NCBI RefSeq assembly: GCF_014200495.1
Contig: NZ_JACHBY010000005.1
Span: 372,001-436,000 of the forward strand
From: Mucilaginibacter geliditolerans
GTDB lineage: Bacteria > Bacteroidota > Bacteroidia > Sphingobacteriales > Sphingobacteriaceae
Direction: 5' to 3'
Length of the DNA stretch: 64,000 nucleotides
Position numbers and translations under genes: made by a program. The notes beneath the pieces are model-generated. The model saw only the letters and a program-made list of their open reading frames with translations, ran no database searches and was not told the origin of the DNA. Shown here piece by piece: positions 1 through 64,000 of the stretch (position 1 is the stretch's first letter; each line of letters begins with the position of its first letter).

Positions 1-1
1 C

Positions 2-325
2 CCTGAACTGGGGCGTGTGGGCATCAGCGAGGAGGAAGCTAAAAAGCAGAAACTGAACGTTAAAATTGCTAAATTGCCTATGGAGCATGTAGCCCGGGCG
101 ATAGAAAATGGTGATACACGCGGATTTATGAAGGCCGTGGTTGATGCGGATACCAAAAAGATATTAGGCGCGGCTGTTTTAGGCAGCCAGGGTGGCGAGA
201 TCATGACGGTATTGCAGATGGCTATGGAGGGTGGTATTACTTATGACCGTATCAGGTATTGCGTATTTGCGCACCCTACGTATTCCGAATCGCTGAATAA
301 CCTGTTTATGCCACTTGAACCCTAG
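2..325 (+). CDS. Pyridine nucleotide-disulfide oxidoreductase, C-terminal part
   Basis: The gene enters from outside the window; the open frame begins at base 2, so only the last 107 residues are visible. The piece is the dimerisation domain of the glutathione reductase, mercuric reductase and lipoamide dehydrogenase family. It starts with [13 protein letters not shown], typical of that domain, and near the end has [10 protein letters not shown], which carries the His-x-x-x-x-Glu pair that serves as proton relay in disulfide reductases. The N-terminal FAD domain with the redox CxxxxC is out of view, so the substrate cannot be told. It ends 9 bases before the EgtV-like ATPase gene and is probably co-transcribed with it. 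From that context I infer a role in reducing a low-molecular-weight disulfide, possibly ergothioneine disulfide. A general mercuric-reductase-like role is equally possible. Confidence 0.85.
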
Positions 326-334
326 GCGCTCTGT

Positions 335-1291
335 ATGATAAAGGTTGAACATCTAAGCAAACACTTCGGCAAGGTAAAGGCGGTGGATGATATTTCTTTC
401 GAGGTGGCTGAGCATGAAACGCTCGTGCTTTTAGGTACCAGTGGTTGCGGTAAAACCACTACCTTGAAAATGATCAACCGGCTGATAGAGCCTACGCACG
501 GCAAGATCTTCATTAGCAATAAAAATATTCTTGAACAACAGGCGGAAATTTTACGGCGTGGCATAGGCTATGTGTTGCAGAATAACGGCCTGTTTCCGCA
601 TTATACGGTGGGGGAGAACATCGCCATTGTGCCGCAATTATTAAAGTGGGATGTGAAAAAAATACAGCATCGCGTTAGCGAACTGCTGGAAAAGCTGCAC
701 CTCTCCAATGATTATTTAAATGTTTACCCAAATGAACTAAGCGGCGGTCAGCAGCAAAGGGTAGGGCTGGCAAGGGCTTTAGTGGCCAACCCGCCGGTGT
801 TGTTGATGGATGAACCTTTCGGCGCGCTGGATAACGTGACCAAGGCAAAGATCCATGGAGAATTTAAGGCCCTGGATGAGCTGAAAAGGAAAACCATCAT
901 CATGGTTACTCATGATGTACAGGAGGCCTTTGAACTGGGCGACAGGATCTGCCTGATGGATGCAGGAAAGATAGTACAAACGGGCGTTCCCACAGAACTG
1001 CTGTTCAAACCCAAAAATAATTTTGTAAGAGATTTCCTGAACGAACAAAGATTGGAATTGGAATTCAAGGCGATCAAGCCCCCTCCGCCCCCTGAAGGGG
1101 GAACTTTTGAATTGCATGGTAAGGCTTTGCCTTCTGATGCAAGTTTGTGGTGGGTTTTGGAACAGTTGAAATTTACGGAAGGCGAAAGTATCTTCATCTT
1201 CGATCCTCAGCATAAAAAGGTTGGCGAATTAAGGTTTGAGGAATTAATGTCAGCGTTCTATCAATATAAAAAGGAGCAGGCGGATGAATGA
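335..1291 (+). CDS. egtV: Ergothioneine/betaine-type ABC transporter ATPase (EgtV/OpuCA-like)
   Basis: This is the cytoplasmic ATPase of an ABC importer of the quaternary-amine class. The 318 residues contain Walker A GTSGCGKTT (34-42), signature LSGGQQQR (135-142), Walker B VLLMDE (155-160) and switch His193. The C-terminal tail after about residue 240 is the regulatory region of OpuCA-like ATPases. It overlaps the permease gene by 8 bases, so the two are translationally coupled. OpuC-type systems import glycine betaine or choline, while the related EgtUV systems import ergothioneine. Because egtB and egtD follow directly, I favour ergothioneine as the substrate; this is an inference from context. 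Residues 249-256 (PPPPPEGG) are encoded by a C5-TGAA-G5 palindrome resembling intergenic repeats elsewhere in the window. Confidence 0.9.
   Translation: MIKVEHLSKHFGKVKAVDDISFEVAEHETLVLLGTSGCGKTTTLKMINRLIEPTHGKIFISNKNILEQQAEILRRGIGYVLQNNGLFPHYTVGENIAIVPQLLKWDVKKIQHRVSELLEKLHLSNDYLNVYPNELSGGQQQRVGLARALVANPPVLLMDEPFGALDNVTKAKIHGEFKALDELKRKTIIMVTHDVQEAFELGDRICLMDAGKIVQTGVPTELLFKPKNNFVRDFLNEQRLELEFKAIKPPPPPEGGTFELHGKALPSDASLWWVLEQLKFTEGESIFIFDPQHKKVGELRFEELMSAFYQYKKEQADE
1079..1112 (+). repeat. Palindromic repeat inside egtV (family F-like)
   Basis: A C-rich run followed by CCCCCTGAAGGGGG (hairpin arms 1088-1092 and 1097-1101) lies within the coding frame. It resembles the CCCCTCTCAAGAGGGG repeats seen between genes at about 5597 and 24382, including a following GAA-rich stretch. 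It is read as proline and glycine residues in the linker after the ATPase domain. Confidence 0.6.
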
Positions 1292-2855
1292 TCAGCAACA
1301 AACTTTGTGGCAGTTTATGCAGGAGCAGAGCGATAAGCTGCTTACCCAAACGTTGGAACATATCGGGTTAACGTTCATCTCCTTATTTTTGGCGGTATTG
1401 GTTGGTTTGCCTTTGGGGATTCTCATCGCCCGTAAAAGAAAACTATCCGGTTCGGTTTTAGGGATTGCAGGCATATTGCAAACCATACCCAGTATTGCCC
1501 TGCTGGGCTTTATGATCCCGTTGCTTGGTATCGGCCCAAAACCGGCTATTGTAGCGCTTTTATTGTACGCGCTGCTGCCTATCATCCGCAATACTTATAC
1601 CGGCATTACAGGCGTTGATGCAGCCGTTAAGGAAGCCGCAACAGCTATGGGTATGAGCCAATGGCAAATCCTATCAAAGGTTGAATTGCCGCTGGCTATG
1701 CCCGTAATATTAGCAGGCATACGCACCGCTACGGTGATAACTGTTGGCGTGGCTACACTGGCATCATACATTGCCGCGGGTGGCTTAGGGGAGTTTATTT
1801 TCGGTGGGATATCACTCAATAATACCAATATGATACTGGCAGGCGCAATACCCGCCGCTTTGCTGGCCATCATCTTTGATTTTTTACTGTCGCGAGTACA
1901 AAACCTCAACCTGAAAAAAATAAATACAGCTACAAAAGTACTGCCGCTTATACTCATTGTACTGGCATCCTTTTATCTTATTCCATCGGCTTATGGCAGT
2001 AAGCTTACCGCTGGTTTTACGCCCGAGTTTATGGGCAGGCAGGATGGTAACCTGGGACTGAAAAGTAAATATGGCCTGAAGATCCACACCATCGTAATCA
2101 GCGACGCGGTAATGTATAAGGCTGCCTATGAAAAGCAACTGGACGTAATCAGCGGCTACTCCACTGACGGCCGTTTAAAGGCTTATGGCCTGGTAGTATT
2201 AAAGGATGATAAAGGGATATTCCCGCCGTATTATGCCGCGCCAATTGTTAGGGAGGAGTCATTAAAACAGTTCCCCGAGCTGGAACAAACACTGAATCTG
2301 TTATCAGGCAAAATTAATGATACAGTGATGACGGAATTAAACTACCGTACCGACTATCTTCACGAAAGCCCGGAGCGGGTAGCAAAGGATTTTTTGGTTT
2401 CGCAAAATTTATGGAAACCGGAGCGGGGTGGTAAGGATGGTGTTGTTCGCATCGGGTCAAAGATATTTGGGGAGCAATATATCCTGGCAAATATGTACAG
2501 CATGCTGATAAAGGGTTATACCGATTATGATGTATCAACCAAAACCGGCCTCGGCGGTACAAAAATTTGTTTTGACGCATTGACCAATAACCAGATAGAT
2601 TTTTACCCTGAATATACAGGAACGGGTTTGCTGGTAATATTGCAACCACCAACAAAAACAATTAACTTAGTAGAAGCCAGTAAGGAAAAGACCTACAATT
2701 ACGACAAACAAGAGTTTGAAAGCCGTTACCACATTAAATGGTTGCAACCCATAGGTTTTAACAATGCCTATGCTTTAATGATGCGGCAAAAACAAGCAAA
2801 GGATTTGAATGTTAGAACAATAACAGATCTGAAAAATTATCTCGAAAGGAAATAA
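1284..2855 (+). CDS. egtU: ABC permease fused to a rearranged substrate-binding domain (EgtU-like)
   Basis: This 523-residue inner-membrane protein combines the permease and ligand-binding parts of the importer. Residues 20-205 form a BPD_transp_1 membrane domain with the EAA loop (EAATAMGMSQWQIL, about 117-130). A further hydrophobic segment (219-236) leads into the periplasmic domain. In OpuC/EgtU binding domains the order is GSKxFTEQYIL, YPEYTGTG, GFNNxYAL, TIxDL, then TPEFMGRxDG, YSTDGRL and DDKxxFPPYxxAPIVR. Here the second half comes first (TPEFMGRQDG at 246, YSTDGRL at 292, FPPYYAAPIV at 313) and the first half follows (GSKIFGEQYI at 391, YPEYTGTG at 441, GFNNAYAL at 491, TITDL at 512), with the protein ending there. 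The frame is open throughout, so this looks like a true circular permutation. egtB starts 2 bases after its stop codon. Ergothioneine as substrate is inferred from context. Confidence 0.88.
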   Translation: MNDQQQTLWQFMQEQSDKLLTQTLEHIGLTFISLFLAVLVGLPLGILIARKRKLSGSVLGIAGILQTIPSIALLGFMIPLLGIGPKPAIVALLLYALLPIIRNTYTGITGVDAAVKEAATAMGMSQWQILSKVELPLAMPVILAGIRTATVITVGVATLASYIAAGGLGEFIFGGISLNNTNMILAGAIPAALLAIIFDFLLSRVQNLNLKKINTATKVLPLILIVLASFYLIPSAYGSKLTAGFTPEFMGRQDGNLGLKSKYGLKIHTIVISDAVMYKAAYEKQLDVISGYSTDGRLKAYGLVVLKDDKGIFPPYYAAPIVREESLKQFPELEQTLNLLSGKINDTVMTELNYRTDYLHESPERVAKDFLVSQNLWKPERGGKDGVVRIGSKIFGEQYILANMYSMLIKGYTDYDVSTKTGLGGTKICFDALTNNQIDFYPEYTGTGLLVILQPPTKTINLVEASKEKTYNYDKQEFESRYHIKWLQPIGFNNAYALMMRQKQAKDLNVRTITDLKNYLERK

Positions 2856-2857
2856 CC

Positions 2858-4033
2858 ATGGAAACAGCTGCATATACCGAACAACTAACACTTGCTGAAC
2901 GATATATAAAGGTGCGTAAGCATACCGAAAAGATCTGTGCCCCGCTGCAAACAGAAGATTACGTGGTGCAGCCTGTGGTGGATGTTAGTCCGCCTAAATG
3001 GCATATTGGCCATACCACCTGGTTTTTTGAAACTTTTATCCTGAAACCCTATTTTATGGGTTACCAGGAATATAACCCGGAGTTCAACTACGTGTTCAAC
3101 AGCTATTATGAAACGGTAGGCAACCGCGTTATCCGTACCGACAGGGGTAATTTAAGTCGCCCAACGGTTATTGATATTATGCGCTACCGCGAATACGTGG
3201 ATGATGCCATGAACAAGTTTTTGTGCGAAGAACCATCCGAAGAAGTTAAAGAACTGCTGGTACTCGGTTTTAACCATGAGGAGCAGCACCAGGAATTGTT
3301 GTATACCGATATTAAATACATTTTAGGTCATAATCCTTTGTTCCCGGCATATTCACATGAGTATCATTCGCCCAAAGTTGAAAAAACCGACGAGGATTTT
3401 ATTATGATGGATGCAGGTATTTATGAGATAGGTTTTAATGGTGATGGCTTTTGTTTTGATAATGAACTGAACCGCCATAAAGTTTACTTAAATGCCTATG
3501 AGATAAGCCCCGATCTGGTTACGAATGCCGAATACCTGGAGTTTATCAATAGTGGTGGCTACCATGATTTTCGCCACTGGCATGCAGAGGGCTGGGATTG
3601 GGTGAATACTAACAAAGTTGAAGCACCGCTATACTGGCACCTGATACATGGTGAGTGGTATAACTACACCTACAACGGATTGGAGCCTGTTGAAATGAAG
3701 CAACCGGTTTGCCACATCAGCTATTTTGAGGCTTATGCCTTTGCCGCATGGAAAGGTATGCGCCTGGCAACTGAATTTGAATGGGAAGCTGCATCAGCGC
3801 AATTTGGCTGGGGTAAAAGCTGGGAGTGGACCGAGAGCTCATACCTGCCTTACCCGGGTTTTGCCAAAGCGCCGGGGGCAATAGGTGAGTACAATGGTAA
3901 GTTTATGGTGAATCAAAAGGTGCTGCGCGGTGCTTCGGAGGTTACATCGCCGGGTCATAGCCGTGCAACATATCGCAATTTCTTTCAAACACATCTGCGC
4001 TGGCAATTTACTGGCATAAGACTTGTAAGGTAA
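2858..4033 (+). CDS. egtB: Ergothioneine biosynthesis sulfoxide synthase EgtB
   Basis: EgtB is a non-haem iron enzyme that joins hercynine to cysteine or gamma-glutamylcysteine with oxygen, giving the sulfoxide precursor of ergothioneine. The 391 residues have an N-terminal DinB_2 fold followed by a formylglycine-generating-enzyme-like domain (from about 185). The iron-binding histidines are visible as HIGHTTW (His52) and NHEEQHQE (His140, His144). The C-terminus carries the usual WEWTESSYLPYPGF and LRGAS motifs and ends RWQFTGIRLVR. It follows egtU by 2 bases and precedes egtD by 23. Which thiol donor it uses cannot be read from sequence alone. No EgtA, EgtC or EgtE lyase gene is in the window. 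Confidence 0.95.
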   Translation: METAAYTEQLTLAERYIKVRKHTEKICAPLQTEDYVVQPVVDVSPPKWHIGHTTWFFETFILKPYFMGYQEYNPEFNYVFNSYYETVGNRVIRTDRGNLSRPTVIDIMRYREYVDDAMNKFLCEEPSEEVKELLVLGFNHEEQHQELLYTDIKYILGHNPLFPAYSHEYHSPKVEKTDEDFIMMDAGIYEIGFNGDGFCFDNELNRHKVYLNAYEISPDLVTNAEYLEFINSGGYHDFRHWHAEGWDWVNTNKVEAPLYWHLIHGEWYNYTYNGLEPVEMKQPVCHISYFEAYAFAAWKGMRLATEFEWEAASAQFGWGKSWEWTESSYLPYPGFAKAPGAIGEYNGKFMVNQKVLRGASEVTSPGHSRATYRNFFQTHLRWQFTGIRLVR

Positions 4034-4056
4034 TTCGTCTCATCAACCTATTAAAT

Positions 4057-5049
4057 ATGAACACTGCATTTTTACAAAGTCTGATAAAGGAAAAAAAGCC
4101 AGTTAAAACCGACCAGTTTTATAAGGATGTAGTTGCCGGCCTGCAATCGACGCCGAAACGCTTAAACTCCATGTATTTTTATGATGCGAATGGGGATAAG
4201 CTTTTCCAGGAGTTGATGGCCTGCGAGGAATATTACCCAACCAATTGCGAGCTGGAAATTTTCACAGAGCAAACAGGAGGACTTGCCGAAGCCATTATGG
4301 CAGGCGGTGATGCCTTCGACCTGATTGAGTTGGGTGCAGGCGATGCCATGAAATCAACCTATTTGTTGAAGCATTTGATGGAGCAAAAGGCTGATTTTAC
4401 CTATCTGCCGATTGATATATCAGATAACGTAATCTCCTTTTTACACACGACATTACCCGCAGCCCTACCCGGTATTAAAATAATCGGTTTAAACGGTGAG
4501 TATTTTGATATGCTGAAAAAAGCGGCATCGATTTCAAAAAGACGTAAGGTAGTATTATTTTTAGGATCGAATATTGGGAATATGCCGGTGAGCGATGCGG
4601 AGAATTTCTGTAAGGAACTACGTAAAAATCTTTCGGCAGGGGATATGGTGCTGATGGGTATCGACCTGAAAAAGAACCCTAAAACCGTATTGGCAGCTTA
4701 TAATGATAAGGAAGGCATTACCAAACGATTTAACCTGAACCTGCTGGAACGCATAAACCGTGAGCTTAACGCCGATTTTAATTTAGCCCAGTTTGATCAT
4801 TACCCTATATACGATCCTGAAACGGGTGCCTGCAAAAGCTATCTGATCAGTTTGATAGATCAGCAGGTGAAGATCAACGGCAAGGCGGATATCCATTTTT
4901 TTAAGGATGAATACATCTACATGGAGATCTCGCAGAAATACTCGGTAATGCAAAGCAACCAAATGGCAGATGTATCAGGCTTTAAGCCATTGAATATATT
5001 TTTTGATAGCAAGAAATGGTTTATTGACGCTATTTGGCTAGCGGAGTAA
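4057..5049 (+). CDS. egtD: L-histidine N-alpha-methyltransferase EgtD
   Basis: EgtD transfers three methyl groups from S-adenosylmethionine to the alpha-amino group of histidine to give hercynine, the substrate of EgtB. The 330 residues match the Methyltransf_33 family. YFYDANGDKLF (40-50) and EEYYPTNCELEI (57-68) form the typical N-terminal block, ELGAGD (91-96) is the SAM-binding motif, and LFLGSNIGNMP lies around residue 170. Length is normal. It is the last gene of the ergothioneine operon; a large nested inverted repeat follows 11 bases after the stop and may end transcription. Confidence 0.96.
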   Translation: MNTAFLQSLIKEKKPVKTDQFYKDVVAGLQSTPKRLNSMYFYDANGDKLFQELMACEEYYPTNCELEIFTEQTGGLAEAIMAGGDAFDLIELGAGDAMKSTYLLKHLMEQKADFTYLPIDISDNVISFLHTTLPAALPGIKIIGLNGEYFDMLKKAASISKRRKVVLFLGSNIGNMPVSDAENFCKELRKNLSAGDMVLMGIDLKKNPKTVLAAYNDKEGITKRFNLNLLERINRELNADFNLAQFDHYPIYDPETGACKSYLISLIDQQVKINGKADIHFFKDEYIYMEISQKYSVMQSNQMADVSGFKPLNIFFDSKKWFIDAIWLAE

Positions 5050-5060
5050 AAATAAGACTG

Positions 5061-5195
5061 CGCCCGTTCAAACGTCCACGCTTGAATGTTGGTTTTTGTA
5101 AGCGTCCACGCTTACGTTTAATAATGATTTTGAAGGACTTTTAGCGTAGACGCTAAAAGTCTTTTTGCATTCAAGCGTGGACGCTTGAACGGGCG
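5061..5195. repeat. Nested inverted repeat downstream of egtD
   Basis: Two 28-base outer arms (5061-5088 and 5168-5195) are inverted copies with one mismatch. Inside them lie two further near-perfect hairpins, 5098-5115 and 5137-5162. All four blocks share the core AGCGT-CNACGCT (for example AAGCGTCCACGCTT). The element could fold into a cruciform or a branched RNA and may act as an operon end. A related core, AAGCGGGACGCTT, recurs in the tandem repeat at 28236-28391. Confidence 0.8.
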
Positions 5196-5411
5196 ATGTG
5201 AGGAGGAGCCACGCGCGATTACTCTCTCGAGAGGTCACTAATATATGTATTTACAGTAAAATGGTTTAAGTGTCTGATAATCAATTTTTTAATTCTAGGA
5301 CTAATTTAAATAACCACTTAAAAAATGAAACAGTGAGTGTACCCAGCAAATATGATGGTATGTCCATAATGAAATCTCGAAAAGACCGTACAAACCAGCA
5401 GCAGCTGTTCC

Positions 5412-5529
5412 CTCATTTAGCGCAAGTCTTGTGCGGCTGTTTGTGCGATGATGACTTGTGATATTAAGATTTAAAGAAGCACAAGTCAGCCATTTCTTTA
5501 TCCAACACACAAGACTTGCGCTAAATGAG
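5412..5529. repeat. Family C inverted repeat
   Basis: Perfect 22-base inverted arms, 5412-5433 and 5508-5529, share the core TTTAGCGCAAGTCTTGTG. Inner arms TGACTTGTG (5452-5460) and CACAAGTCA (5480-5488) make it a nested hairpin. Copies of the same core lie at 37068-37128 and 37574-37605. The rest of the 5196-5637 interval shows only a C-rich family F hairpin (about 5597-5612) and no gene that I would support. Confidence 0.8.
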
Positions 5530-5637
5530 GGGTGTGTCCTTTCTTCAACAAGCCTGGTGCACAAACACACCCCTGCCACTACTCATTCCTTCGCACCCCC
5601 TCTCAAGAGGGGAATTGAAAAAAAGCAGGCCAAAACT

Positions 5638-5661
5638 AAAAAAGGAGGCCCTAAAGCCTCC
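5638..5661 (-). terminator. Terminator of the PhyH-family gene
   Basis: Read on the minus strand, a GGAGGC/GCCTCC stem with a 6-base loop is followed by six T residues. It lies 38 bases past the stop of the minus-strand PhyH-family gene. Confidence 0.75.
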
Positions 5662-5699
5662 AATTTTCTCACTTAATCTAACCAATAGATATCTTTATA

Positions 5700-6521
5700 T
5701 CAGAGCAGCAGCGGGTTAAGCGCTGAGTCGATCAGCTCGCCTATGGGTTTGCCCATGAGCCATTTGTGGTGATCGTTTTTCTGCCATTCGTTTTTGTAGG
5801 GGGTAACGTGCGCGCCATCAGCAATGTAGATGATGGTCATTACCTCGCGCATTTTGTTGGAGTTATTGCCCGGCGCGTTGTGTATGGTAAAGCCACGGTG
5901 CCAGGTAGCGTCGCCGGCCTTCATAGTTTGCGCGCGACTTATCGGGAAATTTTTCTCTTTCACATAATCATCAAAGGCACTTTCTGATTCATCGGAGATC
6001 TCATGATCGAATATTGCCCCATTAGTATAGGAGCCTGATGCAAAGGTGAGCATTCCCATGTCTACATCAATATCAACCAGCGGCATCCACATAGTTATGG
6101 TATTGTTGGTATCTATGGGCCAGTAATACTGGTCCTGGTGCCATGGGGTGGGGCCGCCACCGGCTTCCTTAAACAGCGCCTGATCGTGGTATAGGCGTAC
6201 ATTTTCTACACCCATCAGGTCGGCGGCTATTTTTGCAAGGCGTTTGGCCAGCACAAATTGCTTTACCTGCTCATCGGCCTGCCACAGGTTCATGATCTGC
6301 AGGAATGCTTTACCGTAGGTGTCCCTGTCCTGTAATTGGCGTTTTTCGGTATTATATTTATCGGCTGCAGCAACTATTACCGGGCGGTATATGTCTATTT
6401 CAGCAGGTGATAGCACCCCTTTAACAAGTGTATGCCCTTTTTCACGAAACTCGCTGATATTATTATCAGGCAGCTTCTTGAAGTCGTTTAATTGAGGTGA
6501 ATGTGCAAGTGTTGTATCCAT
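5700..6521 (-). CDS. Phytanoyl-CoA dioxygenase (PhyH) family protein
   Basis: This is a Fe(II)/2-oxoglutarate-dependent oxygenase of 273 residues, cytoplasmic with no signal peptide. The metal-binding HxD is WHQDQYY (His128, Asp130); the distal His is probably His214 in FTIHNAPGN, with Arg225 as the likely 2-oxoglutarate-binding residue. PhyH proteins hydroxylate varied small molecules and the substrate cannot be inferred here. It is transcribed divergently from an AraC regulator across a 119-base gap, an arrangement that suggests the regulator controls it and senses its substrate. Confidence 0.88.
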   Translation of the reverse strand: MDTTLAHSPQLNDFKKLPDNNISEFREKGHTLVKGVLSPAEIDIYRPVIVAAADKYNTEKRQLQDRDTYGKAFLQIMNLWQADEQVKQFVLAKRLAKIAADLMGVENVRLYHDQALFKEAGGGPTPWHQDQYYWPIDTNNTITMWMPLVDIDVDMGMLTFASGSYTNGAIFDHEISDESESAFDDYVKEKNFPISRAQTMKAGDATWHRGFTIHNAPGNNSNKMREVMTIIYIADGAHVTPYKNEWQKNDHHKWLMGKPIGELIDSALNPLLL

Positions 6522-6640
6522 GGTTTAACTATTTTCAAAGGAAGCCAAATCGCGGAGCAAAAAAAATGAAAAAAGTGGTGTAATTATGGTATATATTATC
6601 TAAAAAAGATATAAATTGGCACACCCTATTAAAATACGCA

Positions 6641-7528
6641 ATGATCAAAGCATCTTTTGAAGCCATTCAGCCGGGTAGTCGGCAATCGTTTATCGCCCGT
6701 AAATTTGATAAATGGGTCTTTGATGGCCCTTATCATTTTCATCCGGAGTACGAGTTAACCAGCATTATACAGGCAAACGGAAAGCGCTACGCAGGCAGCC
6801 ATATGGAAGATTTTTGCCATGGCGACCTGGTATTGCTTGGCCCCAACCTGCCCCATTGCTGGAAACTGGATACAACCCGTCCACAACCAGAAGCCGCCGC
6901 CATAGTTATACAGTTTAATGAAAGTTTTTTGGGCGAAGGCTTTTTTTGCCGTACGGAATTGAAAGATATAAAAAAGCTTTTTCAACTGGCAGCCAGCGGT
7001 ATCAGTTTTAAAGCCGGTACCAGGCAGCGGATTAACCAGCGTTTGGTAGCGCTGATTGAGGAGGAGAATAGTTTTAAAAAGATGCTGATGCTGCTTGATA
7101 TTTTACAGCAACTGGCATTGTCAAACGAATTTGTATTGCTTGATCAGAGCCAAACCATTGCCGAGCGTACCATTGCCGAGCAGGAACGCATAAACCCGGT
7201 GTTTGCCTACCTGGTTGAGAATTTCAGGCAGCAGGTATCATTGGATAAGGCTGCCAGCATAGCCAACATGACCACCAACGCGTTCTGCAAGTACTTTAAA
7301 AAGATAACGCGCAAAACCTTTATGGAAACCATTATTGAGTATCGTCTTAACTACGCCACCCAACAACTGGTACAAACGGATAAGCCGATCTCAGAGATCT
7401 CGTTTGAAAGCGGTTTTGGCGATGTGTCGCATTTTTATAAGATGTTTAAGCTAAAGATGAATTTGAGTCCGCTTAATTACAGGAAGAAGTTTATGCGGAA
7501 TTTGGAGAGTGGGGAGGCTGTGGCGTAG
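6641..7528 (+). CDS. AraC-family transcriptional regulator
   Basis: This 295-residue DNA-binding regulator has an N-terminal cupin-like sensor (HFHPEYEL at 32-39 is characteristic) and a C-terminal double helix-turn-helix of about 100 residues. The end of that domain shows the family signature: ISEISFESGFGDVSHFYKMF, then LSPLNYRKKF. It faces away from the PhyH gene and probably regulates it. The ligand is unknown; sugar-type cupins of this subfamily usually bind small metabolites. Confidence 0.9.
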   Translation: MIKASFEAIQPGSRQSFIARKFDKWVFDGPYHFHPEYELTSIIQANGKRYAGSHMEDFCHGDLVLLGPNLPHCWKLDTTRPQPEAAAIVIQFNESFLGEGFFCRTELKDIKKLFQLAASGISFKAGTRQRINQRLVALIEEENSFKKMLMLLDILQQLALSNEFVLLDQSQTIAERTIAEQERINPVFAYLVENFRQQVSLDKAASIANMTTNAFCKYFKKITRKTFMETIIEYRLNYATQQLVQTDKPISEISFESGFGDVSHFYKMFKLKMNLSPLNYRKKFMRNLESGEAVA

Positions 7529-7584
7529 GTAAGCTGGAAGCTTACATCATTTTGGGTCTAAGTTTGCTGCGCTAAACTTAGACC
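7529..7584. repeat. Two short hairpins after the AraC gene
   Basis: The first, GTAAGC-x5-GCTTAC (7529-7545), starts at the stop codon. The second has 11-base arms, 7555-7565 and 7574-7584 (GGTCTAAGTTT and its complement). They may end transcription of the regulator. Confidence 0.6.
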
Positions 7585-7627
7585 AGAGGACGGTACAGTG
7601 GATAAAGTAGGTAAACTATATAAAGCA

Positions 7628-7713
7628 TGTCATTGCGAGCGATAGCGCGGCAACCTCGTCGCGTTCAATATGTAAGCGACGAGGTTGCTTCGTCGTTCCT
7701 CCTCGCAATGACA
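7628..7713. repeat. Family A palindromic repeat
   Basis: Outer arms TGTCATTGCGAG and CTCGCAATGACA enclose inner arms GCAACCTCGTCGC and GCGACGAGGTTGC. Very similar units lie at 17432-17524 and 57852-57937, with single arms at 17084, 29655 and 60857. Confidence 0.9.
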
Positions 7714-7724
7714 TTCATTGAATT

Positions 7725-8480
7725 TTAGTCCTTAACGCTCCGCTTTTTCAACTCCTTACTGATCACATCCAGCGCCTTCTTCTTTTTCTGGTCTTTTGCC
7801 TTTTTAGCTTTCAGCGCTTCCTGTTTTTGCAGGTAGGTTTCGGTATGGGTACGAGTATAGTATTTGCAGAACCAGCTTATGGGGCAAACCTCGCATTTGG
7901 GGCTGCGGGCTATGCAAATGTAGCGGCCATGCAGGATAAGCCAGTGGTGTGCAATGCCTAAAGTTTCTACCGGCAGGTATTCTACCAGCTGTTTTTCAAC
8001 TGCTAGTGGGGTTCGGGCATTGGTGGTTAGGCCAATACGGTTAGCTACGCGGAAAACATGGGTATCAACTGCTATGGCCGGCGCTTCAAATATTACAGAT
8101 GCTATTACATTGGCAGTTTTGCGACCAACGCCAGGCATTTGCTGTAGTTCATCAAGCCCTTCGGGTACCTGGCTGTGAAATTTTTCAACCAGCATTTTGG
8201 CCATGCCTACCAGGTGTTTAGCCTTGTTGTTGGGGTAGCTTACGCTGCGGATATAGGTAAAAACTTCTTCGGGAGTTGACGCTGCTAAACTTTCAGGGCT
8301 TGGGAAGCGCTCAAACAGGGCAGGGGTTACCTGGTTTATGCGCTTATCGGTACATTGTGCCGATAGGATAACCGCTATCAGCAGCTGAAACGGATTGCCG
8401 TAATGCAGTTCGGTAACAGCATCGGGCTGATTTTTTGAAAAGTAATCTACAAAATGTTGGTAGCGTTCTTGCTTGAGCAT
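7725..8480 (-). CDS. nth: Endonuclease III
   Basis: This is a DNA glycosylase/AP lyase that removes oxidised pyrimidines in base excision repair. It has 251 residues. The helix-hairpin-helix LQQMPGVGRKTANVI contains catalytic Lys121, and Asp139 lies in AVDTHVFRV. The [4Fe-4S] cluster ligands are Cys189, 196, 199 and 205 with the standard C-x6-C-x2-C-x5-C spacing. A lysine-rich tail of about 40 residues beyond the cluster loop is longer than in E. coli Nth. It stands alone on the minus strand, 12 bases from a family A repeat. Confidence 0.96.
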   Translation of the reverse strand: MLKQERYQHFVDYFSKNQPDAVTELHYGNPFQLLIAVILSAQCTDKRINQVTPALFERFPSPESLAASTPEEVFTYIRSVSYPNNKAKHLVGMAKMLVEKFHSQVPEGLDELQQMPGVGRKTANVIASVIFEAPAIAVDTHVFRVANRIGLTTNARTPLAVEKQLVEYLPVETLGIAHHWLILHGRYICIARSPKCEVCPISWFCKYYTRTHTETYLQKQEALKAKKAKDQKKKKALDVISKELKKRSVKD

Positions 8481-8793
8481 GGTTTTATTTAGAAAAGCCT
8501 AAAAATATAATATTATTGGCAAAGCTTCTGTATTTCTTACCCTCTTTGTCGCTTGCGACAGAAAGGGTGGTAGTCCGCTGGTTAGCGGAAACGACCGGGT
8601 GAGTCGGCTATTGAAGCGCAGAGTTTAACTCATCCTGACTTCTCCGCTAGCCAGCGGATTGTCGCCCCTCTCTTTGCTGCGCAAAAAGAGGGGAAAAGTA
8701 GACCCTCCACAAAAACAGTTAAAAAAAGAAATCCAGGGTGACAAAGTTTTACAACTTATCGCCCTGGATTTTTTGTCTTTACGGGATCTTCGA
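8481..8793. repeat. Gap with family F repeats and a bidirectional terminator
   Basis: No gene is seen. The interval holds several hairpins: CCCTCTTTGTCGC with its complement (8541-8571), TCCGCTGG/CCAGCGGA-type arms about 8577 and 8645, and CCCCTCTCTTT/AAAGAGGGG (8664-8694). Similar blocks with CACCC...GGGTG arms recur at about 19920 and 24288. Confidence 0.6.
8731..8774. terminator. Bidirectional terminator
   Basis: An 8-base stem, ATCCAGGG (8731-8738) and CCCTGGAT (8762-8769), is followed by T residues on the plus strand and preceded by A residues that give T residues on the minus strand. It lies just past the end of the minus-strand small gene at 8794. Confidence 0.7.
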
Positions 8794-8991
8794 TTAACGC
8801 AAACTCTTTGAATAATCAAGAATGTAGTGAATCGTCTGCAATTTTGGTCTCTTTGCTAAAAGGTCCAAATCATTGCGCAGTGAATGATAAAATATCACTT
8901 CGTCCGCTTCTAAATTCTCATGCACATCCGACTCCTTCATCTCAGTTTTGTTAATGACCGCAGTAAATGGATTTGTAAAGGTTTCGCCCAT
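8794..8991 (-). CDS. Small protein of unknown function
   Basis: The 65-residue product is acidic to neutral, with no signal peptide or membrane segment. Residues 25-60 (DEVIFYHSLRNDLDLL onwards) could form helices. I do not recognise it. It lies 100 bases downstream of the ECF sigma factor gene on the same strand and ends at a clear terminator, which supports a real transcript. It could share the sigma factor's transcript or have its own promoter in the AT-rich gap. It does not look like an anti-sigma factor. Confidence 0.55.
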   Translation of the reverse strand: MGETFTNPFTAVINKTEMKESDVHENLEADEVIFYHSLRNDLDLLAKRPKLQTIHYILDYSKSLR

Positions 8992-9091
8992 ATGCTTGTC
9001 TATTGTTTAATACTAACTAAACGCAAGCCCGCATATAATATTTTATTAACTATAAAAAAAATTTCATGAAAATTTCATGAAATTTTCATTG

Positions 9092-9676
9092 TTAATTTTT
9101 TAAGCTCAACTCTTTACTTTGCATCATTTTACGCAGGTTATTAAGCGCGTAACGCATGCGGCCCAAAGCGGTATTAATGCTCACATCGGTTATGTCAGCA
9201 ATCTCTTTAAAACTCAGGTCGCCAAAGTGGCGCATTATCAAAACTTCTTTTTGTTCCGACGGTAAAAGCTGTATCAAAGTTTTAAGGTCCTTGTGTGTCT
9301 GGTCGCGAACCATACGGTCCTCGGTGCTTTCATCATAATTGCCCAGTACTTCAAAAATATCAAAGTCATCGCCATTACTAACCATTGGTGCACGTTTTTC
9401 ACGCCTGAAATGGTCAATAACCAAATTATGCGCAATACGGGTTACCCATGGTAAAAACTTTCCTTCCTCGTTATATTTTCCGGCTTTTAAAGTGTTAATA
9501 ACCTTAATAAAAGTATCCTGGAAAATGTCCTCAGCAAGATATTCGTCTTTAACGAGCAGATAAATTGAAGTGTAAATTTTTGATTGATAGCGGCGTATTA
9601 ATTCAACAAGCCCCGCCTCATCACCCATGATGTATAGATGGATTAGATCCTGATCACTTTTCGATTGAAAATCCAT
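9092..9676 (-). CDS. ECF-type RNA polymerase sigma factor
   Basis: The 194-residue protein has a sigma-70 region 2 (about 20-90: YLAEDIFQDTFIKV, then FLPWVTRIAHNLVIDHFRR) and a region 4 helix-turn-helix (about 130-185: LPSEQKEVLIMRHFGDLSFK, then TALGRMRYALNNLRK). Regions 1 and 3 are absent, as expected for the ECF group. No anti-sigma factor with a membrane segment is adjacent; the only neighbour on the strand is the 65-residue gene downstream. How it is controlled therefore cannot be seen here. Confidence 0.94.
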   Translation of the reverse strand: MDFQSKSDQDLIHLYIMGDEAGLVELIRRYQSKIYTSIYLLVKDEYLAEDIFQDTFIKVINTLKAGKYNEEGKFLPWVTRIAHNLVIDHFRREKRAPMVSNGDDFDIFEVLGNYDESTEDRMVRDQTHKDLKTLIQLLPSEQKEVLIMRHFGDLSFKEIADITDVSINTALGRMRYALNNLRKMMQSKELSLKN

Positions 9677-10107
9677 AGAAAACTGTTACTTTAAACTTAG
9701 TTAAAATTGTAAATTTTTTTTAAAGTAGAGTTCAATCTATAGGGGTTCTCCTTCTTGTTAAGAAATTGTTACATCAAATAAAACAAATTTCGGGGTAAAA
9801 AGCAAATCTTTTTTGTTGAATATATGAATGTTTTGGTCAGTTTGAACGGGGTTTAAGTTCAAAAAGGCGTAATATTTAACACAATTTAACATTTATAATA
9901 AAGCGGTCATAATTAACAACATAATCCTAAACGCATTTGGAAAAGGCTAATATTTTTAGGATTTTTGCGTTTTGATAGCGGTTAATATTTCATAGCTGGA
10001 AAGTTCATAGTTCATGGTTGATAGTTCATAGCCCGAAAGGTTATATAACTGCTATGAACTGTAGCAAATTAAGCGCCATGAACTATCAACCATGAACCAT
10101 GAACTAA
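9677..10107. other. AT-rich gap with a 100-base inverted repeat before uvrA
   Basis: No gene is seen in these 431 bases. The left part is AT-rich and should hold the sigma factor promoter, though I cannot place a clear box. The right part holds family G arms: 10002-10031 and 10078-10105 are inverted copies of AGTTCATGGTTGATAGTTCA-type sequence. The right arm ends 2-3 bases before the uvrA start codon. A related single copy lies at 25378-25407. Confidence 0.7.
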
Positions 10108-13044
10108 ATGAACGAAGCAGAAAAAGATCCGCAACATCATATTATTATAAAGGGCGCCAGGGTTCATAATTTGAAGAACCTGGATGTTGCCATTCCTAAA
10201 AACAAGCTGGTAGTAGTTACCGGCATGTCGGGGTCGGGCAAATCATCACTGGCCTTTGATACGTTGTATGCCGAAGGGCAGCGCCGTTACGTGGAGAGCC
10301 TGTCATCATACGCACGCCAGTTTCTGGGCCGTATGAATAAGCCTGATGTTGATTATATAAAAGGCATAGCCCCGGCTATAGCTATTGAGCAAAAGGTTAT
10401 TACATCAAACCCAAGGTCAACAGTTGGTACATCAACCGAGATATACGACTATCTGAAATTACTTTTCTCGCGCATAGGTAAAACTATATCGCCCATATCA
10501 GGCAACCTGGTAAAAAAAGATTCGGTTACCGATGTGATCAATTTCATCATGGCTTTGCCTAATGAAACCCAGGTAACCATACTTTGCCCGCTATACCCAC
10601 ATAATAACCGCAGTTTGAAAGAAGAACTGGCGGTATTGATGCAGAAGGGCTTTGTGCGTGTAGAGTATCAGCAAAAACTGGCAAGGATTGAAACTTTGCT
10701 GGAGGACATGAGCATTGTTGATGATGGATCGTGGCTGGAAGAAGAGGTAAAAGTTGAAAGCATAAAGCCGAAGGCGAAAGGGAAGAAAAAAGCTGAAGCT
10801 GAAAGTGAGGAAGCTGAGCTTGAAATTGGCGCTTCTCAGTCATCATTAACCGCTCATCACGCGGTGCGTATTGTGATAGACCGTATCATAAAAAACGAAG
10901 AAGATGAAACCATAAGTCGTTTGGGTGACTCGATACAAACCGCGTTTTTTGAGGGTAAGGGTGATTGCTATGTGCGTTACCAGGAACCTGATGCGGATAA
11001 GGAAACCGAACGCTTTTTTTGCGACCGCTTTGAGCTGGACGGGATAAAATTTGAAGAGCCTACACCAAACTTTTTCAGCTTTAATAACCCATATGGCGCT
11101 TGTAAACGTTGCGAGGGTTACGGAAAAGTAATTGGTATTGATGAGGATTTGGTTATCCCCGATAAAAGCAAAAGTATTTATGAGGGCGCTATTGCCCCAT
11201 GGCGTGGCGAAAAAATGCGTGAATGGAATGATCAGTTGGTGCAGCATGCCTTAAAGTTTGATTTTCCTATTCATCGCCAATATAATCAGCTTACCGAAAA
11301 AGAGCAAAAGCTGTTATGGACAGGCAATAAATTCTTCCGCGGACTGGATGCCTTTTTTAAGGAACTGGAAGAACAAACCTTCAAGATACAATATCGTGTT
11401 TTGCTGTCGCGATACAGGGGTAAAACTACCTGTCCGGAGTGTAAGGGCAGTCGTTTAAGACAGGATGCATCCTATGTGAAGATTGATGGCAGATCAATAA
11501 CAGATGTGGTTTTGATGCCGCTGGATAAGGCTTATGAGTTTTTCAACAACATCAAACTAAACGAAACGGATACTAAGGTTGGCAAACGCCTGCTGATGGA
11601 GATCAACAACCGTTTGCTATTTTTGAACGATGTTGGGCTGAGCTATTTAACGCTTAACCGCTTGTCAAACACCTTATCGGGTGGTGAATCACAGCGCATT
11701 AACCTGGCAACATCATTGGGCAGTAGTCTTGTGGGTTCCATTTATGTGCTGGATGAGCCGAGTATAGGCCTGCACCCACGTGATACCCAGCGACTGATAG
11801 GTGTACTGAAATCATTACGTGATGTTGGTAACACCGTATTGGTGGTTGAGCATGAGGAAGAGATCATGAAGGCTGCCGATCATATCATTGATATTGGCCC
11901 CGAAGCAGGTACACATGGTGGTGAGTTGATCTTCACCGGTACTTATGATGAAATTATAAAGGACGATAATAGCCTTACCGGCCGTTATTTGAGCGGTAAG
12001 GAGGAAATAGCCATACCTGCACAACGCCGTAAATGGCACGATTACATAAGCATTAAAGGTGCCAGGGAAAATAACCTGAAACATGTTAATGCTAAGTTTC
12101 CGATGGGGGTGCTCACGGTAGTTACGGGTGTATCGGGCTCGGGTAAAACAAGTTTGGTTAAACGGATACTGGCCCCGGCACTGCAAAAAACACTGGGTAA
12201 TTACTCAGGCGAGCAAACCGGTTCATATGATGCTATTGAGGGCGATTACCAAAAGATAGAACAGGTTGAAATGGTGGATCAAAATCCGATAGGCCGTTCA
12301 TCACGCTCAAACCCGGTTACTTATGTTAAGGCCTGGGACGAGATCCGCAACTTGTACGCCGCTCAGCCAGCATCAAAGGCAGCGGGATTAAAGCCATCGG
12401 CGTTTTCATTTAACGTAGAGGGCGGTCGTTGCGATGTTTGCCAGGGTGAGGGCGAAGTGAAGATTGAGATGCAGTTTATGGCTGATATTTTCCTGACCTG
12501 CGAGACATGTGGCGGCAAGCGCTTTAAACAGCATATACTGGATGTTACCTACCAGGATAAGAATGTATCCGAAGTATTGGAAATGACCATTGATGAAGCT
12601 TTGGAATTTTTCAGAAAAGAGCCGAAGATCATCGCCAAAATAAAGCCTTTGGTTGATGTGGGTTTGGGTTATGTGCATTTGGGGCAATCATCAAATACCC
12701 TATCGGGTGGTGAGGCACAGCGTATTAAGCTGGCATCATTTCTGGTTAAGGGGAATAATACGCATAAAACACTCTTTATTTTTGATGAGCCTACCACCGG
12801 GCTGCATTTTGCCGATATTAAAAAACTGCTGAAATCTTTTGACGCACTGTTGGATCATGGCAATACCATCATTGTTATTGAACATAATATGGATGTGATA
12901 AAATGCGCCGACTGGGTGATTGATATTGGCCCCGAAGGTGGTGATAAAGGCGGCAAGGTTGTATTTGAAGGTTTGCCCGAGGATCTGATAAAAGAGAAAG
13001 ATTCCTACACCGGTAAATTTTTAAAGGAGCGGTTCCATCAATAG
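10108..13044 (+). CDS. uvrA: Excinuclease ABC subunit A
   Basis: UvrA recognises bulky DNA lesions in nucleotide excision repair and loads UvrB. The 978 residues contain two ABC ATPase cassettes (Walker [10 protein letters not shown] at 39-47 and GVSGSGKTS in the second half; signatures [11 protein letters not shown] and [11 protein letters not shown]). Zinc-binding CxxC pairs are CKRCEGYG and CPECKGSR, then CDVCQGEG and CETCGGKR. The protein is about 40 residues longer than usual because of a charged Lys/Glu/Ala-rich insertion at about 205-247. The start was chosen from the family's usual N-terminus; no Shine-Dalgarno is visible because a palindrome abuts the start codon. Confidence 0.97.
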
Positions 13045-13056
13045 CATCGCCGATAA

Positions 13057-13275
13057 GTTGTTTGTGAGGACACCACAGGTGTTCGGAAGATGGAAAAAGG
13101 AAGTATTGGCCTTGTGCGATTCCCGCCTTGGGGCGGGGAAGGGTGGGGTTTAACAGCTTATTTGGCGTATAAACCCCTCCCTGCCACTTCACATCCAAAC
13201 GCACCCCTCCCGTGGGGAGGGAATTAAAAACAAAAATGCAATCTTCCAAACACCTGTGTTGAGGACATAAACAAC
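13057..13275. repeat. Family E inverted repeat with nested C-rich hairpins
   Basis: Outer arms of about 35 bases, 13057-13090 and 13241-13275, are imperfect inverted copies containing GTTTGTGAGGACA. Between them are family F-like blocks, including CCCTCCC-TGG-GGAGGG at about 13205. The GTTTGTGAGGACACAAAC core recurs at 46581-46646. No gene is seen in the 13045-13341 interval. Confidence 0.75.
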
Positions 13276-13341
13276 GGGTGAGAGGGCACAAAACAATATT
13301 GATAGGAGTAGCTCTGATTTGTAACAGATAAAAATTAAAAA

Positions 13342-14106
13342 ATGTCTATAACTACCGAAAACGAAAGAATTGGAATGCAGCAGGCAAGTGATGCTGTTGC
13401 AATCACGTTAAAAAAGATGCGTGAGTTTGCCAAACCGGGCATTTCAACAAAGGAACTCGACGAGTACGGCGGCGAATTGCTGGCGCAGATGGGGGCACAT
13501 TCTGCACCTGCGTTAACCTATGATTTCCCCGGGTATACATGTATTAGTATTAATGAGGAAGCTGCGCACGGCATACCATCAGCAGATAAAATCCTAAAAG
13601 AAGGTGATCTGATAAATATTGATGTATCGGCAGAATTAAATGGCTATTGGGCCGACAATGGCGGCTCGTTTGTATTGGGCGAAGATATCCACGGCCATGG
13701 CAGGCTGGTAGAAGCATCGAAAGAGATATTGAGGAAGGCGATCAGCAACATTAAAGGCGGTGTCAGAATATCGGAGATAGGCAGGTTGATCGAGACTGAA
13801 GCCAAAAAAGCAGGCTACACAGTAATAAAAAACCTGACCGGACATGGTATTGGTCGCAGCTTGCACGAAGAACCTCACGAGATAGCTAACTACTGCGATA
13901 GGTATAACACTACGCGTTTCAAAAAGAATTCGGTAGTAGCGATAGAGACATTCATTTCAACACGGTCAACAATTGCCGATACACAAGCCGATGGATGGAC
14001 GCTAAGCGGTAATAAAGGTGGTTTTGTTGCGCAGCATGAGCATACCATTATGGTAACTGGCGGTCAGCCGGTGATATTTACAGCGCAGAACGGCATTTGG
14101 GATTAA
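13342..14106 (+). CDS. map: Type I methionine aminopeptidase
   Basis: This cytoplasmic metalloenzyme removes the initiator methionine from new proteins. The 254 residues include all five metal ligands expected from E. coli Map: Asp94, Asp105, His168 (GHGIGRSLHE), Glu202 (VAIETF) and Glu233 (QHEHTIMV). Length is normal for the bacterial type with no N-terminal extension. Bacteroidota usually carry a map gene in the ribosomal protein cluster, so this may be a second copy; the window does not decide. A strong terminator follows. Confidence 0.93.
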   Translation: MSITTENERIGMQQASDAVAITLKKMREFAKPGISTKELDEYGGELLAQMGAHSAPALTYDFPGYTCISINEEAAHGIPSADKILKEGDLINIDVSAELNGYWADNGGSFVLGEDIHGHGRLVEASKEILRKAISNIKGGVRISEIGRLIETEAKKAGYTVIKNLTGHGIGRSLHEEPHEIANYCDRYNTTRFKKNSVVAIETFISTRSTIADTQADGWTLSGNKGGFVAQHEHTIMVTGGQPVIFTAQNGIWD

Positions 14107-14127
14107 TTATAGCCCAATCATTATAAA

Positions 14128-14164
14128 GAAAAAGCCCTTGTTTACTCCTAACAAGGGCTTTTTC
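14128..14164. terminator. Terminator between convergent genes
   Basis: Perfect 15-base arms, GAAAAAGCCCTTGTT (14128-14142) and its complement (14150-14164), have an A run on one side and a T run on the other. It can therefore serve both map and the convergent minus-strand gene. Confidence 0.9.
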
Positions 14165-14168
14165 TTTT

Positions 14169-14234
14169 GTAGAGACGCAATATTTTTCGTCTCCTGAATA
14201 TTTAAAAGAGAGACGCAAAATATTGCGTCTCTAC
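14169..14234. repeat. Family D palindromic repeat
   Basis: Arms GTAGAGACGCAATATTTTT and its near complement end at GCGTCTCTAC. The same GTAGAGACGCAA unit occurs at 34397-34507. The right end overlaps the 14242 gene's downstream flank. Confidence 0.85.
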
Positions 14235-14241
14235 GGTGTTG

Positions 14242-15153
14242 TTATTTTAAGGTAACGCTGGTTTTGCCCATGGTGTAACCATCAGAATAAAGCATTACGG
14301 TATAAGTTCCTTTTTGGAACGGACCTGGGTTCATCCAGTCAATTACATAAGCATTGCCATCATCTTTAAAGTCGATAGATGTTTTGTAAGTGAATTGCAG
14401 GTTTTGACTGTCAGCTGTAAATGATCCTGAATCGCCTTCAGTTATCAGGTTGCCAGTTGGGTCAAGCACACGGATAAAGATATCATGCATACCTTTTGTT
14501 GCAACTGCGTTGGCGGCAACGGTAAAGCTGATCTTTAATTTTTTAGCCGGGCTTGATCTGCTCACTTCAACCTCTTTGCCGCTGCCCTTTATTTTGTAGG
14601 CTGCCGCCCCGAGCTGTGCCACCTTGAGTGCCGATGCTATCTGCACCTTGGTGCTCAGGTCCTGGTTTTGTTTGGAGAGCGTATCTACCTTATGCGATAC
14701 GGTTGTGAGGTTTGTTTTTAATGTATCCCTTTCGGTAGTTAATGAGGCATTCTGCTTTTGAAGTTCATCAATATCTGCGGTGTATTTGGTTACAAAGTAC
14801 CGCAGTTGTTTAACATCTTCCTGGGCTTTAGCCAATTCTTCTTTAGTTAATTTGCCTTTTGCAAGTTGTGTTCTTAAAACGTGGATCTTCGTTTGTAACG
14901 AATCGTTTTTGGCCTGCATTGCTGCAGATAGTTTAGTTTTACTTGAGTTAACCTGCTCAACCTGTGCTTCAAGACTGTCAAGTTCAACTTTCAGCCGTGA
15001 TTTTTCATCGCTTTGATTAACGATAATCACATCTGATTTATTTTTTTGCATATACAGATATACATCAGTCCCCAGCAACGCCACAACAACAGCAATAAGG
15101 AAATAAATTACGTTTGAATTTTTTTTAGGTGTTTGCTCCGATTGATTTTCCAT
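14242..15153 (-). CDS. Membrane-anchored coiled-coil protein of unknown function
   Basis: The 303-residue protein has a short cytoplasmic N-terminus, one membrane segment (about 15-35: IYFLIAVVVALLGTDVYLYM), a long coiled coil (about 45-175, rich in Leu, Lys, Glu and Gln heptads) and a C-terminal beta-rich domain (about 200-303). The topology implies an inner-membrane anchor with a periplasmic rod and a terminal globular domain. I do not recognise the family. It is a single gene that converges with map. Confidence 0.82.
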   Translation of the reverse strand: MENQSEQTPKKNSNVIYFLIAVVVALLGTDVYLYMQKNKSDVIIVNQSDEKSRLKVELDSLEAQVEQVNSSKTKLSAAMQAKNDSLQTKIHVLRTQLAKGKLTKEELAKAQEDVKQLRYFVTKYTADIDELQKQNASLTTERDTLKTNLTTVSHKVDTLSKQNQDLSTKVQIASALKVAQLGAAAYKIKGSGKEVEVSRSSPAKKLKISFTVAANAVATKGMHDIFIRVLDPTGNLITEGDSGSFTADSQNLQFTYKTSIDFKDDGNAYVIDWMNPGPFQKGTYTVMLYSDGYTMGKTSVTLK

Positions 15154-15500
15154 AAGTTTTTCTTTTTAATTTTAAATTAACATTTAATGTATCTGATAGA
15201 AACCTTTAATAGTACCATAGTGTTTTTTAATTATGCATATTGGTATTCATTTAAGGTAAACTATCTACATAAAATGTTATCAGTTTAAAGCTTTGGTTTA
15301 ATTGTTTTTACCTGATTAATTGTTTAATAATACGTAAAAAATTGAAAAAATGATAATAATCGTAAGTTTAAATTGAATTAGGGAACCGCCTAAAGTAAGC
15401 ACTAATTGATTAAACACAAAATTCTCATATTTATTATCCACGATAATAAAACCGCACTTAAGGGAGTTTTATATCTTTGCAATCGTTAAACACCGGGTTG
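15154..15500. other. AT-rich intergenic region
   Basis: About 350 bases without a gene. It contains the likely promoters of the two divergent flanking genes; the only clear element is the TATCTTTG box at 15472-15479. No repeat was seen. Confidence 0.6.
15472..15479 (+). promoter_or_regulatory. Bacteroidota -7 promoter box (TATCTTTG)
   Basis: This is an exact match to the TAnnTTTG consensus, 21 bases before the ATG at 15501. It overlaps a possible upstream TTG start at 15477 and so argues for the ATG. The -33 element is not obvious. Confidence 0.65.
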
Positions 15501-17057
15501 ATGCAGCTATACAAATACTTTTTACTTTCTATCCTTTCGTTATCTATCCTAACAAAAACCCAGGCACAAACCGATACCCTTTTACGAAATAAAATTGAAC
15601 CCAAGCGCGAATTTCGTGGCGTTTGGATAGCTACAGTTGAAAATATAGACTGGCCCAAAAAGCAATCAACAGCCGATCAGCAAAAGCAACAACTGATTGA
15701 TATTTTAGATGATCACCAGGAAACAGGTATAAACGCGGTGTTTTTCCAGGTGAGACCCGCTGCCGATGCTTTTTATGCAAAAGGTACTGAGCCGTGGTCG
15801 AAATGGCTGATGGGCAGGCAGGGGCAAGCTCCTGATCCAGCATATGACCCGCTTGAATTTGCTATTACTGAAGCACATAAACGTGGGATGGAACTGCATG
15901 CCTGGTTTAACCCATATCGCGCAACAAATGATAACAGGTATTATGAGCTGAGCCCAAACCATATTACCAATTTAAAGCCTGAATGGTTTTTTACCTATGG
16001 CGGCAAAAAAACATTTAACCCGGGGTTGCCTGAGGTAAGGGAATATATTGTCCGCATTATTTTAAATGTGGTTGATAATTATGATATAGACGGCATACAT
16101 ATGGATGATTACTTTTACCCATACCTTATTGACGGGCAAAGTATAAATGATGCTGATGCCTATAATAAATATGGTGCCGCCCGCTTTAGTAATATAAAGG
16201 ATTGGCGCCGCAATAATGTTGATACGCTGATACACATGCTGGGCGATAGCATACACAAACATAAACCGCATGTAAAGTTTGGAGTAGCTCCATTTGGAAT
16301 ATGGGCAAATCAATACCAAAATCCGGAAGGCTCACAAACACACGGCGGATCATCTTATTATGAGAACTATGCTGATGTTCGCAAATGGATGAAGGAAGGT
16401 TGGATTGATTATGTAGTGCCACAGTTATACTGGCCATTAAGCAGTAGGGTTGCTAATTTTGATACTTTAATAAACTGGTGGAGCAATAATACCTATAACC
16501 GCCATTTATATATTGGGCTGGGTGTTTATCGCATTGGTGAACGCTCAAAAGCATCAGCCGCTTATAAAATACCTACAGAATTACCTAATGAGATGAGGCA
16601 CCTGCGTAATAATCCACGGATTGAGGGTACTGTAGTTTTTAGTTCGCACTCGCTCACAGATAATTTGGGGGGCTTTGCCGATTCGCTAAGCACTAATTTT
16701 TATAAGAGCCCGGCCCTACCGCCTTTAATGCTCTGGCTTGACTCCATACCGCCTAATGTGCCACGTAATGTTGTTGCAAAACAAGCAGGGCAGGGTGTGC
16801 TGTTGAACTGGGAAACACCACTTTTAGCCAGGGATAAGGAACCGGTATATGGGTATGTGGTCTATCGTTTTTCGGGTACGGAGAAGATTGATCTGAATAA
16901 TCCCGATCATATTTTGCATATCGAATACGATGCTAATACCGCCTACCAGGATAGCAGTGTACAAAAAGGGGTGACCTATTCATATATAGTAACCGCGATT
17001 GACCGGTTGAAAAATGAAAGTGACCGGTCGCCTACTATTGCGGTGAAAGTGCAGTGA
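15501..17057 (+). CDS. Secreted GHL10-family glycoside hydrolase
   Basis: This 518-residue exported protein belongs to the GHL10/DUF187 (YngK-like) group of TIM-barrel hydrolases. A signal peptide (about 1-22, YFLLSILSLSILTKTQAQ) is followed by EFRGVWIATVENIDWP, the family's opening motif. GIHMDDYFYPY contains the acidic residues expected at the active site, and YVVPQLYWP lies near the barrel end. A fibronectin type III-like domain covers roughly the last 100 residues. The ATG at 15501 was chosen because the signal peptide starts there and a promoter box covers the alternative TTG. Substrates in this group are poorly defined; peptidoglycan or other glycans are possible. Confidence 0.9.
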   Translation: MQLYKYFLLSILSLSILTKTQAQTDTLLRNKIEPKREFRGVWIATVENIDWPKKQSTADQQKQQLIDILDDHQETGINAVFFQVRPAADAFYAKGTEPWSKWLMGRQGQAPDPAYDPLEFAITEAHKRGMELHAWFNPYRATNDNRYYELSPNHITNLKPEWFFTYGGKKTFNPGLPEVREYIVRIILNVVDNYDIDGIHMDDYFYPYLIDGQSINDADAYNKYGAARFSNIKDWRRNNVDTLIHMLGDSIHKHKPHVKFGVAPFGIWANQYQNPEGSQTHGGSSYYENYADVRKWMKEGWIDYVVPQLYWPLSSRVANFDTLINWWSNNTYNRHLYIGLGVYRIGERSKASAAYKIPTELPNEMRHLRNNPRIEGTVVFSSHSLTDNLGGFADSLSTNFYKSPALPPLMLWLDSIPPNVPRNVVAKQAGQGVLLNWETPLLARDKEPVYGYVVYRFSGTEKIDLNNPDHILHIEYDANTAYQDSSVQKGVTYSYIVTAIDRLKNESDRSPTIAVKVQ

Positions 17058-17083
17058 TGATGATTTCGCACGTTTTCCCCACC

Positions 17084-17110
17084 GCGTCATTGCGAGGAAC
17101 GAAGTAATCC
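17084..17110 (+). repeat. Family A single arm
   Basis: GCGTCATTGCGAGGAACGAAG begins the left flank of the composite element at 17154. A matching arm stands at the same place before the copy at 60931. Confidence 0.75.
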
Positions 17111-17153
17111 TTAACTACACAGAGCGGTAATGCCTATAGGTTACATATCATGT

Positions 17154-17670
17154 GAAGCCGCTCATTGCCGCGGAGGCTACTACTTTTGTCTTGATACAAA
17201 AGGTAGCAAAAAATCAAGTCAGCAGAAATGCTTCTTTGCCGCACAGACCTTTCCCTGCAAATCAGGCAAAACCTGGGCTGCAATCTTTTTACCCTTTGCT
17301 TCGCCGTTCTTGGCTCTCGCTTCTGTAAAAATTTGCTATGCCCTGCAGCCGCACAAGGCCATCATCGTTTTGCCTGATTTCGCCCGAAGCTGTTCTACTG
17401 ACGGGGAAATAGAAAACCAGTTTTTCAACCATGTCATTGCAATCCGCTGAATAGCGGAGTGGCAACCTCGTCGCTTGCATATTGAACGCGATGAGGTTGC
17501 TTCGTCGTTCCTCCTCGCAATGATATTTTAAGAATAAACGCGGGTAAAGGCCCGAGAAAAAGCGCGGGCCTGGGTGTTTTGCCTGTGGGTGGAAGAATCT
17601 TTTTGTCTTGATCTTTGGTTACTTTGGATCAAGCCAAAGTAACTAAGGCTCCGCGCCTATGAGCGGCTTC
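17154..17670 (+). repeat. Composite inverted-end element, copy 1
   Basis: The two ends are imperfect inverted copies: GAAGCCGCTCAT at 17154 and ATGAGCGGCTTC ending at 17670, each followed inward by a CCGCGGAG-type block. Just inside are hairpins 17180-17206 and 17618-17643 (10-base perfect stem GTTACTTTGG/CCAAAGTAAC). The interior has inverted AAATCAGGCAAAAC-type blocks and a GGCCCG/CGGGCC hairpin near 17552. A family A palindrome (17432-17524) interrupts it. It can be translated in one frame (17130-17450), but comparison of copies points to structure rather than coding. Copies: 29708-29965 (half, inverted) and 60931-61363. Confidence 0.85.
17432..17524. repeat. Family A palindrome nested in composite element
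   Basis: The arms TGTCATTGC and GCAATGATA enclose GCAACCTCGTCGC and its complement. It sits inside composite element copy 1 and is missing from copy 3. Confidence 0.85.
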
Positions 17671-17766
17671 ACGCGATATTCACACCAGTAACCTCGTCGC
17701 TTGCATATTAAGGTTGTCTCGCTATTGCTAGCAAGTCCTTATGCTATACAAAGCAATCATTAAATA

Positions 17767-18750
17767 CTACTCATTTATAGCATTACCCAGGCTAATTAAA
17801 TAACTTTCATCTATCTTATCGTCAGCATGGTCGGATGCAAAAGTGGTAAATTTAGCGCTCTCGTCAGCAAAAGTCTCTTTAAGCACCTTTTTCTTAAGCG
17901 CTACCTGCTGAAAGCTGCCGCTTTTTAAATTGAATACGTAGTAAATGTTATCATCTACAAATTCATCATAAGCATTGCCTGTAGAAGTGATACCATTTGT
18001 TTGATAGTTGGATGCTACAAACTTGGTAGTTGTCAACTTGTATATTTTATATTTAGTACCCGTGCTTATCAGTTGACTATACATATCATTACTTATACCC
18101 AGGACACGTTCAAAGCTATAAGGCTGATCATGTGTATCAAAAAGCACGAATGATTTGATGGTGTTTCTATCAGCTATATTTACGTTGTTAAAGTCTTCGG
18201 TTATATACAAGTCGCCTTTTATTTTATCATAATTAAAAAGCATGGCTGGGGTTTGTATGATGTCGCCATTAGCTTTAACCATATACCCATGCACCCATTG
18301 TGTAAATAAAAAGCGATGGCCTACAGTTTCTTTCGTGGTAGTAAAAACCGCCAACCCGCCAATTGTTTTGCCCCTATTGATATCATCTCCGGGGTGTTGA
18401 TTATTAAAAGCTGCCAATAAAAGACCGGCATCACTTTGAGCTGGGGGTGTTTTATTAATAACCGCTGTCGGGTTGGTTTTTTTTAAAACCACTTGCAGGT
18501 TTGCCGTTGCATCAGCCTGCGTATCATTATAGCCATTACAGTTAATTGTTATTTTGGAGGATGGATTAGCCAATAAAGTGAAATGCCCGGTAGAATCTGA
18601 ATAAGTTGCATTGTTATCGCTTTTTATAAACGCATAATGCACCGGGTAACCCTGATCGCTTTTAACAGTGCCATTAATGGTAATGCTTTGCGCCAGTGTA
18701 ATTCCGTAAAAAGCAATAAAAAGCAAAGTAGATAAAATGAGCTTTTTCAT
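17767..18750 (-). CDS. Exported protein with carboxypeptidase-regulatory-like domain
   Basis: The 327 residues begin with a signal peptide (1-20, MKKLILSTLLFIAFYGITLA). A CarboxypepD_reg-like beta-sandwich (about 22-92: ITINGTVKSDQGYPVHYAFI, then DSTGHFTLLA) follows. The remaining 230 residues have no motif I recognise; they are rich in Asp, Asn and aromatic residues. Such domains usually occur in periplasmic or outer-membrane proteins of Bacteroidota. It is a single minus-strand gene between repeat clusters. Confidence 0.82.
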   Translation of the reverse strand: MKKLILSTLLFIAFYGITLAQSITINGTVKSDQGYPVHYAFIKSDNNATYSDSTGHFTLLANPSSKITINCNGYNDTQADATANLQVVLKKTNPTAVINKTPPAQSDAGLLLAAFNNQHPGDDINRGKTIGGLAVFTTTKETVGHRFLFTQWVHGYMVKANGDIIQTPAMLFNYDKIKGDLYITEDFNNVNIADRNTIKSFVLFDTHDQPYSFERVLGISNDMYSQLISTGTKYKIYKLTTTKFVASNYQTNGITSTGNAYDEFVDDNIYYVFNLKSGSFQQVALKKKVLKETFADESAKFTTFASDHADDKIDESYLISLGNAINE

Positions 18751-18838
18751 ATGAGGTGGTTTGGTTATCTAATCTAAACAAATAAATAACAAATAGTTAT
18801 TTTGGTAACACTCTTTTTACAGGTATTGGATAATACTC

Positions 18839-18920
18839 TGTCATTCTGAGCGATAGCGAAGAAACTGTCCGTGTTTTACCTGCTGCATGTAAAATAGATG
18901 CTTCGTACCTCAGCATGACA
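18839..18920. repeat. Family B palindrome (CTGAG variant)
   Basis: TGTCATTCTGAGCGATAGCG at the left and CTCAGCATGACA at the right form inverted ends. It shares the TCATTnnGAGCGATAGC framework of family A but has different inner arms. Confidence 0.8.
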
Positions 18921-18931
18921 ATTGATTTATA

Positions 18932-19723
18932 TTATAAATCAACTAATCCCTTATTCTTTAAATGATTTAGGTAGATATCAAGCTCCATATCACCCATACC
19001 ATATATTTGCCCGGTTTGCCAAAATACCTGATATATTTCGGGCCTGGTTGTTATGCCGCTATCATAAATATCGAACAGTTTTTGTTCAATATAATTCAAG
19101 CCTGTTTCATTTACTTCCAGGCGTTTAACATGTGCCTGTAGTGCTTTTTTAAGCGAATGCAGGTTGCCCCAGTAATTTGTTTCGTTCAGCCAGTTTTGCA
19201 ATTGGGTGGCATCACTATTTACATAATAATTCCATGCCTCGGCGGCAATAACAAAATCAGGTTCGCCTAACTGAACACGGATATTATCGTATAAATATTC
19301 CAGTTGTGCTTCATCAAGCTCGCCCATGCCACGGAAGTCATCCATCCCCGGATAGCTATCCGGACAAATGAGGTAGACGGCAGGTGCAGATAGGTCGGTT
19401 TGTTTACTCAGCATGAGGATAACCCCCAGCATGTTTACCTGGCAATGCAGATCAAACTCAAACCAAAGATCAATCTCATGATAAGGTTCGCTGAGCTTGC
19501 TTAACTCATTGATTATTTTCTCCTCATACGCATCGGGTTTTTCATCAAAACCCCGGCTAATCCATTCCGAGCGTTTCCGCCAGAAACTGCCTGAAGCAAT
19601 GTTTTCTTCCAGCGGTCCTTCGGATAGCACTTCGCGCCAAACCATAACATCGCCTTCGATGCCGGTTTGTTCAAAGCTGTTTAACATTGCATCGCCATTG
19701 AGTATGTGGAGTACGTTTTCCAT
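18932..19723 (-). CDS. DUF1835 domain-containing protein
   Basis: The 263-residue cytoplasmic protein begins MENVLHILNGDAMLNSFEQT, the usual opening of DUF1835, followed by VMVWREVLSEGP; the C-terminal part resembles the partner DUF3658. The function of this family is not established. An upstream in-frame start at 19837 would add 38 residues of unlike composition, so I chose the ATG at 19723. It stands alone between two family B repeats. Confidence 0.85.
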   Translation of the reverse strand: MENVLHILNGDAMLNSFEQTGIEGDVMVWREVLSEGPLEENIASGSFWRKRSEWISRGFDEKPDAYEEKIINELSKLSEPYHEIDLWFEFDLHCQVNMLGVILMLSKQTDLSAPAVYLICPDSYPGMDDFRGMGELDEAQLEYLYDNIRVQLGEPDFVIAAEAWNYYVNSDATQLQNWLNETNYWGNLHSLKKALQAHVKRLEVNETGLNYIEQKLFDIYDSGITTRPEIYQVFWQTGQIYGMGDMELDIYLNHLKNKGLVDL

Positions 19724-19817
19724 TTTGATGAAGATTGATGTTGTATTAACAAAGTAAAAGATTTTTGGGGAGAGTGTAATGGGAATATTACGAGGTGATG
19801 ATTTTGCGGGGCCTTGC

Positions 19818-19908
19818 CATGCTGAGGTACGAAGCATCTGCTATACATGCGGACGATTATCGCTCGTTTAGGACGCGGATAGGTTCTTCGCTATCGCTCA
19901 GAATGACA
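19818..19908. repeat. Family B palindrome (CTGAG variant)
   Basis: CATGCTGAGGTACGAAGCATCT at the left matches the complement of the 18839 unit, and GCTATCGCTCAGAATGACA closes it. A family F block (19919-19983, CACCC arms) follows directly. Confidence 0.75.
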
Positions 19909-19993
19909 AGGGGGCTTTTAGACTCACCCCGACTTTGCTTCGCTTGTCGACCCTATCTACGCGCAGCGTATAGAGGGTGGGGAAAAACTCTTT

Positions 19994-20034
19994 ATAAACA
20001 ACAAATCCCGGCCTGACCGGGATTTGTTGTTTAT
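19994..20034. terminator. Strong terminator after the C-terminal protease gene
   Basis: Perfect 18-base arms (19994-20011 and 20017-20034) form a stem ending CCCGG/CCGGG with a 5-base loop. It lies 16 bases from the stop of the minus-strand protease gene. Confidence 0.85.
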
Positions 20035-20050
20035 ATGTTATCAGTATATT

Positions 20051-22195
20051 TTAGTTCTGTAAAACAGGGGTAACCTGTGTAACCTTACTGTTTATGTTAA
20101 TATAGTCGGTAAGGATCTGACCTGCTTCAATTTTCAGGAAGTCGAGGTCCTCATTTTTAGGTTTTGTTTCGCCTTTTTTCAATGCTTTTAAACCTAATGC
20201 TACACGGCGTAAGTTATCACGCTCAAATGTTTTTTGCTCATCATCATCACGTTGTTTTTTCAGTTGTGCCTCATTCAGCGTTACTGATTTTTCATCATCA
20301 TGCTTTTTAAAGTCGGCAACATCCTGTAACAGGTATTTGTAGCTGTTGCTGTTGCTCATGCGCTGCTCGTGCAGTTTTTTCAGCTGTGGTATAACCGGGC
20401 TCAGGTCGCCAAATTTGGTATAATCACTCTTAGCGATCACATCAAATGGCATAGCCGATGGTTCAGTATCCTCACCATATTTATCTAAAGGAATAACTGA
20501 CGGGAATTCAATATCAGGTGTAACACCATGGCGCTGGGTTGAGTTACCGCTAATGCGGTAGAACTTGGCTATAGTTAAATTCAGCTGGCCGAATTTGCTT
20601 TCGCTGCCGCCTGTTGGCGCTGCCTTTTCGTTATTCACTACTTTATTTACCATATCGGCAAGGGTAGGGCTGATCACTTTATCAAGCTCGATCTCGCTTT
20701 GTACCGAACCCTTACCATAGGTTTGAGTACCTAGTATTAATCCGCGACCATAATCCTGTATAGCGCCCGAGAAGATCTCTGATGCTGATGCGCTAAAGCG
20801 GTCAACCAAAATAGCTAACGGGCCTGAGTAAGCGATAGACGGATCCTCATCCGCATCAACTTCAACCTCGTTCTTGGTATCTCTTACCTGTACTACCGGG
20901 CCTTGTTTTATGAACAGGCCGGTTAATGAAATAGCTTCAGATAATGAACCGCCGCCATCTTCGCGCAGGTCGATCACTATACCGTCAACATTTTCACGTT
21001 TAAGTGAATCCAGTATCAGTTTTACATCACGAGTGGTGCTATGATAGTTGGCTGCCCCTGATTGCGCTGCAGCGTTATCTACATAAAAAGCAGGGATGTC
21101 AATAATACCGATCTTAATTTGTTTTCCATTAAGATTATAGGTGCGCATCTCTTTTTTAGCCAGCGCATCCTCTAAAACTATTTTCTCGCGTACTATTTCC
21201 ACTACTTTAGGCTTGCTGCCTACTGCTGCTTCACCTGGCAGTATTTGCAGCTTTACAGTAGTGCCTTTAGGGCCGCGGATAAGGCCTATGGCGTTGTTAA
21301 TATTCCAGCCTACAATGTTCTGGAACTCGCCATCCTTGCCTTGCGCTACACCTACAATACGGTCTTTAGCATTTATCTGGTGGCTTTTATCAGCCGGGCC
21401 GCCATGTACCAGTGTTTGGATGGTTACATATTCGTTTACCGACTGTAGCGTTGCGCCAATACCTTCTAATGAGCGCGACATTTCCATATTGAACTGTGCC
21501 GCGTTAAAAGGGTTAAAGTAGTTGGTATGCGGGTCTATCGCCTCGGTAAAGGCATCCATATAATATTGGAAAACTTCCTGGTTTGATAGTTTGTTTGATT
21601 GCGACAATAAGCTCTGGTAGCGTTTTCTCAGCGTTTCCCTATTCTTAGCCATATCAGGCGTAGCCAGTTTAAGGTTAAGCAAGTCGTATTTTACGTGCTT
21701 GGTCCACAGATCGTCCATCTCAGTCTGTGATGCTATCCATGGCAGATTTTCACGGTCGAAAGTGAAAGTATCGTTTGTGCTGAAATCAAACTTATCATCG
21801 ATATGGGCGATGGAAAATTTAATACGATCAAGGTATCTTTTTTGAAAAACATTGAACATGTAAAAAACATCGTTCAAATTGCCGCTTTTCATGTCATCAT
21901 CCAGCACATCCTTGTACTTGTCAAAATCCTGTATATCAGATGCCAGCAGGTAATTGTGGTCCTCATCCAATTTTTTAAGGTAGCGGTTATAAACAACCTC
22001 GGATAGTGAATCATTCAGATCAACCTTTTTATAATTATAGCGGGATATTAAACCTGCCACTTCCTTTGCAACAATATTCTGGCGTAAATCGGGCTGAAGA
22101 TCATTTGAGCCTACAACCTTCATAGGTTTTGCAGGCGTGGCATGACAGGCCAGTGCGGCACCAAGCACTAAAACAACACATAATTTCTTTAACAT
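20051..22195 (-). CDS. prc: Carboxy-terminal processing (tail-specific) protease
   Basis: This is a periplasmic serine protease of family S41, 714 residues from the ATG at 22195, where a signal peptide begins (MLKKLCVVLVLGAALACHA). A PDZ domain (about 245-330) includes GIGATLQSVNEYVTI and GLIRGPKGTTV. The catalytic Ser (about 472, in RFSASASEIFSGA) and Lys (about 495, in QTYGKGSVQ) form the Ser-Lys dyad. A C-terminal helical DUF3340 region follows, as in E. coli Prc. Prc trims or degrades periplasmic proteins, including cell wall enzymes. A longer start at 22231 would place 12 charged residues before the signal peptide and is less likely. Confidence 0.94.
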   Translation of the reverse strand: MLKKLCVVLVLGAALACHATPAKPMKVVGSNDLQPDLRQNIVAKEVAGLISRYNYKKVDLNDSLSEVVYNRYLKKLDEDHNYLLASDIQDFDKYKDVLDDDMKSGNLNDVFYMFNVFQKRYLDRIKFSIAHIDDKFDFSTNDTFTFDRENLPWIASQTEMDDLWTKHVKYDLLNLKLATPDMAKNRETLRKRYQSLLSQSNKLSNQEVFQYYMDAFTEAIDPHTNYFNPFNAAQFNMEMSRSLEGIGATLQSVNEYVTIQTLVHGGPADKSHQINAKDRIVGVAQGKDGEFQNIVGWNINNAIGLIRGPKGTTVKLQILPGEAAVGSKPKVVEIVREKIVLEDALAKKEMRTYNLNGKQIKIGIIDIPAFYVDNAAAQSGAANYHSTTRDVKLILDSLKRENVDGIVIDLREDGGGSLSEAISLTGLFIKQGPVVQVRDTKNEVEVDADEDPSIAYSGPLAILVDRFSASASEIFSGAIQDYGRGLILGTQTYGKGSVQSEIELDKVISPTLADMVNKVVNNEKAAPTGGSESKFGQLNLTIAKFYRISGNSTQRHGVTPDIEFPSVIPLDKYGEDTEPSAMPFDVIAKSDYTKFGDLSPVIPQLKKLHEQRMSNSNSYKYLLQDVADFKKHDDEKSVTLNEAQLKKQRDDDEQKTFERDNLRRVALGLKALKKGETKPKNEDLDFLKIEAGQILTDYININSKVTQVTPVLQN

Positions 22196-22382
22196 ATCTT
22201 TTACAGTCTTTAAATCGGGATATAACATCAATACTTGTGCCTAATATAAGTTCGCTAATGTAAATAAAAAGAGACAGTCATAAAGCTGCCTCGTACTTAA
22301 AATAACAATATTACAATAATGTTTGATTTTTTAATAAGTAAGACGGGCATTTTACCTTATTGTTACAAAGCGGAGTAAAAAT

Positions 22383-23033
22383 TCAATCAGTTTTTTTAGC
22401 GTTGGCAGCCGTAGCCAAAATAGCAGCCATAACGGCATCATCATAACGGAGTTCAGTTTTTGAGGCGGTTGTTCTGTTTAACTGTATGTATTTTACTTCT
22501 TTATCAATATTAGCCATATCGGCATGCCAACCCTGGGTATTAGCTATCTGATAGGCTTCTGCCAGGTCCTGCTGGGCCAAAACAATATCGCCCATATCAG
22601 CCTTGATCAGCGCCAGCGACATTAAATTGGCAATGGTATGCTTGTTGTCATTCTGCGTGCGTGATATGGAATTGCTTTGCAGCAGGTACCATTTAGCTTC
22701 GGACAAACGGTTTTGTTTGATGTATAGCTTTGCGAGTTCGCTAAAGTTGTAGCTGGCCTGGTCATAAATCCTGAAACGCATATTATGCTGCGCGGTTCTG
22801 ATGAGGGCGTCCTCGGCAAGTTCAATGCTGAAATCGCTTTCTTTTAGGGCGAATGGCTTTATTTTAGTTGCAGCAAGTTTTGGAATGGGGAAATGCAGGT
22901 GCGCGGCAGGGTTATCTTTTACAAGTGTAACTGCCGGGTAGCGGTGCCTTAAAATGCTAACTCTCCACCACTGGGCCGAGGCCGAGTAGCTTATTGTCAT
23001 GAACAGAACAATAATTAGCGTAAATTTCTTCAA
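22383..23033 (-). CDS. Exported protein with tetratricopeptide-like helices
   Basis: The 216-residue protein starts with a TTG codon; the signal peptide (MKKFTLIIVLFMTISYSASA) begins there and no upstream in-frame ATG exists. Residues 75-190 form helical pairs resembling TPR units (YNFSELAKLYIKQNRLSEAK, then ALIKADMGDIVLAQQDLAEA). It probably acts as a periplasmic protein-interaction scaffold; its partner is unknown. A TATATTTG box lies 38 bases upstream of the start. Confidence 0.8.
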   Translation of the reverse strand: MKKFTLIIVLFMTISYSASAQWWRVSILRHRYPAVTLVKDNPAAHLHFPIPKLAATKIKPFALKESDFSIELAEDALIRTAQHNMRFRIYDQASYNFSELAKLYIKQNRLSEAKWYLLQSNSISRTQNDNKHTIANLMSLALIKADMGDIVLAQQDLAEAYQIANTQGWHADMANIDKEVKYIQLNRTTASKTELRYDDAVMAAILATAANAKKTD

Positions 23034-23071
23034 TGTTATTTCCCTTGGATTTAATCGTATTAACCAGAACG

Positions 23072-23079
23072 CAAATATA
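23072..23079 (-). promoter_or_regulatory. Bacteroidota -7 promoter box (TATATTTG)
   Basis: This matches TAnnTTTG on the minus strand, 38 bases before the TTG start of the TPR-like gene, and supports that start. Confidence 0.55.
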
Positions 23080-23116
23080 CTAATTAATATTATGCAAGAT
23101 AATTATAAAACTGTGA

Positions 23117-23959
23117 TTATTCAAAAACCTGGATTTGTGTATCGTGTAATGCCCACACCATATAAGGGTGCGTATCAGCATGATAGATATCGCCATTGGC
23201 TGATATGCCTATGATGCCGGCAAAGCCGTCGAAAGGTTTTAGCTCGTCTAAAGTCTTCTCGGTAGCGAAGAATAATGGCATGCCATCGGTTACCCGGGTA
23301 ACTATTTTTGCGGCTACGGCGCCGCTTACAATATCCTCACCTACGCCGGTGCATGAAATGCCCGCGAAGCCATTGCAATAATTACCTGCCGCGGTAGCAG
23401 AATCGCTTACACGGCCCGGTATCTCAAAGCCTTTGCCCCCGGTTGAGGTAGCTGCCGCCAAATTACCATCGCCATCAAGCGCTACACAGCCAACGGTACC
23501 CAGGCGGATAGAGTCACTTAACTTTTGTTCGTATTCCATACGGCGCTGGGGGGTTTCAGGATTGTAATAATCAAAGCCATTTTCACGGGCAAATTCCTGC
23601 GCGCCTTTACCGCTTAATACTTTATCCTCGTAATCCTGCAATTTCTCGGCTACACAGATGGGGTTTTTTACATCTTCAACATTTATAACACCCGAAAAAC
23701 GCAGGGTTTTGCCATCCATTAATGATGCGCTGAGCCTGATCTTACCATCGCTTTGTATTTGTGAGCCGGTACCGGCATTAAAAAGTTCAGAGTCTTCAAG
23801 TAGTGCTACAGTATAAACAACTGTTTCAAACGCTGTGTGATCCTGCAGGTATTTATAGCCAAGCTCCACAATTTCTTTTAAGGCCGTTTGCTTGGCTTTT
23901 TTAACTTCCTGGTTGGTTTGCGATTCGCTGAAGAAGCCGCCGTGGATGATTAGTTTCAT
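23117..23959 (-). CDS. Isoaspartyl peptidase / L-asparaginase (Ntn hydrolase)
   Basis: This enzyme cleaves beta-aspartyl dipeptides. The 280-residue precursor self-cleaves before the nucleophile Thr155 in GTVGCVAL. STGGKGFEIPGRVSDSA and the downstream CTGVGEDI match the substrate-binding loops of the plant-type asparaginase family. The start at 23959 (MKLIIHGGFF) is the family's usual N-terminus; the longer frame to 24016 adds 19 unlike residues. Its place near cyanophycinase and cyanophycin synthetase suggests it hydrolyses beta-Asp-Arg, the product of cyanophycinase, to aspartate and arginine. No signal peptide, so it acts in the cytoplasm. Confidence 0.92.
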   Translation of the reverse strand: MKLIIHGGFFSESQTNQEVKKAKQTALKEIVELGYKYLQDHTAFETVVYTVALLEDSELFNAGTGSQIQSDGKIRLSASLMDGKTLRFSGVINVEDVKNPICVAEKLQDYEDKVLSGKGAQEFARENGFDYYNPETPQRRMEYEQKLSDSIRLGTVGCVALDGDGNLAAATSTGGKGFEIPGRVSDSATAAGNYCNGFAGISCTGVGEDIVSGAVAAKIVTRVTDGMPLFFATEKTLDELKPFDGFAGIIGISANGDIYHADTHPYMVWALHDTQIQVFE

Positions 23960-24016
23960 GGGGTATGTTGTTGCAAGTGGCGCGGTGCGGACACCTATGC
24001 CTGCCTTAAATTTCAT

Positions 24017-24428
24017 TGCCCCGTGGCTTTAGCCCGGGGATATTTTTGGTTTATATTTTCTGGCTTTAGCCTAAATTTTGTTGGGCTAAAGCGGATTTAT
24101 ATTTATTAATTATGGTTGTGAGTTCGTTTGGGCGTTCCCTGCGGTCGGGCTTTACACTCATACTACACAGGCATTAATCACAAGGCCGGTACCTGTTTCA
24201 ATCCCTAACGCGTTTTACCCCCTCCGTCTCCTTCGTCGACACCTCCCCCTAAGCTTAGGGGGAGGCCGGGTGGGGATAAACGCGCTTCGTTGACTCACCC
24301 GGTCTTAGCTTCGCTCGACCACCCTCTCTTCGCCTGCGGCGGAAAGAGGGTTAGCTCTTTTTCTTTTTTCGATTCGCTAACACACCCCTGCCCCTCTCAA
24401 GAGGGGAACCCCGGGGCGCTGTTACTTT
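24017..24428. repeat. Repeat-rich gap between the isoaspartyl peptidase and cyanophycinase genes
   Basis: No gene is seen. Features: inverted TGGCTTTAGCC / GGGCTAAAGC blocks (24021-24091), a GGGCGTTCCCTGCGGTCGGG block (24130-24150) of a type I recall from other Bacteroidota genomes, CCTCCCCCTAAGCTTAGGGGGAGG (24241-24265), a family F unit (24293-24346) and CCCCTCTCAAGAGGGG (24392-24407). The gap separates two genes that would otherwise form an operon. Confidence 0.65.
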
Positions 24429-25346
24429 CTATCGTTTTAAATCGCTATCGCCGACTTTTATAAATACGCCGTCTTCAACCTTAACAATTTTTTTGATGAG
24501 TAGTTTGTGCTGTTTCAAATCGTACTTATCAAAGATGGACATTACATGTACTTTCAGGTTCTCGATAGATACTGGTGAGCCCATTTCTACCTCGTATATA
24601 TTGGTGGCAACCATACTGCGGCCATCAACCAAAATAATTAGTCCGGAGCCTATGGCTTCCATCATGGTGCCTTCGGTAATTAGCAGACCTGCGTCCTCGC
24701 CCAGGCCTATTCCTAATATGCCGGGGTTGCTGGCTACAGCATATAATAATCTGCCTATGCGGCCGCGCTGTACAAAGTGGGTATCAACAAAAACAGAATC
24801 AATAAAGCCTAACCCGGCGGTGATCTGTACGTGGCCTTTTATTAAGGCTTCGTTGCTGGAGCCGCGGTAGATCATGTGTGCCGAAGCTGCTGCCGCGCCC
24901 GCTGATGTGCCCGCTATAACAAAGTGCTCGTTTTGATAGCGTTTTTTCAGGATCTGCAAAAACTCGGTGCCGCCAAATATGGCGCTCAGGCGAAGCTGGT
25001 CGCCGCCGCTGAACATCACTACATCTGCTTCGCGGATACGGTCGAGGTATTCTTTTTTGGCTGCATCCTCGCGTGTGCGGATATCGAGCACATTAATATG
25101 GGTAACATTAAGGTGGTTAAAGGCCTTAATGTATTCATCGCCCACCAGTTCTGGTATTTGTGAAGCGGTAAGTATCACCTCAATTTTTGAACCCTCGTGC
25201 TTTGCCGATTCGGTGATGATGCGCTTTAGAATGCCCTGCTCAAAAAACTTGATATAATTAGGCTGTAAAATATTCTCCTGCGCGCTGATATTACTTCCCA
25301 TATCAACGGCACCTCCTATTATTATCAGTTTTCCCTTTGGCGTCAT
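24429..25346 (-). CDS. cphB: Cyanophycinase
   Basis: This family S51 serine peptidase degrades cyanophycin to beta-Asp-Arg dipeptides. The 305 residues contain the nucleophile elbow GTSAGAAAA (Ser148) and the FSGGDQLRL loop (112-120). LIIIGGAVDMGSN opens the protein, as is usual for the family. There is no signal peptide, so the enzyme is intracellular. It faces away from cphA across 259 bases, and an isoaspartyl peptidase lies downstream on the same strand. Confidence 0.94.
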   Translation of the reverse strand: MTPKGKLIIIGGAVDMGSNISAQENILQPNYIKFFEQGILKRIITESAKHEGSKIEVILTASQIPELVGDEYIKAFNHLNVTHINVLDIRTREDAAKKEYLDRIREADVVMFSGGDQLRLSAIFGGTEFLQILKKRYQNEHFVIAGTSAGAAAASAHMIYRGSSNEALIKGHVQITAGLGFIDSVFVDTHFVQRGRIGRLLYAVASNPGILGIGLGEDAGLLITEGTMMEAIGSGLIILVDGRSMVATNIYEVEMGSPVSIENLKVHVMSIFDKYDLKQHKLLIKKIVKVEDGVFIKVGDSDLKR

Positions 25347-25605
25347 TATATTTATTTAGTGATTTAGTGAATTAGTTGTTCATAGTTCATGGTTGATGGT
25401 TCATAGCCATATATGGATATAAAAACAATCACTCAATCACTAATTCGCTAATCCACTCATTATCTACCTACAAATTAAAATAAAATGACCGACAAAGGCG
25501 GCGAATATTAAATATATATTAAAGTTTTCCTATCAAAATATTTATTAGCTTGTTACGGGTTTAGATTTAAGTAAATTTAAGCCCGTTTTAATTGAATTGC
25601 CCTTT
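25347..25605. other. Divergent cphB-cphA control region
   Basis: This gap holds a family G block (25378-25407, like the arms before uvrA) and inverted ATCACTAATTCGCTAA-type segments. It must carry the promoters of both cyanophycin genes; no clear TAnnTTTG box was found. Confidence 0.5.
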
Positions 25606-28233
25606 ATGAAGATCGAAAATATACAAGTACTGCGTGGCCCGAACATCTGGAGCACCAACCGTAAAAAACTGATACAAATGCGCCTGAACCTGCAGGAACT
25701 GGAGCATAAGCCCACCAATAAAATTGATGGGTTCTATGATCGCCTTAAGGCATTGATCCCCACTTTATATGAGCACCGATGTTCGCCGGGTGTACCAGGG
25801 GGATTTTTTCAGCGTATCGTTGCCGGTACCTGGATGGGGCATGTGATTGAACACATCGCCCTTGAGATACAAACCCTTGCAGGCATGGATACAGGTTTTG
25901 GCCGTACCCGTGAAACAAAAGAGTTGGGTGTTTACAATGTGGTATTTACTTATCTGGAAGAAAAGGTAGGCATCTACGCCGCCGAAGCATCGGTACGGAT
26001 TGCCCAGGCATTAATAACCGGCGAGGAATACGACCTGGAGCATGATATACAGCAAATGCGTGAGATACGCGAGGCCACCCGATTAGGGCCAAGCACCGGA
26101 TCAATAGTAGAGGAAGCCATAGCCCGTGACATTCCGTGGATCAGGCTGAACAAGCAATCATTGGTGCAATTGGGCTATGGTAAAAACCAGGTGCGTTTTC
26201 GCGCTACCATGACCGAAAAAACCAGCAGCATTGCCGTTGATATTGCCAGTAATAAGGAAGAAACCAAGCGTTTACTATTAGAGCAGGCCATCCCTGTGGC
26301 AAAAGGCACCACCATTTCATCGGTTGATGATGTGGATAGGGCTATACGTGAAGTGGGTTTCCCATTGGTGTTCAAACCATTGGATGGCAATCATGGCAGG
26401 GGTATATCCATTAACATTAGGAATCGTGAGGACGCGGTGGAGGCTTATGAGTTTGCTGCCAGAATATCGCGCAGGGTAATTGTGGAGCGTTTTGTAACCG
26501 GCTACGATTTTAGGGTACTGGTGATCGACAATAAAATGGTTGCCGCCGCATTGCGCGACCCTGCACATGTGAAGGGTGATGGCGTATCGACCATACAACA
26601 ACTCATCGATACAGAAAATACCGACCCGCGCCGTGGCTATGGCCATGAAAATGTGCTGACCCTGATAGATATAGACCGTGACACGCTCGACCTGCTGGAA
26701 AAGAAAGGCTATAACTTAGAAACGATACCAGCTAAAGGCGAAAAGGTATTTGTAAAATCAACCGCTAACCTGAGCACCGGCGGAACATCCGTTGATGTAA
26801 CCGACCATGTGCACCCGCAGAATGTTTTCTTTTGCGAGCGGATCTCAAAAATTATCGGACTGGATATATGCGGCATTGATATTATGGCGAAAAACCTGAC
26901 CGAGCCGCTCACCGAAACAGGTGGTGTTGTACTGGAAGTTAACGCCGCGCCGGGCTTCCGGATGCATATTGCGCCAAGCGAGGGCATTGCCCGTAATGTG
27001 GCCGGGCATGTGATTGATATGCTGTACCCTTATGGTAAATCGGCACGGATACCTATTATAGCGGTGACTGGCACCAATGGTAAAACCACCACTACCCGCC
27101 TTATTGCCCATATTGTTAAAAATAATGGCTATCGTGTAGGCTTTACCACCAGCGATGGTATCTATGTACAAAACACCATGCTGCTAAAAGGCGATACCAC
27201 CGGCCCCGTAAGCAGCGAATTTATATTGAAGGACCCAACCGTTGATTTTGCCGTGCTGGAAACTGCCCGCGGTGGTATTTTGCGCTCGGGACTGGGTTTT
27301 GGCTTTTGCGATATAGGCGTGGTAACCAATATTCAGGAAGATCATCTGGGCCTGTCGGATATTCATACGCTGGAAGACCTGATGCGTGTAAAAAGTGTGG
27401 TCATCAATTCGGTTAAGAAAAATGGCTGGGCCGTTTTAAATGCTGATAATGAATACTGCGTGCGCATTGGCAAAAAGGCTGAATGCAACGTTACCTATTT
27501 TAGCAGGGACGAGAAGAACCCGGTAATAAAAGCGCATTGCAAAAAGGGCGGCATAGCTTGTGTATACGAAAACGGTTTTATCACCATATTAAAAGGCGAC
27601 TGGAAGATCCGCGTGGAGCGCACCGTATTGATCCCGCTAACTTTTGGTGGCACGGTGCCGTTTATGATCGAAAACGTATTGGCTGCAACCTTAGCCGCAT
27701 TTTTATGGGGATTCAGAACGGAGGATATCAAAATATCGCTGGAGACGTTTATCCCATCCGCCGCGCAAACACCGGGCAGGATGAACATCTTCGATTTTAA
27801 GGATTTTAAGTTCATGATAGATTTTGCCCATAATCCGGATGGGTTTAAAGGCATTAAGGAATTTTTGAGTCATCTGGATTCACCACTGAAGATCGGCATC
27901 ATAGCCGGTACAGGCGACAGGCGCGATGAGGACATCCGCGAGCTAGGTAAACTATCGGCAGAGATGTTCGACTATATCATCCTCCGCCAGGAAAAACACC
28001 TGCGTGGCAGAACAGAGGAAAATATACTGTCACTGCTTAAAGAGGGTATCAGGTCGGTTGATGTGAACAAGCAGTTTGAGGTAGTGCCAAAAGAAATTGA
28101 TGCCATTAAACATGCCATGAGCCTGGCCAAACCCGGTACATTTATTACAGCGCTAAGTGATGTGATTGATAACGCTATTGAAACTGTACAAAATTACCAG
28201 GAGCAGGAAAGGAATGGGTTGTTCAATGTGTAG
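25606..28233 (+). CDS. cphA: Cyanophycin synthetase
   Basis: CphA makes cyanophycin, a polymer of aspartate with arginine side chains used as a nitrogen store. The 875-residue protein has an N-terminal domain (1-200, opening MKIENIQVLRGPNIWS), an ATP-grasp domain (about 210-470, with VGFPLVFKPLDGNHGRG and EVNAAPGFRMH), and a Mur-ligase-like domain with P-loop VTGTNGKTTTT (487-497) and the DFAHNPDG motif near the end. Both ATP sites look intact, which favours the CphA1 type over CphA2. Start at 25606 was chosen because the family begins with MKI; an in-frame TTG lies 9 bases upstream. Confidence 0.96.
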   Translation: MKIENIQVLRGPNIWSTNRKKLIQMRLNLQELEHKPTNKIDGFYDRLKALIPTLYEHRCSPGVPGGFFQRIVAGTWMGHVIEHIALEIQTLAGMDTGFGRTRETKELGVYNVVFTYLEEKVGIYAAEASVRIAQALITGEEYDLEHDIQQMREIREATRLGPSTGSIVEEAIARDIPWIRLNKQSLVQLGYGKNQVRFRATMTEKTSSIAVDIASNKEETKRLLLEQAIPVAKGTTISSVDDVDRAIREVGFPLVFKPLDGNHGRGISINIRNREDAVEAYEFAARISRRVIVERFVTGYDFRVLVIDNKMVAAALRDPAHVKGDGVSTIQQLIDTENTDPRRGYGHENVLTLIDIDRDTLDLLEKKGYNLETIPAKGEKVFVKSTANLSTGGTSVDVTDHVHPQNVFFCERISKIIGLDICGIDIMAKNLTEPLTETGGVVLEVNAAPGFRMHIAPSEGIARNVAGHVIDMLYPYGKSARIPIIAVTGTNGKTTTTRLIAHIVKNNGYRVGFTTSDGIYVQNTMLLKGDTTGPVSSEFILKDPTVDFAVLETARGGILRSGLGFGFCDIGVVTNIQEDHLGLSDIHTLEDLMRVKSVVINSVKKNGWAVLNADNEYCVRIGKKAECNVTYFSRDEKNPVIKAHCKKGGIACVYENGFITILKGDWKIRVERTVLIPLTFGGTVPFMIENVLAATLAAFLWGFRTEDIKISLETFIPSAAQTPGRMNIFDFKDFKFMIDFAHNPDGFKGIKEFLSHLDSPLKIGIIAGTGDRRDEDIRELGKLSAEMFDYIILRQEKHLRGRTEENILSLLKEGIRSVDVNKQFEVVPKEIDAIKHAMSLAKPGTFITALSDVIDNAIETVQNYQEQERNGLFNV

Positions 28234-28235
28234 GT

Positions 28236-28391
28236 GATTTGGGATGTTCGGTTTGGGATTTTATGCAAGTGTTCCGTTGTAACCACAAGCGGGACGCTTG
28301 CGGGAGCGGGGATGATTTGGGATGTTCGATTTGGGATTTTATGCAAGCATTCTATTGTAACCACAAGCGGGACGCTTGCGGGAGCGAGGAG
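28236..28391. repeat. Tandem direct repeat, two 78-base units
   Basis: Units 28236-28313 and 28314-28391 are nearly identical. Each contains the palindrome CAAGCGGGACGCTTG, related to the core of the 5061-5195 hairpins. The frame across them encodes the same Cys-rich phrase twice, which is a by-product of the repeat and not a likely protein. Confidence 0.85.
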
Positions 28392-28422
28392 GGTTCTGAA
28401 ACGATAATGATCAATACTTTAT

Positions 28423-28815
28423 ATGCCAACATACACAGTTGCAAACCTGGAGTTTGAATTATTTAACGGTCAGGAGGTTATTAGGATGGGCGGGCCTTGT
28501 ATTTGTGATGCCCGGTTAAATAATGAACTTATTATAGAAAAATGTCTTTCACAAAATTTTGTGTATGATGAAAAAGGAAATCTTTTATTTTTTCTCCAGT
28601 ATCATAAAATAAATTATTACGAGTATTTCACTATTAATTTTTATCAGATTTTGACCAAAGAAACATACCAGTTTACAAGGGAATTTGATATGGCGTATCT
28701 GGGGTCTTTGATCAGTGATCATGAATTAGAAATATTTCACGCATTCCATGATAAGTTTCGGGATAAGAGTTCTGTGTTTAATTTAGATGATGAAGATTTT
28801 ATATTGCTCGACTGA
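28423..28815 (+). CDS. Unknown protein, 130 residues
   Basis: The product is acidic and rich in Phe, Tyr and Asn, with no signal peptide or membrane segment. The first half (TYTVANLEFELFNGQEVIRM, then IICLS-type strands) looks beta-rich and the end has DDEDFILLD. I do not recognise it. It lies 190 bases after cphA and 62 before another unknown small gene on the same strand. The sequence is more AT-rich than its neighbours. Size and composition would suit an orphan immunity-type protein, but no toxin is near. Confidence 0.65.
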   Translation: MPTYTVANLEFELFNGQEVIRMGGPCICDARLNNELIIEKCLSQNFVYDEKGNLLFFLQYHKINYYEYFTINFYQILTKETYQFTREFDMAYLGSLISDHELEIFHAFHDKFRDKSSVFNLDDEDFILLD

Positions 28816-28877
28816 ATTGATATGTTGTCGCAGGTCTCTCGGAGAGGACCCTGCGGGGATGAAAAGAGTTAATTAAT

Positions 28878-29327
28878 ATGATTACGGATATAGAGCAAGA
28901 AACGTCAGATATAGAATGGTTTTTTACTAACGGGAAAGAAATAGGATTTGTTACTTCAAGCGCAGGTAAATTGCCAATATCTGTTGCTAATAAATCAATG
29001 GAGGAGATAGCATTTTTAACTGCTTATTTTAGTGATTTACCCTATAGAAGCAGCTTGACCATTAATCCTGATTTAAAAGCACTGCTTTCACCATGTACTA
29101 TTAGCAGGGAATATTTATCAGATTTTACCAAAATGACAGAAAGGGGTTTGTTTTCTTTCGATAAAACTGCCTTTAATAATTTCTCGGATCCTAACTATCA
29201 TTTAGTTGCCAAACCATTGAATCCATTAAGATTTGAAGATTTGCCATTGGAGATCGCTGAAGTATTATTCAAAACCAAAGTTAATGGTGAGATAGGAACA
29301 AGTTTAAATATTTGTTTGATTGGCTAA
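28878..29327 (+). CDS. Unknown protein, 149 residues
   Basis: A soluble acidic product, with no signal peptide, whose central part (50-110) has likely helices and whose end is LNICLIG. I do not recognise the family. It follows the 28423 gene by 62 bases, and the two may be one transcript. It is AT-rich compared with cphA. A triple 110-base repeat starts 21 bases after its stop. Confidence 0.62.
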   Translation: MITDIEQETSDIEWFFTNGKEIGFVTSSAGKLPISVANKSMEEIAFLTAYFSDLPYRSSLTINPDLKALLSPCTISREYLSDFTKMTERGLFSFDKTAFNNFSDPNYHLVAKPLNPLRFEDLPLEIAEVLFKTKVNGEIGTSLNICLIG

Positions 29328-29347
29328 TGAAAGTTGTAAAAGTTGAT

Positions 29348-29660
29348 GCTCCCGCGAGCTTGCAGCTCGTGGGAGTGCATGGTTTCAGTTTGCAACGGGA
29401 ATCGTTGATTAAAAAGTTGCTCTGTATAGTCGGAGGTGCTTCTTATATACTTACCTCGCTCCCGCGAGCTTGCAGCTAGTGGTTGAGCATGGTTACAGTT
29501 TACAACTAGAATTACGTTGATTAGAATTTTGTCGCATGCATATTGAACGCGACGAGGTTGCCGCCTCTGCTCCCGCGAGCTTACAGCTCGTGGTTGCGCA
29601 TAGTTACAGTTTGCAACTGGAATCATCGATTAGCAATTCGCCCTGTATAGTCGGGGATTG
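29348..29660. repeat. Three tandem units of about 110 bases
   Basis: Units start at 29348, 29458 and 29569, each with GCTCCCGCGAGCTTGCAGCT, then a CAGTTTGCAACTGGAAT-like block. The units hold the CGAGCT-GCAGCTCG palindrome. A partial family A arm (29532-29560) is inserted in the second. The following 29661-30136 interval contains a family A arm, composite element copy 2, and hairpins at 29986-30001 and 30027-30049 (GGCTTCAGTT/AACTGAAGCC). No gene is supported. Confidence 0.8.
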
Positions 29661-29682
29661 CTTCGTGCCTCGCAATGACGCG
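29655..29682 (-). repeat. Family A single arm beside composite copy 2
   Basis: GATTGCTTCGTGCCTCGCAATGACG is the complement of the arm that flanks copy 3. Here it lies at the truncated inner end of copy 2. Confidence 0.7.
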
Positions 29683-29707
29683 CGAAGAGAGTATGCTCTT
29701 CTTCCCC

Positions 29708-29965
29708 CGTCAGTAGAACAGCTTCGGGCGAAATCAGGCAAAACGATGGTGGCCTTGCGTGTAATGGCAGGGCATAGCAGATTTTTACAGAAGGGTAAAG
29801 GCGAGGCGCGTAGCGACAGCAGGGTAAAAATATAGCAGCCCAGGTTTTGCCTGATTTGCAGGGCAGTGGCCACGTGCGGCAAAGAAGACTTTCGACTGAC
29901 TTGACTTTTTGTTTCTTTTGTGTCGAAGACAAAAGAAATAGGCCTTAGCGGCTATGAGCGATACC
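29708..29965 (-). repeat. Composite inverted-end element, copy 2 (half)
   Basis: Read on the minus strand it runs from the terminal GCTCATAGCCGC block and a 10-base perfect hairpin (29912-29938, TTTCTTTTGT/ACAAAAGAAA) to the CTGTTCTACTGACGGG point where copy 1 also has its midpoint. The second half and the other terminal repeat are missing. Confidence 0.8.
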
Positions 29966-30136
29966 ATTAGAAAGTCAACCGTTATCCAGTTTCAAACTGA
30001 AAGGTAATTCAGGATCGTCATCCGTAGGCTTCAGTTGCAAACTGAAGCCAGTAAGGGGAAAGCCAGTAATAGTTAAGTGTGCCAAACTGTGCCACGTGTT
30101 CCACATGTTTCACCTGCTCCATGGCACACCTCCAAA

Positions 30137-30778
30137 TCAAACTTCTACTTTAGTGCGCAGGGGCGTCGACAGATAGAAATGCCACAACAACATTGTAGCA
30201 ACCGTTCTATGAGGCTGCCAAATCGCGGCAAGCTCAATCAATTCTTCTTTAGGCGTGGTTTTAGGCAAGCCTTTTACCCGTTTCATAGCATTTACAGCGG
30301 CAAGATCCCCCGCAGGGAAGATGTCGGCGCGTTGCAGTACGAACATGAGGTACACATCAATGGTCCAGTGGCCGATGCCTTTAAGGGTGATGAGTTTGGC
30401 GCGGATCTCATCATTGGATAGGTGCTCCAATTCAGTGAGGTTGATCTGTCCGCTGAGCAGGGCTTCGGCCAGGTAACGGATATAAGCAGTCTTTTGCCGA
30501 CTACAGTAGCAGGCCCGCATTTCTTCATCGGTGAGCAACAGCAATCGGGCAGGGGTTAATTCCTGCACACGTTCCTTCAATTTGTTTAATGCGGATAGGG
30601 CGGATGCCAATGAAACCTGCTGCTCTAAAATAATATGTACCAAAGTCTCAAACGTATTGGGCCGCGACCATAATGGCGGGTAGCCGTATGTGTTAATGAT
30701 GGTAGCGAGATCGGTATCAATAAGTGCAAGCTGGTCACAAATAGTGTAAAAGGTGGCTTTGGTAAACTGTTCGCTCAT
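30137..30778 (-). CDS. DNA-3-methyladenine glycosylase II-like (AlkA/HhH-GPD)
   Basis: This base-excision repair enzyme removes alkylated bases. The 213-residue protein carries the HhH-GPD motif: LKGIGHWTIDVYLMFVL, then IFPAGDLAA with the catalytic Asp. It lacks the N-terminal beta domain of E. coli AlkA, as is common in short AlkA/Mag-like enzymes. There is no Cys-rich tail, so no iron-sulfur cluster is expected. It is divergent from rarA across 67 bases. Confidence 0.9.
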   Translation of the reverse strand: MSEQFTKATFYTICDQLALIDTDLATIINTYGYPPLWSRPNTFETLVHIILEQQVSLASALSALNKLKERVQELTPARLLLLTDEEMRACYCSRQKTAYIRYLAEALLSGQINLTELEHLSNDEIRAKLITLKGIGHWTIDVYLMFVLQRADIFPAGDLAAVNAMKRVKGLPKTTPKEELIELAAIWQPHRTVATMLLWHFYLSTPLRTKVEV

Positions 30779-30845
30779 AGATTTGTTAATCTAAAATTAC
30801 TAACTTTTTTAGGATTTTGCATTTACTTTTCACACTTTTACCATT

Positions 30846-32126
30846 ATGATTAACCTGCCGCCTTTAGCTGAGCGCATGCGCCCCAAAACACTCGACGATT
30901 ATGTTGGGCAAAAGCACCTTGTGGGTAAGGGCGCCGTTTTGCGCAAGGCGATAGAGTCGGGGGTGCTGCCGTCGATGATCTTCTGGGGGCCGCCAGGGGT
31001 GGGGAAAACTACGCTGGCGTATATCATATCGCAAACCCTGTACCGCCCATTCTTTGCTCTGAGTGCCATCAATTCAGGCGTTAAGGATGTACGCGAGGTG
31101 ATTGAGAAAGCCGCCTTGCTAAAAGAGCAGGGCGAAACGCTGCCAATCTTGTTCATCGATGAGATCCACCGCTTCTCCAAATCGCAGCAGGATTCGCTAC
31201 TGGGCGCGGTTGAGCGGGGAACGGTAACGCTGATCGGTGCTACTACAGAGAATCCATCCTTTGAGGTTATCTCGGCTTTACTTTCGCGCTGCCAGGTATA
31301 CATCCTGCAATCGCTTGAGGAAGCCGACCTGCTGAATTTGCTTAACAAGGCGATGAAGGAAGATGAGGTGCTGCGCGATAAGAAGATCGACATAAAAGAG
31401 GATGAAGCGCTGCTGCGTCTCTCCGGTGGTGATGCCCGCAAGCTGCTGAATATATTCGAGCTGCTGGTAAATGCCTTTAAAGGTAAAAAGATAGAGCTCA
31501 CCAATAAGAATGTGCTGGAACATGTACAACAAAACATGGCCCTGTATGATAAGGCCGGCGAACAGCATTATGATATTATCTCGGCCTTTATTAAATCCAT
31601 GCGTGGCAGTGATCCCAATGGGGCCGTTTATTGGCTGGCGCGGATGATTGTGGGCGGTGAAGATCCGCTGTTCATTGCCCGGCGTATGCTGATACTGGCA
31701 TCGGAGGATATTGGTAATGCTAATCCGAATGCGCTGTTACTGGCTCAGGCCTGCTTTGAGGCGGTGAATAAGATAGGGATGCCGGAGTCGCAATTGATCC
31801 TGTCGCAAACTGTTATATATCTGGCAACATCGCCCAAAAGTAATTCGGCCACTACGGCTATTGGCGCTGCTATTGCATTAGTTAGGGAAACCGGCGACCT
31901 GCCTGTACCGCTGCACCTGCGTAATGCCCCAACCAAACTGATGAAGAATATAGGTTATGGGAAGGATTACAAATATGCCCATAGCTACGAAGGTAACTTT
32001 ACCGATCTGGATTTTTTGCCCGAAGCGATAAAGGGAACCAAGATCTATGAGCCCGGTAACAATGCGCGGGAACTGGAAGCCAAGGAAAAGTTAAAAAAAC
32101 TTTGGGGCGACAGATATAAATATTAG
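30846..32126 (+). CDS. rarA: Replication-associated recombination protein RarA (MgsA)
   Basis: RarA is a AAA+ ATPase that acts at stalled replication forks and binds SSB and DNA ends. It has 426 residues. Walker A GPPGVGKTT (48-56), Walker B LFIDEIHRF (about 98-106) and an Arg-finger region LLSRCQVY are visible, followed by the MgsA C-terminal domain (GSDPNGAVYWLARM, then FIARRMLILASEDIGNANP). The divergent AlkA-like gene suggests a small DNA repair neighbourhood. A DUF5687 gene follows after 30 bases. Confidence 0.96.
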   Translation: MINLPPLAERMRPKTLDDYVGQKHLVGKGAVLRKAIESGVLPSMIFWGPPGVGKTTLAYIISQTLYRPFFALSAINSGVKDVREVIEKAALLKEQGETLPILFIDEIHRFSKSQQDSLLGAVERGTVTLIGATTENPSFEVISALLSRCQVYILQSLEEADLLNLLNKAMKEDEVLRDKKIDIKEDEALLRLSGGDARKLLNIFELLVNAFKGKKIELTNKNVLEHVQQNMALYDKAGEQHYDIISAFIKSMRGSDPNGAVYWLARMIVGGEDPLFIARRMLILASEDIGNANPNALLLAQACFEAVNKIGMPESQLILSQTVIYLATSPKSNSATTAIGAAIALVRETGDLPVPLHLRNAPTKLMKNIGYGKDYKYAHSYEGNFTDLDFLPEAIKGTKIYEPGNNARELEAKEKLKKLWGDRYKY

Positions 32127-32156
32127 TATCTTAAGGGCCTTAACACCAGCCTGTCA

Positions 32157-33635
32157 ATGATAAAAACCTTTCTTCAGCATGAGCTAAAAGCCTTTTGGCG
32201 CGCCCGCAATACCGGCAAAAACGTAGCTGTAAAAATAATAATGGGCGTATTTATATTGTACCTGTTGTTATGCGCTTTAAGCGCCGGTTTCTTTTTGGAT
32301 AAAATTTTAGAACATGCATTTCCCGGGCAAAATATAGTTATAGCGTTTTGTGGTATTATACTCATCTATTTCATCTTTGATCTTATCTCGCGGATGCAAT
32401 TACAGGAATTGCCTACCTTGAAAGTTCAGCCTTATTTGCAATTACCTGTAAAACGGAACGCGTTGGCGGGTTACCTGGCTGCCACTTCAATTATCTCTAC
32501 ATTCAACATCATACCCTTTATACTTTTTGTGCCATTTATTATTAAAGTAATTGCAGTTGGTTCAGGAGCGGGTGTGGCATGGGCATTTGTGGGTTCTGTT
32601 TTTGGGATAACCATTTTTAACAATTATTTGGCGCTATATATAAAACGTAAAGCCAATTTAAATGGTTGGATCTTCCTGATCGCTACAGGCATATTGGTAT
32701 TGATTTGTCTTGGCGATTTTTTATGGCACATATATTCTATAAAGGATATATCGTATCTATTCTTCGGGCATTTGATCAGCCTACCGGCTCTGGTTTTGTT
32801 GCCATTTCTGCTGGCGGTTGGTATGTTCTACCTTAACTTTTTGTATTTGAAGGATAACCTTTACCTCGAAGAGCTCAACTCTAAAAAAGCATCCCACAAA
32901 AGCAGTACAGAATATCCTTTCCTTAACCGGTTTGGCACAACCGGCGACCTGGCTGCTAACGAGATCAAACTTATATTAAGAAATAAGCGGCCAAATTCGG
33001 CTATAAAAATGAGTGTGTTGTTTTTGTTTTATGGGCTGATATTTTATAACAAGCCTGCGATGATGCATACTGATTACCCGGTAGTTTTTGTGGGGATGTT
33101 TATGACCGGTATCTTCATTATTAATTACGGACAGTTTATGTTTAGCTGGCAAGCCGCGCATTTTGATGGTTTACTGGTAAATAAAATAAAGTTTAATGAT
33201 TTTCTGAAGGCGAAGTACCTATTGTTTACTCTTGTATCTACTCTAGCATTTATATTGACGATACCCTACGTATATTTTGGCTGGCGGGTTTTAATCATTC
33301 ATTTTGTGATGTATTTATGGAACCTGGGGGTTAATACTACCATTATCCTGTATTTCGCTAACCGAAATTCCCGCCGCATCGATCTTTCAAAAGGCGCGGC
33401 ATTTAATTGGGAAGGTGTTGGCGGCACACAATGGCTCATATCCTTACCGCTGTTCATTACACCGATCCTGGTTTATCTGCCATTTTCATTGCTGCATTAT
33501 CGTGATCTTGGACTTGCTGTGCTGGGTGCTGCCGGATTGGTAATGATCCTTATCCGCAGTACCCTGATCAATAAATTGGAAGCTGATTTTTATAAAAGAA
33601 AGTATACCATAGCCGAAGGCTTTAGAAACAAATAA
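32157..33635 (+). CDS. DUF5687 membrane protein, ABC exporter permease
   Basis: The 492-residue protein has about ten to twelve hydrophobic segments and begins MIKTFLQHELKAFWRARNTG, the DUF5687 opening. This Bacteroidota family is the membrane partner of an ABC ATPase and lacks a recognisable ligand-binding part. Its stop codon and the ATPase start are separated by one base, so the two form a two-component transporter. The substrate is unknown. The resemblance to bacteriocin or lipid exporters is only general. Confidence 0.88.
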   Translation: MIKTFLQHELKAFWRARNTGKNVAVKIIMGVFILYLLLCALSAGFFLDKILEHAFPGQNIVIAFCGIILIYFIFDLISRMQLQELPTLKVQPYLQLPVKRNALAGYLAATSIISTFNIIPFILFVPFIIKVIAVGSGAGVAWAFVGSVFGITIFNNYLALYIKRKANLNGWIFLIATGILVLICLGDFLWHIYSIKDISYLFFGHLISLPALVLLPFLLAVGMFYLNFLYLKDNLYLEELNSKKASHKSSTEYPFLNRFGTTGDLAANEIKLILRNKRPNSAIKMSVLFLFYGLIFYNKPAMMHTDYPVVFVGMFMTGIFIINYGQFMFSWQAAHFDGLLVNKIKFNDFLKAKYLLFTLVSTLAFILTIPYVYFGWRVLIIHFVMYLWNLGVNTTIILYFANRNSRRIDLSKGAAFNWEGVGGTQWLISLPLFITPILVYLPFSLLHYRDLGLAVLGAAGLVMILIRSTLINKLEADFYKRKYTIAEGFRNK

Positions 33636-33636
33636 T

Positions 33637-34380
33637 ATGATAACAATAAGCAATCTTAAAAAAATATATAACAACGTATTGGTTGTAAACGTACCTCAGC
33701 TGGAGATAGCTAAAGGCGAAAGCGTAGGGCTGGTAGGCAACAATGGCGCGGGTAAAACGACCCTTTTCAGGATGATATTGGATCTGATCCGCCCTGAAAG
33801 CGGCGAGGTAATATCAAATGGTGAAGCCGTTGCCGGGCATGAAAACTGGAAAAATTACACCGCATCATATTTGGACGAAGGTTTCCTGATAGATTACCTT
33901 ACCCCCGAGGAGTATTTTTACTTTATAGGTGGCCTGCACCAGCAAACGCAGGCCCATGTGGATGATTTTTTATCTACGCTTACCGATTTTTTTAATGGCG
34001 AAATATTGAAAAAAGGCAAATACATCCGTGATCTTTCAAAAGGTAATCAAAGTAAAGTAGGCATTGCCTCATGCTTATTACAAAAGCCAGAATTGCTGAT
34101 GCTGGATGAGCCATTCGCCAATATCGACCCAAGCACACAGATCAGACTGAAAAACATGCTGAAGAGTATCAACAAGCAGCATGGTGTTACCACGCTTATT
34201 TCAAGCCATGACCTGAGCCACATAACCGATGTTTGCGACCGTATTTTACTGATGGAAAAAGGCAGGATCATTAAGGACATTGCCACCAATTCATCAACCC
34301 TTGCAGAATTGGAAGATTATTTCGCGGTTGGACAAAGCGTCATATCTTCACTTCAGATTGACGAAGAAGAAAATCATTAA
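33637..34380 (+). CDS. ABC transporter ATP-binding protein
   Basis: The 247-residue cytoplasmic ATPase partners the DUF5687 permease. Walker A is GNNGAGKTT (34-42); Walker B is LLMLDEPF. The signature is LSKGNQSKVGIA, a known variant of LSGGQ in exporters of this type. The H-loop is SSHDLSH. Length is normal. The gene starts one base after the permease gene. Confidence 0.93.
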   Translation: MITISNLKKIYNNVLVVNVPQLEIAKGESVGLVGNNGAGKTTLFRMILDLIRPESGEVISNGEAVAGHENWKNYTASYLDEGFLIDYLTPEEYFYFIGGLHQQTQAHVDDFLSTLTDFFNGEILKKGKYIRDLSKGNQSKVGIASCLLQKPELLMLDEPFANIDPSTQIRLKNMLKSINKQHGVTTLISSHDLSHITDVCDRILLMEKGRIIKDIATNSSTLAELEDYFAVGQSVISSLQIDEEENH

Positions 34381-34396
34381 TCAATACACAAATCTT

Positions 34397-34507
34397 GTAG
34401 AGACGCAACACCTTGCGTCTCTTTTTAATTATATGTAGAGACGCAATATTTTGCGCCTCCATTGGATAAGGGATGATAAACCAATATGCAAGGCCTTGCG
34501 TCTCTAC
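34397..34507. repeat. Family D repeats, two adjoining units
   Basis: GTAGAGACGCAA at 34397 and 34435 and GCGTCTCTAC ending at 34507 form hairpins. The outer unit spans the whole interval. It ends just before a candidate -7 box for the next gene. Confidence 0.85.
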
Positions 34508-34518
34508 CATGGTTCTTC

Positions 34519-34526
34519 TATATTTG
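34519..34526 (+). promoter_or_regulatory. Candidate -7 box very close to a start codon
   Basis: TATATTTG lies only 4 bases before the ATG at 34531. A TTG at 34495-34497 inside the family D repeat has roughly the right spacing for a -33 element. If used, the transcript would be nearly leaderless. Confidence 0.35.
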
Positions 34527-34530
34527 AATA

Positions 34531-35028
34531 ATGTATACTATCAGAAAAGCAACTACAACCGACACTGAAACCATTATTCAAATAGCCGAAACAACCTGGT
34601 GGGTAGCCTACTCACCAATATTGGAAGAAGAACAGATCCGCTTTATGCTGGATGAGATCTACACGGCAGAAAAGATCAGCAACCAGATCGAAAATAACAT
34701 ACAAACTTATTTAATGCTATTGGAAGATGAACAGCCTGTGGCTTTCGCGGCATTTTCTCCGCGCGAGGATGATGTGGATATTTATAAATTGCATAAACTC
34801 TATTGTCTGCCTGTTACACAAGGCAAAGGATACGGTAAAATATTGATTGACGCGGTAAGCAATGAGGTTTTAAAAGCCGGAAAACACATCCTCGAACTAA
34901 ATGTGAACCGCTATAACAAGGCCAAAAGCTTTTATGAAAAGATGGGCTTTAGCGAGGCTTACCAGGAAGATATCCCCATTGGGCCATATTTTATGAACGA
35001 CTATGTGATGAGAAAAGAATTGAAATAA
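34531..35028 (+). CDS. GNAT-family N-acetyltransferase
   Basis: The 165-residue protein uses acetyl-CoA to acetylate an unknown amine. LHKLYCLPVTQGKGYGKIL (about 90-108) is the acetyl-CoA loop, and LNVNRYNKAKSFYEKMGF is the family's C-terminal motif. No regulator or partner lies nearby, so the substrate cannot be guessed. Confidence 0.88.
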   Translation: MYTIRKATTTDTETIIQIAETTWWVAYSPILEEEQIRFMLDEIYTAEKISNQIENNIQTYLMLLEDEQPVAFAAFSPREDDVDIYKLHKLYCLPVTQGKGYGKILIDAVSNEVLKAGKHILELNVNRYNKAKSFYEKMGFSEAYQEDIPIGPYFMNDYVMRKELK

Positions 35029-35055
35029 TATTGCTAACCATTAACCTTAAAGTAT

Positions 35056-36939
35056 ATGAACAAAGGCTTGTTGACTTTCCTGTTTAGTTTTTTGACCGCT
35101 TTTATGTGCCTTGCACAAGCGCCGCAATTAATACCCCAGCCGGTATCGCTAAAAACTTATCCCGGCCATTTTAAGTTAAGCCGACAAACCAGTATCATTA
35201 TACCCACAGGCGATCCCGAGGTTAAAAGGATAGGCAATTTATTAGCCGGTATGCTTAATGCACCAACCGGGTTTACTATTCCGGTAACTACCGTTAATAA
35301 AACAGGTATAGCCATTCATTTAAAACTGAACAAGATAGCCGACCCCACAATCGGCGAAGAGGGGTATACGCTAAAAGTTACCACCACACGTATAACTATT
35401 GCCGCTAACGATGATAAGGGCCTGTTTTACGGTATACAAACCTTAGTACAGTTATTGCCGCCGGATATTGAATCGAGAACGCAGGTTACGGGCATTGCCT
35501 GGAGCATCCCAGCGGTTGATATTAATGATTATCCACGTTTCGGCTGGCGGGGATTGATGCTGGATGTAAGCCGCCATTACTTCCCTAAACAGGTGGTTAA
35601 GGATTATATTGATGAGATGGCCAAATACAAATACAATGTATTTCACTGGCACCTTTCAGATGATAATGGCTGGCGTATCGAGATAAAGAGCCTGCCGCAG
35701 TTAACCCGTGTTGGTGCATGGCGTGTAATGCGTACCGGGCCGTTCAATGGCTCAATGCAGGTACCACAACCGGGAGAGAAAACTCCTTATGGCGGTTTTT
35801 ATACACAGGATGATGTGCGCGAGATTATTAAATACGCGCAGGACAGATACATTACTATTCTTCCTGAGATAGATGTGCCGGCGCATAGTTTGGCCATGAT
35901 CGCCTCGTTCCCTAACTTGTCATGTACCCAGCGGCAATACCCGGTTAACCCCGGCAGCAGTTTTTATACGAAGGAGGATAACGTGCTTTGTGTAGGTAAT
36001 GATTCCACTTACATGATCCTGGATAAGGTTTTTACCGAGATAGCACAACTGTTCCCTTGTAAATATATCCACATAGGGGGTGATGAGGCTTATAAAGGTT
36101 TTTGGGATAAATGCCCGAAATGCCAGGCTTTAATGAAGCGCGAAAACCTGAAAAATGTCGAAGAATTACAAAGCTATTTTGTAAAACGTATAGAGCAGAT
36201 TGTAGAGTCAAAAGGTAAGAAACTAATAGGTTGGGATGAGATATTGGAGGGCGGACTAGCGCCATCGGCAACAGTAATGAGCTGGCGAGGTATGGATGGC
36301 GGCATTCAGGCTGCAAAAATGGGCCATCAGGTGATAATGACCCCATCGGGTAGCTGCTATCTCGATCTTTACCAGGGCGATCCATTGGTAGAGCCGGCTA
36401 CCTATGGTAAGCTTTTTTTAAATAATGCTTATGATTTTGAACCTGTTCCGGAAGGCGTTGACGCAAAACTCATTTTAGGCGGACAAGGGAACCTGTGGAC
36501 AGAATCGATAACTGATGAGCGCCAGGTAGAGTATATGACCTGGCCACGCGCTATGGCATTGGCAGAAATTTTATGGTCGCCGAAAACTGAGCGCCATTTT
36601 GATGAGTTTGTGCATAGAGTGGAAACGCATTTTAAACGTTTGGATGCCGCTGATATTAAATACGCTACCAGTATGTATGACCCGATTATTGGTGGGACAA
36701 GGGTGCCCGGCGATACCTCACTCAAAGTGAAACTGGGGACACAGCTTAGTAAGCTTGATATTTATTATACGTTTGATACCAGCATTCCCGATAACCATTC
36801 ACTGAAATATGCTAACGTGCCCCTGGCTATCCCAAATGGCGCCACTGAAATAAGAGTGGTTACCTATCGTGATAATAAACCAATCGGTAAACAAATAAAT
36901 GTAGTGTTAAAAGATTTGGCGAAGAAGAAAGCGGAATAA
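35056..36939 (+). CDS. Beta-N-acetylhexosaminidase, GH20
   Basis: This exported enzyme (627 residues) removes terminal N-acetylhexosamines. A signal peptide (1-20) is followed by a GH20b domain (about 25-150). The catalytic (beta/alpha)8 domain begins WRGLMLDVSRHYFP and contains the acid pair HIGGDEAYKGFW (Asp343-Glu344). The remaining C-terminal part (about 530-627) is beta-rich, resembling the CHB_HEX_C-type ending. Chitin- or glycan-derived GlcNAc is the likely product. No SusC/SusD genes are nearby, so it is not part of a visible polysaccharide utilisation locus. Confidence 0.95.
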   Translation: MNKGLLTFLFSFLTAFMCLAQAPQLIPQPVSLKTYPGHFKLSRQTSIIIPTGDPEVKRIGNLLAGMLNAPTGFTIPVTTVNKTGIAIHLKLNKIADPTIGEEGYTLKVTTTRITIAANDDKGLFYGIQTLVQLLPPDIESRTQVTGIAWSIPAVDINDYPRFGWRGLMLDVSRHYFPKQVVKDYIDEMAKYKYNVFHWHLSDDNGWRIEIKSLPQLTRVGAWRVMRTGPFNGSMQVPQPGEKTPYGGFYTQDDVREIIKYAQDRYITILPEIDVPAHSLAMIASFPNLSCTQRQYPVNPGSSFYTKEDNVLCVGNDSTYMILDKVFTEIAQLFPCKYIHIGGDEAYKGFWDKCPKCQALMKRENLKNVEELQSYFVKRIEQIVESKGKKLIGWDEILEGGLAPSATVMSWRGMDGGIQAAKMGHQVIMTPSGSCYLDLYQGDPLVEPATYGKLFLNNAYDFEPVPEGVDAKLILGGQGNLWTESITDERQVEYMTWPRAMALAEILWSPKTERHFDEFVHRVETHFKRLDAADIKYATSMYDPIIGGTRVPGDTSLKVKLGTQLSKLDIYYTFDTSIPDNHSLKYANVPLAIPNGATEIRVVTYRDNKPIGKQINVVLKDLAKKKAE

Positions 36940-36946
36940 AAGCTAA

Positions 36947-37027
36947 TGTCATTTCGACGAGGAACGAGGAGAAATCTTCTGCTTCGGATGTGGAGCAGAA
37001 GATTTCTCGCTATCGCTCGAAATGACA
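36947..37027. repeat. Family B palindrome (AGAAATCTTCTGC variant), copy 1
   Basis: TGTCATTTCGA and TCGAAATGACA form the ends; GAGAAATCTTCTGC and GCAGAAGATTTCTC form the inner arms. Bases 36965-37047 are an 83-base direct copy, with three mismatches, of 37611-37693. Confidence 0.9.
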
Positions 37028-37067
37028 ATAGGCTATTTCGCTTTTATAGTAATGTCCCATAATTTAG

Positions 37068-37128
37068 CGCAAGTCTTGTGCGCTTGGCTGTGAGTTGATG
37101 ACTTGTGCTATTGCAGTTTATTTTTTGC
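37068..37128. repeat. Family C repeat, copy 2
   Basis: ATTTAGCGCAAGTCTTGTGC followed by GATGACTTGTGCTATTGCAG repeats the order seen at 5416-5460. Confidence 0.75.
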
Positions 37129-37131
37129 CTT

Positions 37132-37563
37132 TTAAAGTTGATTTAGCTTTTTCACCAGATATTTCCTCGATTCCTGATATCCCTGCCGGTCATAAAAGCG
37201 ATGTGCATCTTCCCTCCGTATATGGCAATGCACAAATATCCTGTCACATTTTCGTTCAGCTGCCAATCTGGTACAGTATTCTTCAAGCTTGGCCCCAATG
37301 CGTTCGCCCCGAACATTTTCATCTACGGCTAAGTAGCTGATATTGGCGAAATCACCGGTCAAAGCGATCTGCGGAACAAAATGTATAGAGATCATTCCAA
37401 CTGCCTTTCCCTGTTTTTCATAAACTAACAAAATCTGGTCTGGGTGATCGAGCAGTAAAGGCAACTTCTCCTCCACGAAACCATCTGGTGTAGGATAGTC
37501 CAACTGTTCAAGCAAATTCCGGATAGCTTCTGCGTCAGATATTTTGGCGTTTCTGATACTCAT
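37132..37563 (-). CDS. GNAT-family N-acetyltransferase
   Basis: The 143-residue acetyltransferase has acetyl-CoA loop ENVRGERIGAKLEEY (about 88-102) and the final RREDAHRFYDRQGYQESRKY. The substrate is unknown. The gene lies between two direct 83-base repeats and two family C repeats, so the whole segment (37048-37610) may have been inserted or duplicated as a unit between the GH20 and GH2 genes. Confidence 0.88.
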   Translation of the reverse strand: MSIRNAKISDAEAIRNLLEQLDYPTPDGFVEEKLPLLLDHPDQILLVYEKQGKAVGMISIHFVPQIALTGDFANISYLAVDENVRGERIGAKLEEYCTRLAAERKCDRIFVHCHIRREDAHRFYDRQGYQESRKYLVKKLNQL

Positions 37564-37573
37564 ATTGTTTTAT

Positions 37574-37605
37574 CATAATTTAGCGCAAGACTTGCGCTAT
37601 CGCAG
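37574..37605. repeat. Family C repeat, copy 3 (short)
   Basis: AATTTAGCGCAAGACTTGCGCT ends in TATCGCAG and matches the outer core of the other two copies without their middle. Confidence 0.7.
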
Positions 37606-37610
37606 GGAAA

Positions 37611-37673
37611 CGAGGAGAAATCTTCTGCTTTGGATATGGAGCAGAAGATTTCTCGCTATCACTCGAAATGACA
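37611..37673. repeat. Family B palindrome, copy 2
   Basis: Inner arms GAGAAATCTTCTGC and GCAGAAGATTTCTC flank a short loop. The direct copy match to 36965-37047 runs through the end of the GH2 gene. Confidence 0.9.
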
Positions 37674-37678
37674 ATAGG

Positions 37679-40114
37679 CTATTTCGCTTTTATCGTAATA
37701 GTAGCTGGTTGTAACCCATCCGCGGTAGCGGTAAAAGTAATATTACCCGGCGTTTCTTTTGCCTGAACAATAGCTAGTGCCAGGCCGTTGAATGCCTTGC
37801 GGTAATCAGCTTTGAATGGGTCATGACTTACCGGATCGCCGTTGTCAACACTGGCAATAAACGCGTTGCCGTTGATTTTAAAGTTTACCAGGTTGCTGGC
37901 ATCAGGAACAACATTGCCGTCCTTATCCAATATCTTCACGGTAACAAACGACAGGTCCTTACCATCAGCATTAATTGTGCTTCTGTCGGCGCTCAGCTCA
38001 ATTTTAGCAGGTTTGCCCGCGGTATGAATTTCCTGTGTTAATACCACTTTTCCATCCTTGCGCGATACAGCTTTTAAGGTGCCCGGCTCAAATTTCAAGC
38101 GCCACATTACATGCAGGTCATCGCCGGTTTTCTTTTGTATGCCGACAGATTTTCCGTTAACATACAGTTCCACTTCATCGGCGTGGTTATAATAGGCCCA
38201 AATGTCAATAGTTTGACCCGGTGTCCAGTTCCAGTGCGGGAAGATGTGCAATACCGGTTTATTGGTCCATTCGCTTTGGTACATGTAGTACACATCCTTA
38301 GGGAAGCCAGCCAAATCTATAATACCAAAATAAGAGCTGCGTGATGGCCATGAGTATGGCGTAGGTTCGCCCAGATAATCCCATCCGGTCCAGATAAAGA
38401 AGCCCGACAGCATATCATATTTCTTTATCACTTTCCATGTAGCCTCATGGGTTGAACCCCATGGTGGTCGCACATTATCATAGGCTGATACCGTATTATC
38501 GGCATTGCCAACAAATTTATCATCACCCCTCGAAGGCCATATTCTTATACTGTCTGATGGCATATCATAATGCCCACGGGTTTGCAGATCGGAAGTTGTT
38601 TCCGTAGCGATGAATTTTTTACCCGGATAACGGTCATGAAATTTTGCGTAATCGTATTCATGGTAGTTATAACCTATCAGGTCAATAGCGCCTGATTTTA
38701 CGATCTTATTGTTGGTATCAGGGCGGTCATTTGCGGTAGTAATAGGGCGGGTTTTATCCAGACTGTGAACTATCGCCGCCAAATCAGGTGCTATGCGTAA
38801 TGCGCTGGTATCAGCCTGTTGCGGTATCTCGTTACCAATGCTCCAGATGATCACGCTTGGGTGATTCCTGTCGCGTAATACCTGATCTTCCAGATCGCGT
38901 TTATGCCATTGTTTAAAATACAAATGGTAATCATATTTAACTTTTGCCCATTCCCAGCAATCAAATGCTTCATCCATCACAATAAAGCCCATTTTATCGG
39001 TCAGTTCCAATAGCTCAGGTGTCGGTGGATTATGCGAGGTGCGTATGGCATTACAGCCCATTTCCTTTAATTCCTGCAGCTGGCGTTCCAAAGCACGGTA
39101 GTTTAATGCTGAGCCTAAACTGCCCAGGTCATGGTGGTCACACACACCTAATATTTTTATATGCTTGCCATTTAAAGAGAAGCCTTTATCCGCATCAAAA
39201 TTAAAATAACGGATACCAAGCGGGGTGGTATAGTCATCAACCACGGCGCCATTAACTAATACTTTGGTAACTGCTTTATATAGATAAGGATGATCAACCG
39301 CCCATAAAACCGGGGTTTTAACGGTTAAAGTTTGATCTGAAAGGATCACAGAATCTTTCAACTCAGCATTAGGGATAATGCTGCCATATTCCGCAACCGA
39401 TTTCCCCGCGGCATCATAAATAGAAGTTTTTACGGTAATATTTGCTGCATCGCCGGCATTCTTTATCCTCACCTTTAAATTAACTTTAGCGGATTGCGCG
39501 CTCACTTCAGGCGTAGTAATATAAGTTCCCCAATGGTCGATAGCTGTTTTGCCGGTAGTAACCAACCACACATTCCTGTATATGCCCGAACCTGAATACC
39601 AGCGTGAATTTGGCTGAACAGAGTTGTCAACCTTTACGGCAATAGTGTTTTGCCCGCCAAAGTTTAAATAAGGCGTAAGCTCATAGCGGAACGAGATATA
39701 ACCATTAGGCCTGAAACCCAGTTTATGACCGTTTATCCAAACGGTACTTTTTTGGTAAACGCCATCAAAATCAATATAAATAAGTTTGCTTTTTGCCGAT
39801 ACAGGTACAGTAAATGTTTTACGGTACCAGCCAATACCACCCGGTAAAGCGCCGCCTTCGGGGGTAGCTTTGTTTTCTTTGCTGAATGTGCCTTCAACGC
39901 TCCAGTCGTGAGGCAGGTTAAGCACGCGCCAGTTGGCATCGGTAAATGTAGATTGTTCCGCATTGGTAGTATCGCCTAAATGAAAATGCCAGCCTTTATC
40001 AAAATCGATGATTGACCTAACCTGGGCAGATGATTTAAGTGTAAAAAGTACAGAGACTAAAAGCAGGAAAGATAGCTTCCCGACCCCGCATAAAAAGGCT
40101 TTTATTGCTGGCAT
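37679..40114 (-). CDS. Glycoside hydrolase family 2 (beta-galactosidase-like)
   Basis: This exported hydrolase, 811 residues from the ATG at 40114 where the signal peptide starts, has the GH2 layout. A jelly-roll domain (WYRKTFTVP, then VWINGHKLGFRPNGYISFRY) is followed by an immunoglobulin-like domain and a TIM barrel with the acid/base Glu in IWSIGNEIPQQ and the likely nucleophile Glu in FIATETTSD. A DUF4982-type region and an Ig-like domain end the protein. The substrate could be a beta-galactoside or related glycan. Upstream starts up to 40174 would precede the signal peptide and are less likely. Confidence 0.92.
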   Translation of the reverse strand: MPAIKAFLCGVGKLSFLLLVSVLFTLKSSAQVRSIIDFDKGWHFHLGDTTNAEQSTFTDANWRVLNLPHDWSVEGTFSKENKATPEGGALPGGIGWYRKTFTVPVSAKSKLIYIDFDGVYQKSTVWINGHKLGFRPNGYISFRYELTPYLNFGGQNTIAVKVDNSVQPNSRWYSGSGIYRNVWLVTTGKTAIDHWGTYITTPEVSAQSAKVNLKVRIKNAGDAANITVKTSIYDAAGKSVAEYGSIIPNAELKDSVILSDQTLTVKTPVLWAVDHPYLYKAVTKVLVNGAVVDDYTTPLGIRYFNFDADKGFSLNGKHIKILGVCDHHDLGSLGSALNYRALERQLQELKEMGCNAIRTSHNPPTPELLELTDKMGFIVMDEAFDCWEWAKVKYDYHLYFKQWHKRDLEDQVLRDRNHPSVIIWSIGNEIPQQADTSALRIAPDLAAIVHSLDKTRPITTANDRPDTNNKIVKSGAIDLIGYNYHEYDYAKFHDRYPGKKFIATETTSDLQTRGHYDMPSDSIRIWPSRGDDKFVGNADNTVSAYDNVRPPWGSTHEATWKVIKKYDMLSGFFIWTGWDYLGEPTPYSWPSRSSYFGIIDLAGFPKDVYYMYQSEWTNKPVLHIFPHWNWTPGQTIDIWAYYNHADEVELYVNGKSVGIQKKTGDDLHVMWRLKFEPGTLKAVSRKDGKVVLTQEIHTAGKPAKIELSADRSTINADGKDLSFVTVKILDKDGNVVPDASNLVNFKINGNAFIASVDNGDPVSHDPFKADYRKAFNGLALAIVQAKETPGNITFTATADGLQPATITIKAK

Positions 40115-40209
40115 AATTGGTTGTTTTGATAAAATGTATAAACGACAGTAAATTTGCATTATTAATTGCAACATATCAAAATTAAACTGTTATAAAATGT
40201 TTTAAACAA

Positions 40210-40239
40210 AAATGCCCCGGTATTATTACCGGGGCATTT
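40210..40239 (-). terminator. Terminator after the DoxX-like gene
   Basis: AAATGCCCCGGTA and its complement form a perfect stem, followed on the minus strand by a T-rich run. It lies 27 bases past the DoxX-like stop codon. Confidence 0.8.
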
Positions 40240-40265
40240 ATTGATTGTTATATAATTAAACTGTT

Positions 40266-40652
40266 TTATACAACAGGCGAAGTGGTGAATACGCCTGTGT
40301 AATATTTTCGATAGGCATAGCCTAAAAACAAATTAATGAGCAGCATAGGGCCGGCCATAACTAAACCAGATGGTTCAAGAAAGGCATGGAATAAAAATAT
40401 ATTCAGCGTAACAGGGAATATGATCAGTAAAAAGAAAGCTGTGTATTTGTTGATAAGCAGGAATAAGCCGCAAATGGTTTCCGTAGCTTTTAAGAAAGCG
40501 AAAAAGTAGCCGGAAGCAAATAGCCCTTTATCGAATTCACCGGCAGGGCCGGGTGGAACTGTTGTTGGTAAAAGATGCAAGAAATAAGCCAGACCGAATC
40601 CGAAGAAAATAAGGCCGAGCAATGAGCGGGTGATTAATACTGCAATTTTCAT
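40266..40652 (-). CDS. DoxX-like membrane protein
   Basis: The 128-residue protein has four hydrophobic segments (about 7-27, 45-65, 70-90, 98-115) and the DoxX-like layout. Such proteins occur in the cytoplasmic membrane; some are linked to thiol or oxidative stress handling, but the function here is unproven. The gene has its own terminator and a possible promoter box 57 bases upstream, divergent from msrA. Confidence 0.8.
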   Translation of the reverse strand: MKIAVLITRSLLGLIFFGFGLAYFLHLLPTTVPPGPAGEFDKGLFASGYFFAFLKATETICGLFLLINKYTAFFLLIIFPVTLNIFLFHAFLEPSGLVMAGPMLLINLFLGYAYRKYYTGVFTTSPVV

Positions 40653-40709
40653 AATTCAGGATTTTAATGAATGTTTAAACATCTAATTTAGTAACTATAT
40701 TGACATAAT

Positions 40710-40717
40710 CAAATATA
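40710..40717 (-). promoter_or_regulatory. Bacteroidota -7 box (TATATTTG) before the DoxX-like gene
   Basis: This matches TAnnTTTG on the minus strand in the gap between the divergent DoxX-like gene and msrA. Confidence 0.45.
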
Positions 40718-40765
40718 AATATCTTTCTAAATCAAAAGAGTGGTAAATTCGTATTTAACATTACT

Positions 40766-41311
40766 ATGAATATTCAAACAATAACATTCGGCAACGGGTG
40801 CTTCTGGTGTACAGAAGCTATATTTCAAACAGTTAAGGGCGTTAAAAAAGTAACCTCGGGTTATATGGGCGGGCATGTTGACCATCCAACTTACAAACAG
40901 GTATGCACAGGTACTACCGGCCACGCAGAAGTAACCCAGGTTGAGTATGACGCCGATGAAATATCACTGGATGAGATACTGCTAATATTCTTCAGAACGC
41001 ATAACCCAACAACTTTAAACCGACAGGGTAATGACGTGGGCACGCAATACCGTTCAGCTATATTTTATACCAATGAGCAGCAAAAGGAACAGGCAGAGGC
41101 CATGATAAAAAAACTAACTGAAGAGCATGTTTTTGATGCCCCTATTGTTACCGAAGTAACCCCGGCAAGTGAATTTTACGTAGCCGAAGATTACCATCAG
41201 AATTATTTCCAGGAGAACGGTAATCAACCCTATTGCTCATTTGTGATCCAGCCCAAACTGCACAAGTTTGCTAAAGAGTTTACCGAAAAAATAAAGCCCG
41301 AGTTGTTATAA
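40766..41311 (+). CDS. msrA: Peptide methionine sulfoxide reductase MsrA
   Basis: MsrA repairs methionine S-sulfoxide in proteins. The 181 residues carry the catalytic motif GCFWCTE (Cys12) and the family block YMGGHVDHPTYKQVCTGTTG. DVGTQYRSAIFY and YHQNYF follow in the expected order. The resolving Cys is uncertain; no C-terminal Cys pair is seen. There is no signal peptide. A small gap of 25 bases precedes the e(P4)-type phosphatase gene. Confidence 0.96.
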   Translation: MNIQTITFGNGCFWCTEAIFQTVKGVKKVTSGYMGGHVDHPTYKQVCTGTTGHAEVTQVEYDADEISLDEILLIFFRTHNPTTLNRQGNDVGTQYRSAIFYTNEQQKEQAEAMIKKLTEEHVFDAPIVTEVTPASEFYVAEDYHQNYFQENGNQPYCSFVIQPKLHKFAKEFTEKIKPELL

Positions 41312-41336
41312 GCCGCTCATTTGTGATATTTGCAGC

Positions 41337-42143
41337 ATGAGAAAATGGCATAACTATTTACTGGCGGGTGTTATATTGCTGAATGCCTGTTCATCATCAA
41401 AAAAAGTAACCAGCGGCACCTCTACTGTAAATAATGGCAAGGTATGGGCATCGCTATGGCAGCAACAGGCTGCTGAATACAAAGCATTATGTTTCCAGGC
41501 TTACAATATCGCAAAGCAAAGGGTTGACGAAGCTGTAAAACAAACCCCGGCCAAACCATACGCGGTTATTACCGATATAGATGAAACGCTATTGGATAAC
41601 AGCCCTTATGATGCCCAGCGTGCCATCAATAATCTGGATTATACCTCAACAACCTGGAAAACCTGGACAGCAAAAGGTATAGCCGACACCGTACCCGGTG
41701 CTTCGGCTTTCTTTAAATACGCCGCATCAAAAGGGGTAGAGGTTTTTTACATTACTAACCGTGATGAGGATGAGCGTGCCGGCACATTAAAAAATCTGCA
41801 ACTTTACAATCTGCCTAATGCCGATGACGCGCATTTAATATTAAGACCGGGCCACAACTCCAGTAAGGAAAGCCGCAGGCAGGACGTGCTTAAAACACAT
41901 ACCGTTATTCTTTTATGTGGCGATAACCTGGCCGATTTTGATGCTTTGTATGATAATAAACCCACTCTACAAGGCAGGCAGGATGCCACCAATAAACTGA
42001 TACAGGAATTTGGCAGCCGGTATATTGTACTGCCCAATGCCTCCTATGGCGATTGGGAAAGCGCTTTGTTTAACTTCAATTATAAACTCACTACCGCTCA
42101 AAAAGATTCTATAATAAAAGCTCAGCTAAAGCTGGATAAGTAG
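41337..42143 (+). CDS. Acid phosphatase lipoprotein, e(P4)/class B HAD family
   Basis: The 268-residue precursor has a lipoprotein signal peptide ending LLNACSS (lipobox Cys18), so the protein is anchored to a membrane outside the cytoplasm. The HAD nucleophile motif is ITDIDETLLDNSPY, followed by FYITNRDEDER and a later GDNLADFDALYD. Proteins of the H. influenzae e(P4) type dephosphorylate nucleotides for uptake. The gene follows msrA by 25 bases but is probably functionally separate. Confidence 0.92.
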   Translation: MRKWHNYLLAGVILLNACSSSKKVTSGTSTVNNGKVWASLWQQQAAEYKALCFQAYNIAKQRVDEAVKQTPAKPYAVITDIDETLLDNSPYDAQRAINNLDYTSTTWKTWTAKGIADTVPGASAFFKYAASKGVEVFYITNRDEDERAGTLKNLQLYNLPNADDAHLILRPGHNSSKESRRQDVLKTHTVILLCGDNLADFDALYDNKPTLQGRQDATNKLIQEFGSRYIVLPNASYGDWESALFNFNYKLTTAQKDSIIKAQLKLDK

Positions 42144-42235
42144 ATTAATCTGTATCTTGTATTAAGTTTTTGTTAACAGCCTATATCGCTAAAAAGCAAT
42201 GCCTACTTTTGGCTGGTCTTTTGATTGATCTCACT

Positions 42236-44671
42236 ATGAAACAAAAATATCTGTTCAGCATACTATTGCTTATTGCTGCCTTTAAAGTACAGGCGCAATT
42301 GCCGGGGAAAATACAGCAAACGCAACAAGTGCTATTGCCTAATGGCTGGAAACTGAGTCCGGCCGGGCGCTACTTACAGTTAGGCGATCTGCCATTAAAT
42401 ATCCAGCTATCCGCATCGGGCAAAATGCTGGCTGTAACCAATAACGGACAAAGCACCCAATCCATCCAACTTATCGACCCGGTAAATGAAAAGCTGCTGG
42501 ATGAAAAAGTAGTAGGTAAATCGTGGTATGGTTTGGCCTTTAGTAAGGACGAAAAAACTTTGTATGCATCAGGAGGTAATGATAACTTTATTTTAGCCTT
42601 CTCCATCAGCAATAACAAAATTGGCAAAGCCGATACCATCAAATTCGGTAAACCATGGCCGGCTGATAAGATCTGCGCAACAGGCATAGCCGTTAACAAA
42701 AGCAACACCGTTTTATATACGGTAACTAAAGAGGATAGCGCTTTATACATCATCGACCCAAAAACACGCAGCGTTACGTCAAAAGTTAAACTCCCTGCCG
42801 AGGCATATAGCTGCTTATTATCGCCTGATGAAAAAACGCTGTACATCTCGATCTGGGGAGGGGAGCAGGTAGCCTTTTATAACACAGAAACGCAAAAACT
42901 TAGCAATATTACAGTAGGTAGCCATCCTAACGAAATGTTGCTGAATAAAAAGGGCAACTGGCTGTTTGTTGCCAATGCCAATGATAATTCAGTCGCCATA
43001 ATTAATACCGTTACCCGCAAAATAGTTGAAACCGTTGCAACAGCGCTTTATCCAACCCATTTAACAGGGTCAACAACTAATGGCCTTGCGCTATCCGTTG
43101 ATGAAAAAACACTATACATAGCCAATGCCGATAACAATTGCCTGGCTGTATTTGATGTGAGCAAACCCGGTAACAGCAAAAGCATGGGTTTTATCCCGGT
43201 AGGTTGGTATCCAACTAACGTTAAGGTTTTAGGCAAAAAAATACTGGTAGCCAATGGCAAAGGTTTCACCTCAATGGCCAACCCGCGAGGGCCGCAGCCG
43301 GTACGCAAGGCAGATAACAGCGGCTACCAAAAAGGAGCTACTAATTCAAAAGAACAATATATAGGCGGCCTGTTTAAAGGCACACTATCATTTATTGATG
43401 CGCCTAATGCCGATCAGCTTAAAACCTACACCGAACAGGTTTACGCCAATACACCGTTTAATGAAACGGAGGAGAAAATGGCAGCAGGCGAGGCCGGTAA
43501 CCCTATACCACGCAGCAAAGCCGATAAATCACCTATTAAATATGTGTTTTATATCATCAAGGAAAACCGCACTTACGACCAGGTTTTGGGTGATATGCCG
43601 AAAGGAAATGGTGATACCTCGCTTTGTATTTTTGGGCAGAAGGTTACCCCAAACCACCATGCTATAGCTGATCAGTTTGTGTTGCTGGATAATTTTTATG
43701 TTGATGCCGAAGTTAGCGCCGACGGGCATAACTGGAGCATGGCCGCTTATGCTACAGATTTTATTGAAAAAACATGGCCCACAAGTTATGGGGGTCGTGG
43801 CGGTAATTATGACTCGGAAGGTACCCGCCGGGCCGGTGATCCGCGCGATGGCTATATATGGGATTATTGCAAAAGGGCGGGTGTAAGCTACCGTACCTAC
43901 GGAGAGTTTGCACAGGATGGCGAGGCCAATATCAAATCATTGGTGGGGCACCTTTGCCCGCAGTCGCCGGGCTTTGATCTGAACATTAAGGATATTAAAC
44001 GCGAGCAAGTTTGGGAACATGATTTCGACTCATTGCTGAGCATAAATGCCGTTCCTCATTTTAACTCCATACGTATCTGCAACGATCATACCAGCGGACA
44101 AAGGCGAGGAGCCATATCACCCATCGCTGCTGTTGCGGATAATGATCAGGGTATAGGTTTGCTGATAGATCATCTTTCAAAAAGCTCCATCTGGAAAGAA
44201 TCTGTAGTGTTTATACTCGAGGATGATGCCCAGAACGGCCCTGATCATGTGGATGCACACCGCTCGCCTGTGCTGGTTGCCGGGCCTTACGTAAAGCATA
44301 ATGCGGCTATACATCATATGTACTCTACATCGGGCGTACTACGCACCATTGAGCTGATATTGGGCCTGCCGCCCATGAGCCAGTATGATGCCGCCGCCTT
44401 GCCATTGTATGATTGCTTTACCGCGACCCCCGATATGACTGTCTATACAGTAAAACCCGCGCAGGTTGACCTGGAACAGCGTAACGTTGCCGTAAATGAG
44501 AGCAGTAAACGCTCGCAATCATTCAATCTTGCAAAAGAAGATAAGGTGCCCGACCTGGAACTGAATGATGTGATATGGAAATCGGTAAAGGGAGAAAATG
44601 CCATTATGCCCGCGCCAAAACGCAGTGCATTTGTAATATTGCAACCCAAAAAGGACGATGATGACGATTAA
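42236..44671 (+). CDS. YncE-like beta-propeller fused to a phosphoesterase
   Basis: This 811-residue exported protein starts with a signal peptide (MKQKYLFSILLLIAAFKVQA), which fixes the ATG at 42236. Residues 30-360 are a seven-bladed YncE/lactonase propeller with repeated phrases such as SKDEKTLYASGGND and SPDEKTLYISIWGG. The C-terminal half is a phosphoesterase of the alkaline phosphatase superfamily (PF04185-like), with FYIIKENRTYDQVLGDM as the opening metal-site motif and DDAQNGPDHVDAHRSP near the end. The combination is common in Bacteroidota; the substrate is unknown. The end is a run of Asp. Confidence 0.9.
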   Translation: MKQKYLFSILLLIAAFKVQAQLPGKIQQTQQVLLPNGWKLSPAGRYLQLGDLPLNIQLSASGKMLAVTNNGQSTQSIQLIDPVNEKLLDEKVVGKSWYGLAFSKDEKTLYASGGNDNFILAFSISNNKIGKADTIKFGKPWPADKICATGIAVNKSNTVLYTVTKEDSALYIIDPKTRSVTSKVKLPAEAYSCLLSPDEKTLYISIWGGEQVAFYNTETQKLSNITVGSHPNEMLLNKKGNWLFVANANDNSVAIINTVTRKIVETVATALYPTHLTGSTTNGLALSVDEKTLYIANADNNCLAVFDVSKPGNSKSMGFIPVGWYPTNVKVLGKKILVANGKGFTSMANPRGPQPVRKADNSGYQKGATNSKEQYIGGLFKGTLSFIDAPNADQLKTYTEQVYANTPFNETEEKMAAGEAGNPIPRSKADKSPIKYVFYIIKENRTYDQVLGDMPKGNGDTSLCIFGQKVTPNHHAIADQFVLLDNFYVDAEVSADGHNWSMAAYATDFIEKTWPTSYGGRGGNYDSEGTRRAGDPRDGYIWDYCKRAGVSYRTYGEFAQDGEANIKSLVGHLCPQSPGFDLNIKDIKREQVWEHDFDSLLSINAVPHFNSIRICNDHTSGQRRGAISPIAAVADNDQGIGLLIDHLSKSSIWKESVVFILEDDAQNGPDHVDAHRSPVLVAGPYVKHNAAIHHMYSTSGVLRTIELILGLPPMSQYDAAALPLYDCFTATPDMTVYTVKPAQVDLEQRNVAVNESSKRSQSFNLAKEDKVPDLELNDVIWKSVKGENAIMPAPKRSAFVILQPKKDDDDD

Positions 44672-44769
44672 ATAAACACTAATTGCACAATTTCAAACCA
44701 AAATAGTGTACTTAGTGTTATTAAACTTATCTATCTGCTATTCGTAGAATCAGCGTTAACCTATCTTAT

Positions 44770-45636
44770 ATGACAGTTTTAGAAAATGACTATTTAAAAG
44801 TATCCATTGATGCTAAAGGCGCCCAGCTTTCCTCACTAATAAACAAAGCTACCAGCACCGAGCAAATGTGGCAAGCCGATCCCAATATATGGCCATGGCA
44901 TGCGCCAAACCTTTTCCCGATTGTGGGTGGTTTAATAAATGATGAACTTTTGGTTGATGGGAAGGCATACCCTATGAAACGCCATGGATTTGCCCGGCTA
45001 TCAGAGTTTGTGTTGTTGAAAAATGATGACCAGTCGGCTGTATTTTCATTACCCAATTCCGAGAACACACGCGGGTTGTTCCCGTACCGGTTTGATTTCG
45101 AGATCATGTATATGCTGATTGATAATGCGCTACGGATTACCTATAAAGTCATTAATCTTGATAAAAAAACTATATACTTTTCTGTTGGCGGTCACCCGGC
45201 TTTTAATGTGCCATTTGGTCCAGGTGAAAAATATGAGGACTATTATTTAGAATTTGAAACTGATGAAAAGCTCACCACGCATTTACTTGATGCGAGCGGT
45301 ATGTTCTCAGGAGAAACTGCTCCCGTTGCTTTAGATGGCAATAAATTATGGCTGACAAGAGAGCTGTTTAATAATGATGCCCTGGTATTTAAAAACCTGC
45401 GCACAAGGCAAGTGACCATCAAAAGCAAAAATCATGATCAATCATTATCTGTTGAGTATCCGTTTTTTAATTATTTAGGACTTTGGGCTAAACCGGGCGC
45501 CGATTTTGTATGTATCGAACCCTGGCTGGGCTGTGCTGATACGGCAAATGAGCCAAAGGACATCAGCAAAAAAGAAGATATTCAAAAGCTGCATGTAGGC
45601 CATGTTTTTGAGGCCGCATTTTTTATAAGTATATAA
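44770..45636 (+). CDS. Aldose 1-epimerase-family protein (galactose mutarotase-like)
   Basis: The 288-residue cytoplasmic protein is of the LacX-like branch of the mutarotase fold. YFSVGGHPAFNVPF carries the active His, and GLWAKPGADFVCIEPWLG the conserved C-terminal acidic site. It may interconvert sugar anomers released by the nearby glycosidases, an inference from position only. The methyltransferase gene follows after 10 bases. Confidence 0.9.
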   Translation: MTVLENDYLKVSIDAKGAQLSSLINKATSTEQMWQADPNIWPWHAPNLFPIVGGLINDELLVDGKAYPMKRHGFARLSEFVLLKNDDQSAVFSLPNSENTRGLFPYRFDFEIMYMLIDNALRITYKVINLDKKTIYFSVGGHPAFNVPFGPGEKYEDYYLEFETDEKLTTHLLDASGMFSGETAPVALDGNKLWLTRELFNNDALVFKNLRTRQVTIKSKNHDQSLSVEYPFFNYLGLWAKPGADFVCIEPWLGCADTANEPKDISKKEDIQKLHVGHVFEAAFFISI

Positions 45637-45646
45637 TTAGTTCAGG

Positions 45647-46408
45647 ATGTCATCAGATTCAACCAAAAGATTTTCCGACCGGGTTGATAACTATATCAAA
45701 TTCAGGCCGGGCTACCCGCCCGAGGTATTGGCGTTCTTAAAGCAGGAATGTAAACTCAATGCTGATTCGGTTATTGCCGATGTTGGCGCGGGCACAGGCA
45801 TATTTACCAAACTACTGCTTGATGAGGGCTACAAGGTTTACGCCGTTGAACCTAACCAACCCATGCGCGATGCGGCTGTTGATCAATTATCGGCCTACAA
45901 AACTTTTGCCCCGATAGATGGCACTGCCGAAGCTACTACATTGCCCACAAAATGTGCGGACCTTATTGTGTGTGCACAGGCTTTCCACTGGTTTAATGAT
46001 GCCAAAACTAAGGTAGAATTTAACCGGATATTAAAAGATAAAGGCAAAGCCGCGCTGATATGGAACAGCCGTCTTACCGATGTTGACGAGTTTGCAAAAG
46101 CCTATGAAGCATTACTGAAACATGACGGCATCGATTATAATAAAGTAAACCACCGCAAGGTGCGCGATATTGATTTTAAGGCCTTTTTTAAGGATGGTAT
46201 TTATAAGCTAACCAAATACGCCAACACACAAATATTTGATGAGGCAGGGCTGATTGGCCGGGCATATTCCTCATCATATGTACCTAAGGAAGATACCGTT
46301 GCGGGCGAAAAATTCCTGGTACTGTTAAAGGATATCTTTAATAAATATAATGTTGATGGCAAGGTGAGTTTTGTTTACGAAACGGAGATCTACCTGGGCG
46401 AGGTTTAA
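45647..46408 (+). CDS. Class I SAM-dependent methyltransferase
   Basis: The 253-residue enzyme has motif I ADVGAGTGIFTK (about 45-56), acidic loop VEPNQPM and the AQAFHWF block typical of UbiE/Trm9-like methyltransferases. The substrate is unknown. It starts 10 bases after the mutarotase-like gene and is probably co-transcribed with it. A hairpin after the stop probably ends the transcript. Confidence 0.9.
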   Translation: MSSDSTKRFSDRVDNYIKFRPGYPPEVLAFLKQECKLNADSVIADVGAGTGIFTKLLLDEGYKVYAVEPNQPMRDAAVDQLSAYKTFAPIDGTAEATTLPTKCADLIVCAQAFHWFNDAKTKVEFNRILKDKGKAALIWNSRLTDVDEFAKAYEALLKHDGIDYNKVNHRKVRDIDFKAFFKDGIYKLTKYANTQIFDEAGLIGRAYSSSYVPKEDTVAGEKFLVLLKDIFNKYNVDGKVSFVYETEIYLGEV

Positions 46409-46465
46409 AGTATTTTAAATACAGTTTTATCGTACCTACCTATGACATATTTGTAAAGAGGATAA

Positions 46466-46498
46466 AAACTTACGAAGTTTTTAAAACTTCGTAAGTTT
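46466..46498. terminator. Hairpin after the methyltransferase gene
   Basis: Perfect 16-base arms AAACTTACGAAGTTTT and its complement flank one base. It is AT-rich, so whether it acts as a terminator is uncertain. Confidence 0.6.
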
Positions 46499-46580
46499 CA
46501 TTCTTGCGAAACATGTCATTTCTCATTCAGGATCCGCGGATTTAAAAACTCAGCATGATAAAAATAGAAAAAATCATTCC

Positions 46581-46646
46581 AGTGTTTGTGTCCCCACAAA
46601 CACTCCGTTGATATTAGTTAGTAGCTGTTTGTGAGGACACAAACAG
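46581..46646. repeat. Family E palindromes, two units
   Basis: AGTGTTTGTG/CACAAACACT (46581-46604) and CTGTTTGTG/CACAAACAG (46625-46646) each form a hairpin. They match the core of the 13057-13275 repeat. The rest of the 46409-46675 gap shows nothing further. Confidence 0.8.
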
Positions 46647-46675
46647 CGGGGATAAATGACAGTGTGTTTTAGTTA

Positions 46676-48517
46676 TTACTCTTTAACTACCTCATTCAAA
46701 ACCGGATGGTCCAATGTGGAGATATGCTGGTGGCCGTTATTCAACTCATCAAATACCTCTATCTCGTTTTTTCCTTTATTGAGCCATCCCGCAGGAATAT
46801 ACAGCGTTTGCTGTGGGCCTATGTACCAGTATTTGCCCAGGTTGCGCCCGTTTAAAAAGACAAAGCCTTTACCGAAGCCATGCATATCCAAATAAGTATC
46901 GCCGGTGGCAGTTAGTTTAAATGTGCCTTTATATAATGCCGGGCCATTGGCTGCAACAGCAGTTGGGTTAACCGTATTAAATTTCAGGCCTGAAAGGTTA
47001 TTAAACGGAAATTTAAACATGATCCAGCCGGTTAGTTCAGTGCCGTTCAGGGTTACTTTATCTGTAATACCCTGCCTGTTGTCGGGTAAATATGGCCCGT
47101 AGTTTATGCGTCCGTTATTCTCTACCAAGATACCCAATACTGAGTTAGGTTTATCGGCCTCAATCTGCAATGAATCCTGTTTTAATCTTCTGTCTAAAAC
47201 ACTGATGCGCTTACCATTCAAATAAACGGTGGCATAATCACGCAGTTCCTTGATCTTTAACAGGCCTTTATCAGCATTTTTTAAAGTAGTGGTATATAAA
47301 ACAAAGCCATAACCCTGATTAAGGTCCTCAAAACTCATAGGGTGAAGCGACATTGTCGGGCTACCCAAATTGGCAAACAGCGGTGCGCTTTCTTTAAGGT
47401 CGATATTTTTTATGGCGATGGTTTTTGCGGTATCAGGTACTGGTGGAAGGTGTTCGCCGGCAGGCAAATGTTTTTCTATCACCGCGCGAAACTTATAGAA
47501 TTTGACTGTTGGATTACCCGATTCATTCAACGGCGCATCATAGTCATAGCTCGATGTTTGCGGCGAATAAGGATCGTTACGACTCATGTTAGCACCGTTC
47601 ATAAACCCACGGGTAGTACCGCCATGAAACATATACATGTTGATGGATAACCCTGCCGATAATACCTCATCCAGCTTTTTAGCATCGCTATCGGCAACAC
47701 TGCCCTGGTGTTCCTTTCCCCAGCTATCAAACCAGCCCGGGTACCATTCTGATATATAATATGGCCCTTTGCCATCATGATATTTGTTGATAAGCTGTTT
47801 TACCTGTTTGGGATCATCTAATCCGTTAACGGCAGGTAAATAGCCGGGCAGGTAGCCATCAGCCATTTCCCCGGGGCCATCGCAGGTAAACAGCAGGCCA
47901 TCCAATCCCGCTTCGCGGAAGATCTTACGGTTGAGGTCAAGATATACCTTGTCATTGCTGTAGGAGCCATATTCATTCTCTATCTGCACCATTAAAACAT
48001 TCCCGCCATGGGTAACCAACAGTGGGGCAATCTGCTTGCCTAATTGCATAATATATTCGCGGTAGGCTTTCAGGAAATTAGGATCTTGACTGCGCACCTT
48101 CATGTTTTTATCCTTTAGCAGCCACCATGGGTAACCGCCAAATTCCCACTCGGCACATACGTACGGACTTGGCCTTAATACCACCCATAAACCCTCTTCT
48201 TTGGCTATACGAATAAATTCGGCGATATCATTATTACCCGAGAAATCAAATTTACCGGGCTCAGGTTCCTGAGCATTCCAGAAAACATAAGTACCGATGG
48301 TGTTCAGGCCCATTGCTTTTGCCATCTTCATTCGTGCACGCCAGTATTCGCGGGGGATACGGGTACAATGCATCTCGCCCGAAATGATCTGCAAGGGTTT
48401 ACCATCCAGCAAAAAAGCAGAATCTCCAAGCGTAAATGTATGTTTGATTTTTTGAGCCGAGCAAACGTTTATAAAAAGAACGGCTAACAGCAGGGGTAAG
48501 AAGGTGAGTTTTTTCAT
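46676..48517 (-). CDS. Beta-galactosidase, GH35
   Basis: The 613-residue exported protein has a signal peptide (1-21) and the GH35 barrel: IISGEMHCTRIPREYWRARM, then VQIENEYGSYS with the acid/base Glu, and YISEWYPGWFDSWG with the nucleophile Glu. C-terminal beta-sandwich domains (from about 390) include DMHGFGKGFVFLNGRNLGKY. It releases terminal beta-galactose from glycans. It is a single gene with a TATATTTG box upstream, and no transport genes are adjacent. Confidence 0.95.
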   Translation of the reverse strand: MKKLTFLPLLLAVLFINVCSAQKIKHTFTLGDSAFLLDGKPLQIISGEMHCTRIPREYWRARMKMAKAMGLNTIGTYVFWNAQEPEPGKFDFSGNNDIAEFIRIAKEEGLWVVLRPSPYVCAEWEFGGYPWWLLKDKNMKVRSQDPNFLKAYREYIMQLGKQIAPLLVTHGGNVLMVQIENEYGSYSNDKVYLDLNRKIFREAGLDGLLFTCDGPGEMADGYLPGYLPAVNGLDDPKQVKQLINKYHDGKGPYYISEWYPGWFDSWGKEHQGSVADSDAKKLDEVLSAGLSINMYMFHGGTTRGFMNGANMSRNDPYSPQTSSYDYDAPLNESGNPTVKFYKFRAVIEKHLPAGEHLPPVPDTAKTIAIKNIDLKESAPLFANLGSPTMSLHPMSFEDLNQGYGFVLYTTTLKNADKGLLKIKELRDYATVYLNGKRISVLDRRLKQDSLQIEADKPNSVLGILVENNGRINYGPYLPDNRQGITDKVTLNGTELTGWIMFKFPFNNLSGLKFNTVNPTAVAANGPALYKGTFKLTATGDTYLDMHGFGKGFVFLNGRNLGKYWYIGPQQTLYIPAGWLNKGKNEIEVFDELNNGHQHISTLDHPVLNEVVKE

Positions 48518-48556
48518 GACAGGCGCTACCGGTTTAATGAAATCGATTGCGTGCCC

Positions 48557-48564
48557 AAATATAT
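48557..48564 (-). promoter_or_regulatory. Bacteroidota -7 box (TATATTTG) before GH35
   Basis: This matches TAnnTTTG on the minus strand, 39 bases before the GH35 start codon. Confidence 0.55.
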
Positions 48565-48576
48565 AGCTTTAGTAAA

Positions 48577-49830
48577 TTAATTACTATATAAAGCCTCAGC
48601 CTGCGCGTAATCTTTTAGTTCAATGGCATTGGCGGCGTCTTCAACGTCTGATTGTATTTTTCCAAGTATGCCTTTCAACACTCTATTCTTCCATGGTGAA
48701 TGCGTCAATAAACGGAGCATTGTATTTTGAAACCATACCTGCATTTTTGATTTTGGGATCATCTCCTTTAAAACGCTCAGGCCTAATTGCTGATTTTTAC
48801 GGATGAAGCCTTTCATCTCCCATTCATATTTTAAAAATGCGGTGAAGTGATCGCTGTTTGCAGCGGCCAGTTCGCCAGCCAGAACGTAAGCGCCAACTAA
48901 GGCCATACTGGTGCCCTGGCCCGAAGCAGGAGAGGGGCAATACCCGGCATCGCCCAATAATACTACCCGGCTTTTCGACAGGCTATCCATATGCACCTGG
49001 CTAACGGAATCGAAATAAAAATCATCGGCCGAATGCATCTGCTGCATCAGCTTTTCAGTTTCCCAGCCTGCATCTCTAAAATGTGTGACTAATATGTTTT
49101 TTTGCTGCGCGATATCATGATAATTATATTTTATGGGTGGTGACGCGAACATGAAGAATGCCTTTGCCTCCTGCTGCCGGTGCGTGCTGTACACATTGAT
49201 CAATTTTCCGGCTGATGGATAGGAGATCTCCCAGTGATCGAGCTTAAAATAATTAGGAATGGTGCAGATGGATACGTAATAATCAAGATCTTTAACAAAT
49301 GAATGATCGCCCCCAAACGCTATGTTCCTTACATTGGAATGCAGGCCATCAGCGCCAACAACCAAATCGAAATTTCGTGGTGCTGCGTTTTTAAAGGTTA
49401 CCGTTACATCCTTACCGGTTTGAAAGATGCCTGTAATGCTATCATTAAAAATGTATTCGGTATTGTGGTGAGTGGCCTGGTACAGGATATTCGCCAGGTT
49501 GCCGCGCATAATTTCCGCATCATTTTCCTGCCGCATGCCGAAGATATTGGGGTCATCAAGTTCAAGAATGGTCTTGCCTTTTTTGTTTACCAGGGATGAA
49601 CCTTTTAAGGCGGTCCCTACTTTTCTAATATCGGACATTAAGCCCATCCGTTCAACAATATCAGCGGCGGCACCACGGATATCAACCCGGTAGCCACCCT
49701 CGCGCAAAGCGGGCGCTTTTTCAACAATGGTAACATTAAAATCGTATTTGTTTAGCCACCATGCCAGTGCCGGCCCGGCAATGCTGGCGCCCGATATAAG
49801 GATGTTTTTGTTTTGTATGCCCGGATTCAT
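48577..49830 (-). CDS. FAD-dependent monooxygenase (PHBH type)
   Basis: This 417-residue flavoprotein uses NAD(P)H and oxygen to hydroxylate an aromatic or polyketide-like substrate. ILISGASIAGPALAWWL is the FAD-binding GxGxxG-type motif, GADGLHSNVR the DG motif, and LLGDAGYCPSPASGQGTSMA the second FAD motif. It resembles TetX and UbiH-like enzymes, so drug modification cannot be excluded. The start at 49830 (ATG) is preferred to the in-frame TTG at 49842. Confidence 0.9.
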   Translation of the reverse strand: MNPGIQNKNILISGASIAGPALAWWLNKYDFNVTIVEKAPALREGGYRVDIRGAAADIVERMGLMSDIRKVGTALKGSSLVNKKGKTILELDDPNIFGMRQENDAEIMRGNLANILYQATHHNTEYIFNDSITGIFQTGKDVTVTFKNAAPRNFDLVVGADGLHSNVRNIAFGGDHSFVKDLDYYVSICTIPNYFKLDHWEISYPSAGKLINVYSTHRQQEAKAFFMFASPPIKYNYHDIAQQKNILVTHFRDAGWETEKLMQQMHSADDFYFDSVSQVHMDSLSKSRVVLLGDAGYCPSPASGQGTSMALVGAYVLAGELAAANSDHFTAFLKYEWEMKGFIRKNQQLGLSVLKEMIPKSKMQVWFQNTMLRLLTHSPWKNRVLKGILGKIQSDVEDAANAIELKDYAQAEALYSN

Positions 49831-49967
49831 TTTTATTATCAAATAGAATATGGACTAAACTACCTGATAATAAAGAATGAGGCTATAAACCATCGGTAAA
49901 CACCCGGTTTAACTAGGGTGAAAGAAGAGAAATGTCGGTAAGGGTTGGTGTAAAAAGTATTGAAAAA

Positions 49968-50058
49968 TGTCATTTCGAACGATAGTGAGAAATCTTTTGC
50001 GTTTTGCATGGTGGTGATGCAAGGTGTATAAGATTTCTCACTATCGTTCGAAATGACA
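49968..50058. repeat. Family B palindrome (GTGAGAAATCTT variant)
   Basis: TGTCATTTCGAACGATAGTG and its complement ending TTCGAAATGACA flank inner AGAAATCTT arms. It is a sibling of the 36947 and 37611 units. Confidence 0.85.
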
Positions 50059-50075
50059 AAAGAGAGATTAAATGA

Positions 50076-52877
50076 TTAAAATAAGCCTAGTTGTCCCTTG
50101 TCGTCTATATCAATATCATCCGGATTGGTGATCTCAAAATCTATCTTTTTTATTGGAGGTGATTCCACGGATTCTTCTGATGATTCCACCACTTCTGATT
50201 TTGGTGATTCCACTGATTTTTCTGATGATTCCACCGATTTGACTTCTTCCGGCTTAGCTGATTTTTCAGTTGCTATTGGTGTATCTTCAGTTTCTTCTGC
50301 TTCCTCAATAATTTCTTCTTCCACTTCTGTAGTTTCCTCAACCTCAGCAACTGGTTCTGGTTCCGGCTCGCTTGATGCGAGCAGCTCAACAGTTTGCACC
50401 GTATGTATTGTAACCCGGTTGCCCATCGCCTTCATGCCTTTTACATCAATCAGTTCGGCTAGGTTTATCTCAACGGTTTCAGGTGTTTGGGTTTTGCCTT
50501 TAAGCTGATCAACCCTGGCAACAGGCTGTGATGTGCCGGAAATGAATATCATTTTTGAGCCGTTCTCATCGCTGATGATGCTGGTCTCCTTACCCGGAGG
50601 TGTGTTTTCAAACATGAAGCGCTTAACCAGGTAATTTTTTGATTTTCCATCGTAATGCACAACGGTATAAACTTTCTCCGGATCATATTTTTCAATCAGG
50701 ATCATGTTATCAAAAAAGTGATTGTTGAGGTCGAAACTGGTGAGCTCATAAATACCATTGCTCATTACAGTAAGTATGCGGTCGTCGCCATCAAATTCCC
50801 CTAAATATTTGCCACGGCTATCAACGTTCAATCGTTTCAATATCTCATCGTACCATATTTTACGGCCCGATAGGGTTGATATACCTTTGCTTTTAAGCGT
50901 GATCTTTTTAACAGGGTATTTGGTTACAATGTTACCCATCGATCCACGGCCTTTAATAGCTATGTTAGCGAAATCCTCATCAAACTGCAGCTTTTTAAGT
51001 TTGGAGTGCGGCTTAAGCTGTACGTTAATGATCTCGGCCTCGCCGTTAGGGTTGGCACTAAAGTATAATACTTTTGATGCCTTTGAGCCTTTGGTCAGGT
51101 CATATTCCTTATCACGCGTTACGCCGGTTACCGAGAAACGCTTAACATAGCTTACACCACTTGCACCATCCTTGTAAATGAGGTTGTAAACAGTGCGTTC
51201 ATCGTTCTTTTTAAATACGGCAACGTGGATAATATCCTTACCCACAAAAACTTTGTCCTGCACCTTGGTTATCACGCACAAGCCATCCGAACGGAAAACA
51301 ATGATCTCATCAATATCCGAGCAATCACCAACAAACTCATCCTTCTTTAAGCCGGTGCCTATAAAGCCATCAATCCGATTCACATACAGCTTAACATTGG
51401 CCAATGCTACCTGGGCGGCTTCAACTTTGTCGAACGTGCGTAGCTCAGTTTTACGTTCGCGGCCCTTACCGTACTTTTCTTTTAGTTTGGCGAACCAATC
51501 AATAGTATATTCGGTAAGGTGTTTAAGATGATGTTTTACTGTTTTTATTTCGGCCTCTAAAGCTTTGATCTGCTCATCCGTTTTCTTAACATCAAAACGG
51601 GTGATGCTGCTCATTGGCTTGTCGATAAGTTTCTTATAATCATCAGCCAATATCTCCCTGTAAAACTGCGGAAAGAACGGTTCGAACAAGCGGTTCAATA
51701 CTTCCAGCACCTGCTCAAAGTTTGATGAACCTTCATAATCAGCATGCTTGTACATGCCCTCCTGTATAAAGATCTTGAGCAACGAGCTGAAGAAGATCTT
51801 TTCCATCAGTTCCTTCAGCTTTATCTGCAGTTCCTGTTTAAGCAGCTCGCGGGTAAAGTGTGTGCTTTCGGATAGCATATCATTCACGCTCATAAAGCGC
51901 GGCTTGTCATCCTGTATTACGCAGGTATTGGGCGATATGGAAACCTCGCAATCGGTAAAAGCAAAAAGCGCGTCGATGGTAACATCAGGCGATATCCCCG
52001 GTGCCAGGTGGATCATGATCTCCACATTTTGCGCCGTATTATCCTCAATCTTTTTGATCTTGATTTTACCCTTATCATTGGCTGATATAATACTATCGAT
52101 CAGGCTGCCTGTTGTAGTGCTGAAAGGTATTTCGGTAATGGCAAGCGTTTTCTTATCCCGTTCAACAATTTTTGCACGTACCCTAACCTTGCCACCACGC
52201 TGCCCATCATTATAAGCTGAAGCATCTGCCATGCCCCCGGTAGGGAAATCGGGCAATAGATTTGGCGTGATGCCTTTAAGCACATCAATTGATGCGTCAA
52301 TAAGTTCAATAAAATTATGCGGTAATATTTTGGTGGCTAAACCTACCGCAATACCTTCAGCTCCCTGGGCCAATAGTAAAGGGAATTTAATAGGCAGGGT
52401 TATAGGCTCCTTGTTACGGCCATCGTAACTAGCTTGCCATATAGTAGTATCAGCATTAAAAGCAACCTCGAGCGCAAACTTTGATAAACGGGCCTCAATA
52501 TAACGTGGCGCTGCAGCCGAGTCGCCGGTTACAGGGTCGCCCCAGTTACCCTGGCAATCAATCATCAGGTTTTTTTGCCCGATTTGCACCATAGCATCAC
52601 CAATTGAAGCATCCCCATGCGGGTGATATTTCATGGTGTTACCAATAACGTTGGCGGCTTTGTTAAAACGCCCGTCGTCCATTTCTTTAAGCGAATGCAG
52701 GATACGGCGCTGCACGGGTTTTAAACCATCATTTATATGCGGTACGGCACGGTCAAGAATTACATACGATGCATAATCCAGGAACCAGTTTTCGTACAAT
52801 CCGTCGAGGGAGGTGATGTTATGTAATTTTTCTTCGCTATTAGCAGGTATATCGTTCGGGTTTAAATCTTCGCTCAT
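50076..52877 (-). CDS. parC: DNA topoisomerase IV subunit A (ParC/GyrA family)
   Basis: This type II topoisomerase A subunit cleaves and passes DNA. It has 933 residues from the ATG at 52877. The breakage-reunion domain opens YENWFLDYASYVILDRAVPH and contains the active Tyr126 in AAAPRYIEARLSK. A C-terminal beta-pinwheel region (about 490-810) follows. The last 120 residues form an acidic tail rich in Glu, Ser, Pro and Val, with repeated ESSEKSVES phrases, and end in QLGLF, a match to the bacterial clamp-binding motif. No subunit B gene is in the window. The in-frame TTG at 52886 is less likely as start. Confidence 0.95.
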   Translation of the reverse strand: MSEDLNPNDIPANSEEKLHNITSLDGLYENWFLDYASYVILDRAVPHINDGLKPVQRRILHSLKEMDDGRFNKAANVIGNTMKYHPHGDASIGDAMVQIGQKNLMIDCQGNWGDPVTGDSAAAPRYIEARLSKFALEVAFNADTTIWQASYDGRNKEPITLPIKFPLLLAQGAEGIAVGLATKILPHNFIELIDASIDVLKGITPNLLPDFPTGGMADASAYNDGQRGGKVRVRAKIVERDKKTLAITEIPFSTTTGSLIDSIISANDKGKIKIKKIEDNTAQNVEIMIHLAPGISPDVTIDALFAFTDCEVSISPNTCVIQDDKPRFMSVNDMLSESTHFTRELLKQELQIKLKELMEKIFFSSLLKIFIQEGMYKHADYEGSSNFEQVLEVLNRLFEPFFPQFYREILADDYKKLIDKPMSSITRFDVKKTDEQIKALEAEIKTVKHHLKHLTEYTIDWFAKLKEKYGKGRERKTELRTFDKVEAAQVALANVKLYVNRIDGFIGTGLKKDEFVGDCSDIDEIIVFRSDGLCVITKVQDKVFVGKDIIHVAVFKKNDERTVYNLIYKDGASGVSYVKRFSVTGVTRDKEYDLTKGSKASKVLYFSANPNGEAEIINVQLKPHSKLKKLQFDEDFANIAIKGRGSMGNIVTKYPVKKITLKSKGISTLSGRKIWYDEILKRLNVDSRGKYLGEFDGDDRILTVMSNGIYELTSFDLNNHFFDNMILIEKYDPEKVYTVVHYDGKSKNYLVKRFMFENTPPGKETSIISDENGSKMIFISGTSQPVARVDQLKGKTQTPETVEINLAELIDVKGMKAMGNRVTIHTVQTVELLASSEPEPEPVAEVEETTEVEEEIIEEAEETEDTPIATEKSAKPEEVKSVESSEKSVESPKSEVVESSEESVESPPIKKIDFEITNPDDIDIDDKGQLGLF

Positions 52878-52919
52878 TATTAGCAATAAAAATTATGGAC
52901 TGGTAAAGATATGTATAAT

Positions 52920-52950
52920 GTGCAGATGTGCGGATGTGCAGATATGCACA
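52920..52950. repeat. Short tandem repeat of 8-base units
   Basis: Four consecutive units of the type GTGCAGAT precede parC on the divergent side. Function, if any, is unknown. Confidence 0.75.
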
Positions 52951-53100
52951 TTTTTTGAACATATGGCACGTAATACACAGATTTGAACATTAAAGAAAGT
53001 TAATTTATATGATTTGATTTGATTATGCATGGATGATTGCGGCTATTTAAAATAGTGTTGCTTATTATATGTTATTTAAATAATTAGTAAATTTGATATT

Positions 53101-53325
53101 ATGACGAGGCTAACAATAGAAATTGATAAAGAACGGGATCTACCTGTTCTGAAAGCTTTACTAAGTAGAATGGATTTGAGATTTCAGGTGGATGATGATG
53201 AGTGGGGTGATCTTTCAGATGCAGAAATTGAGGGCATAAAATCAGGTCTTGAAGATTTGGATGCCGGCCGTGTGCATTCACATGACAGCGTTATGGCCCA
53301 TGTAGATAAAAAATTAAATAGATAG
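53101..53325 (+). CDS. Antitoxin of a type II toxin-antitoxin pair
   Basis: The 74-residue acidic protein begins with a short beta strand (TRLTIEID), as in DNA-binding antitoxins of several families, and ends in a helical, charged part (EGIKSGLEDLDAGRVHSHDS). It lies 9 bases before a ParE/RelE-like toxin gene, the usual antitoxin-first order. I do not assign the antitoxin to a named family. Confidence 0.75.
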   Translation: MTRLTIEIDKERDLPVLKALLSRMDLRFQVDDDEWGDLSDAEIEGIKSGLEDLDAGRVHSHDSVMAHVDKKLNR

Positions 53326-53334
53326 CAGATTATT

Positions 53335-53631
53335 GTGGCTGTAGATTTAATTTGGTCGGAAAGGGCATTAAAAGAGTACGATCTGCTTCTGGATTATTTG
53401 TTAGATGAATGGGGAACAGATATTACCATAAGGGTTAGCAGAGAGATTGATCACACCGTGTTACATATCCAAAACTATCCGGAACATTATCCTGTTTTTC
53501 TAAAGAATAAAAATATACGTCGTTGCGTTGCTTCGCCCCAAACTTCTATCTATTTCAGAGTTAATAAAGGTGTGATTGAAATAATATCACTTTTCGATAA
53601 CAGGCAAAATCCTGATAAGCTTAAATTGTAA
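53335..53631 (+). CDS. ParE/RelE-family toxin
   Basis: The 98-residue protein has the ParE/RelE fold pattern: WSERALKEYDLLLDYLLDEW, then RRCVASPQTSIYFRV and EIISLFDNRQNP at the end. ParE-type toxins poison gyrase while RelE types cut mRNA; the final motif favours a ParE-like member. It starts with GTG 9 bases after the antitoxin stop. It converges with the DUF1905 gene, 8 bases apart. Confidence 0.88.
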   Translation: MAVDLIWSERALKEYDLLLDYLLDEWGTDITIRVSREIDHTVLHIQNYPEHYPVFLKNKNIRRCVASPQTSIYFRVNKGVIEIISLFDNRQNPDKLKL

Positions 53632-53639
53632 TTTTCAAA

Positions 53640-54146
53640 TCATTCCTTCCTCATCTCCCTTATCATTGTGTTGTAATCCCATCTTCTCAGCATAGCATTA
53701 ATAGTATTTACAATGCGCTTAGCGCGTGTTTCGCTGGTTTTGGCGCTGTTTATCCATTTTATAAAATAATCACGGTGTGATTTTGCCAGGCTGTTAAAAA
53801 ACTCAAATGCTTCGGGTTCAAAATCAAAACATTCCATTAAATCATCGGGGATCTCCACCTTATAATCTGTGTCTTCTTCAAGTCTTACTTGTAATACAGC
53901 CCCGGCATTTTTATGAATACCTTTTCTAATCTCGGCCTTTAATGCCATAATAAAGTTGCCTTCGCCCATTGGCATTAAAGCCAGCCCGCTCACCGGGAAA
54001 GCATCCAGCATGCCCCTAACCCTGAATGATTTTTTATTTCCGGGCTTAATTTGCTGCGCAATATCAGCAGGAACCTCAATATAGGTCCATCCTGTTTTTT
54101 CGCCCTGTTCATTAAATTGCAAAATAATGGTGTTAAACTCAACCAT
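53640..54146 (-). CDS. DUF1905 / YdeI-OmpD-associated-like protein
   Basis: The 168-residue cytoplasmic protein has an N-terminal DUF1905 barrel (about 1-95: GWTYIEVPADIAQQI, then RVRGMLDAFPVSGLALMPMG) and a C-terminal helical OmdA-like part (about 120-165: EFFNSLAKSHRDYFIKWINS, then KRIVNTINAML). The latter resembles proteins called bacteriocin-protection factors, but its role is unproven. It converges with the toxin gene. Confidence 0.88.
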   Translation of the reverse strand: MVEFNTIILQFNEQGEKTGWTYIEVPADIAQQIKPGNKKSFRVRGMLDAFPVSGLALMPMGEGNFIMALKAEIRKGIHKNAGAVLQVRLEEDTDYKVEIPDDLMECFDFEPEAFEFFNSLAKSHRDYFIKWINSAKTSETRAKRIVNTINAMLRRWDYNTMIREMRKE

Positions 54147-54309
54147 GTTATTGTTGTATTTTCTGTTTGTTTAAGATTTTTGAAATTATTTACACCTAAT
54201 GTTAAATGTTTGTTAAATCTCAATTCCGGAGTAAATTGTTTGTAACACTTCGGATGTTCATGGTGTCATATGGGTATAAATTTAATCAATAAATTAATAC
54301 ACAAAAATC

Positions 54310-54735
54310 ATGAAAACACTTAAATCAATGGTAGCAGGTATCTCATTACTTCTTGCCTGCATAACCGCAAATGCCGCAGTTAAATCACATGCTACTCAAC
54401 CAACAGAAAAAGATGTTGTAAATATTTACATTAATGCTATAGCAAATGGTAAGACAGATAATTTAGATAAAGTATTGGGCGACGACCTGCAATTTAATAT
54501 GCAGCGCGGCCAAAGGGTAAACACATTTACCAAAGAGCAATTAATGAACTACCTGAAAAGTAATACAGTATCAGGCGAGTCGGTAAATACTACAACCACC
54601 GTTCTTTCTGATGATGAAAACTCTAGTAAAGTAAAAATTGACTTTAAATACGATGGTTATACCCGTACTGATGTAGTTACCCTCGACAAATCGTTCGGTT
54701 GGAAAATAACCAGTGTGAACAGTACTTTTAAGTAA
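54310..54735 (+). CDS. Exported NTF2-like (lumazine-binding-like) protein, paralogue 1
   Basis: The 141-residue precursor has a signal peptide (1-22, KSMVAGISLLLACITANA) and a single NTF2-like fold domain of the Lumazine_bd_2 type. It shares overall pattern with the gene at 55429: IYINAIANGKTDNLDKVLGD versus TYVDAMMRGKLEGLNDVIDP, and WKITSVNSTFK versus WKIINVYSVFN. The function is unknown. A clear terminator follows. Confidence 0.82.
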   Translation: MKTLKSMVAGISLLLACITANAAVKSHATQPTEKDVVNIYINAIANGKTDNLDKVLGDDLQFNMQRGQRVNTFTKEQLMNYLKSNTVSGESVNTTTTVLSDDENSSKVKIDFKYDGYTRTDVVTLDKSFGWKITSVNSTFK

Positions 54736-54759
54736 AGAACAGTAGTTGGTTCGATGAAG

Positions 54760-54785
54760 GGTCCCGGCTTACCGGGGCCTTTTTT
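54760..54785 (+). terminator. Terminator after NTF2-like paralogue 1
   Basis: GGTCCCGG-CTTA-CCGGGGCC is followed by six T residues. Confidence 0.9.
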
Positions 54786-54786
54786 G

Positions 54787-55320
54787 TTATATCTCCTTAC
54801 GCATTTTAACAATCATAATATGTTCGCCATCAGGCAGAGAAACCGGTGTTTTTGCTAAGCTTTTATAACCCATTGCCCTGTAAAGCGGTTCGCCGGGCAA
54901 TGTAGCGCCAAGTTCCAGGGCTTTAAAACCATTTTTAATGGCTTCGGCTTCGCATAAATTTATCATCATTTTGCCAATTCCCTGCCGGGCCCAACCCGGG
55001 TGAACAAAAAACGCGCGGATACGTGCTGCATCAGTTGCAGGATCAAGTAAAGGATCGGCAACGGCCTTATGCTGGTCGCCGCCATACAAGGTTTCTCTTT
55101 TACTCCATCCGCCACAGGCAATTATTTGATTATCGGCCTCGGCTACATAGTAAGTTTCATCAATTAATAGCTGCGTATCAATACCAAAAATGTATTTAAT
55201 AGAGCTTTCAATTTGCATTTCGGTATAATACCCTTTGCTAAGTCCGCGTACGGATTCAGCTATCAGTTGCTGTAAAACGGGTACATCATTAAAGGTGGCT
55301 AGGCGTGTTGTAACGGGCAT
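54787..55320 (-). CDS. GNAT-family N-acetyltransferase
   Basis: The 177-residue enzyme shows the acetyl-CoA motif FFVHPGWARQGIGKMMI (about 107-123) and LYRAMGYKSLAKTPV. The substrate is unknown. It lies between the two NTF2-like paralogues on the opposite strand. Confidence 0.88.
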   Translation of the reverse strand: MPVTTRLATFNDVPVLQQLIAESVRGLSKGYYTEMQIESSIKYIFGIDTQLLIDETYYVAEADNQIIACGGWSKRETLYGGDQHKAVADPLLDPATDAARIRAFFVHPGWARQGIGKMMINLCEAEAIKNGFKALELGATLPGEPLYRAMGYKSLAKTPVSLPDGEHIMIVKMRKEI

Positions 55321-55428
55321 GTGTTAAATATCTGTTAAATCTACAAATAATCGAAAAATTGGTGCAACGTATTTTGTTTAACTGCTGTCTAATAGGCATA
55401 AACAAATTCGAAACTAAATTCTTAAACC

Positions 55429-55854
55429 ATGAAAATATTAAAACCTGTTATGCTGTTAGTCATCGCGTTGATGGTTAACACTGCTGTTAAAGCAAATAAA
55501 ACCGATGAAGGCGTGCTCACTAAAACCCACGCCATAGACACTTATGTAGATGCCATGATGCGCGGAAAGCTGGAAGGCCTTAATGATGTGATTGACCCCA
55601 CCGCAAAGTTTAGTTTGCTACAGAAAAAGCACCTGGTTAGCTATACTAAAAAGGAAATGATGGACTTTTTGAATACCACAAAAAATATTGAAGAAGATTG
55701 CACTGTCAACACATCGGTAGTTGAAACTGATACTGATATAGCTGTAGTAAAGGTTGATATGCAGTTTAAAACTTTTGTACGCAGCAATTATGTAACTATT
55801 GCCAATACCGGCAATGGCTGGAAGATCATAAACGTATACTCTGTCTTTAATTAG
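55429..55854 (+). CDS. Exported NTF2-like protein, paralogue 2
   Basis: The 141-residue precursor has a signal peptide (1-22) and the same fold and length as the gene at 54310; the two probably arose by duplication and then diverged, or moved apart around the GNAT gene. The function is unknown. A terminator follows. Confidence 0.82.
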   Translation: MKILKPVMLLVIALMVNTAVKANKTDEGVLTKTHAIDTYVDAMMRGKLEGLNDVIDPTAKFSLLQKKHLVSYTKKEMMDFLNTTKNIEEDCTVNTSVVETDTDIAVVKVDMQFKTFVRSNYVTIANTGNGWKIINVYSVFN

Positions 55855-55885
55855 GATTTTGCATTACGTTTAGTGTTTATGAGTT

Positions 55886-55914
55886 AGCTCCCTGCCAGGC
55901 GGGGGGCTTTTTTT
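55886..55914 (+). terminator. Terminator after NTF2-like paralogue 2
   Basis: AGCTCCC and GGGGGCT arms are followed by a run of T residues. Confidence 0.75.
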
Positions 55915-55946
55915 GTGTTATGAATTTAAGGTATGGGCAACTTATA

Positions 55947-56546
55947 TTATATCACAAGCTTATTAAAATATAAGGCAGCATCTTGCGCCTGCAGGCCATG
56001 ATCTTTGTGCCAGTTTGTAATTTTGGTATGATCCATATAATTTAGTTCAAGGCTCTCATACGATTTTTTGAGATCGCCACTAATGTATTTGCAATAATAT
56101 ACAATGTGTACTGATGTATGGGGCTGACTAAATTCGCCGGGTAACCGAGTGTAAAATTTTATAATTCCCATCGGTTCCACCACCAAATTCGCTTCTTCCA
56201 TAAACTCCCGTTTTATTGCAGTATCAGGGCTTTCACCAATATCAACCCATCCGCCTGGCATACCCCATAACAGGTCGTCGCTCCTCAGTTCAAGCAATAA
56301 TTGACCCTGTTCATTAAATAGCGCTCCGTTAACACCAACCTTGGGTGTAACATAGCCTAACTCCTGTTTAAACCTATTCTTTATTTCATCGGAAGATAGG
56401 CCGGTAATATCTGAATAATTATCAGCGGCTAATTGCAGCAAACGATTATAGTTTTCAATATCGTGGTGATTTTTACTATAATTTAAACCAAGCTGTGCTA
56501 TGGATCGCAATTCGTCCAGTAAATCAAGGTAATTTTTATTTGACAT
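55947..56546 (-). CDS. NUDIX hydrolase with N-terminal domain
   Basis: The 199-residue protein (start at 56546, MSNKNYLDLL) has a NUDIX_N domain (about 1-65) followed by a Nudix fold. The box GWVDIGESPDTAIKREFMEE fits the G-x5-E-x7-R-E-x2-E-E pattern. It probably cleaves a nucleoside diphosphate linked to another group. It overlaps the SGNH gene by 11 bases, which suggests translational coupling, although the two functions are not clearly linked. Confidence 0.9.
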   Translation of the reverse strand: MSNKNYLDLLDELRSIAQLGLNYSKNHHDIENYNRLLQLAADNYSDITGLSSDEIKNRFKQELGYVTPKVGVNGALFNEQGQLLLELRSDDLLWGMPGGWVDIGESPDTAIKREFMEEANLVVEPMGIIKFYTRLPGEFSQPHTSVHIVYYCKYISGDLKKSYESLELNYMDHTKITNWHKDHGLQAQDAALYFNKLVI

Positions 56547-57195
56547 ATGACTGCAATACTTTTTGCCATTTATCATAACCTTTACTGTTTAAGTGTAGAT
56601 AATCCGATTGGAACAGGCTTGAATCGGGTGCAGCAGTTCCGGATTTATATATAACAGTGGTCACATCAATAAAATGACTTTTGGGCTTATCCTTTAAATA
56701 AGTTTTTATCAGAGCGTTGGCTTTATCAACCTCTGTAAAATATTTTGCCCGGCTTGGGCTTGGCTTTATCGACATGAAATAAATTTCAGCCGAGGGTGAT
56801 TTCTGGTTGATCATGCTCCATAGCTTAGTAAACTCATCGGCCACAAACTGCGCCGATTTTCCGGCAGCTATATCATTCTCACCTGCATAAATAAATATTT
56901 TGCGCGGATGGTAGGGGAAAAGAATATAAGGTGTATAGTAATCTACAATTTGCCAAAGCTCACAACCGCCTACGCCACGCCTTATGATTGGTTCATTGGC
57001 GAAACGTTGCTCCAGGTCGGTCCATTTGCGGATGGATGAACTGCCGATAAACAAAATACCATCCTTTTTTGGAAAATTTAAACTGTCCTGGTGTTTAAAT
57101 GCCTGTATCTCATTAGCAAAGGGAAAGCCCTGCTGTGCAAATACCCGGGTAGAAAATGTAAAGGCTAAAAAGAAGAGGAATAACTTTGATTTCAT
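56536..57195 (-). CDS. Exported SGNH/GDSL hydrolase
   Basis: The 219-residue protein has a signal peptide (1-20) and the four SGNH blocks: FIGSSSIRKW (Ser), VGGCELW (Gly), YAGENDIA (Asn) and SDYLHLNSKGY (Asp/His). It probably deacylates or deacetylates a lipid or carbohydrate ester in the periplasm. It overlaps the following NUDIX gene by 11 bases. Confidence 0.9.
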   Translation of the reverse strand: MKSKLFLFFLAFTFSTRVFAQQGFPFANEIQAFKHQDSLNFPKKDGILFIGSSSIRKWTDLEQRFANEPIIRRGVGGCELWQIVDYYTPYILFPYHPRKIFIYAGENDIAAGKSAQFVADEFTKLWSMINQKSPSAEIYFMSIKPSPSRAKYFTEVDKANALIKTYLKDKPKSHFIDVTTVIYKSGTAAPDSSLFQSDYLHLNSKGYDKWQKVLQSYVK

Positions 57196-57303
57196 GTTTA
57201 CTATTGGTTGTCGCTAAACTTTAACAGTTATTTTTAATCATACTAAATGTATAAAATAACAGCACATAAATAATTAAGTTTGAAAACTACGTTATATACG
57301 CAT

Positions 57304-57837
57304 ATGAATAAAAAATATTTGGCGGTAATTTTCTTTTTTTTAACGAATTATGCCATTGCACAGGTAAAACATACGGTAACAAAATCAAGCATTACCTTTA
57401 AAATAAGAAATATGGGTATCAACACCGATGGCAATATCGGTGGTTTGCAGGCCAATATTCAGTTTGATCCGGCAAATTTAAACAGCAGCATTATTGAGGC
57501 GACAGCCGATGTAAACACCATTAATAGTGATAATGACCTGCGCGATGAACACCTCAAAGGAGACTCTTTTTTTGATGCGGCGAAATACCCTAAGATCACT
57601 GTGAAATCGGTATCCATTAAGCAGAAGAGCGGCGATAATTATATCGGGCAGTTTAACATAACCATAAAAGCACGGACAAAGGCAGTTGATGTACCCTTCA
57701 CTTATACCGTGGCCGGTGCAAATGCCTCGTTCAAGGGTACAATGAAACTTAAACGCAGTGATTTTGACCTGGGCGGTGGCAGCATGGTTTTATCGGATGA
57801 TATTATCATAGCTATTGATGTGGAAACGAGTAAATAA
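57304..57837 (+). CDS. YceI-family lipid-binding-like protein
   Basis: The 177-residue exported protein has a signal peptide (MNKKYLAVIFFFLTNYAIA) and the YceI beta-barrel: VTKSSITFKIRNMGINTDG, then DLRDEHLKGDSFFDAAKYPK and a final KRSDFDLGGG. YceI proteins bind isoprenoid lipids; a ligand here is unknown. The ATG at 57304 is chosen over the in-frame TTG at 57280. Confidence 0.92.
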   Translation: MNKKYLAVIFFFLTNYAIAQVKHTVTKSSITFKIRNMGINTDGNIGGLQANIQFDPANLNSSIIEATADVNTINSDNDLRDEHLKGDSFFDAAKYPKITVKSVSIKQKSGDNYIGQFNITIKARTKAVDVPFTYTVAGANASFKGTMKLKRSDFDLGGGSMVLSDDIIIAIDVETSK

Positions 57838-57851
57838 TTATTATGCCAACG

Positions 57852-57937
57852 TGTCATTGCGAGCGATAGCGTGGCAACCTCGTCGCTTGCATATTGAACG
57901 CGACGAGGTTGCTTCATCGTTCCTCCTCGCAATGACA
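57852..57937. repeat. Family A palindromic repeat
   Basis: Outer arms TGTCATTGCGAG and CTCGCAATGACA, inner GCAACCTCGTCGC and GCGACGAGGTTGC; very close to the unit at 7628. Confidence 0.9.
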
Positions 57938-58020
57938 TGTTTTATAAAACCTTTTCCCCCTTAACATAAATATAACTTTCGCCCTCCAGCGCTATCGTTA
58001 ACAAATCGTAACTTTAACGT

Positions 58021-59085
58021 ATGAAATTGCGTGTATTGGTTTTAATAAACGCGGCAGCGGTAGCTATTACCCTTTCGGCCGTGAATTACTATTTTAGGCA
58101 TAGCTGGTATGATGTAATGATCACCTTTTTGGCGACCATTATCACCAGTTTTTTTGTTTTTTATTATTTGATAGAGAAATATATCTACTCAAAAATAAAG
58201 CTCATTTATAAACTTATCCATAACCTGAAACTGGGCCGCGACCTGCGCGACGCCCTTGGTGAACATGTAAGCGCCGACCCCATAAATGATGTGGAGCAGG
58301 AAGTGAAGGAATGGGCCCGCCAAAAGAAAACGGAAATTGATGAACTGCGTACGCAGGAAAAATTTCGCCGTGATTTTTTATCAAACATCTCCCACGAATT
58401 TAAAACGCCGCTGTTTGCCATACAGGGCTATATTGAAGCTATACAGGATGATGAGTTTGACGACCTGGATATGGCCCGGGATTTTTTAACCAAAGCATCA
58501 CGCAATGTGGACCGGCTGAGCTACCTGATTAAAGACCTTGACGAGATCTCAAAACTGGAGACCGGGGAGATGGCTATCAACTACTCCAAATTTAAGATCA
58601 ATGACCTTATAAAGGAGGTTTTTGAATCGATGGAGATGAAAGCCAAGCAGCATAACATAAAATTAATATTCAAGCAAAAATATGATGAGCCAATTGCGGT
58701 AAATGCCGACCGTGAAAAGATAATTCAGGTGTTGGTAAATCTTATTGATAACTCATTTAAATACGGAAAAGAGGGTGGAAGCACCTCTATAAGTTTGTTT
58801 GACTTGCATGACCAGGTGCTGGTTGAGGTTACGGATGACGGCATCGGAATAGAGGAAAAATACCTTCCACGCCTGTTTGAGCGCTTTTTTAGAACGGATA
58901 CCAGCCGCTCAAGGCAAATAGGTGGCTCGGGATTAGGATTGGCTATTGTTAAACATATTATTGAGGCGCACCAGCAAACTATTAATGTGCGCAGTACTGA
59001 AAGTTTGGGATCTACTTTTGGGTTCACTTTGCAAAAGTCAAAGCAGTCTTTACAATTCCCTAACATTCCTGTTTTAAAGAATTAA
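58021..59085 (+). CDS. Sensor histidine kinase (PhoR-like by context)
   Basis: The 354-residue membrane kinase has two hydrophobic segments (about 5-22 and 31-50) with almost no periplasmic loop. HisKA motif FLSNISHEFKTPLFAIQGYI contains phosphorylated His125. The ATPase boxes are NLIDNSFKYG, DDGIGIEE and GGSGLGLAIVKH. No response regulator is adjacent. The DUF47 and PiT genes follow 49 bases later with their own promoter box, so I infer a phosphate-sensing role only from position. Confidence 0.9.
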   Translation: MKLRVLVLINAAAVAITLSAVNYYFRHSWYDVMITFLATIITSFFVFYYLIEKYIYSKIKLIYKLIHNLKLGRDLRDALGEHVSADPINDVEQEVKEWARQKKTEIDELRTQEKFRRDFLSNISHEFKTPLFAIQGYIEAIQDDEFDDLDMARDFLTKASRNVDRLSYLIKDLDEISKLETGEMAINYSKFKINDLIKEVFESMEMKAKQHNIKLIFKQKYDEPIAVNADREKIIQVLVNLIDNSFKYGKEGGSTSISLFDLHDQVLVEVTDDGIGIEEKYLPRLFERFFRTDTSRSRQIGGSGLGLAIVKHIIEAHQQTINVRSTESLGSTFGFTLQKSKQSLQFPNIPVLKN

Positions 59086-59107
59086 CATTAACTTAACATT
59101 GCAAACT

Positions 59108-59115
59108 TACCTTTG
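59108..59115 (+). promoter_or_regulatory. Bacteroidota -7 box (TACCTTTG) of the phosphate operon
   Basis: TACCTTTG lies 19 bases before the start of the DUF47 gene. It separates the phosphate operon from the histidine kinase gene upstream. Confidence 0.6.
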
Positions 59116-59134
59116 CTGAAATTCGATAAAAAGT

Positions 59135-59785
59135 ATGTCACTTAACAGCATATTCCAGTACTTTGTACCAAAAGATAAAAAGATCTTTTTTCCCCTGTTT
59201 GAACAGGCTGCAAGCAATGTTGTAGCTATAGCAACCGTGTTGGTTGAAGCGGTAAACTCATCAAATCCGGCTACAAGGGAAGAACTGTTTAAGCAAATTG
59301 ATAAGCTGGAAAATAAAGGTGACGAACTTACCCACCAGATATACCTGGAGCTCGGTAAAAACTTTATCACCCCGTTTGACCGTGAGGATATACATGCTTT
59401 AGCTACCGCGATTGATGATGTAGCTGATAACATACAAGGTGCAGCAAATCGCATGAGCCTTTACCGTATTGATGAATATAATGAGCATATTCGTAAATTG
59501 TCTGACCTGATTTTACAAGGCAGTATTGATCTGGAGAAAGCAGTGCGTGAGTTAAAGGATTTACGTAATGTACGTGCCATTGCTGATTCATGTATCAGGA
59601 TAAACAGTGTAGAGAATCAGGCCGATTATGTGTTTGACCGTGCCGTTGCCGACTTGTTTTTATACGAAAGAGACGCTATTAAGCTGATAAAATATAAAGA
59701 AATACTAGCAGCGCTTGAAACCGCCACAGATATGTGTGAAGATGCTGCCAATGTAATGGAATCAATATTAGTTAAAAACGCCTAA
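59135..59785 (+). CDS. DUF47 (PhoU-like) phosphate transport regulator
   Basis: The 216-residue all-helical cytoplasmic protein has the DUF47/PhoU-like pattern, including DKLENKGDELTHQIYLEL and PFDREDIHALATAIDDVADN with its acidic metal-binding residues. These proteins usually accompany PiT transporters and tune their activity. The PiT gene follows after 18 bases. Confidence 0.93.
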   Translation: MSLNSIFQYFVPKDKKIFFPLFEQAASNVVAIATVLVEAVNSSNPATREELFKQIDKLENKGDELTHQIYLELGKNFITPFDREDIHALATAIDDVADNIQGAANRMSLYRIDEYNEHIRKLSDLILQGSIDLEKAVRELKDLRNVRAIADSCIRINSVENQADYVFDRAVADLFLYERDAIKLIKYKEILAALETATDMCEDAANVMESILVKNA

Positions 59786-59803
59786 AAGCAACCGTATAGA
59801 TAA

Positions 59804-60820
59804 ATGGTTACCACTCTCCTTGTAATTGTAGTTGCGCTGGCGCTCATATTCGACTATACCAATGGTTTTCATGATGCGGCCAACTCAATTGCCACCATCG
59901 TATCAACCAAAGTATTAACGCCTTTTCAGGCTGTATTATGGGCCGCTGCCTTTAATTTCCTGGCTTACTTTGTTGTTAAAGACCATAAGGTAGCCAACAC
60001 CGTATCAAAAATAGTGAACGAACATTTTGTTACGATGCATGTTATACTGGCTGGTTTAATTGCTGCCATTACCTGGAACTTAACCACTTGGTGGTTTGGT
60101 ATACCATCAAGCTCATCGCATACACTAATCGGTGGTTTTGCCGGTGCAGGTATTACCAATGCTTTGTATATGGGTGCTAATGGTATAAGTGCCATCAACA
60201 TAAAACTGATACTAACAACCATAGCATACATAGTACTGGCCCCTGTTATAGGCCTGGTAATAGCCTATATTGTAACTATTATTATTCTGCATATATGCAA
60301 ACGATCGAGACCGTCAACTGCAGAGCGCTGGTTTAAAAGGCTACAACTGGTATCATCTGCGGCACTAAGTTTTTCGCATGGTACCAATGATGCGCAAAAG
60401 GTAATGGGTATTTTATATGTAACGCTTATTGCATCAAACATTATTAAAAGTGGTTCGGCAATGCCTGATTGGATTCCATTGGCCTGTTACTCCGCTATAG
60501 CGTTGGGAACGATGTCGGGTGGCTGGAAGATCGTTAAAACAATGGGCTCAAAGATCACCAAAATAACTCCGCTTGAGGGTGTAAGCGCCGAAACCGCAGG
60601 TGCAATCACCTTATTAATCACAGAGCGCTTTGGTATACCGGTATCAACCACGCATACTATTACAGGTTCAATTATTGGGGTGGGCTTAACCAAGCGTGTA
60701 TCAGCAGTGCGCTGGGGCGTTACCATTAACCTGATTTGGGCCTGGATCATCACCATACCAATTTCCGCGCTTGTTGCAGCTTTGGTGTTTGTGCTGATAA
60801 GGTTGCTGGGAGTAGCATAA
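59804..60820 (+). CDS. Inorganic phosphate transporter, PiT family
   Basis: The 338-residue inner-membrane carrier imports phosphate with protons or cations. Duplicated PiT signatures are visible: DYTNGFHDAANSIATIV (about 17-33) and FSHGTNDAQKVMGIL in the second half. About ten hydrophobic segments are present. It forms a two-gene operon with the DUF47 gene. Confidence 0.94.
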   Translation: MVTTLLVIVVALALIFDYTNGFHDAANSIATIVSTKVLTPFQAVLWAAAFNFLAYFVVKDHKVANTVSKIVNEHFVTMHVILAGLIAAITWNLTTWWFGIPSSSSHTLIGGFAGAGITNALYMGANGISAINIKLILTTIAYIVLAPVIGLVIAYIVTIIILHICKRSRPSTAERWFKRLQLVSSAALSFSHGTNDAQKVMGILYVTLIASNIIKSGSAMPDWIPLACYSAIALGTMSGGWKIVKTMGSKITKITPLEGVSAETAGAITLLITERFGIPVSTTHTITGSIIGVGLTKRVSAVRWGVTINLIWAWIITIPISALVAALVFVLIRLLGVA

Positions 60821-60856
60821 TACGCGTCCCCAATAACAGCCATTTTCTCTTCGTGC

Positions 60857-60905
60857 GTCATTGCGAGGAGGAACGACGAAGCAATCCCCGACTATGCAGA
60901 GAGAA
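60857..60905 (+). repeat. Family A single arm before composite copy 3
   Basis: GCGTCATTGCGAGGAGGAAC followed by GACGAAGCAATCCCCGACTA, then CAGAG as in the copy 1 flank. Confidence 0.8.
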
Positions 60906-60930
60906 TATACTTGTCTGTTGAGTCGCGTGT

Positions 60931-61363
60931 AGCCGCTCATTGCCGCGGAGGCTACTACTTTTGTCTTGATACAAAAGGTAGCAAAAAATCAAGTCAGTAA
61001 ATGCTTCTTTGCCACACAGGCCTTTGCCCTGCAAATCAGGCAAAACCTGGGCTGGAATCTTTTTGCGGCCATATTGCGCACACTACCCCATGCACTGCAA
61101 AAATTTCCTATGCCCTGCCACGTATAAGGCCACCATCGTTTTGCCTGATTTCATCCGAAGCTGTTCTACTGACAAGGAAGAAATACATAATACTTAAATA
61201 TGAGACGGCTTTAAATGAACCGTGATCAAAAGCGGGTAAAGGCCCGACAAAAAGCGCGGGCCTGGGTGTTTTGCCTGTGGGCGGAAGGATCTTTTTGTCT
61301 TGATTTTTTGTTTCTTTTGTATCAAGACAAAAGAAATAGGGCTCCGCGCCCATGAGCGGCTTC
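60931..61363 (+). repeat. Composite inverted-end element, copy 3
   Basis: The ends AGCCGCTCATTGCCGCGGAG and its near complement ending GAGCGGCTTC are inverted. Terminal hairpins are 60955-60981 and 61311-61336 (TTTCTTTTGT/ACAAAAGAAA). Interior blocks match copy 1 but without the nested family A palindrome. The region 61364-61532 after it shows nothing further. Confidence 0.85.
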
Positions 61364-61532
61364 AAAAGATAGGTAACACGCAATGTCAATCCCCATAATG
61401 ACGCTTTGCGATAGAATTATTCTTCAGCTGCATATTGAAGCCAGTAGAATCCGCCCTACACACAACTACTCACTTACACTATTTCCCTTGATTTATTTTT
61501 TCTTACAAAATCATTTTTACTAAATTGCCCCT

Positions 61533-62249
61533 ATGAAAAAGTTGCTGATACTCTTACCCATAGTTTGTTTATCCCTGTTCAGTTTTGAAACTTTAACCCG
61601 TAGCACGCAGGCATGCGCGCAGGGTACGCCATCGATATTGGATATGGCCGGGGGCATAAAAGATGCGCTTTTGCAGGGTACTGCTAAAAGTACCAACCAA
61701 TTATCGGCACTCAATGGCTTTTTTGGGAATGCTGCCGTTAAAATACTTTTTCCACCGCAGGCGCAAAAGGCCGAAAAAACGCTCAGGAGCCTGGGGCTTA
61801 ATAAACTTTGCGACAATGTTATTTTATCGCTTAACCGCGCTGCCGAAGATGCCGCCAAACAGGCCGAGCCTATTTTTATGGATGCTATAAAACATATGAG
61901 TATAAGCGATGCTACTCATATACTTACGGGAGGACAGGATGCTGCTACGCAGTATTTCAGGAAAGTAACAAGCGCCCAACTGGCGGCTAAGTTTAAGCCT
62001 ATTATACAAACCAGCTTAAATAAAGTAGGCGCCACCAAATACTATGGCGATGCTGCGCAAGCTTACAATAAATTACCTTTTGTATCGCATCTCGACCCTG
62101 ATATCAGCAATTATGCCACTCAAAAAGCTATTGACGGTATTTTTGTAGAGATAGCTTTAGAAGAACTCAACATCCGTAAGAATATATCGGTACGTTCAAC
62201 CCCGCTTATGCAAAAGGCGTTTTCTTTTGCTGATCAGGCAATTAAATAA
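61533..62249 (+). CDS. DUF4197 exported protein
   Basis: The 238-residue precursor has a signal peptide and a helical DUF4197 domain (about 40-235; GIKDALLQGTAKSTNQLSAL, then FPPQAQKAEKTLRSLGLNKL and YATQKAIDGIFVEIALEE). The family's function is unknown; it is widespread in Gram-negative bacteria. Confidence 0.9.
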   Translation: MKKLLILLPIVCLSLFSFETLTRSTQACAQGTPSILDMAGGIKDALLQGTAKSTNQLSALNGFFGNAAVKILFPPQAQKAEKTLRSLGLNKLCDNVILSLNRAAEDAAKQAEPIFMDAIKHMSISDATHILTGGQDAATQYFRKVTSAQLAAKFKPIIQTSLNKVGATKYYGDAAQAYNKLPFVSHLDPDISNYATQKAIDGIFVEIALEELNIRKNISVRSTPLMQKAFSFADQAIK

Positions 62250-62267
62250 GGTTAGAAACAACCACAC

Positions 62268-62363
62268 CACGTCATCCCGAACTTGTTTCGGGATCTCATT
62301 TGATGAGTAATCAGCATGGAGTAGATTATGCAAGTGAGGTGCTGAAACAAGTTCAGCATGACT
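62268..62363. repeat. CATCCCGAACTTGTTTCGGGAT palindrome
   Basis: GTCATCCCGAACTTG and a later GAAACAAGTTCAGCATGAC form inverted ends; an inner ATCCCGAA/TTCGGGAT hairpin lies at the left. It is another CAT-type palindrome, distinct from families A and B. Confidence 0.75.
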
Positions 62364-62378
62364 TTGATATTTACGTAT

Positions 62379-62873
62379 TTATACTAATACATCCTCGCTG
62401 TCAAACTGCATCTTATCTTCGTAATCTAAATTCAAATCATTGGCGATCTTGTCTTTAGTAGGTCGTATTGTTATAAAATACAGTATAATCAGGCCGGATA
62501 TCAGCAGGAAAAGAAAATTGCGGGTAACCATATAAGTAACAATTCCAAATAGTGAAGGGCCTTCTAATAGTGCACATCTTATAATTAACGCGGCTTGGTA
62601 GCCCATTAATTTCCCTTTTAGCGTTGGCTTGTTTATAGCTTCATTTAATCTTAGCTTATACATAAAATTAGAGGCTATAAAGCAGGAAATAGCCAAAATC
62701 GGCGCAACAAAAAGAAAAGGATCTTTAGTGTTTGTAAGATCGATAACTGTGCTTTTGGTAATTGTAAATACCAGCACAGAAAAAATCACCTGGCCAACTA
62801 ACAGCGCCAAATGAACTATAGTGATTGTTTTTATAAATGTTTTAGGGGTTTGTGGCAGGTTTTGGTTATTCAT
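62379..62873 (-). CDS. Unknown membrane protein, four segments
   Basis: The 164-residue protein has hydrophobic segments at about 16-36, 48-66, 88-106 and 118-140, with a charged C-terminus (DKIANDLNLDYEDKMQFDSE). I do not recognise it. It lies 41 bases downstream of the truncated TonB-like gene on the same strand and may be co-transcribed with it. Confidence 0.75.
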   Translation of the reverse strand: MNNQNLPQTPKTFIKTITIVHLALLVGQVIFSVLVFTITKSTVIDLTNTKDPFLFVAPILAISCFIASNFMYKLRLNEAINKPTLKGKLMGYQAALIIRCALLEGPSLFGIVTYMVTRNFLFLLISGLIILYFITIRPTKDKIANDLNLDYEDKMQFDSEDVLV

Positions 62874-62914
62874 TTTTTACTGGTTTAGATAGCAGCTAAT
62901 GTATAATAATTATA

Positions 62915-64000
62915 TTATTTCTTCGCCTCAAACTTCACTTTCACCTTTACTTTTTCAGGCTTATTATTGCTGTTTTTAAGCCAATCCGGTCCGTTTTTGA
63001 TCAGTTTAACAGCGGCAGTATCTGTTTTCGCGCTGATGCCTTTAATTATCTTGAAATCGCTAAGCGAGTTATCAGGATTTACCATGAATGATATTTTCAC
63101 TGTGCCAGTTTTACCATCAGGCGATGTGGCATTTGTCTTTAAATATTTTTTAAACTCATCCCATCCATTACTTGGGCGAGCCTGTGACTGCTGCGGCTCA
63201 CCACTATACCCGGTTACTACAACTTCACTTAGCGAGCGGGCATTCGGCTGCAATGCAATGGTAAGAGAATCAGTTTTTTTAACTGTTATATCCCTGCGCT
63301 CATAACCTAAAAAGGCAACTTCCAAAACAGATCCATTAGGAACCGGTGGTAGCGCGAACTTTCCGTTAATATCTGTTACTACACTTATATTTGTGCCTTT
63401 AACTTGTACTGTAGCACCAGGTATTGGGCTGCTACCGTCAGTAACAACACCTTTTATCCCATTGCCTGTTACTGTTGAACCACTACCTGTAATGATCTTT
63501 CTTTTTACTGCACCATAACCAGTTACTACAACTTCAGCAAGTGCATAATTTTTAACTGGTTGCAAGGCAATGATCAATGAATCCTGTTTTTTGATCATGA
63601 TATGTTTAGCATCATAGCCTGAATAAGTAATATCCAGTGTTGATTTGTAAGGAACTTCATGCAGTGTAAAATACCCCTGACTATTTGTTGTGGTACCAAT
63701 GCCGGTTCCTTGTATGGTAATTGCAACACCTGGTAGGGGGCCGTTTGCATTCCTTACCATGCCTGTAATGTTTTTACCTGGCGTGATGCTTACACCGGCC
63801 ACCTTGCTGTTTAATTGCTGCGCGGAATAGCCCATTACAACAGTTTCATTTAACGGGGTTGAATCCTTTGCCAAAGTATTTGACTTTTTATATTCAACTG
63901 CTGCCGGAGCATTTTGCTCAAAAACTTTATCAGTGTTGGCTACAGGCGCAGCTACATCGGCATCTGCGCTTGCGCTGGCAATAACGGTTTGTGTCTTGTA
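62915..64000 (-). CDS. Carboxypeptidase-regulatory/VVVTGYG repeat protein with TonB-like C-terminus (5' end missing)
   Basis: The frame is open through the window edge, so the start is out of view; 361 residues are visible. Two CarboxypepD_reg-like domains (GMVRNANGPLPGVAITIQGT and GVVTDGSSPIPGATVQVKGT openings) alternate with three VVVTGYG-type motifs: NETVVMGYSA, AEVVVTGYGA and SEVVVTGYSG. A TonB-like C-terminal domain follows (DEFKKYLKTNATSP, then GTVKISFMVNPDNSLSDFKI). VVVTGYG is the motif usually found after such a domain at the start of SusC-like outer-membrane transporters. The protein therefore looks like an energy-transducer-type protein with SusC-like plug-in modules; its role is unknown. 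Confidence 0.82.
   Translation of the reverse strand, partial: YKTQTVIASASADADVAAPVANTDKVFEQNAPAAVEYKKSNTLAKDSTPLNETVVMGYSAQQLNSKVAGVSITPGKNITGMVRNANGPLPGVAITIQGTGIGTTTNSQGYFTLHEVPYKSTLDITYSGYDAKHIMIKKQDSLIIALQPVKNYALAEVVVTGYGAVKRKIITGSGSTVTGNGIKGVVTDGSSPIPGATVQVKGTNISVVTDINGKFALPPVPNGSVLEVAFLGYERRDITVKKTDSLTIALQPNARSLSEVVVTGYSGEPQQSQARPSNGWDEFKKYLKTNATSPDGKTGTVKISFMVNPDNSLSDFKIIKGISAKTDTAAVKLIKNGPDWLKNSNNKPEKVKVKVKFEAKK

Follow-up and report, generated by a model that had tools for sequence, protein, structure and literature searches.

A circularly permuted binding domain in a putative betaine importer encoded beside ergothioneine genes in Mucilaginibacter and its relatives

The window analyzed here is a 64,000-nucleotide stretch of the genome of the soil bacterium Mucilaginibacter geliditolerans, and the genes described below all lie on its forward strand. 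It opens within a gene for a pyridine nucleotide-disulfide reductase that starts outside it. The 3' part of this gene occupies positions 1-325 (Pyr_redox_2 and Pyr_redox_dim domains); the complete protein has 461 amino acids (L186:4941-6326) and its top NCBIfam match (PRK06370.1-4, 533.4 bits) is under the cut-off of 629. Next come genes for a ProV-like ABC ATPase (335-1291; PF00005 at 131.4 bits, and 294.8 bits against TIGR01186, under the cut-off of 326.6) and, sharing 8 bases with it, for a fused permease and binding-domain protein (1284-2855), hereafter the importer, an uninterrupted open reading frame of 523 amino acids. The egtB gene (2858-4033) starts 2 bases past the importer stop codon and its product exceeds the TIGR03440 cut-off (526.2 bits, cut-off 360). 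It is followed by a gene for an EgtD-like histidine methyltransferase (4057-5049), which matches PF10017 at 319.7 bits (cut-off 23) and TIGR03438 at 280.1 bits, under the cut-off of 290.9. Along the host genome, the genes therefore encode a DUF427 protein, the disulfide reductase, the ABC ATPase, the importer, EgtB, and EgtD, with the DUF427 gene and the flavoprotein reductase gene upstream of the importer genes at L186:4659-6326 (window 1-325). Positions 5061-5195 hold a palindromic intergenic element with 28-nt arms, which is a dispersed repeat with 42 matches in the host genome (both strands, itself included).

The importer contains a transmembrane domain (residues 15-239, positions 1326-2000), recognized by a BPD_transp_1 match at residues 41-211 and by hydropathy, which places the final hydrophobic segment at about residues 213-239. 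The rest, according to Pfam and phmmer, is a binding domain of the OpuAC family in which the two sequence halves of the standard domain (N-half and C-half) stand in the order C-half, N-half. The C-half (residues 240-378, positions 2001-2417) contains E248, R252, D254, Y292, and Y316. A linker that connects the former C terminus to the former N terminus (residues 379-389, positions 2418-2450) leads to the N-half (residues 390-518, positions 2451-2837), which contains K393, F395, T426, Y444, T447, F492, N494, and Y496. The order of short sequence blocks behind the permease that a preliminary description had quoted is present in the open reading frame exactly so.

The OpuAC profile (PF04069) matches the importer at 189.5 bits (cut-off 21.2), split over two stretches: profile positions 111-255 come before positions 3-113, unlike the single run of 1-257 in the profile. 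In a phmmer comparison with PDB sequences, residues 240-378 match residues 138-276 of the EgtUC chain (122.7 bits) and residues 390-518 match EgtUC residues 10-134 (71.1 bits). The swap is explicit, because both halves of the importer match EgtUC in the opposite order, and in a positive control a normal-order domain from Bacteroidota matched EgtUC as a single collinear stretch. Global alignments were made with 24 normal-order domains (20 from Bacteroidota and 4 from plasmid records, with ends placed by their matches to the importer halves). Scores were 276-458 for the rotated importer domain and 171-269 for the native order, with shuffle means of 8-16; rotation raised the score for 24 of 24 references, so that native and rotated orders never scored equally. 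With a profile built from 52 permuted domains, the strongest stretch in each of the best 27 matches pairs the profile start, which is the C-half, with the C-terminal portion of the matched chain. The binding domain is circularly permuted, a statement that we regard as practically certain and that bears out the preliminary description: the EgtUC matches are swapped, the rotated alignment is better throughout, the order is conserved, and the structure is confidently modeled.

AlphaFold2 predicts the permuted binding domain as a single compact domain (pLDDT 93.7, pTM 0.88), and this model aligns over its length to Bacillus subtilis OpuAC (2B4M/2B4L). The full-length model is weaker in the membrane part (pLDDT 79.5, pTM 0.60). 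When ligand-site residues of pneumococcal EgtU are transferred through the phmmer alignment, the importer keeps the equivalents of K242, I243, T275, T296, N339, Y341, E375, R379, D381, Y419, and Y443; the equivalent of T274 is G425. Across 120 permuted rows, which are non-independent and include many from Mucilaginibacter, N494, E248, R252, D254, Y316, and T426 are present in all 120, T447 in 119, K393 in 118, Y496 in 116, Y292 in 109, and the I243 equivalent in 96. Judging from these sequences, the predicted cation-cage and carboxylate residues are retained. The earlier suggestion that both lobes are present and that a ligand site could still form is upheld by the EgtUC matches of both halves, the retained site residues, and the confident model. 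The Y419 equivalent, Y292, is tyrosine in 109 rows, serine in 8, and phenylalanine in 3; the serine occurs in Chitinophaga/Deminuibacter rows (L054, L055, L059, L063, L067, L070, L089, and L105), which perhaps have a different ligand.

One close comparison is with EgtU from Streptococcus pneumoniae and other Firmicutes (Zhang 2022, PMC9732360; 7TXK, 7TXL), which is also a fusion of permease and binding domain with an ATPase gene adjacent. EgtUC shares 46% identity with the importer C-half and most ligand residues are kept; EgtU K242, N339, Y341, E375, R379, D381, Y419, and Y443 all have their counterparts in the importer, each in 109-120 of the 120 rows. However, EgtU has the normal half order and the importer the reversed one, and the importer directly precedes egtB and egtD, whereas the strings 'bacteroid', 'egtb', and 'egtd' are absent from the main text of PMC9732360. 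In that paper, the sole passage with 'permut' concerns the GFP of a sensor. The two proteins also differ at three positions, where EgtU has G244, F293, and Y337 and the importer has F395, Y444, and F492. The first is phenylalanine in 116 of the 120 rows and glutamine in 4 (glutamine replaces phenylalanine in L037-L040), the second is tyrosine in 120, and the third is phenylalanine in 120. The specificity passages of PMC9732360 tie these positions to ergothioneine, report that G244F weakens ergothioneine binding by pneumococcal EgtU about 100-fold, and give phenylalanine, tyrosine, and phenylalanine as the state of the glycine betaine protein ProX of Archaeoglobus fulgidus (AfProX; 1SW1, 1SW2), which thus shares the three diagnostic residues of the importer. 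AfProX also matches the profile of permuted domains in two stretches, but its half order is normal and the crystallized chain is a binding protein alone, of 275 residues. The same three residues are found in 20 Bacteroidota fusions of the order N-half, C-half, permease, whereas a Lacticaseibacillus fusion retains the EgtU state. The label EgtU-like in the preliminary description therefore fits the domain make-up and the genomic company, and fails at the published EgtU specificity residues, which are in the AfProX state.

In 2008, permutation was described among proteins that bind glycine betaine (PMC2395249). B. subtilis OpuAC (2B4L, 2B4M) has the order C-half then N-half like the importer, opened after the same helix, and is rotated relative to Lactococcus lactis OpuA (3L6G) at the same loop as the importer. 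A Lactiplantibacillus plasmid protein (L187:3075-3992) likewise differs from L. lactis OpuA by a rotation at this loop. B. subtilis OpuAC, however, has 17% identity to the importer domain, and its Trp prism, described in PMC2861598, contrasts with the Tyr cage of the importer. The permuted-domain profile detected no chain of the 2B4L type up to E 10, and matched L. lactis OpuA over the C-half at E 0.0055 and 0.034. We infer that the rotations in OpuAC and in the branch of the importer are independent. L. lactis OpuA (3L6G, 7AHC) and the Lacticaseibacillus plasmid fusion (L179; permease, N-half, C-half) carry the binding domain behind the permease like the importer, but in normal order. Elsewhere among ABC binding proteins, Treponema pallidum MglB-2 (Tp0684) is described in PMC4990184 as a natural circular permutation that retains ligand binding; it differs from the importer in its type I fold, its glucose ligand, its lipoprotein nature, and the place of the cut. 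In the open-access literature searched, which mostly leaves subscription papers outside, we found no report of a permuted domain of the EgtU/ProX type. The earlier proposal of a new layout therefore stands, as far as searched, for the EgtU/ProX (Tyr-cage) branch and not for the wider family, in which the rotation of OpuAC relative to OpuA is known; new to the same extent are the wide distribution of the permuted tyrosine-cage proteins and their association with ergothioneine genes.

The permuted layout is conserved well beyond the host. A full-length collinear match was found in 23 of 25 Mucilaginibacter genomes; one of the others has the match broken into two parts at the beginning of a contig, and one is without it. 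In the Bacteroidota sample, a collinear match from permease to N-half is present in 22 of 395 genomes (the one in G119 is interrupted by an in-frame stop), which answers the call in the preliminary description to look for the same order elsewhere in the phylum, and some match at E <=1e-20 in 61 of 395. With the OpuAC profile alone (E <=1e-5), 36 of 198 genomes have a match and 10 of 198 the rotated pair in one open reading frame. A scan of named genomes with the permuted alignment gave at least 80 loci in Mucilaginibacter, Pedobacter, Sphingobacterium, Chitinophaga, Segetibacter, Niastella, Dyadobacter, Spirosoma, Larkinella, Hymenobacter, Pontibacter, Fulvivirga, Lewinella, Chryseobacterium, Epilithonimonas, and others. 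Permease, C-half, and N-half lie in one open reading frame at 80 of the 80 loci listed, which were chosen by similarity to the permuted query, so that this is not a frequency; in all 80, 6-15 residues separate the matched halves and 1-12 trail the N-half. Two Larkinella genomes and one Pontibacter genome (L085, L092, and L107) have two permuted importers each, and one Pontibacter permuted importer lies about 2 kb from EgtD. The best 120 proteins for the divergent member L036, again chosen for their resemblance to a permuted query and hence giving no frequency, are all permuted (117 permease-C-N and 3 permease-permease-C-N). Their names include Geitlerinema, Baaleninema, Microcoleaceae, Aminicenantes, KSB1, Scalinduaceae, and Thermodesulfobacteriota, and by these labels the permuted layout extends past Bacteroidota into cyanobacteria and other phyla. 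Three proteins (P0245, P0247, and P0253, 779-805 amino acids) have tandem permease domains ahead of one permuted binding domain, and therefore a permease pair in a single chain.

Other Bacteroidota carry the binding domain first, in the order N-half, C-half, permease, at 8 of 8 loci (L041-L048) and in 20 of 20 larger regions (L159-L178; the 8 genomes are included in the 20, which were drawn from 31 candidates), and EgtD is also present in nearly all of these genomes. The permuted and the N-C-permease forms occur together in none of the genomes listed (up to 3 candidates per genome were scored in the 395-genome sample), and within the same scope no intermediate form was found among the genomes and loci listed, leaving the proposed origin by duplication of the domain and loss of its outer halves without support. 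In a permease tree, a branch sets its 43 permuted rows apart (81/89; recovered in 80% of bootstraps, which had not converged). In a tree of the rotated domains, the permuted rows are set apart only by one long-branched row, and their monophyly is not rejected (AU p 0.278). In a joint tree of 77 rows, obtained by a quick search, 63 permuted rows form one group (SH-aLRT 95), within which lie the seven rows that carry names from other phyla. With rooting on the N-C-permease rows as an assumption, we read this as a single origin of the permutation followed by spread between phyla. Eight Chryseobacterium/Epilithonimonas loci (L057, L066, L073, L077, L078, L086, L093, and L094) have the order EgtD, EgtB, ATPase, importer, and the two represented in the trees (L057 and L073) group with Pedobacter. 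Because these rows adjoin Pedobacter and the operon order differs, horizontal transfer is likely.

Genes of the ergothioneine pathway are frequent companions of the permuted importer. Across the 80 loci listed, of which 11 span under 11 kb, we found the ATPase at 76, EgtB at 56, EgtD at 54, the reductase at 43, and DUF427 at 25. EgtD (PF10017, E <=1e-40) is present in 128 of 395 Bacteroidota genomes: all 22 that carry the permuted importer and 106 of the 373 that do not (Fisher p 4.6e-12, kinship ignored). Counted by genus, EgtD occurs in 11 of 11 permuted genera (chance 2e-5, drawing genera). It lies within 10 kb of the importer in 16 of the 22 genomes and far away or on another contig in 6. 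Since the permuted importer is absent from 106 of the 128 EgtD genomes, ergothioneine synthesis does not require it. Sixteen named genomes were checked genome-wide, including 13 taken from the 19 long loci that lack a nearby EgtB or EgtD; a strong EgtD exists somewhere in 14 of the 16, including 11 of those 13. All OpuAC matches below E 1e-20 in these 16 genomes belong to permuted pairs, with two weaker matches at E 1.3e-5 and 3.1e-4. EgtD was also verified in 19 of 20 N-C-permease genomes, with EgtB and EgtD both within the fetched region at 5 of 20 loci. The reductase (43/80) and DUF427 (25/80) of the permuted loci are each found at 0 of 20 N-C-permease loci, and the upstream flavoprotein is a candidate ergothioneine-disulfide reductase.

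The best overall explanation, held with reasonable but limited confidence, is a permuted betaine importer that probably serves ergothioneine or hercynine. Within a type I ABC importer, the gene product would be the subunit that both spans the membrane and binds the ligand, with the upstream ATPase as the putative motor. Its binding domain appears to be a permuted representative of the EgtU/ProX (Tyr-cage) branch within the OpuAC family. The old termini, both predicted in lobe D1, would be bridged by the short linker, and the chain opened at a loop of lobe D2; because of this placement, the two hinge strands should persist along with the ligand cleft, and the other lobe would tether the domain to the membrane. 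The domain would then close around a trimethylammonium betaine, dock to the permease, and hand the ligand over. That the protein is a working importer is very likely, and the odds lean slightly toward a ligand from the ergothioneine pathway. Ergothioneine or its precursor hercynine may be recaptured as leaked product, or scavenged, beside synthesis by EgtB and EgtD. It is a more tentative proposal that the permuted importer is a dedicated ergothioneine/hercynine uptake system, working with an ergothioneine-disulfide-reducing flavoprotein, in ergothioneine-making Bacteroidota, scattered cyanobacteria, and other phyla.

The main rival concerns the ligand and leaves the permutation as it is: the importer may take up glycine betaine or another osmoprotectant, with egtB and egtD as neighbors through shared stress regulation or a loose cluster. 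The three diagnostic positions, all in the state that the specificity passages of PMC9732360 assign to AfProX, fit this alternative, as does the distance of egtD (beyond 10 kb) in 6 of 22 permuted genomes. The two importer halves are moreover the only OpuAC-family matches in the host genome (E <=1e-5), and the importer would therefore be its only betaine importer of that family. On the other hand, EgtD is found in every one of the 22 permuted genomes, mostly within 10 kb, and the N-C-permease fusions keep the same EgtD company. We consider a glycine betaine ligand possible but rather unlikely.

Two further alternatives would change the meaning of the permutation itself. Type I importers are expected to contain two such chains, and with the short linker the N-half of one subunit might pair with the C-half of its partner in a swapped dimer; this is improbable, as a single chain is confidently modeled as one domain. 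The joined termini also share a lobe, EgtU residues 233-331 and 445-506 both being assigned to D1 in the structural passages of PMC9732360. The order could instead reflect an assembly chimera or a decayed pseudogene, for which the stop in G119 and the Mucilaginibacter match in pieces might be cited. The window shows neither defect, the open reading frame is open and collinear across many independent assemblies, contradicting the assembly rearrangement that the preliminary description had named as the way its claim could fail, and the predicted binding residues are conserved in the 120 permuted rows; we regard this explanation as refuted.

The permuted importer and its relatives thus offer one binding domain in rotated and unrotated natural forms whose sequence identity is still recognizable, with which the importance of the tethering lobe and of chain order for capture, docking, and delivery becomes testable in ABC importers. 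Current annotation as a fusion of permease and substrate-binding domain hides the rearrangement, and the family profile cuts the domain in two. The association with EgtB and EgtD suggests an ergothioneine transporter in Bacteroidota, a phylum on which the main text of PMC9732360 is silent, with residues to which the specificity rule set out in that paper would assign a different ligand. If dedicated ergothioneine uptake is true, a half-length rotation at the loop opposite the N terminus would be a repeatable evolutionary step for betaine-binding domains with two lobes, since it does no more than let two pseudo-symmetric lobes trade roles, and recognition of ergothioneine would not depend on the residue set published for EgtU.
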